A DNA stretch of 64,000 nucleotides from an uncultured Poribacteria bacterium (lineage in GTDB: Bacteria > Poribacteria > WGA-4E > WGA-3G), in the NCBI GenBank assembly GCA_951828515.1, contig OX639992.1, positions 4,814,217 through 4,878,216 of the forward strand. Direction: 5' to 3'. Position 1 is the first letter of the stretch, and each line of letters starts with the position of its first letter. The notes under the pieces are model-generated. The model did no database searches, was not told where the DNA came from, and was given only the letters and a program-made list of their open reading frames with translations. This document shows, one piece after another, positions 1 to 64,000 of this stretch. The position numbers and the translations under genes are program-made.

Positions 1-1321
1 CAGTAAAACTCTGGACCTGTGAAGTCTCGGATGCGTCTTGTTCACGGCGTTCGACGATTGCCTGTGCCCTTTGTGGATCCATCCCCGGTAGCAGTGCTAA
101 TATCTCAGGCGGTGCCGTGTTTATATTGATAAGTCCTTGGCGCGTATCTCCATCTTTTAGTGTTATTTTATCAACAATACCGATGAATTCCTGCTGCGTC
201 AACATCTTTACCTCTTTGATTGCATCGATGTTCTGGAACAGTCCTTGTCCCTCACGATGGCTGACAATACGTTCGGCAATGCCTTGGTCAATGCCGTCTA
301 AAGACTCCAAAGTTTCAACATCGGCGGTATTGATATTAACTTTCCCACCTTCATCATTATTGGCAGTCGGCGGTCGGTTGTCAGCAGTCGGTAAAGAGGT
401 TTCCGGTGAAGTGCCATTCTCTTGCTGACTGCTGATTGCTGATTGCTGATTGCTGTCTTCAGTCGTCAATTGGTCCCGGATATTGTTGAAAAGTTCATCG
501 GAAATCGCTTGGACATCCATGAGTGCAGAAAACTTGTCAAAATCACGTTGCTGGATGAGCGATTCCGCCTCAGCTTGTGTGAACACAGGTTGATTTTGCT
601 GTCCGCTGACCTGCGTCAACGCCTCTGCATCCGCGGTATTGATATCTACAAGCGGTTCTCCGTTCGGATCAGTACTCGCATCAACCGAGTAGATGGTAGC
701 CAAATCAACAAGCCCCAGCGGAGTCGCTGTCGGAAACCGTTGGTTGACCGCTGATGGCTGACCATTGACGGAAACCGTTTCTTGCTGGACACCGTAGAGA
801 AGTTCGGATGTCATCCCTTCGACCCGTGCAAGATCTCGAACCGTGCGATACGGTCGCCCTTCTACAATTTTGTTGGCAAGATCTTCGGTAAGCGCATCAT
901 CTGGGGAAGCCCCTGCTTGCGCAAGCAAATTACTGACAAGGCCTACGTCGGCGATATTAAGATTAACCTTTGATGCCTCATCTACAACGGTTACTTGATA
1001 ATTTAAGAAATTGCCGATCTGAATCCCGTCCTCAACCTGTCCTTGGATCGGTTCAGCCCAAGTCTCGCCGAGTGAATCAAACGGGGTTTGGTCACCGCGC
1101 ATAACTGCGAGGGTCCACTCGAAACCCGATCTCGCCGCATAGTGAAACTTCGATCTGTCCAAGAAATTCCGCTGAGTCCGCTGTTCTATATGGATTGAAT
1201 AGAGCAACTGCGCCGCAAGAATAGACAGAATAGTAAGTATCCAGAGGGTTGAGATGAGAGATAAGCCACTCTGTTCCTTGTAGAATACGTAAGAATCCCG
1301 TTGTGTGAACTGCATATCCAT
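1..1321 (-). CDS. gspK: GspK-like minor pseudopilin with four ComEA-type HhH motifs (partial, runs off left edge)
   Basis: I read this open frame directly: ATG at 1321 (next ATG at 1315), at least 440 codons, no stop before base 1. A GGAGAG ribosome site lies just upstream, overlapping the gspJ stop. The N-terminus carries a prepilin-type signal (EQSGLSLISTLWILTILSIL), then a GspK-like body. Family GspK caps the type II pseudopilus tip, usually with about 300-330 residues, so this one is long. Four helix-hairpin-helix/ComEA-type segments of the form V-x-[IL]-N-x-A occur at about residues 115, 223, 325 and 395. Residues about 284-320 are low-complexity Gln/Ser/Pro/Asn encoded by short repeats seen elsewhere in the window. 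Last visible gene of the gsp operon. A competing 91-residue frame at 1092-1367 is a shadow. Confidence 0.85.
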   Translation of the reverse strand, partial: MDMQFTQRDSYVFYKEQSGLSLISTLWILTILSILAAQLLYSIHIEQRTQRNFLDRSKFHYAARSGFEWTLAVMRGDQTPFDSLGETWAEPIQGQVEDGIQIGNFLNYQVTVVDEASKVNLNIADVGLVSNLLAQAGASPDDALTEDLANKIVEGRPYRTVRDLARVEGMTSELLYGVQQETVSVNGQPSAVNQRFPTATPLGLVDLATIYSVDASTDPNGEPLVDINTADAEALTQVSGQQNQPVFTQAEAESLIQQRDFDKFSALMDVQAISDELFNNIRDQLTTEDSNQQSAISSQQENGTSPETSLPTADNRPPTANNDEGGKVNINTADVETLESLDGIDQGIAERIVSHREGQGLFQNIDAIKEVKMLTQQEFIGIVDKITLKDGDTRQGLININTAPPEILALLPGMDPQRAQAIVERREQDASETSQVQSFT

Positions 1322-1329
1322 GAACTCTC

Positions 1330-2331
1330 CTAAGGAGTCCCGCCTGCCGGTCCACCAGCAGTAGCACTTACAGGAAGATATACCATCGTCGCCTGTGTCA
1401 TACCCGTTGACTGACCTGTCGGTTGACTCTGTGTTGTGCCTTGTGCTACATTAATGTTCGCAGGCACTTGCGCTTCACCTTGGACAGTTAGCAGGACTTG
1501 AACAGCACCCGGAAGGCTTTCAGTATCGTCCCATGAGGTACGCCACGCCTCTGCCTCTCCATCGAAATACCTCAGATCAAAACTAACAAGTCCAGCAACA
1601 AGGGTTGCGATATTAACATAAATTGGTTCACCATTCTCATCTGTCTCCGGTACCTCACCCGTTTGTAAGAGAGCACCGATAACAACTTCAGGATCGAGTG
1701 CTGTCGTTGTAACCCGAAAGAGAGCAAATCCACCGCTCTGCACATCTTCAACGGGATCTAAACCCTGTAAGGGTGACATCTCTGTAGCGGACTCACCGGG
1801 TGACGGTTCGGATCCGACAAAGTAAGCCACACGCTGCACGTCGCTTAAAAGCGGAAAAGGCGTTTGCGAGGCATTCTGAGATTGGAAACTTGCAAGCTGT
1901 TCTAAGAACGGATCTGGATCCGTCTTAACGAGCGTGACAAAACTGAGCATGTCTCTATCACCCAATTGGCTTGGACCATCTTCCGTATAGAGCGCGAGTT
2001 CTGGATCCTGTAGTGAGACTCGCATGTTGCTGAGATCCGTCACAAGCCGATCCATGGCGACTCGAGACCTCTGTGCCGCTAATATTCTCTCCTCCGTCTG
2101 ATGGTAGGCATCTACGGCTGTTTTGAAGGCAAAATACGCTGAACCCCCGATGACAACGAGGATACTTACTGCCATGAGCAACTCAATGAGCGTAAGTCCA
2201 CTATCAGCGTGTTGACTTCCAGCTTTTAACTTGCGGATTTCGGCGTACAGGAGGGCTCTGATTCCCGACGCTTCTGTAGGAGAGACTTCTGAATATGATT
2301 CGGGCGATCCCCGAAGAAAACTTTGGTTCAT
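1330..2331 (-). CDS. gspJ: GspJ-like minor pseudopilin
   Basis: 333 residues. A type III (prepilin) signal is centred on residue 45: a Gly precedes LTLIELLMAVSILVVIGG, with Glu at +5 of the mature protein, the pattern recognised by prepilin peptidase. The 45-residue leader is unusually long, so a later start is possible, but ATG 2331 has an AGGTG site eight bases upstream. The body (residues about 65-330) is a GspJ-type pseudopilin domain, followed by a Thr/Gln/Gly-rich tail. It lies between gspI (11 bases upstream) and gspK (8 bases downstream), the usual H-I-J-K order. GspJ with I and K forms the pseudopilus tip in type II secretion; that role is from the family, not tested here. Confidence 0.85.
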   Translation of the reverse strand: MNQSFLRGSPESYSEVSPTEASGIRALLYAEIRKLKAGSQHADSGLTLIELLMAVSILVVIGGSAYFAFKTAVDAYHQTEERILAAQRSRVAMDRLVTDLSNMRVSLQDPELALYTEDGPSQLGDRDMLSFVTLVKTDPDPFLEQLASFQSQNASQTPFPLLSDVQRVAYFVGSEPSPGESATEMSPLQGLDPVEDVQSGGFALFRVTTTALDPEVVIGALLQTGEVPETDENGEPIYVNIATLVAGLVSFDLRYFDGEAEAWRTSWDDTESLPGAVQVLLTVQGEAQVPANINVAQGTTQSQPTGQSTGMTQATMVYLPVSATAGGPAGGTP

Positions 2332-2342
2332 CAGACACCTCT

Positions 2343-2810
2343 TTACCGACTGCCGACTGCTGACGGCTGATCGCTATTTTGCGGCATTTGCCGATCTGCG
2401 ATATAAGTAGTCATAGATATTGAGCGTTCTCTGTTTCTATGTAACCATGTGACGGTTACTTGAACCCGACGGATGTTCTCAACATCTTCAGAATCTACGT
2501 CCTCAACAACAGAACGCCAACGGTAGCGTGTGTTTTCACCGAACTCGTCGGATTCATCACCAACATCTGGATAACCCTCCATCTCAATCTCCGCCATCCG
2601 ATATTTGAGAAGATAGAGTGCCGTCGTACTGTTGTCTGAAAGCCCTTGGTTACGTGCCGCGGTCGCAAACGCTTGCAACAGTGCTGGCAAGACTGCCGCC
2701 AAAATCGCTAACGTCACAAGGACCTCGACGAGGGTAAAGCCGCTTTTTTCTTCTGGTGCTGGACGCGTTTTTTTAATTATTCGCAAGACGTTAAATCCCG
2801 TTACTCTCAT
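2343..2810 (-). CDS. gspI: GspI-like minor pseudopilin
   Basis: 155 residues from ATG 2810; a TTG at 2873 would add 21 residues of non-leader-like sequence, so I prefer the ATG, although neither has a strong ribosome site. The leader ends in KSG, followed by FTLVEVLVTLAILAAVLPAL, a canonical pseudopilin N-terminus with Glu5. The remainder fits the short GspI fold (a V-T-V-T-W strand near the end). The last residues (SDQPSAVGSR) are encoded by a tract of CAGTCGGCAGTC-type short repeats at 2344-2372, suggesting that a repeat has replaced or extended the native C-terminus. GspI nucleates the tip complex with J and K in known type II systems. Confidence 0.85.
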   Translation of the reverse strand: MRVTGFNVLRIIKKTRPAPEEKSGFTLVEVLVTLAILAAVLPALLQAFATAARNQGLSDNSTTALYLLKYRMAEIEMEGYPDVGDESDEFGENTRYRWRSVVEDVDSEDVENIRRVQVTVTWLHRNRERSISMTTYIADRQMPQNSDQPSAVGSR

Positions 2811-2900
2811 ATCAAGACCGTAGCCCGTAGTGTAATGGAGGGCGAATGTAAAGAAAAAACCTTCAAGACACAAACCGCGCCATAACTCCGCAAGGTAAAA

Positions 2901-3668
2901 TTAAAAATTGCCCAACATCTCGATCTCCTGAGATGTGAGTTGTCGCACACGGACGCGTCCACTCGCTGCTTCAACAGTAACAGACATTATCTGATTCCGT
3001 GTGTTCCGGAGGTACACGAAAGCATCCTCAGAGGTGGAAGTAGGCGAGAAATAGATGTACGCCACGCCAGAATCGACCTCAACAGTCCTACCGTTTTGGT
3101 TAGTTACCATCGCGGCTAATGTTACATTTTGTTCCATCGGGTAGGGCACCCCCAAGATTCCACTGGCGCGTGCCAATGGAGCCTGTGAAGCGGAGGTTCC
3201 TGTTGTAGGAGGGGTTTGTAATCCCGAATTCCTTTGTGTATTATTCTGTATAGCAGCTACAACAGTAGAATTTTGAGCCGTCAGTGCCGACGTAAGCGGA
3301 CTACTCGGATTAAACGTCTCACTGGAGGCAAGCCAGTATCGCTCGTTGTCAAAATCAAAAACCACAAGGTGTGCCGTTCGATCCGTGACTGCCATATCCC
3401 GTGCAAAAGTAAGGAGGCTACGGAGTGTATAAGCAGAGGCTTTTAAGCGGCGCGTTGCCGCGAACCCTTTCAGTGCCGGCATAGAGATTACTGACAGTAT
3501 ACCGATAAGGGTTAAGACGATTAGCAACTCCGTAATTGTGAATGCCGAGGTCCCCGTAGCAACTCGAGTTGAAAAACGGGGAGACTGGAAGATTGGGGGG
3601 GAGGCATTTCTTCCATCCTTCCATCCTTCCGCCCTTTCCCCCTTCCATCTTTCTGTCATTCGCAACAT
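2901..3668 (-). CDS. gspH: GspH-like minor pseudopilin
   Basis: 255 residues from ATG 3668, which sits four bases after the gspG stop; the longer frame to 3734 would overlap gspG and is not needed. The pseudopilin segment is AFTITELLIVLTLIGILSVI, with Ala instead of Gly before the mature Phe; prepilin peptidases tolerate Ala at this site in some substrates. The leader is about 43 residues, rich in Trp/Lys/Gly/Arg, and encoded by a purine-rich repeat (3575-3655). A central segment, NSGLQTPPTTGTS, is encoded by a dispersed hairpin repeat (3208-3230). The C-terminal half has GspH-type beta strands (VAYIYFSPTSTSEDAFVYL, VRVRQLTSQEIEML). It is the connector between the pseudopilus shaft and tip in characterised systems. 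Confidence 0.8.
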   Translation of the reverse strand: MLRMTERWKGERAEGWKDGRNASPPIFQSPRFSTRVATGTSAFTITELLIVLTLIGILSVISMPALKGFAATRRLKASAYTLRSLLTFARDMAVTDRTAHLVVFDFDNERYWLASSETFNPSSPLTSALTAQNSTVVAAIQNNTQRNSGLQTPPTTGTSASQAPLARASGILGVPYPMEQNVTLAAMVTNQNGRTVEVDSGVAYIYFSPTSTSEDAFVYLRNTRNQIMSVTVEAASGRVRVRQLTSQEIEMLGNF

Positions 3669-3672
3669 TGTT

Positions 3673-4128
3673 TTAGTAGGCTCCGGTGGTTTCATCAACC
3701 CAATTGGTGATGTCCGCGTCGAGTTCAGTGCCACCTACCTTCCCATCCTTACCCATTGAATAGAGGTCATAGTCGTATCCATAATGGGTACTGGGTTGGC
3801 GATAGACGTATGGGTTACTCCATGGATCTACGAAATTGGGGCTGTCAATATAGGGACCATCCCAATTGGCAGGTGCGGGGCTTGGTACCCGCCACAAGGC
3901 ACTTAATCCCTGTTCGGTTGTCGGATATTCGCCTGTTGCGATCGCATACTGTTCCAACGCGGTTTTGATACCATTCACTTCTGTTTGTGCCTTCGCGACT
4001 TTCGCTTGCTGTGGGGCATTGATAACACGCGGCGCGATAAAGGCAGCCAAAATACCTAAAATGACAATGACAATCGTCAATTCAATGAGGGTCAACCCGG
4101 ATTGATCTGATTTGAGTCCAGCGTACAT
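3673..4128 (-). CDS. gspG: GspG major pseudopilin
   Basis: 151 residues, ATG 4128 preceded by AGGAG. A short leader ending QSG is followed by LTLIELTIVIVILGILAAFI, the hydrophobic helix with Glu5. The body shows classic GspG signatures: the PTTEQGLSALW loop, GPYI, DPW-x-NPY, and a C-terminal calcium-site region with LYSMGKDGKVGGTELDADI-x-NW. Length and motifs are typical. GspG polymerises into the pseudopilus that pushes substrates through the secretin. This is the most secure type II-specific marker in the operon and argues for secretion rather than a plain type IV pilus. The 155-base gap to gspF contains short repeats. Confidence 0.93.
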   Translation of the reverse strand: MYAGLKSDQSGLTLIELTIVIVILGILAAFIAPRVINAPQQAKVAKAQTEVNGIKTALEQYAIATGEYPTTEQGLSALWRVPSPAPANWDGPYIDSPNFVDPWSNPYVYRQPSTHYGYDYDLYSMGKDGKVGGTELDADITNWVDETTGAY

Positions 4129-4283
4129 TTTTTTTCTCCTATAATGAATATCAACAATCAGCGGTCAGCAGTCAGAAGATTGGTTTCCATCAGCAAACTG
4201 CTTCGATCCGCGGTCAGCAAGTAGGTGTAACTTCACCAGAAACCTTCTTTGCTGATGGCTGAAAGCCGATAGCCGATAGCAAT
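4129..4283. repeat. Short CAGTCGGC/CAATCAG-type repeat tract between gspF and gspG
   Basis: The intergenic DNA contains several degenerate copies of 7-10-base units such as CAATCAGCGGTCAGCAGTC (about 4152-4173) and GCTGATGGCTGAAAGCCGATAGCCGATAGC (about 4251-4280). The same sequence style appears inside gspK, at the end of gspI and after the Reg_prop genes. No coding potential seen. It resembles the short tandemly repeated repetitive sequences known from cyanobacteria in style only. Confidence 0.6.
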
Positions 4284-5510
4284 TTAATTGCTTAATAATT
4301 GGTTTGCCTCAAAGATCGGGAGGATCATCGCGACAGCGATAAATCCGATAACAAGTCCCATAAATAAAATGACAATCGGACCGATGGAACCCGTTAGACG
4401 TTCAAGGCTCTTTTTTATTTCTACATCATAGTATTCAGATAGTTTGCTGAGCATGTGAACAGGTTCACCGGATTCCTCGCCAACAGCCACCATGTGGGTG
4501 ACAAATTCAGGGAAGTCCTTGCTCCTACCCAGCTCACGTGAGAGCGAGGAGCCCTGTTCAACTTCTGTTTCTGCCGCGGCGATGACATTGCTGTATACCT
4601 TATTCCCGATAGTGTCTTTGACAACCTGGAGAGCAGGCAGCATACGCACCCCATTTTCTAAAAGTGTTGCCATCGTTCGGGTGAAGCGGACAATGGCAAA
4701 GGTGCTAAATATGGGTCCGATGAGCGGCAATTTCAGTTTTAGGCGGTCAAACCAGATTTGACCGGTTTCATGACGGAGATATTGTTTCAAGCCTGCTACG
4801 CCTACGATGACAGCGAGAAGTCCGAGCCACCAATAGGTTTGGAAGGCATCAGTGGCACCAATGAGAATTCGCGTTGGCAGCGGCAATTCGACACCGAGAT
4901 CATTGAACATGGCAGTGAATTTCGGTATGACAAGAATCATGAGTACTGCAACAGCGGAAACACTCAGGGTCAACAAGATAACTGGATAGAAGAGTGCCGA
5001 GACGACATCGTTTTTGAGGAGCCTCTGGCGTTCGGCGAATTCCGAGAGTCGTTCTAAGACTACCCCAAGGACGCCACCACTCTCGCCAGCTCTTACCATA
5101 TTGACATAAAGATCAGAAAACACCTTCGGGTGTTGGGTGAGAGCATCGTGAAAAGTCGCACCATGTTCCACATCGTACTTCACTTGTGAGATAATACGAT
5201 GAAGCGCAGGATTTTGGATTTGACCGAGTGTAACCTCCAAGGCACGTGGCAAGGGCACGTGTGCGTTCACCAGCGTTGCTAACTGGTACGTAAAAAACTC
5301 AACATCCGCCGACTTCACACCACGTCTGCCAATCTCAAACCAGCGACGCACATCAGTCGGGGCCGCATCCTCTGTCTCTTCAACAATGTCTGTGGGCCAA
5401 TAACCCATCTGCCGTAAACGAGAGATGAGCTCGGCTTTCGAGTCGGCTTCTATTGTATTTGTGACGGTACCACCGCTATGGGTGAGTGCTTCATATCGGA
5501 ATACTGGCAC
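4284..5510 (-). CDS. gspF: GspF-like inner-membrane platform protein
   Basis: 408 residues from a GTG at 5510. A TTG two codons earlier (5516) abuts the GGAGGGG ribosome site (5517-5523) with no spacer, whereas the GTG has six bases, so GTG is chosen; this gives the usual start [M]PVFRYEAL. Two T2SSF domains are visible (about residues 70-195 and 270-395), with three main membrane segments (LFYPVILLTLSVSAVAVLMI, a central YWWLGLLAVIVGVAGL, and a C-terminal GSIGPIVILFMGLVIGFIAV). The motif F-x-R-x-M-A-T-L-L-E-N-G and the G-E-x-S-G motifs are typical. GspF/PilC couples the ATPase to pseudopilin assembly. It lies 34 bases downstream of the LamG-like gene. Confidence 0.93.
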   Translation of the reverse strand: MPVFRYEALTHSGGTVTNTIEADSKAELISRLRQMGYWPTDIVEETEDAAPTDVRRWFEIGRRGVKSADVEFFTYQLATLVNAHVPLPRALEVTLGQIQNPALHRIISQVKYDVEHGATFHDALTQHPKVFSDLYVNMVRAGESGGVLGVVLERLSEFAERQRLLKNDVVSALFYPVILLTLSVSAVAVLMILVIPKFTAMFNDLGVELPLPTRILIGATDAFQTYWWLGLLAVIVGVAGLKQYLRHETGQIWFDRLKLKLPLIGPIFSTFAIVRFTRTMATLLENGVRMLPALQVVKDTIGNKVYSNVIAAAETEVEQGSSLSRELGRSKDFPEFVTHMVAVGEESGEPVHMLSKLSEYYDVEIKKSLERLTGSIGPIVILFMGLVIGFIAVAMILPIFEANQLLSN

Positions 5511-5550
5511 AATCAACCCCTCCGCTACACTTCAAGATCACACGTATACA

Positions 5551-6342
5551 TTAAAAACGCTTCAGATGTCCCCACATCGTCGCGAGTTTTGCTTGAGGTG
5601 TTACCGATAACCCACCACTGTTCGGAATACTGTCGCCGGTTATCACAACGTTGTCGAATCTCGTCGTTTGATTTGAAAGCCCTAAACCCGTTGCGCCTGT
5701 TAAGAAGTCTTGGAATCCATTTAATTGCCATGCTTGAAAACCTGCCAGTCTTCCTTCTTCTTCCGCATGCTGTTTCCTGATAGCGTTAATACGTTCAAAA
5801 CTCCGACGGTTCGGAAGTTGGATAGGTCCAATAACCTGACCACCGTTAATCCAAAAGTTTAGGATATCTTCTTCAACAGTCAACTTCAAGTGCGACCACC
5901 TGTTTAATTTTAAAGGTCGATGGAGTTTGCTATGTGAAAATACGAACGTTTGTGGGTCCTGAAAATTGCCAGCAGCAAACTTAGCTGTGGAAACGTTGTT
6001 GGCAAATGGCCAATCCCCGATGAGACACCATGCGACCCAATTATTGTTGATCCGAGTCGCAATAGCAACACCGCCGGGACCTAGTCTCTCAAGCGGTTTG
6101 ACATCAAATTCGATGGTGTAATCGCGCCATGTCTCATCACCGACTGTGAGTAGACGGGGCCAACCATCAGGACTTACCGCATGCAGTTCACCGTCAACGA
6201 TTTTCCAAGAACCGGGCACGGCATCACGAACGAGCAGTTCTTGCCACACGCCGAAGTTATTATCAAAATCCTCCACAAACACTCCTGCCCTTGCTGAAAA
6301 AGCGACGAGGAAAATAATAGTTGCAATCACTACCAACTTCAT
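5551..6342 (-). CDS. Secreted LamG-like/3-keto-disaccharide-hydrolase-fold protein inside the gsp operon
   Basis: 263 residues; ATG 6342 with GGAGGT four bases upstream. An N-terminal signal peptide (LVVIATIIFLVAFSARA) is followed by a single jelly-roll domain, with an opening VFVEDFDNNFGVWQEL, a central SWKIVDGELHA, YTIEFDVKPLERLGPGGVAI, a W-S-H-L-K-L-T-V strand and TRFDNVVITGD at the end. This is the LamG/DUF1080 concanavalin-like fold; no catalytic residues can be assigned. The last 17 residues (VTP-x-x-KLAT-x-WG-x-LK-x-F) recur in the protein at 56021-56785. Its position between gspE and gspF, 37 and 40 bases from its neighbours, suggests co-transcription and a role as a substrate or accessory of the export machine; that is inference. 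Confidence 0.8.
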   Translation of the reverse strand: MKLVVIATIIFLVAFSARAGVFVEDFDNNFGVWQELLVRDAVPGSWKIVDGELHAVSPDGWPRLLTVGDETWRDYTIEFDVKPLERLGPGGVAIATRINNNWVAWCLIGDWPFANNVSTAKFAAGNFQDPQTFVFSHSKLHRPLKLNRWSHLKLTVEEDILNFWINGGQVIGPIQLPNRRSFERINAIRKQHAEEEGRLAGFQAWQLNGFQDFLTGATGLGLSNQTTRFDNVVITGDSIPNSGGLSVTPQAKLATMWGHLKRF

Positions 6343-6379
6343 ACCAACCTCCTTTTAGTATAGACAGGTTTAGAACCGC

Positions 6380-8152
6380 TTACACGACTTCCCCAAAATC
6401 AAATTCATCTTCCTGTGTTAATCGGATGACCTCGTCAACAGTTGTCAGTCCAGCAGCCACCTTGCGCCAGCCATCTTCACGTAAGCCTTTCATACCCATT
6501 TGGACAGCGAGGCGACGGATCTCATTCGTTGACGCTTGCTTGAGTGCCATTGAACGAATCTCATCAGTCATAAGTAAAACTTCAAAGATACCGATTCTAC
6601 CTTTGTAGCCTCTTCCCCGGCACTCTTTACATCCCACCGCCCGCGGAATCTCAAGATCATAAGGAATAGCGAGGTTACCACCATTACCGTTACTCATAAG
6701 TCCTGTCAGTTCATGCATTTCAGGAGAATACATCTCACAACACGCCTTACAGACACGGCGGGCAAGCCTCTGGGCAATGATGCCTTCCACTGTGGAAGCA
6801 ACGAGATAGGGTTCAACGTTCATATCAATAAGTCGTGCGATTGCGCCAGGAGCATCGTTTGTATGAAGTGTGCTAAAGACGAGGTGTCCCGTAAGTGAGG
6901 TATGGATCGCCATCTCCGCTGTCTCGTAGTCACGAATCTCACCGACCAATACCTTATCTGGATCCTGTCGTAGGATATGGCGGAGACCTTGGGCGAAGGT
7001 AAAGCCTATATCGGGATTGACCTGGATTTGGTTGATCCCCTCTAATTCGTATTCAACCGGGTCTTCGAGTGTTATGATTTTGACATCGGGCGAGTTAATC
7101 TCTTTCAAACACGCATAAAGCGATGTCGTTTTCCCGCTACCGGTGGGTCCCGTCGCAAGGATGATACCGTATGGTTTACGAATCATGCGTTCAAAGAGTT
7201 GGAGGTTCTCTTCGGTTAACCCGAGTTCTGCAAGCCCGAAATCAATAGACTGTCGATCGAGGATACGGAGGACAACACTTTCACCGTGCAGTGTCGCAAC
7301 TGTTGGGACAGTAGAGACGCGGAGGTCTATTTGTCGATTGCCGACACTCCCAATCTGTCGACTGATTTTTCCATCTTGCGGACGTCTCCGTTCAGCAACA
7401 TCCATTCCCGCCATAATTTTGATACGCGAAGTGATGGCGGATTGGAGATAGGCGGGAGGCTGAGGTTGGTCCTCCAGCACACCATCGACACGAAAGCGGA
7501 TTTTCAGTTGCGTCGGGTAGGGTTCAATATGGATATCACTCGCCCCCATCCGGACAGCATCGATAATCATCTGGTCAACAGCATGTATAACTGTCGGATC
7601 TTGGCTGAGATCTTTCTCATCAATCCCAAAGTCGTCAATAGTCTCGCGTTCAAGAGTGGCAGTTGCGCCAACAGGTCCTTTGATACCAGCACTGAGTAGA
7701 CTTTCAGCAGTGCGTCCATAGAGGCGGACGATTGCTTCGTCAATATCGGTTTCATCGGCAAGAGTAGGCGTAATTTGGCAGCCTGTGATGAGTTCAATCT
7801 CGTCAATGAGAACGACATCCAATACATCCACCATCGCGACCGTGAGTTGATCACCCACCAACTCTATAGGCACAATCTTATTTCGGTATGCGAACCCTGG
7901 CGACACCTTTTCAAGCACGTCAGTTTCAGGAATAATACCTTCCAATTGAATAAAGGATGTTCCGCATTCCACACTCTTTGTCGCGAGCGCAAGGAGATTG
8001 GAGGGAACGCCATGCTTAGAAAGCACAGCGGCTTCGGAGGCACCGGTCTGTTTTATCTCTGCAACGATGTCTGTATAGTCCTGTTCTGAAATGAGAGATG
8101 CGTGTCGCATCACCTCAACAAGCGAGGTCCCCGTATTCAGTGTCTGTTGCAT
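6380..8152 (-). CDS. gspE: GspE-type secretion ATPase
   Basis: 590 residues. N-terminal MshEN/GspE-N-type domain (about 1-150), then the motor domain with Walker A GPTGSGKTT (about 336-344), Asp box, Walker B region LRQDPDKVLVGEIRD (about 395-409), and the His box LVFSTLHTND. A tetracysteine zinc motif is split as CKAC (about 469-472) and CKEC (about 509-512), typical of GspE/PilB and absent from PilT. It powers pseudopilin assembly at the cytoplasmic face. No good ribosome site is seen before ATG 8152. First gsp gene in the operon; a 204-base gap with a strong hairpin separates it from the HEAT-repeat gene upstream. Confidence 0.95.
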   Translation of the reverse strand: MQQTLNTGTSLVEVMRHASLISEQDYTDIVAEIKQTGASEAAVLSKHGVPSNLLALATKSVECGTSFIQLEGIIPETDVLEKVSPGFAYRNKIVPIELVGDQLTVAMVDVLDVVLIDEIELITGCQITPTLADETDIDEAIVRLYGRTAESLLSAGIKGPVGATATLERETIDDFGIDEKDLSQDPTVIHAVDQMIIDAVRMGASDIHIEPYPTQLKIRFRVDGVLEDQPQPPAYLQSAITSRIKIMAGMDVAERRRPQDGKISRQIGSVGNRQIDLRVSTVPTVATLHGESVVLRILDRQSIDFGLAELGLTEENLQLFERMIRKPYGIILATGPTGSGKTTSLYACLKEINSPDVKIITLEDPVEYELEGINQIQVNPDIGFTFAQGLRHILRQDPDKVLVGEIRDYETAEMAIHTSLTGHLVFSTLHTNDAPGAIARLIDMNVEPYLVASTVEGIIAQRLARRVCKACCEMYSPEMHELTGLMSNGNGGNLAIPYDLEIPRAVGCKECRGRGYKGRIGIFEVLLMTDEIRSMALKQASTNEIRRLAVQMGMKGLREDGWRKVAAGLTTVDEVIRLTQEDEFDFGEVV

Positions 8153-8305
8153 AGTGTATAAGCCCTACTTTTCGGCGGGATCCCGAACCTCACGCGAGAA
8201 GTAGCCTCTGTGTTATCTGTTCTATAAATCTATGGTATAGTGTCTGTTATTGATAATTAAGACGCAAGAGATAGTGATAAGTTTAACAAGCCGCCTATAT
8301 TGGGG

Positions 8306-8332
8306 ACGCGCCTTTGGAAAGCAAAGGCGCGT
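8306..8332. terminator. Strong 11-bp hairpin between the HEAT-repeat gene and gspE
   Basis: ACGCGCCTTTG pairs perfectly with CAAAGGCGCGT around a five-base loop. It lies just downstream of the HEAT-repeat gene stop (8357, minus strand). The minus-strand exit lacks a T-run and the plus-strand exit has AATTTT, so it may be an attenuator, an RNA-stabilising stem or a weak terminator. Confidence 0.5.
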
Positions 8333-8356
8333 AATTTTACCCTATCATCCGAAGGG

Positions 8357-9553
8357 TCATTTCGCTTTCTCAATCCGTCGTATCGCCTTTTTCGCTGCGT
8401 CGCGAACGGCTTTAGAGGTATCTTCGAGTGCCTGTGTCAAAGCTGTGCCCACCTCAGGCGATGTCGCCCGCATCTCACCTAATTCATCAGCAGCGTTGCG
8501 TCGGACATCCTCAGCAGTATCTCGCAGTGCTACGAGAATCGGCTCCACGACCATCTCCCCAGAATTCCCGTCATCTACGAGTTCCTCACCGATGCCGCCA
8601 AGCACATCAACGACGTGCCCACGTGTTACGGCTGATTGACTATTCGTAAGCGCATCTGCCAACATTGGTGTGACGGTCATAGCGGCATGTTGACCCAATT
8701 CAATTAAGGCATCTTCAGCGCGCGCTCGCACGGTATCAGAATCGTCAGATAGTGCACTTATCAACGCTGTGAACGTTTCAGCGGAAGCTGCTCGTATGTC
8801 AGACAACTCATTTATCGCATTCGTTCGGACTTTTCTGGAACTATCCTTTAGACCGGCAATTAAAGCACCTCGGATAGTATCTGTCGACTTCCCGTTTTTC
8901 GCGAGGATTTCGCCGATCCGTCCTAAAACATCGAGCACATCGCTGCGTGCGCTTGATGAACCTCTCGTCTGGACTGCGATGAGTGCTGGCACAACAACAG
9001 CGAGCGATTCCGAAGATGTCGGACGAACATCGTCCAATTCCTCAAGTGCCTCACGGAAAACCTCATCAGACGAATCTTCAAGTGCCTTCGCTAATCCGAT
9101 CGCGGCGGCATCTGGATTCCGTCCTGCCTTTCTTTCTCGTTCACCGATGGCACCTAAGGCATCAACCGCCTCTTTGCGGACGCGCTTCGCCGGATCTTGA
9201 AGCATCACGATAAGGGCAGAGGTGCCAGGACTTCCAATTTCTTCAAGGAAATCGACAAACTGACGTTTCACACCACCTGACTCATCCCCTAAAGTTGGGA
9301 CGACCTGTGCAAGTAGTTCGGATTGCCATTTCGCTTGTATCATTCTATGTTTTGCCTTGATTGCAGCAAGTTCCGCAGCAAGCTCAGACAAGCCATTATC
9401 ATCCTGTGATTCCGCTGTTGCTTCATGAAGTTGAACCATCTGGCTAATTCCCAAGCCGAGGAATATACCGATAATAGTTATTATTACCCATAACCCTCGC
9501 TTTGCAGATATATTAGTCCTTGTATTCACTCTAAATCTTTTCCAAATCACCAT
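8357..9553 (-). CDS. Membrane-anchored HEAT-repeat protein
   Basis: 398 residues; ATG 9553 with GGAGGAAAAG upstream. A basic N-terminus and one membrane helix (GLWVIITIIGIFLGLGIS, about 20-38) are followed by an extracytoplasmic array of about seven to eight HEAT/PBS-lyase-type repeats. Each carries a V-R-x-x-A-x-[DE]-A-L-x-x-[IL]-G style motif, for example RVRKEAVDALGAIGE, TVRARAEDALIELGQ and AVRDAAKKAIRRIEK. Such repeats form alpha-solenoids for protein-protein binding. No enzymatic motif. It may be a periplasmic scaffold for the gsp machine encoded downstream, but only proximity supports that. Confidence 0.8.
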   Translation of the reverse strand: MVIWKRFRVNTRTNISAKRGLWVIITIIGIFLGLGISQMVQLHEATAESQDDNGLSELAAELAAIKAKHRMIQAKWQSELLAQVVPTLGDESGGVKRQFVDFLEEIGSPGTSALIVMLQDPAKRVRKEAVDALGAIGERERKAGRNPDAAAIGLAKALEDSSDEVFREALEELDDVRPTSSESLAVVVPALIAVQTRGSSSARSDVLDVLGRIGEILAKNGKSTDTIRGALIAGLKDSSRKVRTNAINELSDIRAASAETFTALISALSDDSDTVRARAEDALIELGQHAAMTVTPMLADALTNSQSAVTRGHVVDVLGGIGEELVDDGNSGEMVVEPILVALRDTAEDVRRNAADELGEMRATSPEVGTALTQALEDTSKAVRDAAKKAIRRIEKAK

Positions 9554-9585
9554 CTTTTCCTCCTCAATAGTTAAATTTGATCAGA

Positions 9586-11298
9586 CTATTCCCACTGGAC
9601 ACCCATATTCCAAAGCAAAAACGGAACCAGTTTCGCGAGCATCTCAATAGGCGTTTCTTTTTCTGACAACGTTACTTCCAACAGAGCCGTATCATCTTCG
9701 ACTGAAAGCCAAGTGAGCAACAGTGGTATCTCTTTAGAGTCGACAAGAAGTTTGTCAGCCGGTGGTGCCCCTTTTTCCATTTCCAAATACCGCGCTAAAT
9801 TAAGTTGCGCAAATGCTGTCGGTGTTTTTGGAAGCTGTTTTAGGTAGACAGGTTCCTTTTTCTGTTTAATTTCATCAATAAGGGTAAACACCTGATCCTC
9901 CGCGAAACCCATCAGAAACAGTCCATCGACCTCGCTATGGTAAATATTTGAGGAGACCGCTGACACCGTTTCTCCCTTGTAATCCGTTTGAGAAACAGAG
10001 GCATTTTGTAGGTTAGAAAGGGAATTGCCAACCTGATTCCATTTCATCTTGTTGATCGGACTAAAAATAATGCCCCCGTTCGTTTCTATGTCCCCTGTAT
10101 CGAGTTCAATTGCCCCATCAAATTCAAACCTAAAGCTACTTAAGGCTTCTGGATCAAAACGTGTGAAATCGGGCACAGACAAAGCGAGTTCACCTGTCAA
10201 GCCAGGGATAATACCCTCTTCCAAATCGAGATTCAAAAGTCCCTCAAAAAAAGAGATTATCCGAGCCGCGGCAGCACTACCGGTAGGAACAAACTTCCAT
10301 ACGCTTTCCAGAATACCGGGTGCTACAGCAACAAACAAATCTTCTTCACCAGATAACGCGTTTAAGGTTTTCAACCTTTGACCCTCTTTTAAAAACATGC
10401 CTATCTCGTTTTCTGGGAGATTAAGATCATATTCCACTGCCACTTGAAGAAAAGGACCTGTTTCCAGCAAATTGAGTTGTCCAAATACAGATTTGAAAAT
10501 AGGGAAGTGCGCTCGCATCCACCTGTCTAAGTTATCCTCCATTGCAGGTAGAACGTGTGGAACATTGGCATATACGATGACTTCTCCTGAGCCTGTTTTT
10601 TCTAATCCCTTAGCGAATTCTGGGTTCTGCTGAATAGAAGGTAGGTCAATTCGGTAGGTATCCAGCAATTTCTCAAAACTTCCTTCTCCAGCACCGATGA
10701 CAAGATACTCATCCACAAACCCATATTTAACAATATCGTCGTTGATTTCCAGAGCATTGTAACGAACCCGCTGGTATACACCTGCATCCACGTGTAAGGT
10801 ATTCGCATCGCTCATCCCCAAGAGTCCTTCTACAATTTTGGTCATTTGCTGAAGTTTGTCGAGGTTGCCGCCAGAGTGTATCACGAGTCCGAGTCGCAAG
10901 CGACCGGTCTGTTCCTCATCGAACCACATTGCTAATGCTGTGCGGTAACCCACCGTCTCAAGTATGCCCAAAGGGTTGGTCCCAAGCATTCCTTGTAACA
11001 TTGCAAGTCCTTGCTGCATCTCCTGCCAACCTGATGCGTTCGGCAACAGCGTAAGCACTTTCTTCCAATTTTCTGAAATCTCAATCTCACCGTAGACTTC
11101 ATCTATATCTTGGAGCTTTAAATACAGAATACTTTCCTTTGGTATGAAATCCTCTACGTTCGCCGCATGCACCAAAGGTGTCATTAATATCAGGATTAAG
11201 CAGAAGATTTTGGAAACCGTCTGTAACCTGCCCCTAAAAAGCGTCGCTATGCCTTGAGAAAAAAATTGATGCCATCTCCATGAAAATATTGTATTCAT
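9586..11298 (-). CDS. DUF3352-type secreted protein
   Basis: 570 residues from ATG 11298; a TTG directly before it (11301) would add one residue, and the GAGG site six to seven bases upstream favours the ATG. An N-terminal hydrophobic segment ending VHAA (about 30-46) looks like a signal peptide. The body resembles the DUF3352 family: N-terminal IPKESILYLKLQDID, then an alternating alpha/beta domain with YLVIGAGEGSFEKLLDTY, and later VAVAPGILESVWKFVPTG. The family function is unknown; members are common in Planctomycetes, cyanobacteria and Poribacteria. It follows the symporter gene by 15 bases and precedes the HEAT gene by 32, so it could be part of either transcript. Confidence 0.65.
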   Translation of the reverse strand: MNTIFSWRWHQFFSQGIATLFRGRLQTVSKIFCLILILMTPLVHAANVEDFIPKESILYLKLQDIDEVYGEIEISENWKKVLTLLPNASGWQEMQQGLAMLQGMLGTNPLGILETVGYRTALAMWFDEEQTGRLRLGLVIHSGGNLDKLQQMTKIVEGLLGMSDANTLHVDAGVYQRVRYNALEINDDIVKYGFVDEYLVIGAGEGSFEKLLDTYRIDLPSIQQNPEFAKGLEKTGSGEVIVYANVPHVLPAMEDNLDRWMRAHFPIFKSVFGQLNLLETGPFLQVAVEYDLNLPENEIGMFLKEGQRLKTLNALSGEEDLFVAVAPGILESVWKFVPTGSAAAARIISFFEGLLNLDLEEGIIPGLTGELALSVPDFTRFDPEALSSFRFEFDGAIELDTGDIETNGGIIFSPINKMKWNQVGNSLSNLQNASVSQTDYKGETVSAVSSNIYHSEVDGLFLMGFAEDQVFTLIDEIKQKKEPVYLKQLPKTPTAFAQLNLARYLEMEKGAPPADKLLVDSKEIPLLLTWLSVEDDTALLEVTLSEKETPIEMLAKLVPFLLWNMGVQWE

Positions 11299-11313
11299 CA
11301 AATACCTCTATTT

Positions 11314-13011
11314 TTAGGGAACTCGTATGTCATCAACGAGTGCTCGCACGTCATCAGGGGGTGGGGGTGTAACAGCAGCTACAGTGATAGATACGATAAA
11401 GTTTAATACCATGCCGAGGGTACCGATCCCTTCGGGTGAAATACCCCATAACCAATGCTCCGATGTGTTTAATTCTGGACTGACAAACTTAAAATAGATG
11501 ATATACGCCGCTGTAAAAGTAATCCCAACAATCATGCCACTAATTGCGCCTTCTTTGTTCATACGTTTAGAGAAGATACCCATCACAATCGCGGGAAAGA
11601 ACGAACTCGCTGCGAGTCCAAAGGCGAACGCTACGACCGGAGCTACAAAGTCAGGTGGATTTATACCGAAGTATCCAGCGATACAGACGGCGACCCCTGC
11701 TGCAATGCGCGCGGCAGTCAATTCCTGTTTTTCCTGCAGCGTCGGCATAATTGCACCTTTGAGAAGATCATGTGCAACTGCGGTGGAAATGACTAATAGC
11801 AAACCCGCGGCGGTCGAGAGCGCTGCTGCTAAACCGCCAGCAGCCACTAAACCAACAATCCAGTTCGGGAGTTTCGCAATCTCAGGGTTTGCCAGGACCA
11901 TGATATCCCGATCAATTGTCAACTCATTCTGGACATCTGAATTTGGACCGCGGTACTGGATCGCACCATCGCCGTTCACGTCGTCAAACTTAATGAGACC
12001 TGTCGCTTCCCAATTCTTAAACCAGTCCGGGGCATCTTCATATTTGACATCTGTCAATTCACCGTTCTGTTCATAACTCACAGTGTTGAGCAAGTTTGTA
12101 CGTGCAAATATAGCCACCGCCGGTGCTGTCGTATAGAGGAGCGCGATGAATAGCAATGCCCAACCCGCAGAAATTCTCGCTTCAGATGCCTTCCGCACGG
12201 TGTAGAATCGAATAATCACATGTGGAAGTCCAGCAGTTCCCAACATCAGTGCCGCTGTGATGAAAAACACATCAATGGTGGCTTTATTGCCATCTGTATA
12301 CAGGTTAAATCCCAATTGCTCGTTCAAACCGTTGAGCCGGTCAAGGAGATAGAGTCCCGAACCATCTGTTACTTTCCCCATGAGTCCCATCTGCGGAATA
12401 ACGTTGCCTGTAATCAAAATAGAAATAAAAATAGCAGGCACGAGATAGGCAAAAATCAACACACAATATTGTGCTACCTGCGTATAGGTAATGCCTTTCA
12501 TCCCACCAAGCACAGCATAGAAGAACACAATCCCCATACCGATCAGGACACCGGTTTCAACATTAACACTCAAGAAACGGGAGAAGACGATGCCAACGCC
12601 GCGCATCTGTCCCGCTACATAAGTAAACGAGACAAAAATCGCACATACCACAGCGACAATTCGAGCCAATTGTGAGTAATATCGGTCACCGACGAAATCA
12701 GGCACCGTATACTTGCCGAATTTACGGAGATAGGGAGCCAATAACAAAGCGAGTAGAACGTACCCTCCCGTCCATCCGAGCAGATAGACAGACCCATCGC
12801 GTCCCATGAAAGAGATCATTCCCGCCATCGCAATAAAGGAAGCCGCACTCATCCAATCCGCCGCTGTTGCCATGCCATTCACAACCGGATGCACGTTACT
12901 TCCAGCGACGTAGAAGTCACCAGTCGAACGCGCCTTAGACCAGAGTGCCACCCCAATATACAACGCGAAGGAGAGTGCCACCATTACGAAAGTCCATGCT
13001 TGTACGGTCAT
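11314..13011 (-). CDS. Sodium:solute symporter, large subunit (SSS family, VC_2705/ActP-like)
   Basis: 565 residues with about 13 predicted membrane helices. N-terminal SSS hallmarks are present: STGDFYVAGSNV, ADWMSAASFIAMAGMI, and the conserved LGGMKGITYTQVAQY segment. Pairing with a DUF4212 small subunit overlapping by 4 bases (ATGA) marks it as the two-component sodium/substrate symporter family (TIGR03648/TIGR03647), related to acetate permeases. An inserted loop (about residues 335-375) contains an EF-hand-like DDVNGDGAIQ, a possible calcium site facing outside. Substrate unknown, probably a small carboxylate by family analogy. Confidence 0.88.
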   Translation of the reverse strand: MTVQAWTFVMVALSFALYIGVALWSKARSTGDFYVAGSNVHPVVNGMATAADWMSAASFIAMAGMISFMGRDGSVYLLGWTGGYVLLALLLAPYLRKFGKYTVPDFVGDRYYSQLARIVAVVCAIFVSFTYVAGQMRGVGIVFSRFLSVNVETGVLIGMGIVFFYAVLGGMKGITYTQVAQYCVLIFAYLVPAIFISILITGNVIPQMGLMGKVTDGSGLYLLDRLNGLNEQLGFNLYTDGNKATIDVFFITAALMLGTAGLPHVIIRFYTVRKASEARISAGWALLFIALLYTTAPAVAIFARTNLLNTVSYEQNGELTDVKYEDAPDWFKNWEATGLIKFDDVNGDGAIQYRGPNSDVQNELTIDRDIMVLANPEIAKLPNWIVGLVAAGGLAAALSTAAGLLLVISTAVAHDLLKGAIMPTLQEKQELTAARIAAGVAVCIAGYFGINPPDFVAPVVAFAFGLAASSFFPAIVMGIFSKRMNKEGAISGMIVGITFTAAYIIYFKFVSPELNTSEHWLWGISPEGIGTLGMVLNFIVSITVAAVTPPPPDDVRALVDDIRVP

Positions 13012-13289
13012 GTTTGTTCTGTGTCCTCCCCATTTTCACGTTGACTATATCTCTTCTCCAAACGATTCATCAACCACGCATAAACGAAGATGAGTTCAAC
13101 GAAAATCCAAATTGATGCTTGTTGGGCAAAATAGAACCCAAGCGGACATCCACCAATACGGATTTTGTCCAGTTGCTCTACGAACACAACCGAGCAGAGA
13201 TACGAGGTGATAAACCAAATTCCCAATAAGATACCGAGGTATTGGAGATTTTTTCGCCAATATGCTTTATTTTTCGATGATGACTCCAT
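13008..13289 (-). CDS. DUF4212 small subunit of sodium/solute symporter
   Basis: 93 residues, two membrane helices (LQYLGILLGIWFITSYLCSV and IWIFVELIFVYAWLM). Diagnostic DUF4212 features are visible: YW-x-x-N-L near the N-terminus, GCPLGFYFAQQASIW in the centre and a Y-A-W-x-M-N-R-L-x-x-x-Y ending. The stop overlaps the start of the large subunit by four bases, the usual translational coupling for this pair. ATG 13289 has a GGAG seven bases upstream. Function is to partner the SSS transporter; its mechanism is not known. Confidence 0.93.
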   Translation of the reverse strand: MESSSKNKAYWRKNLQYLGILLGIWFITSYLCSVVFVEQLDKIRIGGCPLGFYFAQQASIWIFVELIFVYAWLMNRLEKRYSQRENGEDTEQT

Positions 13290-13375
13290 AGGGGGTCTCC
13301 TCCGTTAAACCGTAAGTGCGCAAGTGGTATGGCTTTCAAACATGCCCTGCATAGTAGCAAAGGTCTGAAGCAGAA

Positions 13376-13963
13376 TTAATAATTCTTCGGAAACATTAAC
13401 CGTTCGACCTGTTCAATGAGGATATGAAGGACTTTAATATGGATTTCCTGAATGCGATCTGCGGTGTCCCCTGGCGCAATTAGATAAATATCACAATGTT
13501 GTTTAAGGCTTCCGCCATCTTTACCCAACAATCCAAACACCTTCATCCCGCGAGATTTCGCGGCTATTGCCGCATGCACAACATTTTCAGAATGTCCGCT
13601 GGTGGAGAGGACTACCAGCAGATCCCCGGAGTGCCCGAGTGCCAGCAGTGGACGCGCAAAGATCTCTGAAAATCCGTAATCGTTTGCCGTGCAGGTGATG
13701 TGTCCCGCATCGCCGAGTGCGATCGCAGGGAGCGGCTTTCGATCGTTCCGAAACTTACCTGTGCACTCCTCAGCAAAATGGGTTGCATCGCACAAACTCC
13801 CACCGTTTCCACAGCTAAAGACCCTACCTTCCCGTTCAAAAACGTCTCGTATCAACTCCGCAGTCTCTGCGATGGTCGCGATATTCTCAGGGTTTCGGAT
13901 AAACCTATCAAGCACATCTCGCGCTTCTAACAACGCATCGCGAACGCTATGCGAAATATCCAT
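13376..13963 (-). CDS. gmhA: SIS-domain isomerase, GmhA/DiaA-like
   Basis: 195 residues from ATG 13963, which has GGAGAC just upstream; the longer frame to 14113 overlaps the upstream permease gene. A single SIS domain: GNGGSLCDATHFAEECTGKF (substrate loop), VLSTSGHSENV (sugar-phosphate binding) and a C-terminal E-I-H-x-K-x-x-H-x-L-I-E-x-V helix supplying the Glu and His that hold zinc in GmhA. Length and motifs match sedoheptulose-7-phosphate isomerase, the first step of ADP-heptose synthesis for LPS cores; DiaA-type or other sugar isomerases remain possible. It follows the ABC permease by eight bases; no other heptose genes are nearby. Confidence 0.85.
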   Translation of the reverse strand: MDISHSVRDALLEARDVLDRFIRNPENIATIAETAELIRDVFEREGRVFSCGNGGSLCDATHFAEECTGKFRNDRKPLPAIALGDAGHITCTANDYGFSEIFARPLLALGHSGDLLVVLSTSGHSENVVHAAIAAKSRGMKVFGLLGKDGGSLKQHCDIYLIAPGDTADRIQEIHIKVLHILIEQVERLMFPKNY

Positions 13964-13971
13964 TATGTCTC

Positions 13972-15771
13972 CTAAATTCGGAAAATTTCTCCCAACTTCC
14001 CACCAAGCACACGTCCGGCACCCAATAGACACGCGATGAGGATTAACATACCGACCACACCTAATGCACTCGCCGTATATGGACCGTGGTCTGGACGCTG
14101 GGAGAGTGACCAAATCGCTTTTGTAATCGGATAGTGCTGATCTTTCATTGCCAATATCAAGCTATCACTGACTTCAAGCATAGAGAACGAGAACACGAGA
14201 ATCGCACCGGCAAGGATATTCGCGATGACCAAGGGCAAGGTAATTTTATATAAAGTCCGAATTGGTGTTGCCCCCACGTTTTGGGATGCTTCTTCGTATG
14301 ACACACTCGTCTGCTGGAGTCCGGCATAGATGGAACGCAACATATAGGGTAACCGTCGCACCGCATAACTAATAATCAGAAGGAATGTCGGGTTTTGTCT
14401 CGGATCTATAACAGAAACAAGTCCATCTGGAAAATATCGCAGGAGCAGCGTCGTATCCGCGAAACTGCCCATATACCCGAACGCTATTGCAACTCCGGGT
14501 AATGCCAACGGTAGCATCGCGATGGCATCCAACAGATTCTGGAACGGCAGACGCTTGCGTGTCAACAGATATGACACCACAATGCCGACAAGAAGTGCCA
14601 ACAACGTGCTGAAAACACTATATTTCAAGCTGTTGAGGATACTCGGTAGTGTATCGGAATGTGTAAAAGTCTCAACGTAGTGTGCGAAGGTCCATGACTG
14701 TGGTAGCACACTCATTCTCCACTGGCTTACATCGGGTGTTAAGGAAACAAGGATGACACTAATATGTGGTAACAACGCCATGAACGTCAATCCACCGATA
14801 AAGAGATAGATGACGCTACGCATGCCCCAATTCGTATCGGTTTCACGTGAAGTCACGTGTCCTCTGCCGAGCATCTCATAGTGCTTACTACCCGTCCATC
14901 TCTTGGAAACATAAAAGGCAAGTGCTGTCAGTACAACTATAAGCACAACAAGAGCGTACCCCATTGGATTGGTGTTCGCCTCAGTCACTTGGTTGAAGAT
15001 TCGCACCGAAACGACGTTACGGTACTCAAAAATCAGAGGTGTGCCGAGGTCGGTAAACGCCCAGATAAAGACGAGGATTGCACCGGCAAAATAACCGGGC
15101 ATCATCAACGGCAATGTTATCTGACGGAAGACCTGAAAGCGCGATGCACCCATATTTTCTGCGGCTTCCTCTAAACTCGGATCGACATTCGCGAGTGCAG
15201 CGACGATGTTAAGATACATAATCGGATATAAGTGCAATGTTGATAACATCACCACACCCCAAAACCCCCCGCCGAACCAGTCAATAGGTTCCGCCATGTC
15301 CATCAGGTTGAGTTTCTTGAGGAGCATATTGACACTACCGTATAACCCAAAAAAATATTTCATGCCAATAGCGCCGACGAAGGGTGGCATAATCATCGGG
15401 ATTAGGATAACAGAACGTAGCATGTCGCGCCCTGGATACCGGTATCGAGTCAAAAAATACGCCAGTGGAAGGCTGATGATGCTCGTTACCAGCGTCACCA
15501 TTACACCGATCTTGAAACTGTTGATAACGAGTTCCCGGATATTCGGGTCGGTCACCATCAATTTGAAATATGTGAGATTGAATGTGTTTTCAACCCAGAA
15601 GGCTTCCTTGAAAACATAGAGGAGTGGATATATGAGAAAGACAGTAAAGAAAAGGACCGTCAGCCCGAAAATCAGCGTGATGGATGGCGTAAAATCGTAC
15701 TGTCGTCTAATTTTGTCCATTAAAGACGGGCTTTTATATGCGCTCTGTTCTGCCTCTGGACGATCCAGCAT
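13972..15771 (-). CDS. Fused two-domain ABC permease (Fe3+/thiamine/phosphonate-type)
   Basis: 599 residues, about 12 membrane helices. Two BPD_transp_1 halves each have an EAA loop: EEAAENMGASRFQVFRQITL (about 205) and EEASQNVGATPIRTLYKITL (about 515). Fusions of this form are typical of iron(III), thiamine and 2-aminoethylphosphonate importers. ATG 15771 has GGAGAAAAAG upstream. The cognate ATPase is probably the divergently transcribed gene at 16557-17684; no binding protein is adjacent. It heads the minus-strand run and overlaps no neighbour. Confidence 0.88.
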   Translation of the reverse strand: MLDRPEAEQSAYKSPSLMDKIRRQYDFTPSITLIFGLTVLFFTVFLIYPLLYVFKEAFWVENTFNLTYFKLMVTDPNIRELVINSFKIGVMVTLVTSIISLPLAYFLTRYRYPGRDMLRSVILIPMIMPPFVGAIGMKYFFGLYGSVNMLLKKLNLMDMAEPIDWFGGGFWGVVMLSTLHLYPIMYLNIVAALANVDPSLEEAAENMGASRFQVFRQITLPLMMPGYFAGAILVFIWAFTDLGTPLIFEYRNVVSVRIFNQVTEANTNPMGYALVVLIVVLTALAFYVSKRWTGSKHYEMLGRGHVTSRETDTNWGMRSVIYLFIGGLTFMALLPHISVILVSLTPDVSQWRMSVLPQSWTFAHYVETFTHSDTLPSILNSLKYSVFSTLLALLVGIVVSYLLTRKRLPFQNLLDAIAMLPLALPGVAIAFGYMGSFADTTLLLRYFPDGLVSVIDPRQNPTFLLIISYAVRRLPYMLRSIYAGLQQTSVSYEEASQNVGATPIRTLYKITLPLVIANILAGAILVFSFSMLEVSDSLILAMKDQHYPITKAIWSLSQRPDHGPYTASALGVVGMLILIACLLGAGRVLGGKLGEIFRI

Positions 15772-16019
15772 CTTTTTCTCCAGCTTATAGGTGTATTTTT
15801 TGGCTCGCGATCGGAAAAACGCGCAAGCTACGTTTTAATTATACCCGATACGCTGCCGAATCGCACCTATTTTTTTCGCCCAATGTACATTCAGGGGCGG
15901 TTCAGAAAAGGGGACACTTTGACATCGGGGCGATAAACGCCTTCGCACGGGAAAAATTGGCAACACCAATCCCGTTAAAATGTTACATTTGTGGAATATT
16001 TTTGGAAGGGTAAAGCCTG
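15772..16019. other. Upstream region of the permease, no gene seen
   Basis: 248 bases between the permease start and the decayed FGE-type gene. AT-rich stretches near 15800-15880 could hold the minus-strand promoter, but I do not see a convincing -35/-10 pair. No ORF with family signatures. Confidence 0.3.
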
Positions 16020-16414
16020 TTAAGGGGTTACAGTTACAGACCTCACACAACGAAAACCGATGACGAGGAACGCGCTCGGTGGCTTGGAGTCTCTGCGATC
16101 GGCGACACGCGGGAGTCGAGCTGTATCGAACCAGTGACCACCGCGCAGGACGCGGGAAACATCAACATTAACATTTGTGAAGTTATCCAATATCCACTGA
16201 ATCGTGTTCGCACCCGCCAACGGATTGCGCGCAACACCCTCCTGTGGAAATGTAGAATAGAATCCACGAGTGTTGTTGTTTCCGCTGGCGGCGTTATGTC
16301 ATCTCGTTCGCAACCGTTGATAACGAAGGCGAGTCCCCCGACGAGCATAATAATGCAGTACCTTTCCAAAATACGCTTTAAGGACATTTTCAAGTCTTTA
16401 TGGTGTTTTGTCAT
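16020..16414 (-). pseudogene. Decayed formylglycine-generating-enzyme (SUMF1)-type lipoprotein gene
   Basis: ATG 16414 has a perfect GGAGGT eight bases upstream and opens a lipoprotein signal (IIMLVGGLAFVINGC). After about 35 codons the frame goes out of register. The correct frame resumes with NTRGFYSTFPQEGVARNP, ANTIQWILDNF and the unmistakable SUMF1 C-terminal block SRVLRGGHWFDTARLPRVADR ... GFRCVRS, ending at 16020. A full SUMF1 domain needs about 220 residues; most of it is missing. So the gene has a frameshift near 16270-16310 and a large internal deletion, or it is the fused ends of a longer gene. Not expected to make an active enzyme. Confidence 0.75.
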
Positions 16415-16491
16415 GCGAGAGTACCTCCTTTGGCAGTATGATAACACAAATCACAATATTGCCGAATTATTTTTTGATCGGAGAATTCTTG

Positions 16492-16521
16492 TTGACCCCT
16501 GAGCACTATTTGTGCTATACT
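16492..16521 (+). promoter_or_regulatory. Sigma-70-type promoter for the ABC ATPase gene
   Basis: TTGACC (16492-16497), 18-base spacer, TATACT (16516-16521), with TG one base before the -10 (extended -10). The ATG lies 35 bases further on; no Shine-Dalgarno is visible in the short leader. Confidence 0.65.
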
Positions 16522-16556
16522 TTAGCAATATTCACAACACAGAATTGTAGAATTGT

Positions 16557-17684
16557 ATGGCAACAGTACGACTCGAAAACATCACAAAACGGTTCGGCGA
16601 TCTCATCGCGCTCGACGACATCAATCTCGATATCCGAGACGAAGAATTTTTTGTGCTTCTCGGTCAAACCGGGGCAGGAAAAACAACGACACTTCGGTGT
16701 ATCGCCGGGCTGGATAAACCTGAAGAAGGTGCTATCTATCTCGACGATGTTAGCGTTAACGACAAAACCCCTGCAGAACGCGATGTGGCTTTCGTTTTCC
16801 AATCGCATATCCTCTATCCACATCTAAGCGTCTACGAGAATATGGCGTTCCCACTGCATCCGAGAAAACTTTCTGCGGAGGAGATTGACCGACGCGTCAG
16901 AGATATTGCACAGATGCTTCATATCGAACATCTGCTCATGCGGACACCGAACCAGCTGAGTGGCGGTGAGACGCAACGGGTTGGACTCGGACGCGCCATG
17001 GTACGGCGTCCCCAAGTATTCCTAATGGATGAACCGATCTCCAATCTTGATGCGAAACTTCGGACTGAAATGCGCGCTGAAATCCGTTGGAGGCAACGTG
17101 AACTCGGCACAACGACCTTCTATGTGACACATGATCAGATCGAAGCGATGTCAATGGCAGACAGAATCGCTGTCCTTGAAGCGGGTAGAGTCCAGCAATT
17201 GGGCACACCTGCTGAGATCTACAATCATCCTATCAACCTATTCGTCGCTGGTTTCGTCGGTAATCCGGGTATGAATTGCATCCCGTGCGACCTCTCCAGC
17301 GCTAACGGCGAGCTTCACCTGACATTAGCGAGCAATCTCGGAGGGAACAATTCAGTCGCAATTCAGAACCCCGAGATCGCTAAAACTGTCAACGACAACG
17401 ATTCAAACCGAGATCTTATCTTCGGCACGCATGCTGAGGATGTTATTGTCAGTCATCAGTCGATACCCAATGCTTTTCAGACTGAAGTCTATAGTGTTGA
17501 ACCCCTCGGTGCGGAAACAATCGTCGAACTGACACTCGGAACGGATACAGCAGGCGCGCACACGATTCTTAAAGCATGCACAGCACCCAACTTTGAAGCG
17601 GATATTGGACAGTATCTCTACGTCACGTTTGTCCCAGAGCGGATGCACTTTTTCGATAAAAATAGTGGCAACACTCTTCTGTAG
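16557..17684 (+). CDS. ABC transporter ATP-binding protein (CUT1/PotA/FbpC-like)
   Basis: 375 residues. Walker A GQTGAGKTT (36-44), Q-loop Gln82, signature LSGGE (134-138), Walker B VFLMDEP (154-160), D-loop SNLDAK, and H-loop YVTHDQIEAMSMADRI. C-terminal beta-rich TOBE-type region from about 245. This architecture is that of importers for sugars, polyamines or iron. It is divergently transcribed from the fused permease at 13972-15771, whose ATPase it could be; the iron-type permease at 31657 also lacks one. The stop codon lies in a dispersed hairpin repeat (17682-17704). Confidence 0.93.
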   Translation: MATVRLENITKRFGDLIALDDINLDIRDEEFFVLLGQTGAGKTTTLRCIAGLDKPEEGAIYLDDVSVNDKTPAERDVAFVFQSHILYPHLSVYENMAFPLHPRKLSAEEIDRRVRDIAQMLHIEHLLMRTPNQLSGGETQRVGLGRAMVRRPQVFLMDEPISNLDAKLRTEMRAEIRWRQRELGTTTFYVTHDQIEAMSMADRIAVLEAGRVQQLGTPAEIYNHPINLFVAGFVGNPGMNCIPCDLSSANGELHLTLASNLGGNNSVAIQNPEIAKTVNDNDSNRDLIFGTHAEDVIVSHQSIPNAFQTEVYSVEPLGAETIVELTLGTDTAGAHTILKACTAPNFEADIGQYLYVTFVPERMHFFDKNSGNTLL

Positions 17685-17709
17685 GAGGGATTTGTAATCC
17701 CGACTTCTT

Positions 17710-17847
17710 ATGAATTGGCGACTTAAACTCTTTAATCTTATCCCAAATTTTCTCAAACGTGTCGGCTGCCAACTCTTACGCCGATTCGGATACGATCCCG
17801 ATGCGTGGTTAGAGAATTTCCTCAGAGAACACAAAGGAGACTCATAA
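17710..17847 (+). CDS. Small basic protein upstream of the ThDP enzyme
   Basis: 45 codons, ATG 17710 to TAA 17845-17847; its stop abuts the GTG of the next gene, and it contains that gene's AAAGGAG ribosome site. The sequence begins MNWRLKLFNLIPNFLKRVG and ends with an acidic, hydrophilic tail (WLENFLREHKGDS), an amphipathic, basic first half. Zero spacing suggests translational coupling. No family recognised. It could be a leader peptide, a small subunit or a chance frame; conservation beside the ThDP gene would decide. Confidence 0.45.
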   Translation: MNWRLKLFNLIPNFLKRVGCQLLRRFGYDPDAWLENFLREHKGDS

Positions 17848-19482
17848 GTGAAAGGCGGAGATATTCTTATTGAATGTTTGAAGGCACAAGGCGTTTCAGC
17901 GGTTTTCGGAATGCCCGGGACCCAAAACATCCAAATCTACGATGCACTCCTACGAAGAGGCGAGGGCACAATCGATCACTACCTCGTCCGGCATGAATAC
18001 GCCGCAACGCAGATGGCAGACGGGTTCGCTCGCGCAACAGGTGATGTCGGTGTTGCTATCACCGTGCCGGGACCGGGTGCCAGCAACGCATCGACGGGGA
18101 TTTTGGAGGCGTTCACCGATTGCGCACCTGTCCTACTGATTACGGGACAGAGCGATTCCAGCCTTTACAGCAAACATCCCAGCAAAATGTTCCACGGATT
18201 GGATCAGATGCGGTTTTTTGAGTCAATCACGAAGTACTGTGCCATCGCGCACACCGTCGCTGAGATTCCTGTCGTTGTTGAAAACGCTTTTAAAGCGATG
18301 CGCACTGGGAGACCGGGACCTACTATGCTGGAGTTCCCGATGGACGTGGTCACTGGAGACGGAGATGTCAGAATTCCGCCGTGTGTTGAACGTGCCGAAT
18401 TATCTCCACCGGATGATGCATCGCTCAGCACTGCGGTTGAAACAATTCGCAATGCCAAGATGCCCCTGATTTTTGCTGGTTCCGCTGTCTTTCATTCAAA
18501 TGCCAGAAACGAGTTACGTCTCCTCGCTGAGAAACTGAACGCTCCTGTCATCGTTACCCGTAACGCAAAAGGCGTTTTGTCGGAGGATCATCCGTTGGCA
18601 CTCCAAATTTGCTACGGTTACCTCGGACGCGAGGCACTCGAACGGACGGATTGTTTAATCGGTATCGGACCGCGATTCACCTCTATTGATACCCGAAATT
18701 GGAGTCTCGAACTCCCGCAACCCTTCATTCAAATCGACGAAGATGCCGATGAGATCGGACTTGAATATCCGTGTGATATAGGGGTCGTCGGTGATCTGAA
18801 ACTGACGTTGCAGGCACTCATTGAGGACGTTACGCCCGGTGAAAATGGATGGAACGAGACACTGACGCAACTCCGAACAGCGTTCGACGCACAGCCACCG
18901 CTGCCCGTCATCCATGAACTACAAGACGTACTCCCACGAGACACCATCTACGCGATTGATGTCCATGCACTCGGCTACGCTTCCTTCGCCGAATTTCCTA
19001 TCTACGATCCGAGGACTTTTCTCTATCCGAACATCGGGGTGGCATTAGGACACGCCTACCCTGCCGCTATCGGCGCGAAAGTGGCATATCCAGATCGTCC
19101 TGTTATCTGCTTCAGTGGGGACGGGGGATTCCTGATGGGAGCCGTGGAAATGGCAACCGCCATGAAATACGGGATCAATGTCGTAGCGATTGTGGTAAAC
19201 GACGGTGCCTTGTCAGCGATTAAGGGGTCTCAACAGAAGGGGTGTGAAGGACGCACAATCGACACCGACCTGCTCAATCCGAATTTCGTCGAATTCGCAC
19301 AGTCTTTTGGCGCGTATGCCAAGCGGGTTGAGAATTTGGGAGACTTCAAGGACACCTTACGGGACGCGCTCGCCGCAGAAAAACCTGCACTCATCGAAGT
19401 GATGCTACAGGATCGGCAAGACGACATCGTCGACGTCATCGGATGGTTGATGTCCGAACCGCTCCGAAAAACCGCCTTCTAA
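17848..19482 (+). CDS. ThDP-dependent enzyme, acetolactate-synthase-like
   Basis: 544 residues, GTG start with AAAGGAG. N-terminal PYR domain with FGMPGTQN and catalytic Glu50 in RHEYAA; central domain (about 195-330); C-terminal PP domain with the ThDP/Mg signature GDGG (about 423) followed about 27 residues later by VVNDGALS. The family includes acetolactate synthase large subunits, glyoxylate carboligase and sulfoacetaldehyde acetyltransferase; no regulatory subunit gene is nearby, so a catabolic 2-oxo-acid lyase/carboligase is as likely as IlvB. Same strand as the ABC ATPase, separated by 163 bases containing the small gene. Confidence 0.85.
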   Translation: MKGGDILIECLKAQGVSAVFGMPGTQNIQIYDALLRRGEGTIDHYLVRHEYAATQMADGFARATGDVGVAITVPGPGASNASTGILEAFTDCAPVLLITGQSDSSLYSKHPSKMFHGLDQMRFFESITKYCAIAHTVAEIPVVVENAFKAMRTGRPGPTMLEFPMDVVTGDGDVRIPPCVERAELSPPDDASLSTAVETIRNAKMPLIFAGSAVFHSNARNELRLLAEKLNAPVIVTRNAKGVLSEDHPLALQICYGYLGREALERTDCLIGIGPRFTSIDTRNWSLELPQPFIQIDEDADEIGLEYPCDIGVVGDLKLTLQALIEDVTPGENGWNETLTQLRTAFDAQPPLPVIHELQDVLPRDTIYAIDVHALGYASFAEFPIYDPRTFLYPNIGVALGHAYPAAIGAKVAYPDRPVICFSGDGGFLMGAVEMATAMKYGINVVAIVVNDGALSAIKGSQQKGCEGRTIDTDLLNPNFVEFAQSFGAYAKRVENLGDFKDTLRDALAAEKPALIEVMLQDRQDDIVDVIGWLMSEPLRKTAF

Positions 19483-19510
19483 CGCACTGTTTGCCAATAG
19501 ACTTGTGCTT

Positions 19511-20335
19511 TTAATACTCGCCGCGGGCATTCCAACCAGGGTACTGTTCTTCTAACGCCTCAAGCGTTTGCGGCGTATAGTATGGATGCCCAGCAGGTGG
19601 GAACCGAAAGACTTCACGCTCTGCCGCTGTTAGCGTGCCGATGAATTTCGAGAAGGTCGAATTCCGCCCTTTGTCTGTGTAGTGCCGAAAGCCTTCCCAA
19701 AAGTGGTCTGCCCGTCCTAAACCGAATCCCCACGTGAAGCGTTGTCCATCCTCCCGCAGATAATCGCTTGCTGAGTGCAACGTATAATTGTTGAAGATAC
19801 AGACAGTGCCTCCTTTACAAACAAGGGGTTCGTATTTAGAAGTATCCCGTTCGTATTCCTTCGCAAGGAGTCGAAGCGGTGCTTGGTCTTCATCAACATC
19901 CTCAAGGTGTACCCAAAAACCGATTTGTCCGAATTCACGAGCACTCTCGGACTGTGGTAGCAGTGAATTGTTACCGTTATCAATGTGCAAATTGCTTGGA
20001 TCGCTATCGACACCCGGACCTTTAAATCCAGGATAGCGTGCAATCATACATCCAGCACGGTAGTGAATATGCTCCGTTTTCAGAAATTTACGTGCGAATT
20101 CCCATGCATCGGGGTCCACGATCGCACGTAATAAAGCCATTTCAGCGGGCGGAAATTCGGTCAAAGTCGCTCTACCGGGAGGTGGATCCTCTTTGACTTT
20201 TTCCCATGTCGGGAGTACACGGCGTTGGGCGGCTTGCATCTCTGCAAGTTGTTCACCTGAATAGTAGTCGGGTACAATTAAGTAACCTTTCGCTAAGAGT
20301 TCATCAAGTTGTGCATCGGTAAACTTCTTCGGCAT
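19511..20335 (-). CDS. Phytanoyl-CoA dioxygenase (PhyH) family protein
   Basis: 274 residues from ATG 20335 with GGAGG; the longer frame to 20476 would run through the tRNA gene. The 2OG/Fe(II) facial triad is visible: LHIDNG (His and Asp, about 146-148), a distal TLHSAS His and an Arg in QRFTW that would bind 2-oxoglutarate. The double-stranded beta-helix core spans about residues 90-250. PhyH members hydroxylate lipids, ectoine, antibiotics and other small molecules; the substrate is unknown. It is convergent with the ThDP gene, 28 bases apart. Confidence 0.85.
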   Translation of the reverse strand: MPKKFTDAQLDELLAKGYLIVPDYYSGEQLAEMQAAQRRVLPTWEKVKEDPPPGRATLTEFPPAEMALLRAIVDPDAWEFARKFLKTEHIHYRAGCMIARYPGFKGPGVDSDPSNLHIDNGNNSLLPQSESAREFGQIGFWVHLEDVDEDQAPLRLLAKEYERDTSKYEPLVCKGGTVCIFNNYTLHSASDYLREDGQRFTWGFGLGRADHFWEGFRHYTDKGRNSTFSKFIGTLTAAEREVFRFPPAGHPYYTPQTLEALEEQYPGWNARGEY

Positions 20336-20447
20336 GTTAACCTCCTTGGAGAAATAGAGCGAGTTTGAAGGGGAACAGGTTAAAAATTTTTGCTGACGAA
20401 CCTTGACAACCAAAAGAGTGACAAAGCCCGTCAGCAAAATTAAGAGC

Positions 20448-20519
20448 TCCCCCAGACGGACTCGAACCGCCGACACGATGGTTAACAGCCATCTGCTCTA
20501 CCGACTGAGCTATGGGGGA
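20448..20519 (-). tRNA. tRNA-Asn (GTT)
   Basis: 72 bases fold into a full cloverleaf: acceptor TCCCCCA/TGGGGGA, D stem GCTC/GAGC, anticodon stem GATGG/CCATC with loop CTGTTAA (anticodon GTT, bases 20484-20486), and T arm GGCGG-TTCGAGT-CCGTC with one G-U pair. CCA is not encoded. Confidence 0.97.
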
Positions 20520-20550
20520 TTGTTAAAGTAATTATACACTATTTCACTCG

Positions 20551-20907
20551 CTATTGCAAATTAAATTCAATTTTTTTCCGCCTTCTTAACAATCTCCGTA
20601 AATCCAACCTACCTTGCAAAAAACCCCAGAGGATACCAACAACAAACCATACCCAGAAACCTTTGAGTCCAATTTGCCAAGCAAAGCCGTAAACCTCTCC
20701 TGCCCTACCACCGTAGCGTCCCTCCCTCGGCGGGCCTGAATCGTAAAAATGATCGAACAGGTCGCGAGGGATCCTGACATCCATGATGATATGAAAAAGA
20801 TATGCTACAGCGAAAGACCATAAGTAACCTACTACGTATCCCAGCAAAACCCTTAGCAACAGAATTCCCAGAAATCGAAGGCAGGCTTTGAACTTCTGTC
20901 TAAACAT
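20551..20907 (-). CDS. Small membrane protein of unknown function
   Basis: 118 residues with two or three hydrophobic segments: FLGILLLRVLLGYVVGYLWSF and AVAYLFHIIM near the N-terminus, then GFWVWFVVGILWGFLQG. A hydrophilic central loop contains a GRYGGRAGEVYGF segment and the C-terminus is very basic (RRLLRRRKKI). No recognised family. It is the last gene after the two BolA-like genes (43 bases downstream), so it may share their transcript. The clear positive-inside pattern supports a real membrane protein. Confidence 0.55.
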   Translation of the reverse strand: MFRQKFKACLRFLGILLLRVLLGYVVGYLWSFAVAYLFHIIMDVRIPRDLFDHFYDSGPPREGRYGGRAGEVYGFAWQIGLKGFWVWFVVGILWGFLQGRLDLRRLLRRRKKIEFNLQ

Positions 20908-20949
20908 AGTTCCACAGCTCTATCATTCTATGCAAAGTCGTGCATAACA

Positions 20950-21222
20950 TCATGTATAGATTTTAATTTCTTCGGGGTTCACTGCAACGATACGAGAAAT
21001 GCGTTCGAGCTCATTTTCGGATAGGACTTGCACAATGTCTTCCCAGACCCGGTCTTCGCGTTCGGAACGTTTGTATTCATAGATGTCAAATTTACGGCTG
21101 ATGACAAGGACACGGATGTGTTCGTCGTCATCATCGAAAACATCAACGAAGTAGTCTGGATCAGGGAAAGAACCCGCTCTCAGTGTATCATAGATTTTCT
21201 GCTTTAAGGTTTCGCACGCCAT
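20950..21222 (-). CDS. BolA-like small protein, second tandem copy
   Basis: 90 residues, a tandem paralogue of the next gene upstream: same MAC-x-TLKQKI start, same V-V-I-S-R-K-F strand and same [NT]PEEI-K-I ending. The pattern L-x-x-x-I-x-x-x-L, strand, V-[IV]-S-x-x-F, helix, then PEE resembles BolA, which works with monothiol glutaredoxins in Fe-S trafficking. This copy has lost the conserved His before the last strand (ISRIVAVNPEE). The duplicated unit includes the ribosome site and start region (TAACGAGGGATCTACATAATG). Function uncertain. Confidence 0.5.
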   Translation of the reverse strand: MACETLKQKIYDTLRAGSFPDPDYFVDVFDDDDEHIRVLVISRKFDIYEYKRSEREDRVWEDIVQVLSENELERISRIVAVNPEEIKIYT

Positions 21223-21237
21223 TATGTAGATCCCTCG

Positions 21238-21501
21238 TTACCAGATCCGGACCTCTTCTGGAGTTGCCCCAATTAAGAGAGAAACGTGTCCCCATTCCTC
21301 ATCTGAGAGATGCTTTAAAAGTTTGTCCCAGATGATGTCACCCCTATCTATCATCGTGTGTCCGTTAAATTTTCGACTGACAACCACAACGTGGATGAAA
21401 TCGGCAGCTCCATCAGAGACATCAACGAAATCTTTCGTATCGCTGAAGTAGCCGGTCTTGAGTAGATTCTGAATTTTTTGCTTTAATGTTTTGCACGCCA
21501 T
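21238..21501 (-). CDS. BolA-like small protein, first tandem copy
   Basis: 87 residues; ATG 21501 with CGGAGG upstream. Order of elements matches BolA/YrbA: N-terminal helix LKQKIQNLLKTG, acidic loop and strand (VDVSDGAADF), IHVVVVSRKFNGHTM, a helix starting near DRGDIIWDKLL, then GHVSLLIGATPEEV, where the His takes the place of the family's invariant HAL His. I infer BolA-like with moderate confidence, since the N-terminal strand is divergent. Sits between HEPN and its paralogue, 15 bases on each side. Confidence 0.5.
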   Translation of the reverse strand: MACKTLKQKIQNLLKTGYFSDTKDFVDVSDGAADFIHVVVVSRKFNGHTMIDRGDIIWDKLLKHLSDEEWGHVSLLIGATPEEVRIW

Positions 21502-21516
21502 TACGTAAATCCTCCG

Positions 21517-21804
21517 TTAGAGGTTAGTGTCTATCCAGTGCAGAACGTTCTCAATGCGGTTAAGGAATCTGGTTGCTTCTTGCTGTGTTGCTTGTTTAGC
21601 GGTATATCGCCACTGTGGAGTCCATAAGTTTACTGCATGAAACATGTGCCAGAGATCCCTATTCAAGAGACATTCCACCGCATAGCCTGCCATGTACATC
21701 GCGCCTCGCCCCCGAAAGGCACTGAGAAGTGCTTTCGCATCTGCCAAGCGTTGACGGCTGGCTCCAGCAAGTTCGCTGATTCCATTGTGCAAATTACGAT
21801 TCAT
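21517..21804 (-). pseudogene. HEPN-domain protein with an internal deletion
   Basis: 95 residues. The first half has the HEPN hallmark SRQRLADAKALLSA ... GRGAMYMAGYAVECLL; the second half (NLWTPQWRYTAKQATQQE-ATRFLNRIENVLHWID) matches the C-terminal helix of the same family. Normal members have 70-100 more residues between these blocks, including the helix that follows the YAVEC motif. Here CLLN is followed at once by RDLWHMFHAVNLW, so the core of the four-helix bundle has been deleted in frame. Full HEPN proteins are RNases or antitoxin-regulated toxins; this one is probably inactive. No ribosome site is evident. Confidence 0.6.
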
Positions 21805-21904
21805 ACAGTTAAGTTAATATGCTCCGAATCCTGTAATAGATTTCTATATTTCTATGAAGTATATCACATCTTCCCTACAACGTCAATTACGAATCAAATC
21901 TAAA

Positions 21905-24271
21905 TTACTGCACAGAAAACGTCTCGACTTTACCAGTGTCCATCCATCTCGCAACCACACTTTTGCCCGGAACCACTACATCTTTGTATGCAAACGACTC
22001 CGTCCCAAAATTAGCAAATATTTCGACTACATCCCCAAACTCGGTGCGTTGGACCTGCCTGTTATCGTTTAACCACTCGAAACCGGTCATCGTCTGTCCA
22101 CCGATGTGCCGATGCAGCGGTGAAAAGAATGCGTAGTGCCGTTGTATCCACGCTTTATGCTTTGTAAACTCCGCCGTATTCAGATGGTATAATGGCGGGA
22201 CGTTGTATAGCAACTCCAACAGTGCTAACGTCTCGATTGCATTCTCAAATTTGAGACTTCCAGAAAGCCAATGGTTCGTCGTGACCACTGAATCGTGGAA
22301 CACAATCTGGTAGAGCGGTAACCGGAAACGTGGGTCATAATAGAGATACAGATAGTTCGATTTAAGCGGCACCTGCTTTATGTGAATCGCTGGAGCTTCA
22401 GGAGGCCAGTATCCGCCTACATAGTAAGGCGAGTCTTTCGTCTTCATATCTGGATCACCCCACCCCATGACAGGGACTGTCATTCCGTGTGCAAAGTGGA
22501 GCGTCGCCGCAGCGTAGGCAGAACCACCTTCCGAACCGACGACCATGTTGTGCGTGTCCCGAATCCACGCAATACGGGCAAGTCGAGCGTTCATATCATC
22601 CAATTGCGTCGCGGGGTGGGACTGCGAATAATCGTCAAAGAGTTCACCATAAGCATCACAATCGATAAACCACGAGTTGAAGTCTGTTGGCATCTCTGCG
22701 ACAATGCCGTTGACACGATCTTCGACATAAGGTTGTGCGACGAGAGGACTTAAGTGATACCCCTTCTTCTTAAACCCTCGATTCTTCGTTCCGTCTGCGT
22801 TGACAATCCCCCCAGTTTCATATAGCGACAGGTCAAACTGTGCGGTCTCCCACGTATCCTTTTCGTCGGGGTGATGGATACTATGGTAAGAATCGTAGGG
22901 TCCAATGAGATAACCGAGTTCTCTCGCCTTCGCGACAACAGTCGGATGCCGAAATCCGTCCTGCCATGAATCAGCACCGAGCCAGAGTCTGTCCAATCCA
23001 CTCTCAGCGAACCGCTCCAGCAGTTTCACAGAGAGACCGTCCCCCCATTCCTCTGGAGGCCGTAGTACGTCGCGGAACGCTGCGTAAAGCAGCAGACAGT
23101 TGCGTCGGTAAATATCTATAAGCGATAAACTTGAGACGTCCTGCGAAACTAACTTCTCTATTTCGGGTCCAAGGGGAATCTCTGCCCACGCAGAGATGTT
23201 GTAAAATTCGGTGTTTTCAAGCTGCTCACTTAACGCACGGCTTACAACGCGTCGGCTGTAGTGAGAAGTATAATCAGCCCGTGTCATGCCTTGAACAACT
23301 TCCTGTGCCTCTGTGTTCAGTTGCGAAAAGATATGCTGCCCGACGGTTCCAGTCGTATTTTCATCGGCACCAAGACTGAGTTTTGTAGCAAACGCCTTCC
23401 AATCCGTTACATCGTATTGACTGAGGAGTTTGCCGCCCCAGAGATAGATATGCGCCGCACCGAGCAATTTTTCCGCTGCTGGTGTCTTCTCAATCTTTTC
23501 AGCAAACGAAACAAATTCGCCGTTCGCAATCAGCCACTGCCGATAGTGCTTGGCAGGTTCGACAGGGGATGCCGCACCTAATGAGATACGCACCCCATAC
23601 CTTTTCTGTTCCCAATTCGGCGTGAAAGCGTGCGAGACCCGCATACCTAAGTCAGACGTTTCCGCCTCACGGAATAGAATCTGATTGTTGAAGGGATTTG
23701 TCAGGATATAGGTAAGTGTTCTCTCACCGAGATCCAACCCCCAAAACGGCATAGAGAGACCCGCTGTTGTATTTATCCGTCCCCGATCGCATAAAAAGTC
23801 TCGCCATGTGACGTCATCTTTCGGGACGTAACTCCCCTCAAAGAAGGGGAAAATATAACCGTGGATGGATTCGGTGTTTTCTATAAGGGGCCACGTGAAA
23901 TTTTGCGTGTCGTTTGCGGGATCATCTTGAATGAATTCAATCGTTAGCGAGTTCCGTAATGGTTCAATGTGAACGGTAAGCGAGCGTTCCGGCAGTTTCC
24001 AACGAACACCGTTGCCTTCGTGAGAAAAATCCGTCACAGTACCCAATCCCGTCTGGCCCAATGAAGCCCGAACCGTTATATCCGTATCTGCAGGATAGAC
24101 GTTCATGGCAAGCGACTGCGGAAAGATTTCAACGTCCCACGCATCGGTGCTGAAGCGAACGCTGTCCCACACATCATTGCTGAAACGAATGCTTTTAGGT
24201 GTGTCACTCATACCGATAGAAGTCAGCAGAAACATCCCTATGGATAGGATGCAAAATTGCAATCTGAGCAA
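21905..24271 (-). CDS. Secreted glycoside-hydrolase-like protein
   Basis: 788 residues with signal peptide (FCILSIGMFLLTSIGMS). N-terminal beta-rich region (about 30-250) resembles a galactose-mutarotase-like sandwich, including a small internal duplication (SIRFSNDVWD / SVRFSTDAWD). The middle (about 440-620) looks like a TIM barrel with RLWLGADSWQDGF, YLIGPYDSYHSIH, NSWFIDCDAYGELFDDY and MVVGSEGG; the Asp in FIDCD and the Glu in GSEGG are plausible nucleophile and acid. The C-terminal beta domain ends with VAR-W-M-D. It resembles DUF5696/GH101-like glycosidases, but the exact family is uncertain. It starts six bases after the isomerase gene, so both are likely one transcript for sugar use. 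Confidence 0.6.
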   Translation of the reverse strand: MLRLQFCILSIGMFLLTSIGMSDTPKSIRFSNDVWDSVRFSTDAWDVEIFPQSLAMNVYPADTDITVRASLGQTGLGTVTDFSHEGNGVRWKLPERSLTVHIEPLRNSLTIEFIQDDPANDTQNFTWPLIENTESIHGYIFPFFEGSYVPKDDVTWRDFLCDRGRINTTAGLSMPFWGLDLGERTLTYILTNPFNNQILFREAETSDLGMRVSHAFTPNWEQKRYGVRISLGAASPVEPAKHYRQWLIANGEFVSFAEKIEKTPAAEKLLGAAHIYLWGGKLLSQYDVTDWKAFATKLSLGADENTTGTVGQHIFSQLNTEAQEVVQGMTRADYTSHYSRRVVSRALSEQLENTEFYNISAWAEIPLGPEIEKLVSQDVSSLSLIDIYRRNCLLLYAAFRDVLRPPEEWGDGLSVKLLERFAESGLDRLWLGADSWQDGFRHPTVVAKARELGYLIGPYDSYHSIHHPDEKDTWETAQFDLSLYETGGIVNADGTKNRGFKKKGYHLSPLVAQPYVEDRVNGIVAEMPTDFNSWFIDCDAYGELFDDYSQSHPATQLDDMNARLARIAWIRDTHNMVVGSEGGSAYAAATLHFAHGMTVPVMGWGDPDMKTKDSPYYVGGYWPPEAPAIHIKQVPLKSNYLYLYYDPRFRLPLYQIVFHDSVVTTNHWLSGSLKFENAIETLALLELLYNVPPLYHLNTAEFTKHKAWIQRHYAFFSPLHRHIGGQTMTGFEWLNDNRQVQRTEFGDVVEIFANFGTESFAYKDVVVPGKSVVARWMDTGKVETFSVQ

Positions 24272-24277
24272 TGGCGT

Positions 24278-25036
24278 TTACCTCGATAATTCTTCCCACA
24301 ATGCCCGATAGAAATTCATCACGCGGATGGGATCGGAACTTCCTGCGATCTCTGCCAAACAGTAACCCGAATAGCCGGATGCTTTCAACGATGTAAAGAG
24401 TTCTCGCCACGGATACTCGCGCCGGTGTAGTTCCGTGATGTGCACCAAGCCGATTCTACCTTTCACGAGGTTGAAGTTGTTCTGAATAGAGCCGTCTTCT
24501 ACCTCACCGAAATTGGAATTCCAGCAGACGTAGACGTTCTCGTGGTCAGCAACATCAATAATCGTGCGGATATGTGGGAGTTCAGAGGTACCGCCGCCGT
24601 GGACTTCTAACCGAATTTGTACACCGAGATCCGCAGCAAATTCACCACACTCCCGCAATGATAACCCAATCTGTTCCAATGTCTTTTCGACTGGAACTTC
24701 GTTGGGGAGTCCGTTCGGACGCACCTTTACACCGGGTGCTCCGACATCCGCTGCGAGTTGAGAATACGCCTTCGTTCCCGCTATATTCCGACGAAGCACT
24801 GCCTGATCGGTGGCATGGTAGTCAAACGCGGAACCCAAACCGGCGATCTCGATCGGGGAGTCGGCAAATTGCTGTTTGACCGCTGCCCGTTCACTTGCTG
24901 AAAGATCGACTTCAACGCCGTGGGCATGTGTTGTCCGCAATTCCACGCCTGAGAATCCTGTTTCTATGCAGTTTTCGATGATTGTTGGGACATCCCAATC
25001 TTTCGCCATATTATACGTAACTAAACCAAGCTTCAT
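24278..25036 (-). CDS. Sugar phosphate isomerase/epimerase (AP-endonuclease-2 TIM barrel)
   Basis: 252 residues covering the whole xylose-isomerase-like barrel: MKLGLVTYNM, TGFSGVELRTTHAHG, AGLGSAFDYH, RLEVHGGG (metal Glu and His), YVCWNSN, GLVHITEL and GYCLAEIAG (C-terminal Glu). These Glu/Asp/His positions match the divalent metal site of the family. Members act on inositol derivatives, tagatose or ketoses; the substrate is unknown. It is upstream of and nearly contiguous with the glycosidase-like gene, which suggests a shared carbohydrate role. Start ATG 25036 gives the family-typical length. Confidence 0.85.
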   Translation of the reverse strand: MKLGLVTYNMAKDWDVPTIIENCIETGFSGVELRTTHAHGVEVDLSASERAAVKQQFADSPIEIAGLGSAFDYHATDQAVLRRNIAGTKAYSQLAADVGAPGVKVRPNGLPNEVPVEKTLEQIGLSLRECGEFAADLGVQIRLEVHGGGTSELPHIRTIIDVADHENVYVCWNSNFGEVEDGSIQNNFNLVKGRIGLVHITELHRREYPWRELFTSLKASGYSGYCLAEIAGSSDPIRVMNFYRALWEELSR

Positions 25037-25074
25037 ACTTTAGTTTTAAGGGCTTGCAAGCTTCGCCCTCCTCC

Positions 25075-25644
25075 TTATTCAAAAAGTTGTGCAACCTGAC
25101 ACGAAAAGCCTTCCACGATATCCTCACCGGTCAGTGTATCTTCGCGTGTAAGCAGCGTGATGTCTGTTTCCGAACGATAGACGGTTACTGTTTTTGATCC
25201 GGGTTCAATCACCCAGACGATCTGTGTTCCCGCTTCCAGATAGGCGAATGCCTTTTCAATGACACGCCGGAAAGCATCTGATGGGGACACGACCTCAATC
25301 GCAAGGTCTGGCGGCACTGGGAATGCCTTGCTTAGGTCATCGGGCAAGTGTGCTGTTGAAAGAAAAGCGATATCTGGTTTCAGGACGCGCTCGCCGACCT
25401 GGAAACCTGTATCCGGGGTGACCACCTCACCGAGTTGATGCTCACGCACGGATAAACCCAAGTGTAAAAAAACCCTCGCGCTGACGATTCCGTGTTCCGC
25501 AGATGCAGCTGGCATCGGTATCAATTCTCCTTTTACATATTCATATCCCTCCAAATCACTTTCAAGAAATTCTTCAAGCGTCATCTCGCCGTGTTCAGGC
25601 ACGGACATTTCTTGTTTGAATTCGCGGGTGTTTTGTGGATCCAT
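25075..25644 (-). CDS. Uma2 family (DUF820) nuclease-like protein, copy 1
   Basis: 189 residues from the ATG at 25644, which has GGAGGG eight bases upstream; the ATG at 25659 would place that site inside the gene. PD-(D/E)XK-like Uma2 fold: MTLEEFLESDLEGYEYVKGELIPM, V-L-K-P-D-I-A-F (Asp), PPDLAIEVVSPSD (Glu) and EKAFAYLEAGTQIVWVIEP. Members are putative endonucleases of unknown target, strongly expanded in cyanobacteria, Chloroflexi and Poribacteria. It is tandem with copy 2, and the terminal EGFSCQVAQLFE is identical in both, including flanking DNA. Confidence 0.88.
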   Translation of the reverse strand: MDPQNTREFKQEMSVPEHGEMTLEEFLESDLEGYEYVKGELIPMPAASAEHGIVSARVFLHLGLSVREHQLGEVVTPDTGFQVGERVLKPDIAFLSTAHLPDDLSKAFPVPPDLAIEVVSPSDAFRRVIEKAFAYLEAGTQIVWVIEPGSKTVTVYRSETDITLLTREDTLTGEDIVEGFSCQVAQLFE

Positions 25645-25673
25645 TTCCCGTCCCTCCATTTAAATTATTATAT

Positions 25674-26246
25674 CTATTCAAAAAGTTGTGCAACCTGACA
25701 CGAAAAGCCTTCCACGACATCCTCGCCGCTGAGGGGGTCGTCAATCGTAAGTGTTTTGATGTTTGTTTGGGAGCGGTACACGGTTACCGTCTTTCCCACG
25801 GGTTCAATAATCCAGACGAGTCGCGTGCCAGCGTTGAGATAGGCAAACGCTTTTTCGACAACACGATATTGAATGTCTGTCGGTGAGACAACTTCAACGG
25901 CGAGATCCGGTGGGATGGAGAACGCTTTGCGTCTGTCAACGGGGAGTCTCGCCGATGAAACAAATGCAATATCAGGTTTAACCAATCGGTCTCCTAATTT
26001 AAAGTCTGTATCCGCGGGATATAAACGTCCCAGTTGATTCTCACGAATATGCAAACTCAATAGGAAACTGAGATTCATACTGATATCCCCGTGTTCCATT
26101 GTCGGTGGTGCCATAGGTACCAGTTCTCCCTTCACGTATTCATATCCCTCCAAGTCGGATTGGCAAAATTCATCTAATGTCATATCGGTTTTTATAGGAG
26201 CGAGGGATATTGCCCCTTGTTCATAACCGTTTTTCGGAATGTCCAT
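25674..26246 (-). CDS. Uma2 family (DUF820) nuclease-like protein, copy 2
   Basis: 190 residues, ATG 26246 with AGGAG upstream. Same fold as its neighbour: MTLDEFCQSDLEGYEYVKGEL, LVKPDIAFVSSARLP, PPDLAVEVVSPTD and EKAFAYLNAGTRLVWIIEP. The two copies are 29 bases apart and clearly arose by tandem duplication; the 3' ends are almost identical over about 45 bases, consistent with recent duplication or gene conversion. No partner gene suggests a target. Confidence 0.88.
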   Translation of the reverse strand: MDIPKNGYEQGAISLAPIKTDMTLDEFCQSDLEGYEYVKGELVPMAPPTMEHGDISMNLSFLLSLHIRENQLGRLYPADTDFKLGDRLVKPDIAFVSSARLPVDRRKAFSIPPDLAVEVVSPTDIQYRVVEKAFAYLNAGTRLVWIIEPVGKTVTVYRSQTNIKTLTIDDPLSGEDVVEGFSCQVAQLFE

Positions 26247-26347
26247 CAGAATTTCTCCTTTTTTTGATGCCTACTATTTTGAATTGTATTATACCGAATT
26301 TTTTGATACAATGTTCCTTAAACTCAGTAAGTATGGAGAACACCACT

Positions 26348-27175
26348 ATGGCTTATGCACTTGAAGATGAATTCGGTGACATCATCGGAAAAGCCCGACG
26401 CGGGCAAAACTTGCCTCCAAGCGAAATCGCTACTGCGGCGGGTATCACAGAAGCAGAACTCGCTCGTATGGAACAGTATACCTTAAAACCGACAGAAACG
26501 CAAGTCCATCGACTCGCAGAAATCCTAAATTTAGATGGCACGAAGTTGCTCGATATTGCGACAGAACAGTGGGAACCCGAACCGCCGCAACAAATTAGCG
26601 ATTCAGACCTTGAAGTTATCACAATTAGTGCACCCGTCGGCGGATGGCCCGTCAACGCCTACATCCTCATCTGCCAAGCGACCAATGACGCTGCGATTGT
26701 CGATACGGCGGCGCATCCTGACCTCATCTTGGAACAGGTGGATGCCCACAATGTGAATCCCACAGCGATCCTTCTGACACACGCCCACAGCGATCACACC
26801 GATGGGTTACCGAAGATCCAAACCGCTACAGGATGCGAGACCTACATCCATACGAACGAACCGAAACCGCAGAGCGAAACCAGATTACGTGAGGTAGCAC
26901 ACGGAGACACCCTCACTGTCGGTCAACTCACGGTAACCGTCGTCAATACACCGGGGCACACGCCGGGCGGATGTAGTTTCATTGCACAGAACGTGGTGTT
27001 CGTTGGTGATGCAATCTTCGCTGGTTCGGTTGGCGGTCCTAACATCTCCCTTCAAGATGAAATTGATAGCGTTCGAGACAACCTGTTGTCACTTCCAGAC
27101 GCGGTTAGACTCTTTCCAGGGCACGGTCCCTCCACCACCGTGGGTGAAGAGAAAGCACAGAACCCATTTTTCTAA
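26348..27175 (+). CDS. XRE-type HTH fused to a metallo-beta-lactamase-fold hydrolase
   Basis: 275 residues from ATG 26348; GGAG lies nine bases upstream, inside a competing ATG at 26333. Residues about 8-72 form a helix-turn-helix of XRE/HTH_3 type (IIGKARRGQNLPPSEIATAAGITEAELARMEQ). Residues about 88-265 are an MBL fold with THAHSDH (His145, His147, Asp149, His150), NTPGHTPGG (His204), GDAIFAG (Asp221) and FPGHGP (His259), the complete two-metal glyoxalase II-like set. A DNA-binding head on such an enzyme is rare; it could be a metabolite-gated regulator, or the HTH could be a protein-interaction module. Divergent from Uma2. Confidence 0.88.
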   Translation: MAYALEDEFGDIIGKARRGQNLPPSEIATAAGITEAELARMEQYTLKPTETQVHRLAEILNLDGTKLLDIATEQWEPEPPQQISDSDLEVITISAPVGGWPVNAYILICQATNDAAIVDTAAHPDLILEQVDAHNVNPTAILLTHAHSDHTDGLPKIQTATGCETYIHTNEPKPQSETRLREVAHGDTLTVGQLTVTVVNTPGHTPGGCSFIAQNVVFVGDAIFAGSVGGPNISLQDEIDSVRDNLLSLPDAVRLFPGHGPSTTVGEEKAQNPFF

Positions 27176-27248
27176 GTTTTTAAACTACGTGCCTTCTTAT
27201 GCTGTTTTTCTTCGCGATAGATGGCATTGCTAACGAAAGGTTCAACCT

Positions 27249-28271
27249 TTGCTCTCCTATCTTCTCCAACGCTTTCTCTCGATCGGTTTATCCCTCTTGG
27301 CGGTATCGCTTCTTGTGTTCCTGATGGTGCACCTCATTCCCGGCGATGCCGCCGTCGCTATTCTGGGAGAACGCGCGACCGAAAAGGCACTTACCGAACT
27401 GCGAGAAGAAATGGGGCTTGATAAACCTTTGTATCACCAATACGCCAAATTTCTGTGGGATGTCGCACACCTCGACTTCGGACGTTCCTTCAAAACAAAG
27501 CAACCTGTCGTTGAAGAAATCAAACGTTATTTCCCGGCAACGGCTGAATTGACGCTTGCCGCAATGGCATTTTCGATCCTCTTCGGTATCGCAGCTGGCA
27601 TCATCGCGGCGATCTATCGGGGAACGTTTTTAGACTATTTCTCCATGTCAATATCCCTCGCTGGCATCTCTATGCCAATCTTCTGGTTGGGATTGATGCT
27701 TATCCTGCTCTTCTCATATTTCCTGCCGATACTACCGAGCACAGGACGGCTGGATGTCGTATTAGATTTAGATGTCCAGTCGCGTACAGGTTTTTATCTC
27801 ATTGATACCCTGCTGACAGGGAACTTCACCGCCTTTCGGAACGCCGTCGCGCACCTCATCCTCCCAGCAATAACGTTAGGCACGATCCCATTAGCAATTA
27901 TCGCTCGCATGACCCGATCCAGCCTCCTTGAAGTGCTAAATCAACCCTATATTACGACCGCTTATGCCAAAGGCTTACCGCGCTGGAAGGTTATTAGCAA
28001 ACACGCAATGAAAAACAGTATGGTGCCCGTTCTGACAATTATAGGCTTGGAATTCGGCTATTTATTAGGCGGAGCGATCTTAACCGAGCACATTTTTTCA
28101 TGGCCCGGACTTGGCTCATGGTTGCGTGCCGCCGTCGAGGCTCGCGACGTTCGTGCAGTACAAGGCGGTGTCCTTTTCGTCGCATCGGTCTTTATGTTCG
28201 TCAATCTTATCGTCGACCTGCTATATGCATATTTCGACCCACGCATCCGAGTAGGAGACGAAGCCGCATGA
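27249..28271 (+). CDS. Peptide/nickel-type ABC permease, DppB-like
   Basis: 340 residues, TTG start at 27249 giving the standard [M]LSYLLQRFLSIGLSLLAVS opening. Six membrane helices; LMVHLIPGDAAV, a conserved periplasmic segment GLDKPLYHQY, and the EAA loop TAYAKGLPRWKVISKHAMKN. Typical length of DppB/OppB. It overlaps the next gene by four bases (ATGA). No binding protein or ATPase is adjacent; they must be encoded elsewhere or the pair is an orphan. Confidence 0.92.
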   Translation: MLSYLLQRFLSIGLSLLAVSLLVFLMVHLIPGDAAVAILGERATEKALTELREEMGLDKPLYHQYAKFLWDVAHLDFGRSFKTKQPVVEEIKRYFPATAELTLAAMAFSILFGIAAGIIAAIYRGTFLDYFSMSISLAGISMPIFWLGLMLILLFSYFLPILPSTGRLDVVLDLDVQSRTGFYLIDTLLTGNFTAFRNAVAHLILPAITLGTIPLAIIARMTRSSLLEVLNQPYITTAYAKGLPRWKVISKHAMKNSMVPVLTIIGLEFGYLLGGAILTEHIFSWPGLGSWLRAAVEARDVRAVQGGVLFVASVFMFVNLIVDLLYAYFDPRIRVGDEAA

Positions 28272-29122
28272 ACAACGCAACCACCGTCTCCAACCAACAA
28301 TACGTCCTTCGGAAACTCTTAAGACACCGTTCTGCCACTATCGGGGCATCTATTATACTGTTCTTCATTATCGTCGCCATTTTCGCACCGCTTATCGCAA
28401 CACACGACCCGAGGCATGCCAACGTCGTTGAACGCCTCAAAGACTCGTCCGGCACCTACTACCTCGGTACTGACGGGGTCGGACGGGACATCTTCAGCAG
28501 GGTTGTCTATGGAACGCGTATATCCCTGAAGGTCGGACTCATCGCGATGTCGTTTTCCATAGGATTCGGTATCCTTTTCGGGGCAATCGCAGGTTATTAC
28601 GGTGGAAGGCTCGACAATCTAATCATGCGTGTGATGGATATGATGCTTGCCATGCCGAGCATCCTTCTCGCGATGGTCATTGTCACCATTTTAGGGCAGA
28701 GCCTTACGAATGCGATTATCGCCGTCTCCATTGTCTATATTCCACAATACGCTCGAATCTTGCGTGCTGCTGTCCTGAAAGTCCGTGAGTTAGATTATGT
28801 CGTCGCCGCGAAGGTCATCGGTGCCAGCAACACGCGCATTCTGATGACCACCGTTCTCCCGAACTGTATCGCACCGTTGATCGTCCAAGCGACTTTAGGT
28901 ATAGGTGCCGCCATTTTAGATGCCGCCGGGCTGAGTTTTCTCGGACTCGGTGCCGAGATTGGCGAACCCGAATGGGGCGCAATGCTCAATGAAAACCGCA
29001 AGTTTATCCGCCGCGCACCCTTAGCTGTTACCGCTCCCGGTATCGCTATTTTTCTCATCGTCTTGGGGTTCAACCTCCTCGGTGACGCCCTCCGAGATGC
29101 TCTCGACCCCCAAATAGATTGA
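28268..29122 (+). CDS. Peptide/nickel-type ABC permease, DppC-like
   Basis: 284 residues from ATG 28268 (overlaps dppB-like stop). N-terminal OppC_N helix (SATIGASIILFFIIVAIFAPLIATHDP), LGTDGVGRDIFSRVVYGTRIS, an EAA loop VAAKVIGASNTRILMTTVLPN, and LGAEIGEPEWGAML near the end. These are family hallmarks, and the partner is dppB-like. Ends with a GDALRDALDPQ motif, as in nearly all DppC proteins. An AGGACTTACGCA repeat end lies just downstream (29125-29136). Confidence 0.92.
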   Translation: MNNATTVSNQQYVLRKLLRHRSATIGASIILFFIIVAIFAPLIATHDPRHANVVERLKDSSGTYYLGTDGVGRDIFSRVVYGTRISLKVGLIAMSFSIGFGILFGAIAGYYGGRLDNLIMRVMDMMLAMPSILLAMVIVTILGQSLTNAIIAVSIVYIPQYARILRAAVLKVRELDYVVAAKVIGASNTRILMTTVLPNCIAPLIVQATLGIGAAILDAAGLSFLGLGAEIGEPEWGAMLNENRKFIRRAPLAVTAPGIAIFLIVLGFNLLGDALRDALDPQID

Positions 29123-29183
29123 GTAGGACTTACGCACTTCCTTCGCGCTTTAATTCGGATTCTGATTAGTTTTCAACATTTTT

Positions 29184-29212
29184 TTGACACGTCCTGCTTT
29201 TTATGGTATAAT
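29184..29212 (+). promoter_or_regulatory. Consensus sigma-70-type promoter for the multicopper oxidase gene
   Basis: TTGACA (29184-29189), exactly 17 bases, TATAAT (29207-29212). The best consensus promoter in the window; the start codon at 29251 lies about 30 bases past the predicted transcript start. Confidence 0.75.
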
Positions 29213-29250
29213 TCAATGCAAATTTAACCCAGCGAGGTTTTTAGTATCTG

Positions 29251-30393
29251 ATGGAGTTTGATTTAAAAGGTCGATTTCTGAAAATGAGTCTCAATATCAC
29301 GAATTTGAACTTAACATGGAATACCCGCCGACTGCGTTCCCTACTCAATTCGGGAAACCTACGATCCACGTCTTACACATTTCTCATACTCATGAGTGTC
29401 CTACTTTATCTCTGCGCCAGTGCCGCTGAAGCCGCAACACAGGAGTACTGGATCGCCGCTGAGAAAGTCGAATGGAACTACGCGCCAAGCGGACAAAACC
29501 TCATCAGACCAGCGATGGGATTGGACGTTTGGGGTAAAGCACTCGTGTATGAAAAATATCGCTACATCCAATACACCGATGCCTCCTACACGACACAAGT
29601 TGAACAACCCGCATGGATGGGGATCCTTGGACCGCAACTGCACGCTGTTGAAGGTGATAGCGTCCGTGTGCATTTTCTCAATCACGCCGACAAACCGCTC
29701 AGCATCCACGTGCACGGATTACAATATGATGAAGCAAACGAAGGAGCAGATATGAAAGGATCGGGTGCCGCTGTGCCACCAGGCGGTAGATTTACCTATC
29801 ACTGGGAAGCGGACAGCGATGCCGCCCCCGGTCCGAACGATCCGTCCTCTATTGTCTGGCTTTATCACTCACATGTTGATGCCGTTACCGAGGTCTACGA
29901 CGGTTTGATTGGAACCATCGTCGTCACGAAAAAAGGGATGGAACGCGCTGCGAACGATCCACGTCCCAAAGATATTGACAAGGCATTCACTACCCTGTTT
30001 CTCGTTTTCAATGAAAACGACCGCAAAATCGTTAAAAGTGGACAAAGCGCAGAATATGACTCTCCTGAGGAAGCCGAAGAGGGCAACCTTAAGCATACCA
30101 TTAACGGCTATATCTTTGGCAATCTGCAAGGGTTGGAAGTTGAACAAGGCGATCGAGTCCGTTGGTATCTCATCGGGTTAGGCACTGAAGTCGATATGCA
30201 CACCGCACATTGGCACGGTCAGACGGTGCTAAACGCAGGAAAACGCACTGACGTCGTAGAACTACTTCCCGGCTCTATGGTAACAGTAGATATGACAGCG
30301 AAAACCCCCGGCGACTGGCTCTATCACTGCCATGTTGCAGATCATATTACGGCAGGTATGAACACACGCTGGCGAGTCATACCAAAGCCTTGA
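29251..30393 (+). CDS. Two-domain multicopper oxidase
   Basis: 380 residues. A long positively charged N-terminus precedes a signal or anchor helix (about 42-62, ending ASAAEA). Two cupredoxin domains: copper ligands HVH (153-155) and HSH (206-208) in domain 1, H-x-x-H-x-H (317-322) and YHCHVADHITAGM (His359, Cys360, His361, His365, Met370) in domain 2. Domain 1 lacks the type-1 Cys, so it resembles two-domain laccases with a single T1 copper in domain 2, related to ceruloplasmin/hephaestin sequences (YHSHVDAV-x-x-VYDGLIG). Likely periplasmic oxidation of phenols, Cu+ or Fe2+; the following iron-type transporter genes fit an Fe2+ role by inference. Confidence 0.9.
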   Translation: MEFDLKGRFLKMSLNITNLNLTWNTRRLRSLLNSGNLRSTSYTFLILMSVLLYLCASAAEAATQEYWIAAEKVEWNYAPSGQNLIRPAMGLDVWGKALVYEKYRYIQYTDASYTTQVEQPAWMGILGPQLHAVEGDSVRVHFLNHADKPLSIHVHGLQYDEANEGADMKGSGAAVPPGGRFTYHWEADSDAAPGPNDPSSIVWLYHSHVDAVTEVYDGLIGTIVVTKKGMERAANDPRPKDIDKAFTTLFLVFNENDRKIVKSGQSAEYDSPEEAEEGNLKHTINGYIFGNLQGLEVEQGDRVRWYLIGLGTEVDMHTAHWHGQTVLNAGKRTDVVELLPGSMVTVDMTAKTPGDWLYHCHVADHITAGMNTRWRVIPKP

Positions 30394-30493
30394 AAAACGC
30401 ACATTAGGCGTTTATCCAAAAACTTTGAACCTTTCGCAATTAAATCTGACTAAATTCATATCAGATTTGATTTGGACGTATAGTCTATTAATT

Positions 30494-30583
30494 AGGACTT
30501 ACGCACTTCCTTGGTAGGTGCGGTTTCCTAACCGCACCGAATACGTCCGAATAGACGAGATTTGCTGATTTTGCGTAAGTCCT
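30494..30583. repeat. Inverted-repeat element with internal hairpin (MITE/REP-like)
   Basis: AGGACTTACGCA (30494-30505) is the exact inverse of TGCGTAAGTCCT (30572-30583). Between them is a 9-bp perfect hairpin, GGTGCGGTT-TCCT-AACCGCACC (30517-30538). TTAATTA occurs directly outside the left end and one base outside the right end, a candidate target duplication. A diverged copy lies at 41514-41782. Confidence 0.7.
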
Positions 30584-30606
30584 GTTAATTACCTTAAGGA
30601 GACATA

Positions 30607-31617
30607 ATGTTTAACAACCGATCCAGTTTTTTCAGCTGCTGTTCACTGATTTTGCTCCTATTCACCCTCATCGGTACGGTTCACGCTGAAACGTTGACCA
30701 TCTACTCCGGACGAAGTAAGAGTCTCGTTGAACCGATTATCGAGCAATTTGAAGAGAAGAGTGGAATCCAAGTAGAAGTGAGCTACGGTGGAACGACCCA
30801 ACTTGCCGCCGCGATCCTCACAGAAGGCGACAAAAGCCCTGCCGCTCTCTTTTGGGCACAGGACGCTGGAGCACTCGGTGCCGTTAGTAAAAAAGCGATG
30901 TTTGAAAAGTTACCAGAATCCATACTCACACAACTCCCTTCAGGGTTTCGTGATGCCAAAGGTTTCTGGGTAGCAACAAGCGGTAGAGCGCGCACACTCG
31001 CATATTCTCCAGGACGCGTTAATATGGAAGAACTCCCCGAAAGCATCTTCGATTTAACACAACCGATGTGGAAAGGCAGAGTCGGTTGGGCACCGACGAA
31101 TGCATCCTTCCAAGCGTTCGTTACGTCCCTACGTGTGCAGGTCGGTGAAGAACGAACAGCAGAATGGCTCAGCGGCATGAAAGCAAATGGTGCCAAAAAA
31201 TATGCGAAGAACACACCCATCATAGAGGCACTCGCCGCAGGAGAAATTGATGTCGGTTTACCGAATCACTACTATCTCCTTCGCTTCAAAAGTAAGGACT
31301 CCAATTTTCCTGTAGAACAGACGTTCTTTAAGCCGAGTGATCCGGGCAACCTCGTCAATATTGCTGGTATCGGATTGTTGAAAAGCAGCAAAAATAAAGA
31401 TGCCGCACTGAAATTTGTGGAATTTCTGCTATCCCATAAAGCGCAGCAATACTTCACCAACGATGTCTTTGAATATCCTGCTATTGAGGGTGTAACGCCG
31501 CACGCGAACCTGTTGCCCCTCTCTGAACTGCTTCAATTGGCACCGACATTCAATCTCAATGATATGGACGACCTCGATGGCACGGTCAAATTGTTGAGAG
31601 ACGCCGAGATTCTATAG
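30607..31617 (+). CDS. Fe3+-type ABC transporter substrate-binding protein
   Basis: 336 residues; GGAGACATA directly before the ATG. Signal peptide (SLILLLFTLIGTVHA), then a type 2 periplasmic-binding fold starting LTIYSGRSKSLVEPIIEQFEE, a standard FbpA/AfuA opening, with VSYGGTTQLAAAIL, ALFWAQDAGALGAV, WKGRVGWAPTNASFQAF and LPNHYYLLRFK. The paired Tyr residues that chelate Fe3+ in FbpA may be in the NHYY segment. It is followed after 39 bases by a fused permease; no ATPase gene follows. Confidence 0.88.
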   Translation: MFNNRSSFFSCCSLILLLFTLIGTVHAETLTIYSGRSKSLVEPIIEQFEEKSGIQVEVSYGGTTQLAAAILTEGDKSPAALFWAQDAGALGAVSKKAMFEKLPESILTQLPSGFRDAKGFWVATSGRARTLAYSPGRVNMEELPESIFDLTQPMWKGRVGWAPTNASFQAFVTSLRVQVGEERTAEWLSGMKANGAKKYAKNTPIIEALAAGEIDVGLPNHYYLLRFKSKDSNFPVEQTFFKPSDPGNLVNIAGIGLLKSSKNKDAALKFVEFLLSHKAQQYFTNDVFEYPAIEGVTPHANLLPLSELLQLAPTFNLNDMDDLDGTVKLLRDAEIL

Positions 31618-31656
31618 ACACAGCAACCCGTCGGCAGTTGAGGTAACTGGAATTGA

Positions 31657-33228
31657 ATGTCAAAGCCAAAAACAGTAAGTGTAAACCGCTATCTCCTTAT
31701 ACCGGCAGTTGTGGTAGGTGCTGGCGGGTTGATCCCGTTGGTTTACCTGCTCGTCAAAGCGTTTTCTGCGGAAGGCACTGCGCTTGTACAGATTGTCTTC
31801 CGCTGGCGAAACGCCAGGCTTTTCTTTAACACACTCCTGCTGACCGCTGGTGTTCTCGCATTAGATCTGCTTTTGGCAACCCCCGCAGCATGGTTAACAA
31901 CCAGAGCGAATCTGAAGGGGAGACGTTTCTTCACTGTGCTTTGCACTTTACCACTTGCTATCCCAGGCTATGTGATGGCGTACGCGTTGCTGGCACTCGG
32001 CGGATATACAGGTATTGTCGCCCAATTTTTCGGAAAAAGCATTCCGCGCCTCAGTGGTTACTGGGGAGCACTTCTCGCCCTCAGCGCATACACGAGTCCT
32101 TATCTCTTTCTGAATCTGCGTACCGCACTGTTAGGACTCGACCCAAGCCTTGAGGAATCGGCTCAAAGTCTTGGCTACCGGTATCGCGAAGCATTTTTCC
32201 ATATTATTCTTCCGCAACTGCGTCCCGCCTTTTATGCAAGCGGCTTACTTATTAGTCTACATGTCCTCGGAGACTTCGGTGTTGTGTCGTTGATGCGTTA
32301 TGAGACCTTTAGTTACGCACTTTACACAGAGTATACGCTCTCTTTCGAGCACATCTATGCCGCGTGGCTCGCGCTCATGCTCCTTGTATTTACTGGATGT
32401 CTGCTCTATCTTGAGGCAAAATTGCTAAATCGGGTGGTTCTCCATCGAGCGGGAAGCGGGGTTTCCCGTCAACTATCGCAGATCCCACTCGGTCCGTGGC
32501 GAGTTCCCGCTTATCTATACCTCAGTGTGCTCTCATTCACGACTGTAGTTGTCCCCGCTGGTGCTGTACTCCTCTGGATGTTCAGAGGATTCGATGCCGC
32601 CGTGTTGGAAGGGCTTATGGATGCGCTCATCGGTTCACTTTTGATTGCAATCCCCGCGGGAGTTCTATGTGCGTTTCTGGCGGTTCCGTTCGCCTATGTA
32701 GGTGTCCGACACCCATCGCGCCTGTCGAACATGTTAGGGCGTGTCGCTTATATTGTTTATGCTATACCGCCACTCGCTTTCGCACTGTCACTCATTTTTT
32801 TCGTCTTAAACACCGTGTCTTTCATCTACAAAACGTTACCCGTGTTAATTTACGCGTGTACCCTACATTTTCTCGCAGAAGCCATCGGACCCGTAAGGAG
32901 TTCACTATACCAAGCCTCACCCAATTTAGAAGAAGCCGCTCAGTCACTCGGGTATTCACGCATACAAGCATTTTTCAGAGCACTACTCCCAATTCTCACG
33001 CGTGGCATGCTGACTGCCACAGCACTCGTTTTCCTCGCGACGATGAAAGAATTGCCGCTTACCTTTCTTTTATCGCCAGCTGGATATGAAACACTCGCGC
33101 TCAACGTCTGGAGTTACACATCAGAAGCAATGTTCGCCGAAGCGGCACCTTACGCACTCGCGATTCTGGTTTTTTCAGGAATATTCGTTGGTCTCCTCAT
33201 TCGCCATGAGGAACATGCACAAGTATAG
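31657..33228 (+). CDS. Fe3+-type ABC permease, fused two-domain (FbpB-like)
   Basis: 523 residues with about 12 membrane helices. Two permease halves, each with an EAA loop: EESAQSLGYRYREAFFHIIL (about 168) and EEAAQSLGYSRIQAFFRALL (about 428). This is the FbpB/SfuB arrangement found with FbpA-like binding proteins. The ATPase component is missing from this operon; the FbpC/PotA-like ATPase at 16557 could serve it, an inference. The ribosome site is weak. Confidence 0.9.
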   Translation: MSKPKTVSVNRYLLIPAVVVGAGGLIPLVYLLVKAFSAEGTALVQIVFRWRNARLFFNTLLLTAGVLALDLLLATPAAWLTTRANLKGRRFFTVLCTLPLAIPGYVMAYALLALGGYTGIVAQFFGKSIPRLSGYWGALLALSAYTSPYLFLNLRTALLGLDPSLEESAQSLGYRYREAFFHIILPQLRPAFYASGLLISLHVLGDFGVVSLMRYETFSYALYTEYTLSFEHIYAAWLALMLLVFTGCLLYLEAKLLNRVVLHRAGSGVSRQLSQIPLGPWRVPAYLYLSVLSFTTVVVPAGAVLLWMFRGFDAAVLEGLMDALIGSLLIAIPAGVLCAFLAVPFAYVGVRHPSRLSNMLGRVAYIVYAIPPLAFALSLIFFVLNTVSFIYKTLPVLIYACTLHFLAEAIGPVRSSLYQASPNLEEAAQSLGYSRIQAFFRALLPILTRGMLTATALVFLATMKELPLTFLLSPAGYETLALNVWSYTSEAMFAEAAPYALAILVFSGIFVGLLIRHEEHAQV

Positions 33229-33258
33229 TTATTATTAAAACGACAGGAGAAATAAGTT

Positions 33259-33690
33259 ATGACACGCCTCAAAAATTCCATCTATAGCACTTTCGCATTC
33301 GTTCTACTCCCGTTCGTGATGCTCGGTTGTCTTTCCATAGCGGCACAAAACACAGTCCGCGTCGATGGTGGTATGACTGAGACATTTGAAATGTCCGAGA
33401 GCGGTACAGGCGCAATTCAGAAATGGATACTCCCCGAAAGACGCTCTATCAGTCGTATTGAGATCCACTTTGATCCGATTGACCCTTTGAAGAACATGAC
33501 CGTCTATGCTCGGATGGGTGAAGATAATTGGCGAATCGTCAAGGCAGTCAAAACGCCTGTTCGAACATCGCCCTATATCATTCGCGCACCACTCTCCACA
33601 GATGCCATCCGCGTCGTGTTATCATCGTCAATCGGGATGATTGATCGGATAGTGCTTTACGGAGCAGAATCAAGCAAATCAACCGAATAG
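33259..33690 (+). CDS. Secreted discoidin-like small protein, possible lipoprotein
   Basis: 143 residues, AGGAG upstream. N-terminal signal (AFVLLPFVMLGCLSIAAQ) with a weak lipobox (MLGC). The mature part has alternating strands with RSISRIEIHFDPID, MTVYARMGEDNWRIVK and DAIRVVLSSSIGMIDRIVLYGA, reminiscent of a small F5/8-type (discoidin) beta-sandwich that compares an object's geometry with a ligand. No certain family. It follows the permease by 30 bases and may be co-transcribed with the transporter. Confidence 0.55.
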   Translation: MTRLKNSIYSTFAFVLLPFVMLGCLSIAAQNTVRVDGGMTETFEMSESGTGAIQKWILPERRSISRIEIHFDPIDPLKNMTVYARMGEDNWRIVKAVKTPVRTSPYIIRAPLSTDAIRVVLSSSIGMIDRIVLYGAESSKSTE

Positions 33691-33755
33691 GGGCATCCAA
33701 AATTTCCTCACACAAACATGGAAGGAATCCCAGTAAATTGTTTTAACTCGCCTTT

Positions 33756-33785
33756 TTGACGCAATTTTTCAACAATTTCTATACA
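33756..33785 (+). promoter_or_regulatory. Putative promoter for the DUF4956 gene
   Basis: TTGACG (33756-33761), 18-base spacer, TATACA (33780-33785); the ATG follows 54 bases later. Moderately good match. Confidence 0.45.
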
Positions 33786-33838
33786 TATCTTTCTAATTGT
33801 GATAGACTCTGCTACGACTCTCTAATCGACAAACTGGA

Positions 33839-34498
33839 ATGCACATATTCTTGGATTTTTTAACGCTGCCCCCACTTTTAACGCTTGGTGCTGATGCCCT
33901 GAGGGTGTTACTCTCATTCGCGCTCGGTGTTTTCATTATTAACATCTACCAGTGGACCCACGCCAAAGTTCCACAGAAATCGTTTACCGATACACTCATC
34001 ATCCTGTGTATGTTGATTTCTGTGGTGATGGTGGTTATCGGTGATAGCATCGCGCGGGCGTTTAGCCTTGTAGGGGCTTTGTCTATTATCCGATTCCGCA
34101 CGGCTATTCAAGACCCACGCGATATCGGTTTCGTTTTTTACGCGTTAGCAGTTGGGATGGCAGTCGGTGCGGGAAACCCATCTGTCGCGATTTTAGCGAC
34201 CTTCCTCATCGGTATCATTATCCTCTGTATGTACCATTGGCATCAACGTTTTGGCAATGACAATGAATTTAGTTTAGAATTCTGTTTACCACCAGAGCAG
34301 GCCTCCGAAACTCTCTATAGTCCAGTTTTCAATAAATACTTGGCCCACGAACGTCTACTCGAACGACGGATCAAAAAATCACAGCAAGTTGAACTAACAT
34401 TCCGGGTTAGATTGGCAAATTCGCAGGAGTGGCTCGCTTTTTTTAACGAACTCTCAGGCATTGAAAACGTAACAGAGGTAAAAATGGATAAAGAGTGA
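33839..34498 (+). CDS. DUF4956 membrane protein
   Basis: 219 residues with four membrane helices in the first 135 residues. The family signature RAFSLVGALSIIRFRTAIQDPRDI and FVFYALAVGMAVGAGN is fully present, followed by a soluble C-terminal ferredoxin-like part (VELTFRVRLANSQEWLAF ... IENVTEVKMDKE). DUF4956 genes usually sit beside polyphosphate-polymerase (VTC) and CotH-kinase genes. Here CotH follows, but no VTC gene is in the window. Function unknown. The stop codon lies 77 bases before the chosen CotH start. Confidence 0.88.
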   Translation: MHIFLDFLTLPPLLTLGADALRVLLSFALGVFIINIYQWTHAKVPQKSFTDTLIILCMLISVVMVVIGDSIARAFSLVGALSIIRFRTAIQDPRDIGFVFYALAVGMAVGAGNPSVAILATFLIGIIILCMYHWHQRFGNDNEFSLEFCLPPEQASETLYSPVFNKYLAHERLLERRIKKSQQVELTFRVRLANSQEWLAFFNELSGIENVTEVKMDKE

Positions 34499-34575
34499 AC
34501 ATAGCGAGCAGAGAAACCCCGAACTTTCCTATGACTTATGAATCTAAATCTAAAATTGAAAAGGAGAAAACGGTG

Positions 34576-37041
34576 ATGCAATTTAAATCAATAACACTTA
34601 TTGTGCTAATAATTATGGGGTGGGCAATACACACCAATGCTCAAGACAATCAGGAGCCTCCAAAACTCTCAGACGAACAGAAGCGATTTGATTTTGACGG
34701 AAATGCTGCCCTTAGTGATGAAGAAAACGATCTCATGCTCCGAGTTACGAGCATCGAAGCACTCACAGGCAATAAACTTACTGACGAAGAGATTAAACGC
34801 ATGCAGGACGACCAGGGACCTGACATAGATTTTAGAGGCGGTGGCGGGATGCCCGGTTTTGGCTTCGGAGGTGGACGAGGCGGAAGACGCGGACCTCAAC
34901 CCGCAGAAAAAATTGTCAAACAGTTTGATAAAGACAAAGATGGGAAATTAACCGGGGACGAGCGGCAAGAGGCACTGAACACGCGCGGGGGTGGGAGTGT
35001 GTCTCTAATGAGCGAAGAAACTTTGCGCGAAGGTGTTCAGAACGATGTGCAGGCAAGCCTCAATTCGGTGCCAGAAGGTTCACCCTCACTCTACAACGCA
35101 CAAACACTCCGTACGCTTTATCTCCGATTCCACCATGAAGATTGGTACGAACAGATGAGCTCGTTTTATCGCACAGATATTGAAGTTCCAGCAGAACTGA
35201 TTGTTGATGGAGAGGTCTATCCAGATGTCGGTGCCCATTTTCGAGGCACTTCTTCCTACTTTACAGTCGGATCGGAGAAAAAATCCTTCAATATTGCCGT
35301 TGATTATGGTGAAGACGGACAACGCCTCTACGGCTACAAAACGTTGAACCTACTCAACGGACACGTCGATGCGTCCTTCCTCCGTGAAGTACTCTACAAT
35401 CAAATCTCGCGGGACTATATCCCCGCGATGCAAACCAACCTCGTGAAATTGGTGATCAACGGTGAAAATTGGGGCGTCTATATCAATCTCCAACAGTACA
35501 ACAAAGATTTTCTCGCCGAGTGGTTCGACACAAAAGGCGGTATCCGTTGGAAGATAGGTCCCGGTAGAGGCGGTGCGCTGAATTATGCTGGAGACGATCC
35601 ATCAGTATATGAAGAAACGTATCAGCTGAAAACCAGCAATGTCGAAAATCCATGGGACGGTCTGATTGCCCTCACGAAGATGCTTGACGATTCTACACCT
35701 GACTCGGAGCTTGTGGAAAATCTTCCGTCCGTTCTTAATATCGACCAAGTGCTATGGCAACTCGCTGTTTCAAACGTCTTTATGGATGACGATGGCTACA
35801 TCCACAAAGGCGGCGATTACGCGCTCTATCAAGATGTCAACGGTAGATTCCACCTCATACCGCACGATAACAACGAGAGTCTGAGGTTTGGTCGATCGGG
35901 GCGTGGCGGTCCTGGTGGTGGCGGTCCCGGGGGCTGGTCATGGGGAGACTTAGAAAACGGAATGGTATCCCCTGTCGCGCATGCAGACAATGCTGCCCGT
36001 CCACTTATTAAGCGATTGCTTTCAAACCCAGAGTGGCGCGCACGCTATCTCGCACACGTCCGAACCGTCAGAGATGAATGGCTCGATTGGGAAGTGTTGG
36101 AACCGATTATCAAGGAATATCAAACGCTTATTGATGCAGAGGTTCAGCAAGACGATAAGAAACTATATGGGTATGAAGAATTTGCAACCGGTGTTCCCGA
36201 AGACCTCAAGCGGTTTGTGAACCAACGCCGTGAGCATCTGAACAATCATACTGAACTCAGCAAACCGGTACCGGCAATCGTTTCGGTTGAGATCGGATCT
36301 GGAACGTCTCCCGTAGCGAATCAATCCGTCACAGTTAAAGCAAAACTTCACAAATCCGTTGACGTTGATGCAGTTTTGTTGTATTATAGCACTGATCGGT
36401 ATGTCGTATTCAATCAAGTGGCGATGACAAATAAAGGGGATAGTTATGTTGGACACATCCCGGGTTTTCCCGCAGATACCACAGTCTACTATTATGTAGA
36501 GGCGAACGCCGTCAAGACACACGGCACAACCGCCTTTTCGCCAGCGAAATCCGAGCAAGGCGCGGCACAGTATCGAATCGGTGTGCCCATCGCAAAAGAA
36601 ACGTCAGTCGTCATTAACGAACTCATGGCAGTCAATACCAAAAGCCTTACCGATCCGCAAGGACAACACGAAGATTGGCTTGAACTGCACAATCTCACCA
36701 ACGATGTCTTGAATCTTACTGGGATGTATCTAACGGATAAAACGGACAATCCCAAAAAATGGGCATTTCCTGAGAATACGACGATTCCAGCGCAAGGCTA
36801 TCTCCTCGTGTGGTTAGATGAAGACGGTAAAGCCGATGGTGGACTCCATGCGAACTTCAAGTTGTCCCGTAACGGCGAAACTGTGATGCTCGTTGATACC
36901 GATACACGTGGTAATCAGATCCTTGATACAGTAACATTTGATAAACAGGAGAAGGATGTTGCCCTCGGCAGATGGCCGAATGGAAGTGGCACACTCAAAC
37001 AGGTCCAAACCACACCGGGTAAAGAAAACATGCTTAAATAG
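34576..37041 (+). CDS. CotH-like secreted protein kinase with EF-hands and lamin-tail domain
   Basis: 821 residues from ATG 34576, which has AAGGAG upstream and begins a signal peptide (SITLIVLIIMGWAIHTNAQ); the frame's earlier ATG at 34495 overlaps the DUF4956 stop and lacks a signal. Two EF-hand-like loops (FDFDGNAALSDEEND and FDKDKDGKLTGDE, about 32-125) flank a Gly/Arg-rich segment. CotH kinase domain about 170-560: FRGTSS, KTLNLLNGHVDASFLRE, NGENWGVYINLQQ and FHLIPHDNNESLRFG. CotH proteins phosphorylate extracytoplasmic Ser residues. A C-terminal lamin-tail domain (about 680-815) carries VVINELMAVN ... EDWLELHNLT. The enzyme is probably exported. Confidence 0.87.
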   Translation: MQFKSITLIVLIIMGWAIHTNAQDNQEPPKLSDEQKRFDFDGNAALSDEENDLMLRVTSIEALTGNKLTDEEIKRMQDDQGPDIDFRGGGGMPGFGFGGGRGGRRGPQPAEKIVKQFDKDKDGKLTGDERQEALNTRGGGSVSLMSEETLREGVQNDVQASLNSVPEGSPSLYNAQTLRTLYLRFHHEDWYEQMSSFYRTDIEVPAELIVDGEVYPDVGAHFRGTSSYFTVGSEKKSFNIAVDYGEDGQRLYGYKTLNLLNGHVDASFLREVLYNQISRDYIPAMQTNLVKLVINGENWGVYINLQQYNKDFLAEWFDTKGGIRWKIGPGRGGALNYAGDDPSVYEETYQLKTSNVENPWDGLIALTKMLDDSTPDSELVENLPSVLNIDQVLWQLAVSNVFMDDDGYIHKGGDYALYQDVNGRFHLIPHDNNESLRFGRSGRGGPGGGGPGGWSWGDLENGMVSPVAHADNAARPLIKRLLSNPEWRARYLAHVRTVRDEWLDWEVLEPIIKEYQTLIDAEVQQDDKKLYGYEEFATGVPEDLKRFVNQRREHLNNHTELSKPVPAIVSVEIGSGTSPVANQSVTVKAKLHKSVDVDAVLLYYSTDRYVVFNQVAMTNKGDSYVGHIPGFPADTTVYYYVEANAVKTHGTTAFSPAKSEQGAAQYRIGVPIAKETSVVINELMAVNTKSLTDPQGQHEDWLELHNLTNDVLNLTGMYLTDKTDNPKKWAFPENTTIPAQGYLLVWLDEDGKADGGLHANFKLSRNGETVMLVDTDTRGNQILDTVTFDKQEKDVALGRWPNGSGTLKQVQTTPGKENMLK

Positions 37042-37211
37042 AGTAAAACGAACCTTTTGTTTTGTTAGATGTCTAATGGAACAAGAAAACCATTTAGTTT
37101 GCCTCTATTCAATATTTTGCTTGAATAAGCGAAATTTGAGAGTTGAAAATCAGCACTATTGAACAATCGAATAGAGGCGTGTTCTTTATCCTGGCAGTTT
37201 GGAGAAGAAGT

Positions 37212-37832
37212 ATGTCCGTTGCAACCCTTACAGCTACTATGGAAACCTATTCGGAGATAAGCAAAACAGAAGAATTAGATCTCGCACAGGAACGTGAGAT
37301 TGTTTTGCGCTGTCAAAAAGGCGATGCCGATGCAATGGGAACCCTTGTGATTCAATATCAACACTGGGTCTACAACATCGCTTACGGTATGCTCGGTCAT
37401 CACCAAGACGCAGAAGATGTCGCACAAGATGCATTCCTCTCCGCATGGGAAAACATTGGGAAATTCCAATTCCGTTCCCGATTTTCCACATGGCTCTACC
37501 GCATTGTAAAAAATAAGTGTCTCAATCACATTGATCAGTACCAACGCCGAAAAACCGACCCAACGGAGATTGACGATTCACAACCGTGGGTACCCCTTGA
37601 TACAGCAACTCCTGAAGAAGCAGCATTACGTACCGAAGAGAAAGAAATCGTTCACGCAGCCCTCGCAAGGCTTAAGAACAGTCATAGAGAGATCCTGGTA
37701 CTGAGAGAATTGCGAGATCTGCCTTATGAAGAAATATCCGGAATCCTGGAATGCACACTCGGACGCGTTAAATCTCGGTTACATGAAGCCCGAAAAGCAC
37801 TAAAAAAAGAACTGGAGCGAGTCGAGTGGTAA
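37212..37832 (+). CDS. ECF RNA polymerase sigma factor
   Basis: 206 residues from ATG 37212 with GGAG seven bases upstream (an upstream TTG at 37143 is not needed). Sigma-2 (LVIQYQHWVYNIAYGMLG-HHQDAEDVAQDAFLSAWENI, then FSTWLYRIVKNKCLNH), a short linker, and sigma-4 (LKNSHREILVLRELRDLPYEEISGIL, with VKSRLHEARKALKK as recognition helix). This is a typical RpoE/SigW-type factor. It is followed after 30 bases by a zinc-finger anti-sigma gene and an RseB-like gene, a complete stress-response cassette. Confidence 0.95.
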   Translation: MSVATLTATMETYSEISKTEELDLAQEREIVLRCQKGDADAMGTLVIQYQHWVYNIAYGMLGHHQDAEDVAQDAFLSAWENIGKFQFRSRFSTWLYRIVKNKCLNHIDQYQRRKTDPTEIDDSQPWVPLDTATPEEAALRTEEKEIVHAALARLKNSHREILVLRELRDLPYEEISGILECTLGRVKSRLHEARKALKKELERVEW

Positions 37833-37862
37833 CATCTTTTACCACGAGCCTCGATTGAAAAC

Positions 37863-38636
37863 ATGAACCATCAAAAAATCCGAGAGGAATTATCAGCTTA
37901 TTTAGATAAAGAATTAAGCCCGAGCAGGCATAAGCAGATTGAAGCACATCTGCGTTCCTGCGACGAGTGTTCCGATATGCTGGCAGCGTTCCAAACGAAC
38001 CGTCAGATGATCACAAATATCGTGCACCCAGTGCCATCAACCCTCAAGGATGGAGTGATGGCAAAAATACACACGCAGTTTCAAGATGAACTCTCCGCCT
38101 ATTTGGACAACGAATTGGCACCCGAAATGCGCGATCGGATGGAAGCACATCTTCACGCTTGCAGTGAATGTTCCGACATGCTCACAGCGTTCCGCCAAAA
38201 TCGCGAACGCGTCAAAACGATTGAGCAGCCTGCGCCGTTGTCCATTGAAAGCGCAGTGATGGCGAAAATACGCCAGCAAGCACCACAAACACGCAAAGAG
38301 GAATCTACTCACACCGGATGGATACCTGATATAAAACGATGGATGCCCGACCTTGGACGCTGGTTTTTCCGTCCCGTTACCGCAGGCGCGACCGGTGTTC
38401 TGACGCTCGTCCTGATTTTGGGGGCACTCTACTTTTATCCGACTGGATCGCAATACGATGAGACTCTCGATTTCTACTTCGGGATCCACACCGAACAATT
38501 AGTAGATAACACACTTGATTCAAACATCGGTATCTCCTTCAGCACAACACCTTCGGAAGACGCTCTATCCACAGAAACCGCTGACGATACCGAAGAACTG
38601 TTCCTTGACCTCTATTTGGAAAATGTAGGGAATTGA
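37863..38636 (+). CDS. Anti-sigma factor with two tandem zf-HC2 domains
   Basis: 257 residues. Two ZAS (anti-sigma zinc-finger) units in tandem: His29-x3-Cys33-x2-Cys36 (EAHLRSCDECSDML) and His96-x3-Cys100-x2-Cys103 (EAHLHACSECSDML). They are so similar, each with a following VMAKI segment, that internal duplication is clear. One membrane helix (about 172-192) and an acidic outer domain follow. Most RsrW/ChrR-like members have one ZAS. It overlaps the RseB-like gene frame at 38633-38636. It should hold the upstream ECF factor inactive at the membrane. Confidence 0.92.
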   Translation: MNHQKIREELSAYLDKELSPSRHKQIEAHLRSCDECSDMLAAFQTNRQMITNIVHPVPSTLKDGVMAKIHTQFQDELSAYLDNELAPEMRDRMEAHLHACSECSDMLTAFRQNRERVKTIEQPAPLSIESAVMAKIRQQAPQTRKEESTHTGWIPDIKRWMPDLGRWFFRPVTAGATGVLTLVLILGALYFYPTGSQYDETLDFYFGIHTEQLVDNTLDSNIGISFSTTPSEDALSTETADDTEELFLDLYLENVGN

Positions 38637-38656
38637 ATTCCCCGACAGGTGAACCC

Positions 38657-39751
38657 ATGCAAACGCATAAGTATCTAATTCATCACAAGGACTTACGACG
38701 CAAGCGCAATTTCGTCTGGTATATGGTCATAGCCCTTTTGTTGTGGGGACCTCACACGCTTTTTGCCGACATCAGTACCCTTGAACGCATCGTAGAAGCG
38801 GAAAGTAACGTCAGTTACATCGGAATTCGTTTGAAGACGTTCATTTCGCCAAGAGGCACCCGCACCTTTGAAGCACTCGTCATCCATAAATCGCCTGAGA
38901 TTTTCTATGAGAAGAAACTCTCTGTGGTGGGCGAGCGTAAATCGTTTGAAGATTCGCGGGGCGAGGATCGCGGAGACAACCGGAGAAGAGACCGGGACGA
39001 GGATCGCAGGAACGGTCGAGAAAGAACGCGGGAAGAAAACAAATGGCGGCAGGCACGAACTTTATTTTCGCAAAAAGATGTTGAACTGATCGCACAAAAC
39101 TACAATTTGGAAAAATCGCCGTCTACAGAAGAAATAGCGAATTACGAAACGGATCTGCTAACGGTTACCCCCAAATTCGCTGGAAGACCCACACTCCGGG
39201 TTTTCTTTGCGCGCGAAAATGGGGTTATCCTGCGGGCAGAGGCACTCGATCCAGAAGGTGTCCTTCGGGCAATGTCCGTTTATACCCGAATTAGCTTCGA
39301 TGCTGAGGCAGTGGAACGCAAATGGAAAACTTTTCAAAAAGAGATAGAACCCAAACCCCAACGCAGTTATTCAATCTCGCTGGCAGATGGAGAAAAGATT
39401 CTTCAAACGAAACCGATTCAGCCTGAATATTTGCCCCCAGGCTTTCAGCTGCAGGATGTTCACAGCATCAAAGATAGAGAGCACTCAATTCATCTCATCT
39501 ACACAGACGGCTTTTTGGATTTCTCAATATTTGAAACAACGGACAAGCGGGCGCGTCGTGGCAGTGAAAGACACAGAGGATCAGATGTAATTGAAATCGC
39601 TGGCACGCATGTCCATAAACGCCAGCGCGGACCGACGTATACCTTCAGCTGGTCCAGTTCGGATATACACTTTTTCCTGTTCGGTGAGATGCCTGCTCCA
39701 GAAATGCAGAAAGTGGTAGAATCCATTATTCACAAAGCAAAGGAAAAATAG
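38657..39751 (+). CDS. MucB/RseB-like envelope-stress regulator
   Basis: 364 residues from ATG 38657 (earlier TTG at 38633 overlaps the anti-sigma stop). Signal or anchor segment (VWYMVIALLLWGPHTLFA). The N-terminal domain (about 35-240) shows the RseB/LolA-like beta half-barrel (SYIGIRLKTFISPRGTRTFEALVIH, IFYEKKLSVVG). The C-terminal domain has YLPPGFQLQDVHSI, HLIYTDGFLDFSIFE, typical of RseB. A strikingly charged insertion (about residues 97-125, dominated by Arg/Asp/Glu) separates strands. RseB guards the anti-sigma factor from proteolysis; here it fits the two upstream genes. Confidence 0.82.
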   Translation: MQTHKYLIHHKDLRRKRNFVWYMVIALLLWGPHTLFADISTLERIVEAESNVSYIGIRLKTFISPRGTRTFEALVIHKSPEIFYEKKLSVVGERKSFEDSRGEDRGDNRRRDRDEDRRNGRERTREENKWRQARTLFSQKDVELIAQNYNLEKSPSTEEIANYETDLLTVTPKFAGRPTLRVFFARENGVILRAEALDPEGVLRAMSVYTRISFDAEAVERKWKTFQKEIEPKPQRSYSISLADGEKILQTKPIQPEYLPPGFQLQDVHSIKDREHSIHLIYTDGFLDFSIFETTDKRARRGSERHRGSDVIEIAGTHVHKRQRGPTYTFSWSSSDIHFFLFGEMPAPEMQKVVESIIHKAKEK

Positions 39752-39761
39752 GGAAAGGATT

Positions 39762-40571
39762 ATGCAAATATACCATACGCTTATGTTAGGCATTATTGTC
39801 ACAGGTTTATTGTTCATCGGAAACGCAGGTGCTGATAGTATCAAATCTCAACTCGAAGCATCACCACGGCACGGCGAATGGGTGAAAGTAACAATCCCTG
39901 ATGGGCGTGTTGTCAATTCATTTGTTGTGTATCCAGAGGTGAAAGAACCCGCAACGGCTATCATCGTTATCCACGAGATTTTCGGACTCACCGATTGGAT
40001 CCGGCTCGTGGCAGATACACTTGCCGCTGAAGGGTTTGTCGCAATTTGCCCAGATCTGCTTTCTGGTATGGGTGCTGATGGTGGCGGCACAGAAAGTTTC
40101 GACTCCGGGGACGATGTCCGACGGGCTATCCGTGAACTCTCACCCTCCCAAGTTACATCCGATCTGGATGCCATCCAGAAATATGCCCGTGATCTACCTT
40201 CAACCAACGAAAAGGTTGCGGTCTCCGGCTTCTGCTGGGGAGGCGGTCAAACATTCAGTTACGCCGTTAATTCCGACACAATCGCCGCCGGTTTCGTATT
40301 CTACGGTCGCGCACCTTCAACAGAAGATGTCCCCAAAATATCGGCACCCGTGTATGGCTTTTACGGAGAGAGTGACAACCGCATCAATGCCACAATTGAT
40401 GCTACAAAAGCCGCCGCAGATGACGCAAACGTCACTTACGAACCCGTTATCTATGAAGGTGTCGGTCATGCCTTTCTGAGACGCGGTATGGCAGAGGATG
40501 CCAACGAAGCACAGAAAACCGCCACAAAAGCCGCCTGGGAGCGGTGGGTATCCCTCCTGCGCGGACTCTAA
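39762..40571 (+). CDS. Dienelactone hydrolase family protein, secreted
   Basis: 269 residues, AAAGGATT before the ATG. Signal peptide (LMLGIIVTGLLFIGNAGA), then an alpha/beta-hydrolase: AIIVIHEIFGLTDWIRLVAD, ICPDLLSGMG, the nucleophile elbow SGFCWGG (Cys, as in dienelactone hydrolases), a late Asp in GFYGESDNRI and His in GVGHAFLRRG. Family members hydrolyse dienelactones and related esters; here the protein is exported, so its substrate is likely extracellular. It follows RseB-like by 10 bases and precedes the SDR by 10. Confidence 0.9.
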   Translation: MQIYHTLMLGIIVTGLLFIGNAGADSIKSQLEASPRHGEWVKVTIPDGRVVNSFVVYPEVKEPATAIIVIHEIFGLTDWIRLVADTLAAEGFVAICPDLLSGMGADGGGTESFDSGDDVRRAIRELSPSQVTSDLDAIQKYARDLPSTNEKVAVSGFCWGGGQTFSYAVNSDTIAAGFVFYGRAPSTEDVPKISAPVYGFYGESDNRINATIDATKAAADDANVTYEPVIYEGVGHAFLRRGMAEDANEAQKTATKAAWERWVSLLRGL

Positions 40572-40581
40572 AGGAACACGC

Positions 40582-41346
40582 ATGGCAAACCGACTTCAAG
40601 ATAAGATCGCCGTTATTACCGGTGCCGCCCGCGGAATCGGCGCGAAAAGCGCAGAACTCTTTGCAGGTGAAGGCGCGGCGGTTGCCATCTGGGACGTGAA
40701 CGCAGAACGCGGTGAAGAAACCGCGCAGCAGATCCGATCCGCTGGTGGAAGTGCCCTTTTCTGTGAGTGCGACGTAACCGACACTGCACAGATTGAACGT
40801 GCTGTTGCCCACGTCACATCTGAACTCGGCACGCCAAATGTGCTTTTCAACAATGCCGGTATCGCTGTCGTCGGCGAATTAGAAGAGATCTCCGAAGCAG
40901 ACTGGGATCACCAATACGCCGTCAATGTAAAGAGCATCTACCTCGTCTCACGAGCAATAATCCCATTGATGCGCGAAGCCGGTGGCGGTTCGATTATCAA
41001 CATGGCGAGTGAATCGGCGTATGTCGGGTTTCCAATGCATCCTGCCTATACCTCCTCCAAAGCCGCTGTCGTCCATCTCACGCGCAGCATGGCGGTTCGG
41101 TATGCCGAAGACAACATCCGGGTCAACAGTCTCTGTCCCGGCACGATTAACACCGAACTCTACCAAGAATTCCTATCGAAGCAACCCGATCCAGAAGCGA
41201 TCAACAAAGAAATTAAAGATATGCATCCGTTGGGTATCGGCGAACCAGAAGACATCGCTTGGGCGGCAGTCTATTTAGCCTCCGATGAATCCAGATACAT
41301 GACGGGTACCCCGATGCTCGTTGAGGGTGGAATTCTATCGCTCTAA
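40582..41346 (+). CDS. Short-chain dehydrogenase/reductase (SDR)
   Basis: 254 residues from ATG 40582 (AAAGGAACACGC upstream); the longer frame overlaps the preceding gene. Classical SDR: TGAARGIGAKSAELF (TGxxxGIG), Asp at the end of strand 2 (DVNAERG) predicting NAD(H) preference, NNAG, Ser in NMASESAYVG, Tyr-x-x-x-Lys in PAYTSSKAAV, and the C-terminal GTPMLVEGG. Substrate unknown. It ends the operon; a terminator hairpin lies about 70 bases downstream. Confidence 0.93.
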   Translation: MANRLQDKIAVITGAARGIGAKSAELFAGEGAAVAIWDVNAERGEETAQQIRSAGGSALFCECDVTDTAQIERAVAHVTSELGTPNVLFNNAGIAVVGELEEISEADWDHQYAVNVKSIYLVSRAIIPLMREAGGGSIINMASESAYVGFPMHPAYTSSKAAVVHLTRSMAVRYAEDNIRVNSLCPGTINTELYQEFLSKQPDPEAINKEIKDMHPLGIGEPEDIAWAAVYLASDESRYMTGTPMLVEGGILSL

Positions 41347-41415
41347 ACGGCATCTGGTAAACCTTTAGTTCCTCAAGAAAACGCCTCCCTATACTTTCCT
41401 TTCAGGACACACCAC

Positions 41416-41451
41416 AGGTCATAGATTTAATCTATGACCTTTATTATATTT
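41416..41451 (+). terminator. Intrinsic terminator after the SDR gene
   Basis: AGGTCATAGAT (41416-41426) pairs with ATCTATGACCT (41430-41440) over a 3-base loop, followed by TTATTATATTT. Well placed for the end of the sigma-to-SDR operon. Confidence 0.75.
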
Positions 41452-41513
41452 CCCCAATTTCTCGCGAATTAAGCAACCATTTCGCCTTTAACTTGCGTCA
41501 CTATATATGACGT

Positions 41514-41782
41514 AGGACTTACGCACTGTAGCATAAACTTTTATGGTGAATTATAAAAATAAGTTTACATTTCAATGGAAGCGAAAAACCCCCACCCTCG
41601 CTGGCGAGGTTTCATGAAAATTCAGAATTTAAATCGGTAATTCTAATTTTTCCCCAGGCCCGGTAGGTGCGGTTTCCTAACCGCACCGGGCGTAACCTAA
41701 AACAGTATACCCTCTTAAGAGGAATCATCAATCAGAATTGATATTATCCTGAAATTGTGTAAATCCTTATAGGACTCACGCA
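41514..41782. repeat. Diverged copy of the inverted-repeat/hairpin element
   Basis: AGGACTTACGCA at 41514-41525; the same 22-base hairpin GGTGCGGTT-TCCT-AACCGCACC at 41666-41687; a decayed right end TGTGTAAATCCT (41756-41767) followed by a further left-type end AGGACTCACGCA (41771-41782). The 525-base gap (41347-41871) holds no gene: terminator, this element and the Reg_prop leader. Confidence 0.65.
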
Positions 41783-41871
41783 ATAATGTTTGACATAGAC
41801 ATCCAAAAACACGAATGAAGATATCTAAACAATTAGACCGATTTCATATTTCCGATGGAAGGAGTTTTTCA

Positions 41872-43095
41872 ATGCAAAAACGATTACATACAATATGGCT
41901 GGCTGTATTTCTGCTATTATTGCATTCGACAGTATCCGTTGCCTACACAGCAGAACTCAAAATTGAAAAGATACTCACCAAAACAGACGGTTTGGCATCC
42001 AATACGGTGCTCACCGTTTTCGAGGACAACCATGGCACGATGTGGTTCGGAACGACCGATGGCATCACCCGTTATGACGGAGAAAATTTTCGGACCTTCA
42101 CAACAGAAGATGGATTATCACGTAACACGACAGGTCTTATTTTTCAAGACCGACATGGAATGCTATGGTTTGCGAATGGTGTCGTCTTAAGTACCTTGGA
42201 AAGAGGGAAGTCAATAGACATGTCGTACATGGCAATGCCTTTGAGTGAACTTGCAAAAGAATTAGAAAACGAAATTCCGACAGAAACACTGACCCCTACT
42301 CCACCAAGAGGTGTCAGTCGTTATGATGGAGATATGTTCAGAATCTTTACGCCTGCCGATGGTCTCCTCCGAGATAACGTCAAGGACATACTTGAGGACA
42401 AAACAGGAATGCTTTGGTTCGCGACAGCGTCTGGGGTGAATCGCTACGAGGCCGAAAGTTTTACCGGTATGGCCTTCAATGGTCCCATGGGGATGGATAT
42501 ATTACCCGATTGGTGGAATCAAGTTACGACAATTACACAGGATACAGCAGGAAACTTCTGGTTTGGGAGTACTGCCGGCATCACCTACTACAATGTCCAA
42601 ACGTCTGATTTCCGATACTTTGATATAAATTTAATTTCCTTCCAGGAGATAGAGAAGCCGCGGACTGGAAATGTGACAGCCCTGCAGTTTGATGCCGGCG
42701 ATAATCTCTGGATTTGTCGAGAAGGGATGGGTGATGAAAGTAGCGGTATTCGTCGATACAATGGCGAAGTATTAGTTTCCTTCCCACAAAGTGAAGCACT
42801 TCCGATGAATACTGTTCACAACATCCTATTAGATACCAGCGGCAACCTGTGGTTTGCGGGTACCAAAAAGCTACCGCCGACGCTGCATGACACCGAGGAG
42901 CGTCTCACCATGACTTATGCTGAAGCTGGCGTTGGTGTAAGTGTCTATAACGGTGAGACCTTTCAAAACTTTGACACGAACGACGGTCTACCGAGCAACA
43001 CGGTCTGGTCTGTCTTTGAGGATAGCCGCGGCAAACTCTGGTTCGCCACGGATGCTGGTGCCGCAGTCGGCGTTTATCTACCCTCTGAAAAATAG
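41872..43095 (+). CDS. Secreted Reg_prop beta-propeller protein, copy 1
   Basis: 407 residues from ATG 41872 (AAGGAG upstream). Signal peptide then repeated two-component-regulator-propeller blades with the consensus L-x-S-N-T-V-x-x-x-x-E-D-x-x-G-x-[ML]-W-F-[AG]-T-x-x-G-[IV]-x-[RV]-Y, for example at the N-terminus and the last blade SNTVWSVFEDSRGKLWFAT. In typical regulators a propeller is followed by Y_Y_Y and kinase domains; here the protein simply ends after the blade, so it is a free-standing secreted propeller. It has a close paralogue at 47491-48717, and the last 90 bases plus the 3' flank are almost identical. A Ycf48-like gene follows 93 bases later. Confidence 0.85.
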   Translation: MQKRLHTIWLAVFLLLLHSTVSVAYTAELKIEKILTKTDGLASNTVLTVFEDNHGTMWFGTTDGITRYDGENFRTFTTEDGLSRNTTGLIFQDRHGMLWFANGVVLSTLERGKSIDMSYMAMPLSELAKELENEIPTETLTPTPPRGVSRYDGDMFRIFTPADGLLRDNVKDILEDKTGMLWFATASGVNRYEAESFTGMAFNGPMGMDILPDWWNQVTTITQDTAGNFWFGSTAGITYYNVQTSDFRYFDINLISFQEIEKPRTGNVTALQFDAGDNLWICREGMGDESSGIRRYNGEVLVSFPQSEALPMNTVHNILLDTSGNLWFAGTKKLPPTLHDTEERLTMTYAEAGVGVSVYNGETFQNFDTNDGLPSNTVWSVFEDSRGKLWFATDAGAAVGVYLPSEK

Positions 43096-43188
43096 CTGTC
43101 GGCTGTCAACTGTCGCTGTCTGTAAAAAAGAAACGATTCTCAAAACTTTGCGTCTTTGCGGGTTGCTCTACTAAAGGAGACAAAACAA

Positions 43189-46100
43189 ATGAAAAAGATT
43201 CTTCAACACATCACTTGCTTTTGGATGGCGATTCTCTTTGGAGTCCCTCTCTTGTTCATCGGTTGTGTGAAAAAGGAAATCACGCGTAAAGCGGATTGGG
43301 AAACACATTTTATGGATGTCCATTTTGTCGATGCCAAACACGGATGGATCGTCGGGCACCAAGGATGGATTCTCCATACCTCTGATGCGGGGATGAGTTG
43401 GCAAAAACAGACAGTCAATACCAATGAAGACTTCAAAGCTGTCTACTTTACAAATCTTCGAAACGGTTGGGCAGTCGGCGATAAGGGAATAATTGCCACG
43501 ACCGACGATGGCGGACAGCATTGGAGCATAAGAAAAAGTGATATTTCTGCGCTATTCTATGATGTCTATTTTACCGACTCGAAGACGGGATGGATCGCTG
43601 GTCAAGATGGACTCCTATACACAGAAAACGGCGGCAAAACATGGCATCACCAGGAAACCAGCGAGTTTCAACTCAAAGGGATCTATTTTGTAAATAAGAA
43701 TCGTGGGTGGGTCGTCGGTGATTACGACCGAATCTTTGTTACCACCGATGGTAGTGATGCATGGCGGAGACAGGAGAATCTCGTTAAAGATGATGCCACG
43801 ACAACCGTCTTCAACTTCCACACCGTATTCTTTGTTTCGCCTTCTAAGGGATGGTGTGGTGGCACAGATGGCAGCGTCCTTCATACCACCAATGGCGGAA
43901 CAGAATGGAAAACTCAGACCAGTCGACTGCCGCCGATTTATGGACATGTACGCCCTACTGTGAACAGTTTCGACTTCCTTAACGAAGATTACGGTCTCGT
44001 CGTCGCACAAGGCGGATTTATGAATCGGACAGAGGATGGCGGAAACAACTGGCGATGGGTAGAAAGTCCGACAAAGAACGATCTGACAGGTGTTCAACTC
44101 GTAAGTCCGAAACAGGCATGGGCAGTCGGTATCAATGGTACCATCTTGCGCTCAAACGATGGTGGAGTAACATGGGAAATGGTCAGTGGTACCACTGCCA
44201 ATACCCTGCAAAGTGTCGCATTTGCGGATGCGAACCGCGCAGTCGCCGTCGGAGAGAAGGGCACAATCACCATGAGTCAAGACAGTGGCAAAACTTGGAC
44301 CGACATTAAGATGGACACTTGGCATCGCATCCGTAATTTATCATTTGTTACTGACAAAGAAGGCTGGGCGGTTGGCGATGGTGGGCTCATTCTTCATACG
44401 ACCGATGCCGGTCAGACGTGGGAACAGCAAACCAGCGGGTGGTGGTATACCCTGAATGCCCTCCATTTCATTGATCCTCAGAAAGGGTGGGTCGTTGGAG
44501 ATTTAGGCACTGTTCTTCACACTGCCGACGGTGGTAGAACGTGGATACAACAAGCACCCCGCTACTTTCACGAGATGATTAAAGGAATCTTTTTCCTCAA
44601 CGAGAAAGAAGGGTGGGTCGTTGGCTGGCCCGGTGTTGTGTTTCATACTATAGATGGGGGGCGGACATGGCAACGGCAGAATAGCAACACTTACAACGAA
44701 CTCTACGCTGCGTACTTTATAGATCGGCATATTGGTTGGGTCGTCGGACAATTCGGCGAGATTTTACATACCTTCGATGGCGGAAAAACGTGGAAATTTC
44801 AGCGGAGTCGGACGCGGGCGAATCTGAACAAGGTCTACTTCGCCGATGCGAATCACGGGTTAATTGTTGGAGATGAAGGTGTTATTTTGACGACCATCAA
44901 CGGCGGTATAACATGGGAGTTACAGAACAGTGGCACGTCCAATGATCTCTATAGTTTCTCACTTTCCCCAGACGGTATTCTTGCTGTCGGTGAAGACGGT
45001 ATCGCAATGCGTTACGCTGTGGATACCGAGAAGTTTATCGTTGAACTGCCACCAACTGTGCAGGAGGCCGAGACAGATGTACAAACGCCTGAGGCAATTG
45101 AATCGGATTGGGAGATTATTCAGATCGGTACGCAGCAGACATATTTCACCGACACCTATTTTTTATCCCCGCACCGCGGATGGACAGTCGGACATGACGG
45201 TGTAATTTTCCATACGACAGATGGCGGCACAACGTGGCAACGGCAAAAAAGCGGTGTATCCGATGATTTGCATCGAATCGTCTTCATTGATGAGCAACAC
45301 GGTTGGATTGGGGGCAATGGGGTCCTCCTGCGAACTGAAAATGGTGGTGAGACATGGCATGTAATCCGTGAAGGGTTGCAAGATATCTACTTAGTCTCGG
45401 CGATGTATTTCATTAATCCGAAAGTCGGTTGGCTCGGTGTCAATGATGGACAAACCCTATACACGAATGATGGTGGCAAAACCTTCCGATTGCAGAAAAC
45501 TAATCTTGGGTGGCCCCCTATCACCGACTTACACTTTATCAACATGAAAGAGGGCTGGGCAGTCACACCGCATCTGATGAAAGGGGGGTACATTCTGCAT
45601 ACCGTAGACGGTGGCGACTACTGGCAGGTTCAAGCCAGAACGCATAAATATGGTGTCGGTGTCCGTTTTATGGATAAGGCGTCTGGTTGGGTGGTATTCG
45701 AGGATGGAACATCTCTTACAACAAGCGACGGTGGCACGACTTGGAAACAGGCTTCAAGGCAAATGCCCGATGGCGTTCGACTCAGTGCCGTGAAATTCCG
45801 AAATCATACAGAAGCTTGGGGTATTGTGAACCAGAAACGGCTTGTCACGACCAGAAATCGAGGGACAACTTGGGAAACAGTGGAAGGTTCATTTGGGAGT
45901 CCATCTGCCACTACTCATAATAAAAATTGGATTCACAAAATGGCAAAAGAACAATCCTCAGCTGCGTTCAATTTGACGAACGCCTACATCCTTGAAGATG
46001 GACACGGCTGGGGAGTCGGCGCAATTGTCGCATCACCTCGCATCGGGTATAACGTCGCCATCGGGGATGACGATACGCATCGAGTACGAGATACTATAGG

Positions 46101-47013
46101 TCAAATTTATAGCACAACAGATTTTGGTAAGAACTGGCACCATCAACTTGGTGAACAAAGCGGTACCTTCCGTGATGTGCTGTTTCTTGATGAACAGCAC
46201 GGTTGGATTGCAGGCAACAACGGTATCTTGCTTTCCACAGAGGATGCCGGAAAGACTTGGAAAGCTTTAGACAGCGGCACCACGCAACGCATCGTTGATA
46301 TCCACTTTATGAGTCTTCAACCCAAATGGGGATGGGCGATGTTACGCGACGCAAACCTCCTTTACACACAGGATGGTTTGCAGTGGACAACACAAAACAC
46401 ACACGAGCAAATCACACCAGCGGATCCGTTTGCCATAAATGATGTTGCCTTCGGTAAGTTTTCTGAAGGGTGGGCTGTGGGAGAGGCTGGGGCGATTATA
46501 CACAATCCAGATGGCGGCTTGATTTGGAAACAGCAACCGAGTTCAACGGGCAAGAATCTCACAGGTGTTGATATGAAATTTGCACCCCTCGGATGGGCGG
46601 TCGGCACCAACGGTGTCATCCAGCGAACAATCAACAGGGGTAAATATTGGAAATTCCACGAAACCGACACCGGCTATGACCTTTACGATGTCTCATTTAT
46701 CAGTCAGCGGAAAGGATGGGCAGTCGGACGTGCCGGGATTATCCTATCGACCTCAGACGGCGGGTTTACGTGGGAGTCAAAGTTCAGCAATGTATCGGAA
46801 ACACTTTACGATATTCTACCACTCTCTGAAAAGGAACTCTACGCCGTTGGTGCTTCTGGCACTATCATCCATTCAACAGATGGCGGCGAAACGTGGAAAC
46901 CCGAATATGCCGGGATCAATAAGAACCTGTATGCAATCACGCAGGTCAAAGATGGAGGTTCCCTCTGGGTGGTTGGACAATTAGGTGTTGTGATGCGGCA
47001 CCCCATGCAATAA
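43189..47013 (+). CDS. Giant Ycf48-like repeat lipoprotein, copy 1
   Basis: 1,274 residues from ATG 43189 (AAAGGAG upstream). Lipoprotein signal with lipobox LFIGC. By eye I count 28 units of about 40-45 residues with the pattern [IV]-x-F-x-[DN]-x-x-x-G-W-x-V-G-x-x-G-x-[IL]-x-x-T-x-[DN]-G-G-x-T-W, i.e. Ycf48/BNR Asp-box blades. Unit 14 is degenerate and is followed by a Pro/Glu/Val-rich linker (about residues 610-650), dividing the protein into 14 + 14. Since Ycf48 is seven-bladed, four propellers are plausible. Ycf48 itself assists photosystem II assembly, but bacterial homologues are generally uncharacterised surface or periplasmic proteins. It is paralogous to 48797-52636. Confidence 0.85.
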   Translation: MKKILQHITCFWMAILFGVPLLFIGCVKKEITRKADWETHFMDVHFVDAKHGWIVGHQGWILHTSDAGMSWQKQTVNTNEDFKAVYFTNLRNGWAVGDKGIIATTDDGGQHWSIRKSDISALFYDVYFTDSKTGWIAGQDGLLYTENGGKTWHHQETSEFQLKGIYFVNKNRGWVVGDYDRIFVTTDGSDAWRRQENLVKDDATTTVFNFHTVFFVSPSKGWCGGTDGSVLHTTNGGTEWKTQTSRLPPIYGHVRPTVNSFDFLNEDYGLVVAQGGFMNRTEDGGNNWRWVESPTKNDLTGVQLVSPKQAWAVGINGTILRSNDGGVTWEMVSGTTANTLQSVAFADANRAVAVGEKGTITMSQDSGKTWTDIKMDTWHRIRNLSFVTDKEGWAVGDGGLILHTTDAGQTWEQQTSGWWYTLNALHFIDPQKGWVVGDLGTVLHTADGGRTWIQQAPRYFHEMIKGIFFLNEKEGWVVGWPGVVFHTIDGGRTWQRQNSNTYNELYAAYFIDRHIGWVVGQFGEILHTFDGGKTWKFQRSRTRANLNKVYFADANHGLIVGDEGVILTTINGGITWELQNSGTSNDLYSFSLSPDGILAVGEDGIAMRYAVDTEKFIVELPPTVQEAETDVQTPEAIESDWEIIQIGTQQTYFTDTYFLSPHRGWTVGHDGVIFHTTDGGTTWQRQKSGVSDDLHRIVFIDEQHGWIGGNGVLLRTENGGETWHVIREGLQDIYLVSAMYFINPKVGWLGVNDGQTLYTNDGGKTFRLQKTNLGWPPITDLHFINMKEGWAVTPHLMKGGYILHTVDGGDYWQVQARTHKYGVGVRFMDKASGWVVFEDGTSLTTSDGGTTWKQASRQMPDGVRLSAVKFRNHTEAWGIVNQKRLVTTRNRGTTWETVEGSFGSPSATTHNKNWIHKMAKEQSSAAFNLTNAYILEDGHGWGVGAIVASPRIGYNVAIGDDDTHRVRDTIGQIYSTTDFGKNWHHQLGEQSGTFRDVLFLDEQHGWIAGNNGILLSTEDAGKTWKALDSGTTQRIVDIHFMSLQPKWGWAMLRDANLLYTQDGLQWTTQNTHEQITPADPFAINDVAFGKFSEGWAVGEAGAIIHNPDGGLIWKQQPSSTGKNLTGVDMKFAPLGWAVGTNGVIQRTINRGKYWKFHETDTGYDLYDVSFISQRKGWAVGRAGIILSTSDGGFTWESKFSNVSETLYDILPLSEKELYAVGASGTIIHSTDGGETWKPEYAGINKNLYAITQVKDGGSLWVVGQLGVVMRHPMQ

Positions 47014-47067
47014 TGAAGTTTAGAACTCAGAGAGCATATCAAGTTTGGACATCTTGAGGTACAATGA

Positions 47068-47466
47068 ATGTTAACAACACTGATCCGTCGAGAACTCCTT
47101 GATAATCTGATGACGTTCCGATTCGCTGCATCTGTCTTCATTGTGATATTGCTGGTGGTCTCGAATACCGTGGTGCTCATCAAGGATTACGAGCAGCAGT
47201 TGGCAAGCTACAATACCGCTCTCAAAGTGCATCAGAGTAAATTAGAGGAACTGAAAGCCTATTCAGGCTATCAGTTGTACGTAGATCGTCCACCCAATCC
47301 GTTGCGCATTTTCAATATCGGATTTGATAAGCGGTTGGGAAACCAAGTTAGAGTCTACCACGCCTTCGTGCCAACGCTTTGGGATGCACAGAGACATGGA
47401 TCAAACAATCCTTTCCTTCTTTCTGAAAATAAGGCAATCTTTCAAGGTCTCAATTACGTCACCTAA
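47068..47466 (+). pseudogene. Truncated ABC-2 permease (N-terminal fragment)
   Basis: 132 codons with GAGG before the ATG. Its opening MLTTLIRRELLDNLMTFRF and first membrane helix match the start of the full permease at 54308 (MLMTLIQKEIMHHVLSVRF), followed by the same kind of extracytoplasmic loop. It stops after about 130 residues of a 450-500-residue family, having lost all further membrane helices, with an unrelated tail LLSENKAIFQGLNYVT. The break lies 24 bases before the second Reg_prop gene, so the duplication that made the second module may have cut it. Confidence 0.75.
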
Positions 47467-47490
47467 ATCAAAAATCAAAGGAGTTTCTTT

Positions 47491-48717
47491 ATGCGGAAAC
47501 AATTGACTGCAATATGGTTTGTTGTATTTTTATCATTAAATTGGGGCGTATCCATTCCGGATGCAGCAGAACTCAAAATCGAAAAAATCCTCACCGAAAC
47601 CGACGGTTTGGCATCTAACACGGTGCTCACCGTTTTCGAGGACAACCATGGCACGATGTGGTTCGGAACGACCGATGGCATCACCCGTTACGACGGAAAG
47701 AACTTCCAAACCTTCACAACAGAGGATGGATTAGGGCAGAACACAATAGGGCTTATCTTTGAAGAACGGCAAGGGAAGCTCTGGTTCGCTGGGGGTGTGC
47801 TTTCCGATGTCTCGAAAAGAGGAAAGCCTATGGACATGTCTTGGATGGAAACGCCATTAAGTGAACTCGATATCACGCCGCATGATGAACCACCAGCAGG
47901 AACAAGAAAACCCATCCGATTAAAAGGTGTGAGTCGCTACGACGGCGAAAAGTTCAGAATCTTTACGACCGCCGACGGGCTTGCTGATGATACCGTTACG
48001 GATATCTTTGAAGACGAAACTGGTACGCTTTGGTTCGCAACAGGGTTCGGTGTGAGTCAATACGACGGTAAAACGTTCAACAGCATTGTTATGAACGGAC
48101 CGATGGGAATGAACATATTACCCGAATCGTGGAATCGAATCACAGCAATTGCCCAGGATACAGCAGGAAATTTTTGGTTTGGAAGCGAAGCTGGCATTAC
48201 CTACTACAACCTCAAAACGTCCGGTTTCCGTTACTTCGGGGTTAACTCGGATTTCAGTCCCTTCCAAGAGATGGGGGAAGCAGGAACCGCTTACATAACA
48301 GATCTACAGTTCGATACCAAGGAAAACCTCTGGATAAGCCAAGATGACACAGACGAGGAATATGTCGGCATTCGTCGATACAACGGCAAAAAACTGACGA
48401 CTTTCCCACAAAGTAAAGCACTTCCGATGAATAGCGTTAACAATATCATGCAAGATAGCCGCGGTAACCTTTGGTTTACGGGTGTTAAGAAACTACCGCC
48501 GAAGATGAATGAAACTGAGGACAGTATTAGCATGACTTTTCCTGAAGTTGAATCCGGCGTAAGTGTCTACAATGGCAAATCCTTCCAAAACTTCAATACA
48601 GACGACGGTCTACCGAGTAACCGCGTCTGGTCAGTATTTGAGGACAGCCGCGGCAAACTCTGGTTCGCTACAGATGCTGGTGCCGCAGTTGGCGTTTATC
48701 TACCCTCTGAAAAATAG
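47491..48717 (+). CDS. Secreted Reg_prop beta-propeller protein, copy 2
   Basis: 408 residues, AAAGGAG upstream of ATG 47491. Same layout as copy 1: signal peptide (AIWFVVFLSLNWGVSIPDA), then propeller blades beginning LKIEKILTETDGLASNTVL, and the identical ending VYLPSEK. The N- and C-terminal blades are nearly identical to copy 1 at DNA level, while the centre differs more (for example HDEPPAGTRKPIRLKG), a pattern expected from duplication with partial gene conversion. No output domain. A Ycf48-like gene follows 79 bases later. Confidence 0.85.
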   Translation: MRKQLTAIWFVVFLSLNWGVSIPDAAELKIEKILTETDGLASNTVLTVFEDNHGTMWFGTTDGITRYDGKNFQTFTTEDGLGQNTIGLIFEERQGKLWFAGGVLSDVSKRGKPMDMSWMETPLSELDITPHDEPPAGTRKPIRLKGVSRYDGEKFRIFTTADGLADDTVTDIFEDETGTLWFATGFGVSQYDGKTFNSIVMNGPMGMNILPESWNRITAIAQDTAGNFWFGSEAGITYYNLKTSGFRYFGVNSDFSPFQEMGEAGTAYITDLQFDTKENLWISQDDTDEEYVGIRRYNGKKLTTFPQSKALPMNSVNNIMQDSRGNLWFTGVKKLPPKMNETEDSISMTFPEVESGVSVYNGKSFQNFNTDDGLPSNRVWSVFEDSRGKLWFATDAGAAVGVYLPSEK

Positions 48718-48796
48718 CTGTCGGCTGTCCCTAAAGAAAGAAACGCCACTGAAACATGTGCATCTTTGCTGATTGCTACTAAAGGAGACAAAACAG

Positions 48797-51700
48797 ATGA
48801 AAAAGATTCTTCAAAACATCAATTGCTTTTGGATGATGACTCTTTTTGGAATCCCTTTCTTGTTCATCGGTTGTGTAAAAAAGGAGATTACCCGCAAAGC
48901 CGATTGGGAAACCCATTTCCAAGGTCTCTATTTTGTAGATGCCAAGCACGGATGGATCGTCGGACATCAAGGGTGGATCCTCCATACGGCTGACGGGGGG
49001 ACAAGTTGGGAGAAACAGAGCGTCAATACGACCGAAGATTTCAAATCAGTTTATTTCACGAACCTCCGTAACGGTTGGGCAGTTGGGGACAAAGGCTTAA
49101 TTGCCACAACAGACGATGGCGGACGGCATTGGACGCTACAAGCAAGTGGAAGTCACGCCTTGCTTTTGGATGTCTTTTTCGTCAATTCAAAGCTTGGATG
49201 GATTGTCGGACGCGATGGCGCGCTTCAGACACAAAATGGTGGAAAAACGTGGCATCATCAGCCGGTCAGCGAGTTTGGACTTGGTGCCACCTGGTTCGTG
49301 AGCAAACACCGCGGCTGGGCGGTTGGCGACTATAATCGAAGTTTTTTGACAAATGATGGGGGACAGACTTGGCACAGACAGAGCAGTTTGGTGAGAGAAG
49401 ACAAAATGCTTTTCAACGTCCAGACAGTCCGTTTTATCGGTGATTCTAAGGGATGGTGCGGTGGTACAGATGGGACCATTTTTCACACGACCACAGGTGG
49501 TACACACTGGCAGCAACAGAGGAGTCGATTTCCGATAGTGATGGGGCATATCGCTCCAACTATTAGGGACATTGATTTTATGAACGATGACCGCGGTGTG
49601 GTGGTCGCTCAGGGTGGGTTTATCAACCGAACCGAAGATGGTGGAGACAATTGGCAATTGGTGGAAAGTCCGACCAAGAATGACTTAACCGGTGTTCAAT
49701 TTACAAGTCCTAAAGAGGTATGGGCGGTCGGTTTAAATGGGACGCTACTACACTCGACGGATGGGGGGACCACGTGGGACATGAAAAGTGGCACGACGGC
49801 AAACGATCTGAACAGCGTTGCGTTCGCAGACGCAGACCGTGCAGTTGCTGTTGGTGAACACGGTGCTATCACGATGAGCCAGGACGGTGGTAAAACTTGG
49901 ACAGACATAGATATGGAGGTCTGGCATCGGATTCGGAACCTCTCTTTTGCCACTGACAGGGAAGGCTGGGCGGTTGGCGATGGCGGGCTTATCCTTCACA
50001 CAACCGATGCAGGTCAAACGTGGGAACGGCAAACCAGTGGATGGTGGTATACCCTCAATGCCCTTCATTTCATCAATGCAAAAAAGGGCTGGGTCGTCGG
50101 AGATTTAGGCACAGTGCTTCATACGGTGGATGGTGGAGAAACGTGGATACAACAAGCACCACGCTACTTTCATGAGATGATTAAAGGGATCTTTTTTCTT
50201 AACGAGAAAGAAGGATGGGTGGTGGGGTGGCCCGGTGTTATTTTTCAGACTAAGGATGGCGGAATCACCTGGAAACGACAGAATAGCAACAGCTACAACG
50301 AACTCTATGCCGCCTACTTCGTCGACAGACATACCGGCTGGGTGGTCGGACAGTTCGGCGAGATTTTACATACGCTCGATGGCGGAAAAACGTGGAAATT
50401 TCAACGCAGCCGAACACAGGCAAATCTTAACAAAGTCTATTTTGCGGATGCAAATCACGGGTTAATTGTCGGCGATGACGGTGTGATTCTAACCACCACC
50501 AATGGCGGTGTAACGTGGGAGTTGCAGAAAAGCGGCACATCCAATGATCTTTACAGTTTCTCGCTTTCCCCCGACGGTATTCTTGCTGTCGGTGAGGGCG
50601 GGATTGCAATGCGTTATTCTGTGGATACAGAGGAGTTTATTGTCGAATTGCCGCCTGTGGCGCAAGACGTGGAATCGGAGACAAAACCGACTGAACCAAT
50701 TGAATATTATTGGGAAGTTGTTCGTCAAGGAAACTGGCGATCTGCTTTCACTGATATCTTTTTCCTGTCGGCACAGCATGGATGGGCAGTCGGAGGTGGC
50801 GGCATCATTTTGCATACTGTTGATGGTGGCAAAACGTGGCACCTCCAACAAAGTGGTGTCACAAAGGGTTTGCAACGGATTCTCTTTATTGATAAAAACT
50901 ACGGTTGGGTTACCGGTCAAGGTGTGTTATTACGAACCGAAAACGGCGGTGAGACGTGGCAAGCGATCCATAAAGGACTACAAAACTTCCGAAGTATCCG
51001 GGCGATCTACTTCATCAACCCCAAGGAGGGGTGGATCGGAGTCGATAAAGGGCAAATTTTACGCACCAGCGACGGCGGCAAAACCTTCCGCTTGCAGAAA
51101 ACCGGAACAACAAATCAACCGATCGCGGACCTACATTTTGTTAATAGCAGAGAGGGATGGGCAGTTGTGCCGCAACGGCGAGATGGTGGATTGATTCTGC
51201 ACACCGTTGATGGCGGTAATTATTGGCAAATTCAAGCCAGAACTCATCAACGAGGGGTCGGTGTCCATTTTTCAAATGCCCAATCGGGGTGGGTGGTCAT
51301 GGAAGATGGGAGTTCGCTACTCACGACAGATCGTGGGGGGACATGGAAACAAACCCCGATAATAGATTTCGGACTCCGGCTCTCTACCGTGAAATTCCGC
51401 AATCACACCGAAGCGTGGGGATGTGTTGAGGGAGAAGCAATTTTCACAACGCAAAACCGGGGCAAAAGCTGGGAAACAGTAAGTTTTTCACTCGGAACGG
51501 AAGCTGCAAACACCGAGGCACAAAGTTGGATAGAACAGATGGTAGAGGAGCGTCCCTTCAATTTGAGGTCCCAAATTACCAACGCACATTTCTTGTCGAA
51601 TGGCAAAGGTTGGGCAGTCGGCGGGGTGCTGGTTCAAGAGGGAACTTCGGATGGGAAGGATTTTGATAGTCTTAATAAAACGCAAAAGTCTGGCGGTCAG

Positions 51701-52636
51701 ATTTATTATACTACAGATGGGGGGAAGACTTGGGAGCATCAATTTGGTGAATCGCTTGATGATTTACGCGATGTCCTGTTTCTTGATGAACAGCGAGGTT
51801 GGGTTGTCGGAGATAATGGGGTCCTGTTGTCAACAGCAGATGGCGGAGAAAGTTGGAAGCGTTTGAAGAGTGGTACCACTCAACGCATTGTTGATGTCCA
51901 CTTTGTAAGTCGGAATCCTGAATGGGGCTGGGCGATGGCACGCGATGGGACTCTGCTTTACACCGTTGACGGTGAGGATTGGTCAGCGAACTTGCCAGAG
52001 GGGCTTGCAAGCGACATTCTGGATGCACCGGAACGTCCTGCGGGTGCTGCGACTTCCATAAACGATGTCGCCTTTGGGGCGTTTTCTGAGGGATGGGCTG
52101 TCGGTCAGAGTGGCGAGATTTTCCACAATCGGGATGGTGGTTTGATGTGGACACTTCAGCGCACCTCAACCGGAAAGGAACTCATAGGGATCGATATGAA
52201 ATTCGCACCCCTTGGTTGGGCGGTTGGTGCCAACGGTGTGATCCAACGAACTGTCAACGGCGGTGACTATTGGAAATTTCACGAGACCGATACCGGCTAT
52301 GATCTCTATGCGGTGTCGTTTATTACCAAACGGAAAGGATGGGCAACTGGACGTGGTGGGATTCTTTTGTACACCTCTGACGGTGGATTTACTTGGACAT
52401 CCAAGTTGAGTCGTCTGCCAGAATCCCTGTACGATATTTTGGCACTCTCTGAACAGGAACTCTACGCTGTCGGTGCCGCTGGAACCATTATTCATTCAAC
52501 AGATGGCGGCGAAACATGGGAACAGGAGCATACCGGCGTAGACAGCGACCTGTATACTATCACGCGGGTCAAAGACGGAAATACATTGTGGGTCGTTGGG
52601 CAAGGCGGCGTTGTGCTGCGTCGTCCGAAACGTTGA
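48797..52636 (+). CDS. Giant Ycf48-like repeat lipoprotein, copy 2
   Basis: 1,279 residues from ATG 48797, same GGAGACAAAACA leader and same lipobox as copy 1 (FLFIGC). The repeat plan is the same: about 14 Ycf48-type units, a linker (VELPPVAQDVESETKPTEP), then about 14 more; most units align one-to-one with copy 1, with divergent surface loops. Asp-box Ser/Thr-x-[DN]-G-G-x-T-W is kept in nearly all blades. Clearly exported and lipid-anchored; its ligand is unknown. Gene order Reg_prop-Ycf48 is kept in both modules. Confidence 0.85.
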   Translation: MKKILQNINCFWMMTLFGIPFLFIGCVKKEITRKADWETHFQGLYFVDAKHGWIVGHQGWILHTADGGTSWEKQSVNTTEDFKSVYFTNLRNGWAVGDKGLIATTDDGGRHWTLQASGSHALLLDVFFVNSKLGWIVGRDGALQTQNGGKTWHHQPVSEFGLGATWFVSKHRGWAVGDYNRSFLTNDGGQTWHRQSSLVREDKMLFNVQTVRFIGDSKGWCGGTDGTIFHTTTGGTHWQQQRSRFPIVMGHIAPTIRDIDFMNDDRGVVVAQGGFINRTEDGGDNWQLVESPTKNDLTGVQFTSPKEVWAVGLNGTLLHSTDGGTTWDMKSGTTANDLNSVAFADADRAVAVGEHGAITMSQDGGKTWTDIDMEVWHRIRNLSFATDREGWAVGDGGLILHTTDAGQTWERQTSGWWYTLNALHFINAKKGWVVGDLGTVLHTVDGGETWIQQAPRYFHEMIKGIFFLNEKEGWVVGWPGVIFQTKDGGITWKRQNSNSYNELYAAYFVDRHTGWVVGQFGEILHTLDGGKTWKFQRSRTQANLNKVYFADANHGLIVGDDGVILTTTNGGVTWELQKSGTSNDLYSFSLSPDGILAVGEGGIAMRYSVDTEEFIVELPPVAQDVESETKPTEPIEYYWEVVRQGNWRSAFTDIFFLSAQHGWAVGGGGIILHTVDGGKTWHLQQSGVTKGLQRILFIDKNYGWVTGQGVLLRTENGGETWQAIHKGLQNFRSIRAIYFINPKEGWIGVDKGQILRTSDGGKTFRLQKTGTTNQPIADLHFVNSREGWAVVPQRRDGGLILHTVDGGNYWQIQARTHQRGVGVHFSNAQSGWVVMEDGSSLLTTDRGGTWKQTPIIDFGLRLSTVKFRNHTEAWGCVEGEAIFTTQNRGKSWETVSFSLGTEAANTEAQSWIEQMVEERPFNLRSQITNAHFLSNGKGWAVGGVLVQEGTSDGKDFDSLNKTQKSGGQIYYTTDGGKTWEHQFGESLDDLRDVLFLDEQRGWVVGDNGVLLSTADGGESWKRLKSGTTQRIVDVHFVSRNPEWGWAMARDGTLLYTVDGEDWSANLPEGLASDILDAPERPAGAATSINDVAFGAFSEGWAVGQSGEIFHNRDGGLMWTLQRTSTGKELIGIDMKFAPLGWAVGANGVIQRTVNGGDYWKFHETDTGYDLYAVSFITKRKGWATGRGGILLYTSDGGFTWTSKLSRLPESLYDILALSEQELYAVGAAGTIIHSTDGGETWEQEHTGVDSDLYTITRVKDGNTLWVVGQGGVVLRRPKR

Positions 52637-52744
52637 ATAACGTCAAAAGCTTTCGTCAGCGATATATTTAAGTCTACAGGTCTATAGGGTCTCTCAAATG
52701 ACGTATTCATTGCGAATCCTCCATTCCATTAGTATATGTGTCTA

Positions 52745-53863
52745 TTACAATCTGATCGGCAATTCTAATTCAGAAGGAAAAACCGTCAAGGGCTGCGCTG
52801 CCCCATCGGAAATATGGAATGTGTCCTCTAACCGCACGCCACCTGTCCCAGGCACAGAAAGCACTGGATGTCCGACGGTTACCGTCATTCCATCACAAAT
52901 CTGAATGCCAGAATCGCCGGGGTGAATCGTCGGTGCGGGTGTTTCTTCAAAACCCAAACCAATACTATGGCTGATACCGGCAACATAAAATTCTCCGTAG
53001 CCATTTTCAACGAAAACTTTCTTTGCCACTGCATCAATATCACGCATCTTCGCGCCCGGTTTTAAAGCTTTTATGCCTGCGGCTTGCGCACCTTTGTAAG
53101 TCGAAAACATTTCTGCTTGCTTCGCAGAGGGGCCACCAATAACAAAGGTTCGACAGAGGTTCGCACAATACCCTTTATACCGCGGCACTAAGTCAAGGAC
53201 AACAAGGTCTCCATTCTCAATTACTTTATCGGAGGCAGTCCCGTGCAGCCATCCCGAACGGATTCCCGAATTCACAAACACAGGGGTCGCAACACCATGT
53301 CCACCCGCTTTTCGCATCGCATATTCTACTTCCGCGGCGACCTCGTTTTCCGTTATACCGGATTTGAGAGTCTTGACCGCCGTTTCCATGCCGATACCAG
53401 CAATTTCAGCGGCACGCGCCATGAGTGCTATCTCAGAGGGATCCTTCACCATACGGAGTTCGTCCATAACAGGAGCGATGTCTACGACATCGACAAACGG
53501 ATTCGCCCTTTGGAACATGTTCAATAGGAACGCTGGTGTCGAAAACCACATCTGCACACCGATTGTGAGTTTCTCCTTCTCGCCTATCATCCCACGCATC
53601 ACCTGAACGACATCTTTGATCTGCTGTCCCACAGAACCGAATATCCGTACATCTTCGACCCCTAAAGATTCTCTTACCTCATCTTCCTCACCAGCAAATG
53701 TCACAACAAGAGGCACACCCTCTGCGGGAATAATCGCGCGCGGTTGATACCGATCCTCTCCGAAAAAATAGATGTAATCATCATGTGTTAGAATGAGATA
53801 AGCATCAATGCCCTGTTGTTTCATTCTGTCTTGTGCTTTTTGGATTCTTTTTCTATTTAGCAT
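52745..53863 (-). CDS. M24 (Xaa-Pro peptidase) family protein with altered metal site
   Basis: 372 residues; AAGGAAACGATC before the ATG. N-terminal creatinase-N domain (about 1-135) and C-terminal pita-bread domain (about 145-355). Of the five metal ligands of M24 peptidases, Asp224 (VVLDLV), His299 (GISHSIG) and Glu346 (VRLEDT) are present. The second Asp is Asn235 (CANLCRT, usually x-x-D-x-[TC]-R-T) and the first Glu is Gly331 (TVTVGHP, usually TVEPG). The HGTA His208 near the active site remains. It may be a creatinase-like, metal-independent enzyme or a substrate-binding pseudo-peptidase. It has its own consensus promoter. Confidence 0.85.
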   Translation of the reverse strand: MLNRKRIQKAQDRMKQQGIDAYLILTHDDYIYFFGEDRYQPRAIIPAEGVPLVVTFAGEEDEVRESLGVEDVRIFGSVGQQIKDVVQVMRGMIGEKEKLTIGVQMWFSTPAFLLNMFQRANPFVDVVDIAPVMDELRMVKDPSEIALMARAAEIAGIGMETAVKTLKSGITENEVAAEVEYAMRKAGGHGVATPVFVNSGIRSGWLHGTASDKVIENGDLVVLDLVPRYKGYCANLCRTFVIGGPSAKQAEMFSTYKGAQAAGIKALKPGAKMRDIDAVAKKVFVENGYGEFYVAGISHSIGLGFEETPAPTIHPGDSGIQICDGMTVTVGHPVLSVPGTGGVRLEDTFHISDGAAQPLTVFPSELELPIRL

Positions 53864-53903
53864 GATCGTTTCCTTTTATCTGTTGTTTAGAGAAAGGGTA
53901 TAT

Positions 53904-53932
53904 AATATACAATATATATTGCGCCTTGTCAA
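53904..53932 (-). promoter_or_regulatory. Consensus promoter of the M24 gene with overlapping palindrome
   Basis: On the minus strand, TTGACA (53932-53927), 17 bases, TATATT (53909-53904). The -35 is one arm of TGTCAA-TTTT-TTGACA, an inverted repeat that could be an operator. Confidence 0.65.
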
Positions 53933-54026
53933 AAAATTGACACGTATTTAACTGCGCGTTGATAGAGCAAAGTTTTGTGCCTCATCCACAGTAGACAACG
54001 GGCAAGGTACAGGATCCTGCTAATTT

Positions 54027-54140
54027 CTATAATTCATGCTCTTCCGGGGACCCTCGTTTAAACATACTGAAACCGAAGAACGTCGGTGAATAATCTCCCA
54101 CATAATCAACACCACTCTTTTCGGGAATAGCATCCTCCAT
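54027..54140 (-). pseudogene. Fragment of a ThuA-like gene (C-terminal 37 codons)
   Basis: The minus-strand reading MEDAIPEKSGVDYVGDYSP, then TFFGFSMFKRG and a final EEHEL-stop matches the C-terminus of the intact ThuA-like protein at 57185 (MEDAIPDKSVVDYVGDYAP, TFFGFGTFTKG). Sequence upstream of the match is unrelated. It is a relic of a second copy. Confidence 0.8.
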
Positions 54141-54156
54141 TGCCAGATCTTTCGCT

Positions 54157-54201
54157 TTATGCACCCTTTTTGGTCTCAAATCGGATCATTAATTATAAAA
54201 G
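54157..54201 (+). promoter_or_regulatory. 45-base conserved block A, upstream of the ABC-2 permease
   Basis: TTATGCACCCTTT ... TTAATTATAAAAG with exactly the same length as the block at 55917-55961 (start and end matching, middle partly). Both stand upstream of plus-strand genes (ABC-2 permease and LamG). It may be a shared promoter/operator or a repeat relic. Confidence 0.45.
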
Positions 54202-54307
54202 GGTCGCACATACCACTTCACGAAAATTGGTTACACAAAAGCCTGACTCTCTGGATAGTGAATGAAAGAGCATCCATATCGTGATATAGAATTAAAGGGA
54301 GTTCAAT

Positions 54308-55723
54308 ATGTTAATGACATTGATTCAAAAAGAGATTATGCATCATGTTCTGAGCGTCCGTTTCGTCGCGCTCCTTGTGATGTGTCTATTGCTTGTTCCG
54401 TTGACCCTCTCTATCAATCATCGAAACTATCGTCAAAACCTGTTGGATTACCAAGAATCCGTTAAACTGACAAACATCGAAGAAAAGATCATAAACCCGA
54501 GTATGCCACTGGAACCGGAGCTGGAAGTCTCTAAACTCTTCCTCAAACCGACACCTTTGAGCGTTTTCGCAAATGGATTGGGTGACGCACTGCCAAGTTA
54601 TCTTGGGATGACGCGTAATGGGATTACCCAAGGTCCACCGGCGACCGTTTCCGACTCTATTGCCCACCTTTTAGGGCATCTCGATTTTCTGTTTGTCGTC
54701 GGCACCGTCTTCAGTCTGCTTGCGCTGTTGTTTACCTTCGATGCAGTTGCTGGGGAAAGAGAAGCAGGCACGTTGCGGATTAATTTAGCGAACGCCCTCC
54801 CACGCGACCTCTTTTTATGGAGCAAACTGATTGGCGGATACATCGTGTTCGTGGTGCCGTTTTTGGTAGCGTTTCTCTTCGGTTTACTCATCATCGTCTG
54901 GCAAGGGTTTCCCCTGGGTGAGCCAGAGGTTTTCCCACGAGTCATGAGTCTGATGCTCGCCGCGCTGCTCTACATCGGCGTATTTTTCGCCATTGGCACG
55001 GTGATTTCCACCTATTTAGATAACGCCAAAACAGCACTCATCGTCGCCTTCACTGTCTGGGTATTCGCTGTGCTGATTGTGCCACGCATCGGGTTTGTCA
55101 CGGCGAAATTAATCGTACCCACAAAAACCTCGCAGAGCGTTTATCTCGAAAAGACTGCACTCCGCGAGAATTTCAATGCTGAACTTGAAGAAAGAAAAAA
55201 GGAGATACACCAAGAATTCTGGAAAGATCGTCCGAATGCTTCCTTTGATGACCAGTTCGCAGCAGGAGAGGAGATCGATAAACTGGTGCAACCGCTTGAA
55301 GGCGCATATAAGCAGAAATTCGCGGATCGCACCGACCAGATAGATAGGAACTATCAGCGCGAGAAAGCGCGACAGGAAGAGGTCGGCGAGACCCTCTCAC
55401 GAATCACACCGACCTCTTCGTTAATTTATCTCACCACGAACTTGACACAGACCGGAAAGATTAAAAAACACAACTACTTTGAAGCAGCTGATCGTTATTA
55501 TGGCGCACTTCACGCGGATCTGTTCAGTAAAATAGTAGATCACGCTTCCGTAAGAAGTTACCATCCGGATGATCTCGACACAATTGCGCAGCCACCCCCT
55601 ATAGCAGTCCCTTCTTTAGATGAAACGTTAAGGCACTCACTGGTGGATGTGCTCTTCCTATGCTTCTTTGCGGTGGCGTTGACGACCTTGGCGTTTTTGA
55701 AATTCTTCCGTTCCGATATTTGA
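54308..55723 (+). CDS. ABC-2 type permease (DUF3526-like), intact
   Basis: 471 residues, AAAGGGAG upstream. Membrane helix 1 (LLVMCLLLVPLTLSIN), an outer loop with SVFANGLGDALPSY, then FLFVVGTVFSLLALLFTFDAVAGERE-AGTLR, the family's typical second-helix motif, further helices (GGYIVFVVPFLVAFLFGLLI, MLAALLYIGVFFAIGTVIS, ALIVAFTVWVFAVLIVPRI), a long soluble loop (about 275-430) and a last helix (LFLCFFAVALTTLAFLKFF). No ATPase gene nearby, though ABC-2 exporters need one. Related to the truncated copy at 47068. Confidence 0.88.
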   Translation: MLMTLIQKEIMHHVLSVRFVALLVMCLLLVPLTLSINHRNYRQNLLDYQESVKLTNIEEKIINPSMPLEPELEVSKLFLKPTPLSVFANGLGDALPSYLGMTRNGITQGPPATVSDSIAHLLGHLDFLFVVGTVFSLLALLFTFDAVAGEREAGTLRINLANALPRDLFLWSKLIGGYIVFVVPFLVAFLFGLLIIVWQGFPLGEPEVFPRVMSLMLAALLYIGVFFAIGTVISTYLDNAKTALIVAFTVWVFAVLIVPRIGFVTAKLIVPTKTSQSVYLEKTALRENFNAELEERKKEIHQEFWKDRPNASFDDQFAAGEEIDKLVQPLEGAYKQKFADRTDQIDRNYQREKARQEEVGETLSRITPTSSLIYLTTNLTQTGKIKKHNYFEAADRYYGALHADLFSKIVDHASVRSYHPDDLDTIAQPPPIAVPSLDETLRHSLVDVLFLCFFAVALTTLAFLKFFRSDI

Positions 55724-56020
55724 CGCGAAGTACTACACGACACAGGAATTGGTGAAAGCGTTAGATACAGATTACAATAAGGGACACGCAAAAACCGAAG
55801 TAAGCGTATCGCGCAAGATAACCGGTATAGAAACTGAAAGTTATAGCAGTTGCCTCAATTTTTTAAAATTTTACCATTTTTCAGATAAAAATTCAGGTTT
55901 CTGTTGTTTTTTTAAGTTATGCACCCTTTCCCTTTCAAAATAGTATCTTTAATTATAAAAGAGCTCGAGTAACGTGAGTTTGAAAATAAAACGGAAATTA
56001 TATTAGAATGGAGTAGCATC
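55724..56020. other. Region between the ABC-2 permease and LamG genes
   Basis: 297 bases. It holds AT-rich sequence, block B (55917-55961) and the LamG leader. A 64-codon open frame at 55749 has no family signature and is treated as chance. Confidence 0.35.
55917..55961 (+). promoter_or_regulatory. 45-base conserved block B, upstream of the LamG-like gene
   Basis: Same pattern and spacing as block A at 54157-54201: TTATGCACCCTTT at one end and TTAATTATAAAAG at the other. The LamG start lies 60 bases downstream. Confidence 0.45.
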
Positions 56021-56785
56021 ATGAAAGCCTTAAGCATTGGATTGGGCATATTTATCCTAATCTGTTCCGCAGAGGCAGAGGTGTTTCTGGAAACTTTTGA
56101 TGATAGAGATATTATAGAACAGTGGCAGGAACTGACAATATTAAACTTTGGAGAAGGACTTCCCGGTCCCCATTCTTGGAAAATTGTTGACGGTCAACTT
56201 CAGTCTTTAATAATGGGTGATGAGCGTGTGACGCGTTTATTTCTGATCGGGGATGAAGAGTGGCAAGATTACGATATTGAGGTTGACGTTAAGCCGCTCC
56301 GAAAACATGGACCTGCCCATATTGTGATTGCCTCGCGAATTCACCAGGACAAAAAAGATCAGACATGGGGAGTCCTCTGTACAATTGGGGACACGCCGAT
56401 ACCCGAACCTAAATCCATGGCCCTCTGTTTTGGTGGTCGCTTGCTGGGTGGAGATGCTTTTCTGCACTATGAAACGAAACCTTATCGCTCCTTAAGCGTG
56501 AAAAGTTGGTCTCATCTGAAGTTGAGCGTTCATGGAAAACTCTTGACTTTTTGGATTAATGGCAAGCAAGTTCTCGGACCCGTAATTTTAGAAGCGAAGC
56601 GATTTTTAGTACAGGAGCGTGAGTTTCTGTTTCCTGACTATCCGAAGGGTAAAGTCGGTTTTGGGGTCTCAAATTACTCCGTGCTTTTTGATAACCTTAG
56701 CATCACCACCGGTGACGATATTCCAAAATCTGTAACACCGAGAACAAAACTTGCGACCACTTGGGGAAACTTGAAGCAGTTTTAG
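56021..56785 (+). CDS. Secreted LamG-like protein with the shared C-terminal tail
   Basis: 254 residues, GGAG seven bases before the ATG. Signal peptide (LGIFILICSAEAE), then the same single-domain jelly roll as the protein in the gsp operon: VFLETFDD, SWKIVDGQLQS, YDIEVDVKPLRKHGPAHIVIA, W-S-H-L-K-L-S-V and FDNLSITTGDDIP. The C-terminal tail is VTPRTKLATTWGNLKQF, aligning with VTPQAKLATMWGHLKRF of 5551-6342. The likely role is carbohydrate or surface binding; no catalytic site was identified. A conserved block lies upstream and a broken ECF sigma gene downstream. Confidence 0.82.
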   Translation: MKALSIGLGIFILICSAEAEVFLETFDDRDIIEQWQELTILNFGEGLPGPHSWKIVDGQLQSLIMGDERVTRLFLIGDEEWQDYDIEVDVKPLRKHGPAHIVIASRIHQDKKDQTWGVLCTIGDTPIPEPKSMALCFGGRLLGGDAFLHYETKPYRSLSVKSWSHLKLSVHGKLLTFWINGKQVLGPVILEAKRFLVQEREFLFPDYPKGKVGFGVSNYSVLFDNLSITTGDDIPKSVTPRTKLATTWGNLKQF

Positions 56786-56856
56786 AGAAATATCTTTTAG
56801 AGGTCGAATTCACGTTAACGCTAATTCAACCCACTCATCGATCACGGAGTATTCTG

Positions 56857-57027
56857 ATGGAAACAAAAGACGATGTTCAACTGATTCGTAGAATCTTGTC
56901 CGGTGATGACGCAGCGTTCAATGCCTTAGTCCGAAAGCACCAGAAAGGTATTTACGCGCTTGCGTGGCGAAAAGTTGGTGATTTTCACGTTGCCGAAGAG
57001 ATTACTCATCAGAAAACTGGATTGTGA
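56857..57027 (+). pseudogene. Truncated ECF sigma factor gene
   Basis: From ATG 56857: METKDDVQLIRRILSGDD, AAFNALVRKHQKGIYALAWRKVGDFHVAEEIT, an unmistakable sigma-2 start. It stops after HQKTGL, where the family continues with Q-D-x-F-L and then helix 3 and sigma-4. Thus only about 55 of about 180 residues remain. The next 90 bases hold a second open stretch ending EISISIPF, of unknown origin. Confidence 0.8.
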
Positions 57028-57131
57028 GGTTGAAATTGTTGTTAAAGGTAGCCCCGCATACAATCCCGCAGCAGAGATTAGCATTTCAATTCCGTTCTGA
57101 TACATTTTTTGCAAAAGCAGCCGAATAAAAT

Positions 57132-57173
57132 AGTTGTCGGTTAAAGAAGTATCTTATCCAGCAACCGACAACT
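57132..57173 (-). terminator. Hairpin after the ThuA-like gene
   Basis: AGTTGTCGGTT (57132-57142) is inversely repeated as AACCGACAACT (57163-57173) with a 20-base loop. Read on the minus strand, it follows the ThuA stop and is followed by ATTTTATTC. It could be a terminator or one of the GTCGGTT-type dispersed repeats. Confidence 0.45.
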
Positions 57174-57184
57174 AACCACTCACC

Positions 57185-58123
57185 TTACAGCGCATGGTCT
57201 TCGGGGCGGACACCTTTTGTAAAGGTACCAAAACCGAAGAACGTCGGGGCATAATCACCGACATAGTCAACAACACTCTTATCAGGAATCGCGTCCTCCA
57301 TCCCCATGCACCAATAGCAACCGTTGACGAGGAGGCGGCGGAGACCTTCACTCTCTAAATCAACCGAGGCACCCATCGTTGTATTGAGGACGCGTGAGGT
57401 ATTGCCTTCATCACCCGTATAGGTCTTAATCCACACCATCGGCATTGTAATGGTATCCGGTTTCGGGGCATCTGTTGGTTCCATACCGACCAATACCTGT
57501 CCGTGGATAAGCACCTGCGAATCTCCTGTTAAGTCATTAACGCCGTAGACATCGGACGGACCCCAGACATCATCAACACCCTTGAGAATAGGGTGGTCCT
57601 GCATCGCTTCGTCAATGACACCGCGCGCACTCTCTTTGCCGTGATGTCCATGATGGTTAACCCACGTCTCGCCGAGGACTTGTCTACCGTATCCACCCTC
57701 GAATTCCTCACTGTCAAAACTGTATTTTGCATACGGACTATCGAGATCTCGGCTATAACTGAACGCGTGTGTCGCTGTGCGGAGACCCATCACAGGTTTG
57801 CCGGCGTTCGTATAGTCAACGACATATTTCATCTGTTCATCGGGCAATTCGCGGAAACGCGTGAACAGCACCATCATATCCGCGGATTCTAAATGCTGGA
57901 GTCCGGGAATGTTCGTCTGCACCTCCGGATCGATCTCCCCTGATTCCGGATGAATCGCAAACAGCACCGTACATGTAAACCCATGGTGCGTGGCTAACAG
58001 CTTCCCCAACATCGGCAACGCCTCTTCAGAACGATACTCTTCATCGCCACTAACGAGAACAATATGCTTGCCCTTTCCAGGACCCTCGTTTCCTTCGTAA
58101 ACAACCCATTCATTTTTTATCAA
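57185..58123 (-). CDS. ThuA-like (trehalose-utilisation/GATase-like) protein
   Basis: 312 residues from a TTG at 58123 with GGAG eight bases upstream. The longer frame to ATG 58165 would put its start upstream of a good -10 (58161-58156), so it cannot be translated from that promoter. The protein opens [M]IKNEWVVYEGNEGPGKGK-HIVLVSGDEEYRSEEALP and has HPESGEIDPEVQ, ADMMVLFTRFRELPDEQM and a GKPVMGLRTATHAFSY segment, typical of ThuA domains (glutamine-amidotransferase-like fold). Function unknown; many have an uncharacterised role in carbohydrate use. A relic of a second copy lies at 54027. Confidence 0.8.
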   Translation of the reverse strand: MIKNEWVVYEGNEGPGKGKHIVLVSGDEEYRSEEALPMLGKLLATHHGFTCTVLFAIHPESGEIDPEVQTNIPGLQHLESADMMVLFTRFRELPDEQMKYVVDYTNAGKPVMGLRTATHAFSYSRDLDSPYAKYSFDSEEFEGGYGRQVLGETWVNHHGHHGKESARGVIDEAMQDHPILKGVDDVWGPSDVYGVNDLTGDSQVLIHGQVLVGMEPTDAPKPDTITMPMVWIKTYTGDEGNTSRVLNTTMGASVDLESEGLRRLLVNGCYWCMGMEDAIPDKSVVDYVGDYAPTFFGFGTFTKGVRPEDHAL

Positions 58124-58155
58124 AAGATAAACTCCATACGATAAGATTTTGCCTA

Positions 58156-58184
58156 AGTATAGCATACTTTCCTGAGAAAGTCAC
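58156..58184 (-). promoter_or_regulatory. Promoter of the ThuA-like gene
   Basis: Minus strand: GTGACT (58184-58179), 17 bases, TATACT (58161-58156) preceded by TGC (extended -10). Its position supports the TTG start at 58123. Confidence 0.55.
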
Positions 58185-58229
58185 GTTGAATCTGTTTTTG
58201 GGGCAGAGGCATTCAATTCTTCTGTAGGA

Positions 58230-58310
58230 GGGGTGAAACACTCCAGCAAAAATACTCCGATTCCCGACTCTTCGCTGTAGGAGCGAGTGTTTTTGCTTGG
58301 GTGTTTCCCC
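58230..58310. repeat. Long imperfect inverted repeat upstream of ThuA
   Basis: Left arm 58230-58257 (GGGGTGAAACACTCCAGC...) pairs imperfectly with right arm 58285-58310 (...TTGCTTGGGTGTTTCCCC). Flanking both arms is GTAGGAG, as in other repeats here. Possibly a REP/MITE-like insertion. Confidence 0.5.
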
Positions 58311-58500
58311 TGCTCGCGATGCCTTCGCGAAAATGCTCGAAAAACTGTCAATTGAATGGCTCCAGTTTTTTGGGGGGTACCAGAGGTTCCGCACACATAC
58401 AGAAAAAACTTTGACAAATACACAGAGTTACCATAAAATTAAAAGATAAGCTCGAAAACATTACCTAAAACGGACCGGCAACCTGTAGGAGAATTCGTCC

Positions 58501-59220
58501 ATGCGCTTAACCCCTCAACAGCGAAACCACTACAAAGAGCAGGGTTTCGTGGTCATTCCTCATCTCTTTAGCACAGCCACAGTAACATTGATGCGCGAGC
58601 ATTACATGAAACGCCGCGCAGAAGGTCCGAAACCCGGCGACAGCGGTGGCACAACCGATCACGCCGATGACCCAAATCATCAATTTCCACGCATGATCAA
58701 TATGCACAACTGGGACGAGCGAACCCAAGAATGGGCATCGGACACCAACGTACTTACCGCTACGGAACAACTCCTTGAAGATACGCCGGTGTTGTTACAA
58801 ACAATGCTCTATTTCAAACCGCCCGGCGCACGAGGTCAGGCTCTACACCAAGATGAACAGTACATCACTATAGATCCAATCATCGGCGTGTGGGTAGCAT
58901 TAGATACTTCGGACGAAGCCGTTGGGCGGATGGTGCTTATCCCCCGTTCTCATCAAAATGGACTGCTATCTGTTGAAACAGCAGACACCGCTATTTCGTT
59001 TACGAATGTCCAATCCGTCAAACCCGAAAATGTTGAAGAATTCGGAATAGATATGGCACCCGGGGACACGCTTTTCTTTCATGGGAAGGTGATTCACGGT
59101 TCCTACATGAATAAAACAGATGACCGGTGGCGGCGGAGTTTTATCTGCCACTATAGGGGCGAGAATTCACAACGGTTTGAACCCGCTGAAGGAACACACG
59201 TCTCACATCTCAAAAAATAG
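58501..59220 (+). CDS. Phytanoyl-CoA dioxygenase (PhyH) family protein
   Basis: 239 residues, AGGAG nine bases upstream. 2OG/Fe(II) ligands: LHQDEQY (His-x-Asp, about 120), VIHGSYMN (distal His, about 200), and Arg in RRSFICHY. The core starts LTPQQRNHYKEQGFVVIPHLF, a common PhyH opening, and includes GARGQALHQDEQYITIDP, resembling ectoine-hydroxylase-like proteins. Substrate unknown. A repeat-rich 232-base gap separates it from aspartate kinase. Confidence 0.88.
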   Translation: MRLTPQQRNHYKEQGFVVIPHLFSTATVTLMREHYMKRRAEGPKPGDSGGTTDHADDPNHQFPRMINMHNWDERTQEWASDTNVLTATEQLLEDTPVLLQTMLYFKPPGARGQALHQDEQYITIDPIIGVWVALDTSDEAVGRMVLIPRSHQNGLLSVETADTAISFTNVQSVKPENVEEFGIDMAPGDTLFFHGKVIHGSYMNKTDDRWRRSFICHYRGENSQRFEPAEGTHVSHLKK

Positions 59221-59452
59221 TTTGGTTCTCTCGCAAATTTTAAACTACTTGACTATAGTAACCCAAGCCCGAGTTGCTACTAACAAATTTTGAACGTTTT
59301 AACAAAGATTTCGCGGATTTTCCTCACCCCGTAGGGGTGCTATGTCTATAGAAAACGGTGTATTCAAGCAACCGCACCCCGTAGGGGTGCTATGTCTATA
59401 AGTAGGTGGCAACTTGGGTTATAAATAACACAAAAACATTGGAGGATCTGGA
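59221..59452. repeat. Two 26-base direct repeats with hairpin between PhyH and aspartate kinase
   Basis: CACCCCGTAGGGGTG followed by CTATGTCTATA occurs at 59325-59350 and 59375-59400, separated by 24 bases. Each copy contains a CACCCC/GGGGTG hairpin. No gene in this gap. Confidence 0.8.
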
Positions 59453-60805
59453 TTGTTAAAAGTATCAAAGTTTGGCGGAAGCTCCCTCGCATCAGCAGAG
59501 CAAGTCCGCCGTGTTTGCGACATCATTACTGCCGATCCGGCGCGTCGTCTCATTGTTGTCTCTGCACCCGGGAAACGACATAGCCAAGACATCAAAGTAA
59601 CAGACCTGCTCATCGCAGCGGCATCCCAACGACTCACGGGAAAAATCGGTGCCTCGGAATGCGCTGAAGTGATAGAACGGTATCGGAGCATTGCATCTGA
59701 ATTGGAGCTCCCGTCGGAAGTTATTGAGCCTATCGCTCAGGACCTAACGGAACGTCTGGAAAATAGCACAACCGATGCCGACCTCTATATGGACACAATG
59801 AAGGCAGGCGGTGAAGACAACTGTGCTCGCCTCATCGCACAAGTTTTACAGGCACGCGGTGTAGACGCACATTACGTGAACCCAAAGGATGCTGGCTTAC
59901 TACTTTCGGACGAGCCCGGCAACGCGCAAGTGCTACCCGAAGCATACAACCGACTCCGGGATCTACACGAGCGTCCCGGCATCACCATTTTTCCGGGTTT
60001 CTTCGGCTACTCGAAAAAGGGCAACGTTGTCACTTTTTCGCGCGGGGGTTCAGACATCACAGGGGCTATTCTCGCCAGTGCTGTTCGGGCGGAAGTCTAT
60101 GAGAACTTTACAGACGTTGATTCCGTGTTCGCGGCGAACCCGTCTATCGTTAAGGATCCTGTCCCGATCGCCGAACTCACTTACCGTGAGATGCGTGAAC
60201 TCTCTTACGCAGGATTTTCTGTATTCCATGACGAGGCACTCGAGCCGGTCTACCGGGCACATGTGCCTGTCAATATCCGAAACACTAACAACCCGAAAGC
60301 GGACGGCACGCTGATTGTTCCAAATCGCACGTCAACAGATATTCCGGTCGTTGGTATCGCGGCGATGGACAGGGTCTGTTGTCTCTACCTCAGCAAATAT
60401 CTAATGAACCGTCAAATCGGATTTGGGCGGCGACTGCTGCAAATTCTGGAAGCCGAAGACATCTCTTTTGAACACGTTCCGTCCGGGATAGACAATATGT
60501 CCGTCATCCTCCGCGAAGATAATTTATCCGCGGCAAAAGAGAAGAGAATTGTCGAGAAAATTCGACAAACACTCGCACCGGAAGACATTTTTGTGGAACG
60601 CAGGCTCTCTTTAATCATGGTCGTAGGGGAAGGCATGCGTCACACTGTCGGCATTGCCTCGCGTGCGACAAGGGCGCTATCTGGAGCGGAGGTCAACATT
60701 GAGATGATTAATCAAGGCTCCAACGAAGTCAGTATGATGTTCGGCATAAAATCTAACGATATGGAGACTGCCGTTCAAGCACTCTATGCCGAATTTTTTG
60801 GCTAA
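59453..60805 (+). CDS. lysC: Aspartate kinase
   Basis: 450 residues from TTG 59453, with GGAGG seven bases upstream, giving the standard SKFGGSSLAS opening (KFGGSS, ATP/aspartate site). Further motifs: IVVSAPGKRHSQDIKVTDLL, FSRGGSDITGAILA (GGSD), YENFTDVDSVFAANP, and MRELSYAGFSVFHDEAL. C-terminal ACT pair (VCCLYLSKYL ... LSLIMVVGEGMRHTVGIASRATRAL) for Lys/Thr feedback. It catalyses ATP-dependent phosphorylation of Asp, the first step of the lysine/threonine/methionine pathway. Eleven bases separate it from a PhyH gene downstream; no other aspartate-family gene is nearby. Confidence 0.93.
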   Translation: MLKVSKFGGSSLASAEQVRRVCDIITADPARRLIVVSAPGKRHSQDIKVTDLLIAAASQRLTGKIGASECAEVIERYRSIASELELPSEVIEPIAQDLTERLENSTTDADLYMDTMKAGGEDNCARLIAQVLQARGVDAHYVNPKDAGLLLSDEPGNAQVLPEAYNRLRDLHERPGITIFPGFFGYSKKGNVVTFSRGGSDITGAILASAVRAEVYENFTDVDSVFAANPSIVKDPVPIAELTYREMRELSYAGFSVFHDEALEPVYRAHVPVNIRNTNNPKADGTLIVPNRTSTDIPVVGIAAMDRVCCLYLSKYLMNRQIGFGRRLLQILEAEDISFEHVPSGIDNMSVILREDNLSAAKEKRIVEKIRQTLAPEDIFVERRLSLIMVVGEGMRHTVGIASRATRALSGAEVNIEMINQGSNEVSMMFGIKSNDMETAVQALYAEFFG

Positions 60806-60816
60806 AGGAAAACACT

Positions 60817-61656
60817 ATGGAAATAACAGTCCAACCAGAAGAATTGAAAGTAGGGAAACTGACAGACGCACACGTGGAGCAAGCCGTTAAGGCGATCCGC
60901 GTTGATGGATACGTTATCTTGGAGAACGTTGTTAGCCATGACCACTTGGACATTCTTCGCGAACGAATGGATGCAGACTCACAGATCCTGATTGAAGCCC
61001 AAAAATGGGGGGGAGCTGGCAGACTCATAGGACATCTCCAACAGGGACCGCCACCGTTTGTGCCCTACATCTTCAGAGACATCGTCGCGAATCCTCATGT
61101 TGTGCAGGTGACGAGAGCACTGCTTGGTCCTGGGGTTTATAACAACTTTTACAATGGCAACACGAACTCCCCCGGTAGCACAACACAACCGCTCCACAGA
61201 GACGGTGCCCACCTTTGGGATGACCAAGAAGTAGCGCATCCAACAACAGAAGTCGTCGTCAATATCTCACCACAGGATACAACAGAGGAAAATGGAAGTG
61301 TAGAAATCTGGCCCGGTTCACACCTTCAGGTCGGTAATGGAGGGGTAGATGAAGAACAGGAGGAAGCACGCCGTAAAATCTGTCCCCCTATCCGTGGAAA
61401 TGCGAAGAAAGGGAGCGCACTGATTCGAGACATGCGACTGTGGCACCGAGGCGTCCCCAATCCATCCGATAAACCCCGCCACATGATCGCAATGATTCAT
61501 CGTGTCAATTGGCTCAAATCCAATCGCCGACTGAAGTATAAAATTGGGTGTGAAGCCGCTTTTGAAAACAGCGATCTCGACCATAACGCTGAATTCATTG
61601 ACTTTGCTGAGAAAAAAATAGATGAGTACAATTATCTCTTCAATCCGAGATTCTAA
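60817..61656 (+). CDS. Phytanoyl-CoA dioxygenase (PhyH) family protein
   Basis: 279 residues, AAAGGAAAAC before the ATG. Iron ligands: LHRDGAHLW (His-x-Asp, about 128), LWHRGVPN (distal His, about 208), and 2OG-binding Arg in KPRHMIAM. The N-terminal EVTHEQAVKAIRVDGYVIL-like stretch (VEQAVKAIRVDGYVILENVV) is a common opening of the family. The EIWPGSH motif is also typical. It lies 11 bases after aspartate kinase and 51 bases before another oxygenase, suggesting one transcript. Confidence 0.88.
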   Translation: MEITVQPEELKVGKLTDAHVEQAVKAIRVDGYVILENVVSHDHLDILRERMDADSQILIEAQKWGGAGRLIGHLQQGPPPFVPYIFRDIVANPHVVQVTRALLGPGVYNNFYNGNTNSPGSTTQPLHRDGAHLWDDQEVAHPTTEVVVNISPQDTTEENGSVEIWPGSHLQVGNGGVDEEQEEARRKICPPIRGNAKKGSALIRDMRLWHRGVPNPSDKPRHMIAMIHRVNWLKSNRRLKYKIGCEAAFENSDLDHNAEFIDFAEKKIDEYNYLFNPRF

Positions 61657-61707
61657 ATCTGTGCGTGCGGTGTCAAGTGCCGCTCCGAGTTCATGATGGA
61701 GGTTCCC

Positions 61708-62544
61708 ATGAACACTCAAAACGATTGGCTCCCCGCTGAGCCTGACCTCGAGACAATTTGTAAAACTTACAACGACCCGATCTATGCCCTCTCCCAAGCC
61801 GAAGTGCCCGCCATCATTCTCAGGAACGCCTATTCACCCGCACACTGTCATGGGCTTATCGACCGATTCACGAATATGGGATTGATGCGCGACGAAGCCG
61901 ACATCAACTCCATTGACAAACGTACCCGTATTGACATCGGCACCAGCCTCGGCAATCGTGGTGCGGATAAAGCGAATTTTCTGGCACACGCCAAGGCAAC
62001 AGAACATCTCTTCAAATTCCTATTCGACGGATTTGATAATCCTGTCGATCTCATCTACGATTCGCTCACTGCACTTTCACCGGGCAAAGAAGTGAAAACT
62101 GCCCGTGAATCCGACGGCTCCCGTTACGGTCCCGCGATTTTTCGAGTGCATTACGAAACGCATAGTTATAAGCCGCACATCGACCACGTCAAGTATCGCG
62201 AGCAGCGCACCGATTACGAAGTTTACCGCTTTGAGCATCAGTTCGCAGGTGTGTTGTGTGTCCAAAATGCCGATGAGGACGGAAGGGGCACGCAAGCTAT
62301 CCTGCATCGCTGCCTCTGGTCTGAGGAAGTACAACCCCATATCGCCGAGGAAACCTTTGATAGATATGCCGCTGATAACGGGATACAGAACTGTGAAGTC
62401 GAGTTACATCAAGGCGACCTCTACTTCTTCAATACACGATGTATCCACGAAGTGCCACCCGTGCAAGGCACGCGCGCCCGTATCGTCTTGGCAGTATTTA
62501 TCGGATACTCTCCAGACGATGGCGAAGTGTTCGTCTGGTCGTAA
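61708..62544 (+). CDS. 2OG-Fe(II) oxygenase, prolyl-hydroxylase-like
   Basis: 278 residues from ATG 61708, with GGAGG five bases upstream (an ATG at 61693 overlaps that site). The 2OG domain is in the C-terminal half: KPHIDHVKY (His-x-Asp, about 162), CIHEVPPV (distal His, about 240) and Arg in TRARIVLAVF. A QNADEDGRGTQAILHRCLW segment is also present. An N-terminal region (PAIILRNAYSPAHCHGLIDRF) resembles small-molecule hydroxylases. Third oxygenase next to aspartate kinase. Substrate unknown. Confidence 0.82.
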   Translation: MNTQNDWLPAEPDLETICKTYNDPIYALSQAEVPAIILRNAYSPAHCHGLIDRFTNMGLMRDEADINSIDKRTRIDIGTSLGNRGADKANFLAHAKATEHLFKFLFDGFDNPVDLIYDSLTALSPGKEVKTARESDGSRYGPAIFRVHYETHSYKPHIDHVKYREQRTDYEVYRFEHQFAGVLCVQNADEDGRGTQAILHRCLWSEEVQPHIAEETFDRYAADNGIQNCEVELHQGDLYFFNTRCIHEVPPVQGTRARIVLAVFIGYSPDDGEVFVWS

Positions 62545-62603
62545 ATTTTACTGAATTTTTGACAGCAGAACCGGAAACACAAGATAGAATAGCGCAAAAA
62601 AAG

Positions 62604-62626
62604 AGGGACTGGTAAAACCAGTCCCT
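62604..62626 (-). terminator. Intrinsic terminator of the STAS gene (minus strand)
   Basis: AGGGACTGGT (62604-62613) and ACCAGTCCCT (62617-62626) form a 10-bp stem with a 3-base loop. On the minus strand it is followed by CTCTTTTTTT, a strong U-tract. It sits just after the STAS stop. The plus-strand exit (TTTCGG) is weaker, but it may also serve the oxygenase gene. Confidence 0.85.
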
Positions 62627-62652
62627 TTCGGTATTCTATTGAACTTTGGACC

Positions 62653-62994
62653 TTACGCCGATAGTGCCGAAACTGCCGCATCCTCGTTGTCGAAGTGTTC
62701 AAAGAGATTCACGAGCCAATTGAGAGCTACCAGATTTTTGATATGCTTGCCAACATTGATGACCCCGATACGCCCTTGCTTTCCTGTTGCCGCAATACGC
62801 GCCTCCATCAGAGCACTGAATCCCGTGCTATCGATCCTATTGACATGCTCGAAATTGATGAGGATACGCGGCTCATCGGAAAACGTAATTTGTGGTGAAA
62901 TTACCGCCCGGAACTTTGATACTGAGGATCTGGTTATCTTTCCACTGGGTTCCAAAATTGTGATGCCATCCTGCTTACGAATTTGCGTTGCCAT
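62653..62994 (-). CDS. STAS-domain anti-anti-sigma-type protein
   Basis: 113 residues, GGAG before the ATG. STAS fold: QIRKQDGITILEPSGKITRSS, ILINFEHVNRIDSTGFSAL (the Ser in DSTG is the phosphorylation site in SpoIIAA/RsbV) and GRIGVINVGKHIKNLVA. Single-domain members are anti-sigma antagonists controlled by a serine kinase. None of the partner genes (kinase, phosphatase or sigma) is near. Convergent with the oxygenase. Confidence 0.92.
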   Translation of the reverse strand: MATQIRKQDGITILEPSGKITRSSVSKFRAVISPQITFSDEPRILINFEHVNRIDSTGFSALMEARIAATGKQGRIGVINVGKHIKNLVALNWLVNLFEHFDNEDAAVSALSA

Positions 62995-63513
62995 GATTTT
63001 TTCTCCTTTTCATTTTCCAGAACATTGGAAATTCTAATTTATCTCTCCAAGTTTTTTATCTTACTGAATGTTTAATCTTAGGTATTCGTTACTTTAGTCA
63101 GATGCTATCAAAAAAAGTTCGTTTTTTCTCCATGCGACTGTTTCGAGTTTAGCTTTCCTGAAGCTCCCCGCGCTAATCCACCCACTTGTCAACATTTGTG
63201 CTGCCTGTCCAGATTATGAAAATTTTTGGGCATACCCTGCATAATTTGAGGCATCTTTTTAACTTCCTCGCTACGCTGGATGGTATCTTGTTCGGTAAAA
63301 TATAGGACGGCCACTTTAAAACGAGAAGGCGTTCTCAAGCAAAATTTGTCAAAAAACAAGATTATTTGACTTTTTTTTGACTTTTTTTTGACAAACATGT
63401 TATGATTTTGCCAGCCGAGTACTGATACGTCTATCAGAAGAAAAGATAAGTGAACTCTTATTTCTTGGGACATGAACAGTTTCCTATTTCATCAAAAGGA
63501 GCTAATCAAGAAA
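62995..63513. other. 519-base intergenic region with a promoter
   Basis: No gene recognised. It contains the divergent STAS leader, low-GC sequence, and three phased TTGAC boxes (63366-63370, 63377-63381, 63388-63392; 11-base period) leading into a TATGAT. The 94-codon minus-strand frame at 63189-63473 has no family signature. Confidence 0.5.
63377..63406 (+). promoter_or_regulatory. Promoter with phased TTGACT boxes for the right-edge gene
   Basis: TTGACT (63377-63382), 18 bases, TATGAT (63401-63406). Two more TTGAC copies lie 11 bases on either side, on the same helical face, which could mark regulator sites or alternative -35s. Confidence 0.5.
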
Positions 63514-64000
63514 TGAAAAGTAATACAATAACGAGTCAATTTCATACTGTTTTAGTGGGTTGTTTGTGTTTCCTCCTTATTGTAGTGATGTTTTCTGTTG
63601 CATCAATAGCTGCGTCAACAAAAAAGGTCCTGATATTGGGGAACAACATAACCCAAGTTGAAGCACCAACGATTAGTAAAAAAGTGAAAAAAATTCAGAA
63701 TTTTACCTTCGATTACGAAATTACGAAAGATCCGAAACTCGCCAAAGCGGATGCCACTGATTTTGATATCCTCTGGCTTGGGCAAGGTGAGATTTGCGAA
63801 GGTGGATGGCGTTTCACGGATCAGGGAGCAGATGCCGTTTTAGCGTTTGTTGAGGCAGGAGGGGTTTGTATTAACGTTGAGCAGGACCATGATGATGCTG
63901 TCGGGTGTCCAACACCTTGGCTCCCTAAACCACTAAACGGTGATGAAACCGATAGGACACAGAATTTTGAACCGACAAAAGCTCCAGAGGTTGGCACGCT
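63514..64000 (+). CDS. Secreted protein, partial (runs off right edge)
   Basis: 162 codons visible, ATG 63514 with AAAAGGAG upstream; no stop before 64000. Signal peptide (VGCLCFLLIVVMFSVASIAA), then a Rossmann-like start KKVLILGNNI, a strand-helix pattern with DFDILWLGQGEIC, and DQGADAVLAFVEAGGVCINVEQD, reminiscent of the glutamine-amidotransferase-like/ThuA or DUF4350 fold. The family is not certain. It was not reported as an open frame because it is incomplete in this window. Confidence 0.6.

Follow-up and report, generated by a model that had tools for sequence, protein, structure and literature searches.

In a single-contig, 5.85-Mb genome of Ca. Poribacteria, we found two copies of what appears to be a two-gene envelope operon, confined as a pair to one poribacterial genus, living in association with sponges, whose first gene would encode a soluble exported Reg_prop propeller (RegProp) and whose second gene would encode a giant Ycf48/Asp-box propeller lipoprotein; in some relatives, the same propeller forms the C-terminal part of an extracytoplasmic-function (ECF) sigma factor. 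We tentatively propose, with a confidence just short of even, that the pair is an envelope sensing or ligand-capture unit with the capacity to act through an ECF sigma factor. Within the window, by which we mean the whole 64,000-nucleotide stretch analysed, the two pairs lie co-directionally at positions 41872–52636, in the following setting:

37143–39751, + strand: ECF sigma, zf-HC2 anti-sigma and RseB-like genes, which adjoin the pair in many, not all, relatives (neighbourhood only)
41872–43095, + strand: RegProp-1, putative exported seven-bladed Reg_prop propeller, 407 aa, ATG start, signal peptide, no output domain
43174–43191, + strand: leader AAAGGAGACAAAACA, including the start codon of lipoprotein-1, read directly; orthologues carry the same leader
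43189–47013, + strand: lipoprotein-1, Ycf48/Asp-box propeller lipoprotein, 1274 aa, lipobox LFIGC, N-terminal half modelled with 14 blades
47068–47466, + strand: ABC-2 permease stump, homologous over 47068–47418 (117 codons), joined by a deletion to the RegProp-2 leader
47491–48717, + strand: RegProp-2, putative exported single seven-bladed Reg_prop propeller, 408 aa
48797–52636, + strand: lipoprotein-2, Ycf48/Asp-box propeller lipoprotein, 1279 aa, 91% identical to the orthologue in G026
54308–55723, + strand: ABC-2 permease (ABC2_membrane_2/DUF3526), often 3′ of the pair in relatives (neighbourhood only)

The initial annotation had described two pairs with the same gene order, leader and lipobox, and this was confirmed, the leader AAAGGAGACAAAACA and the lipobox LFIGC followed by V being common to both window copies. 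For RegProp-1 a longer open reading frame from 41815 is the less likely start, and a GGAGG-like site lies 5′ of 41872. PADLOC gave no defence-system match at the locus. The window holds the free propeller form only, with neither a fusion of an ECF sigma factor and a transmembrane helix (ECF-TM) nor a remnant of one; a candidate ECF gene remnant 5′ of RegProp-1 was rejected, the similarity there being to intergenic DNA of relatives. A LamG gene often stands directly 5′ of the pair in relatives and is absent from many loci, the window included. Elsewhere, exported LamG and TolB-like proteins (L100:11937-12983, L109:9065-9817 and L090:4935-5894) share a short motif at the C terminus, resembling VSPxxKxxTxWxxIK, that may serve in sorting or anchoring.

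Both RegProps are about 408 aa long, have a hydrophobic signal peptide at the N terminus, carry seven W-F blade motifs and match Pfam Reg_prop (E values of 1.4e-28 and 5.5e-34). Pfam searches revealed no Y_Y_Y, HisKA, response regulator or other output domain in either protein, nor any Y_Y_Y or HisKA match adjoining the genes; together with the export signals in both products, this upheld the earlier view that the RegProps lack an output domain and are partnered by exported lipoproteins. An AlphaFold2 model of RegProp-2 (pLDDT 85.5) is a propeller whose closest structural match was the periplasmic domain of BT3049 (Z 31.5, rmsd 2.5, 285 residues aligned), followed by BT4663 (Z 29.6, rmsd 3.0, 293 aligned) and BT4673 (Z 27.5, rmsd 2.9, 283 aligned), all at 19–24% identity; these values exceed the background of Z about 25 that is common to many WD40 propellers and that PorZ (24.9) shares. 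With Z scores of 27–31, Reg_prop repeats and an exported seven-bladed propeller, RegProp resembles the hybrid two-component system (HTCS) sensors BT4663, BT3049 and BT4673 of Bacteroides thetaiotaomicron; however, it lacks their second propeller, Y_Y_Y domain, kinase and response regulator, and the only output domain found in its relatives is an ECF sigma factor. By its sensor-like predicted fold, RegProp is probably a soluble exported seven-bladed propeller of the glycan-sensor type. BT4663 is described, in a passage of PMC5121618, as holding disaccharides at the propeller entry faces. The propeller fold is adhesive and sensor-like, yet unspecific to signalling, and likeness of fold is no proof of function.

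The partner lipoproteins match Pfam PSII_BNR/Ycf48 with E values of 8e-130 and 4e-125, and Ycf48 is also their best NCBIfam match (432.9 bits for the Pfam and 439.5 bits for the NCBIfam model, each summed over 15 stretches), with Asp-box/Ycf48 blades spaced by about 41 residues over much of the protein. Ycf48 itself, about 300 aa long, forms one propeller and functions in photosystem II assembly in photosynthetic organisms. The lipoproteins share its Asp-box/BNR blades but differ in size, being 1274–1279 aa long and having no fewer than 14 blades in their N-terminal half instead of one propeller. The model of the N-terminal half of lipoprotein-1 (pLDDT 88.4) contains 14 blades, counted from strands, and its fold matched GH74 xyloglucanases (top), tandem WD proteins and Ycf48. 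The lipobox cysteine is residue 26 in the window copies and residue 23–26 in all copies with the start covered; the search pattern, after PROSITE PS00013, picked an earlier cysteine in the protein at L097:14058, where FTGC is present at residue 26.

Comparison across the genus revealed an operon-like linkage of the two genes. Both were adjacent and co-directional in 27 of 38 genomes and neither was found in the remaining 11, the genus-specific lipoprotein (at least 62% identical) occurring in the same 27 as RegProp and in none of the other 11; the point probability of this co-occurrence, calculated without phylogeny, is 8e-10, a figure that is indicative only because the genomes are related. 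Where both ends are covered, the distance from the RegProp or ECF–RegProp stop to the lipoprotein start is –4 to 172 bp, the two reading frames overlapping in G016. This does not hold for G004, whose lipoprotein gene is missing its 5′ end, or for the second lipoprotein copy of G032. Among 45 other genomes of the class, matches occurred only in G063 and, as a contig-edge fragment, in G071, whose contig carries genes up to 97–100% identical to those of the genus itself and may be mis-binned. G063, from a sister genus, has RegProp beside a LamG gene, without the lipoprotein; in that locus (L156:11492-12592) the Reg_prop gene is flanked on one side by the LamG gene and on the other by a gene whose product is FG-GAP-like and has ankyrin repeats. 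A larger lipoprotein paralogue of about 1340–1400 aa, 52–59% identical within the taxonomic order, is present in almost all class genomes checked (L089:8632-12813, also L102 and L103); the loci read place it next to VWA or DUF4159 genes, and none of the three neighbourhoods read contained a Reg_prop gene. Recurrence across lineages had been put forward in the initial annotation as the sign of a genuine system: the pair does recur within one genus (27 genomes with both genes, 11 with neither), but not beyond it, given the class-wide paralogue without Reg_prop and the RegProp of G063 without lipoprotein. Between near relatives, dN/dS was 0.15–0.22 for the free RegProp and 0.25–0.29 for the fused form; these ratios show RegProp to be under purifying selection.

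Seven genomes (G001, G005, G007, G009, G017, G026 and G032) carry this propeller as the C-terminal portion of an ECF sigma factor. These fusions carry Sigma70_r2 and r4 (ECF sigma2 and sigma4), then one hydrophobic helix at about residues 221–239 and then the Reg_prop propeller, with no zinc-finger anti-sigma segment matched; the sigma part of the G026 fusion contains an in-frame TAA. In G005, G007 and G009 the fusion occupies the position of the free RegProp, 22–23 bp ahead of a lipoprotein gene, and in G001, G017, G026 and G032 it is followed within 17–146 bp by a free RegProp and then by the lipoprotein. Assembly chimeras are unlikely, because G005 is a single contig and G017 consists of three. 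The fusion junction coincides with the end of the signal peptide, as expected for an exported domain behind a transmembrane helix, which supports an extracytoplasmic position of the fused propeller. Free Reg_prop genes are commoner than fusions, and the RegProp tree requires at least two switches between free and fused forms. Because of these fusions, we conclude that this propeller family does have an output domain, a sigma factor rather than a kinase. ECF sigma factors bound to the membrane or bearing a propeller are already known, namely ECF52 (SCO4117), IutY and ECF57 (PMC8999054) and the planctomycete WD40-ECF proteins (PMC8567305). The fusions resemble ECF52 and IutY in that the ECF sigma factor is extended at its C terminus by a segment with a transmembrane helix, and ECF57 in that it is joined to a propeller; they differ from all three in combining the helix with a Reg_prop propeller, and the window differs in having the free propeller only. 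In the open-access literature (most subscription papers lie outside this scope), we found no description of the combination of ECF, transmembrane helix and Reg_prop, nor any paper joining Poribacteria with extracytoplasmic-function sigma factors.

The sigma part of the fusions belongs to a larger repertoire. A search with the ECF-TM part gave at least 28–39 scored matches in every genome of the genus, and up to 114 first-look candidates. In the genome containing the window, 63 places match Sigma70_r2, of which about 36 lie in frames longer than 450 aa (manual count); the helix near residue 220 is kept in 16 of 18 such frames read, L163 and L168 being without it. The outer domains in the frames scanned include BNR/sortilin, leucine-rich repeat, Kelch, C-type lectin and M16-like domains. 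Single-pass sigma factors of this design, noted in this genome and at L159–L172, occur by the dozen throughout the genus. Because this chassis has expanded genus-wide, Reg_prop may have been recruited as a fusion partner by chance. Another Reg_prop protein of the same genome (L091:11039-14908, 1289 aa) has a phosphatase-like end, SpoIIE-type by eye, and this genome therefore seems to have several Reg_prop outputs.

The two pairs of the window had been described as duplicated locally, which comparison with relatives did not sustain. DNA repeats at a spacing of about 5.6 kb run through both modules at 69–83% identity, and the copies are 65% (RegProps) and 68–69% (lipoproteins) identical as proteins. 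However, RegProp-1 and RegProp-2 fall into different supported clades; in the lipoprotein tree, lipoprotein-1 groups with G028, G008, G024, G031, G011 and G022 (SH-aLRT only) and lipoprotein-2 with G026 at 91% identity. RegProp-1 and RegProp-2 differ by a dS of 0.95, whereas RegProp-2 and its closest counterparts in other species are separated by 0.67 and 0.52. Because of the trees and dS, we regard the window pairs as old paralogues that predate the species, and a recent local tandem duplication is ruled out. The gene ends are near-identical, as the initial annotation had it, in that a 71-nt exact run lies near the RegProp 5′ end and the 3′ end matches together with its flank, but of these only the first calls for the gene conversion invoked there. 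Among 203 pairs of comparable overall identity none equals the 71-nt run, which points to a single short tract of conversion; the matching 3′ end with its flank recurs, wholly or partly, in the orthologues at L098, L124, L130 and L133, so this part needs no conversion and was simply inherited. Between the pairs lies a gene fragment that had been overlooked: the open reading frame at 47068–47466 opens with 117 codons from the start of an ABC-2 permease gene (Pfam ABC2_membrane_2), with 94% identity to the intact proteins of 501 aa encoded by G017 and G001. Permease homology in the DNA ends at about 47418, and homology to the RegProp leader of G033 starts two bases later. This joint is a clean deletion or recombination scar, and the present layout is therefore partly a product of loss.

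Taken as a sensing or ligand-capture unit, the pair would work as follows. The membrane-anchored lipoprotein and the small propeller would contact each other and capture or present a ligand, which might be a glycan of the host or the matrix, and the propeller–lipoprotein complex would feed a sensing pathway that ends in an ECF sigma factor. With the free propeller, as in the window, a signalling step would reach a separately encoded sigma factor in trans; with the fused propeller of relatives, output would be in cis, through a single-pass membrane sigma factor encoded directly before the lipoprotein. A more specific version, which we consider possible but doubtful, takes the Reg_prop propeller as one of many swappable outer domains in a large family of one-component, single-pass ECF receptors of Poribacteria, and the lipoprotein as a dedicated co-receptor for the propeller, whether free or fused.

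The pair might instead serve surface assembly, its propellers maturing, modifying or anchoring other surface proteins as PorZ and Ycf48 do and not acting as sensors, which we think unlikely. The best NCBIfam model is PorZ for the RegProps and Ycf48 for the lipoprotein, although the PorZ scores of 55.7 and 59.6 bits are far below the curated cut-off of 260. PorZ, of type IX secretion, is likewise an exported, kinase-free, Reg_prop-like propeller protein of the cell surface (PMC5121618), and many poribacterial proteins with Por-type C-terminal sorting domains have been reported, together with an absence of structural Por genes and Por machinery (PMC3909097). By contrast, RegProp has one propeller and no C-terminal sorting domain, whereas PorZ combines such a domain with two propellers, the RegProp fold is nearer the HTCS sensors than PorZ, and the sigma-factor fusions point to signalling.

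Less probable still is ligand capture without signalling, on which view the pair would bind glycans or proteins at the surface in adhesion or scavenging, and the propeller would occasionally be put to a different use in the ECF fusions. The LamG-domain gene so often directly upstream, the GH74 xyloglucanases at the top of the fold matches of the lipoprotein half, and the multiplication and divergence of the copies fit such a role. So does the faster divergence of the pair than of neighbouring cytoplasmic-type genes: median identity to the window copy is 71% for RegProp and 72% for the lipoprotein, closer to the 67% of the anti-sigma and 60% of the RseB-like protein than to the 90–95% of the neighbouring SDR, DLH, sigma and ThuA genes, a rough contrast in that the medians mix orthologues and paralogues of the pair. 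However, LamG is missing from many loci, and in three genomes the fused form occupies the exact place of the free form before the lipoprotein. That a sequencing error or recent mutation has severed the Reg_prop genes from hybrid kinases, of which they would be the sensor halves, is rejected as almost certainly wrong by the genus-wide comparison, since no point supports it, the same short gene with the same end precedes the lipoprotein in independent genomes including single-contig ones, the free copies show dN/dS of 0.15–0.22, and no Y_Y_Y or HisKA was matched in or beside the gene.

For the sensing unit that we favour, the fusions in relatives turn an otherwise anonymous surface pair into a testable hypothesis. 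A sensor type known from Bacteroides hybrid kinases occurs in those relatives on ECF sigma factors, in a genus with dozens of membrane-spanning sigma factors whose outer domains are swapped, and if the proposal is true it would suggest how uncultured sponge symbionts read their surroundings. Were the co-receptor version to hold, a major group of sponge symbionts would carry a sensor kit built on sigma factors instead of hybrid kinases.
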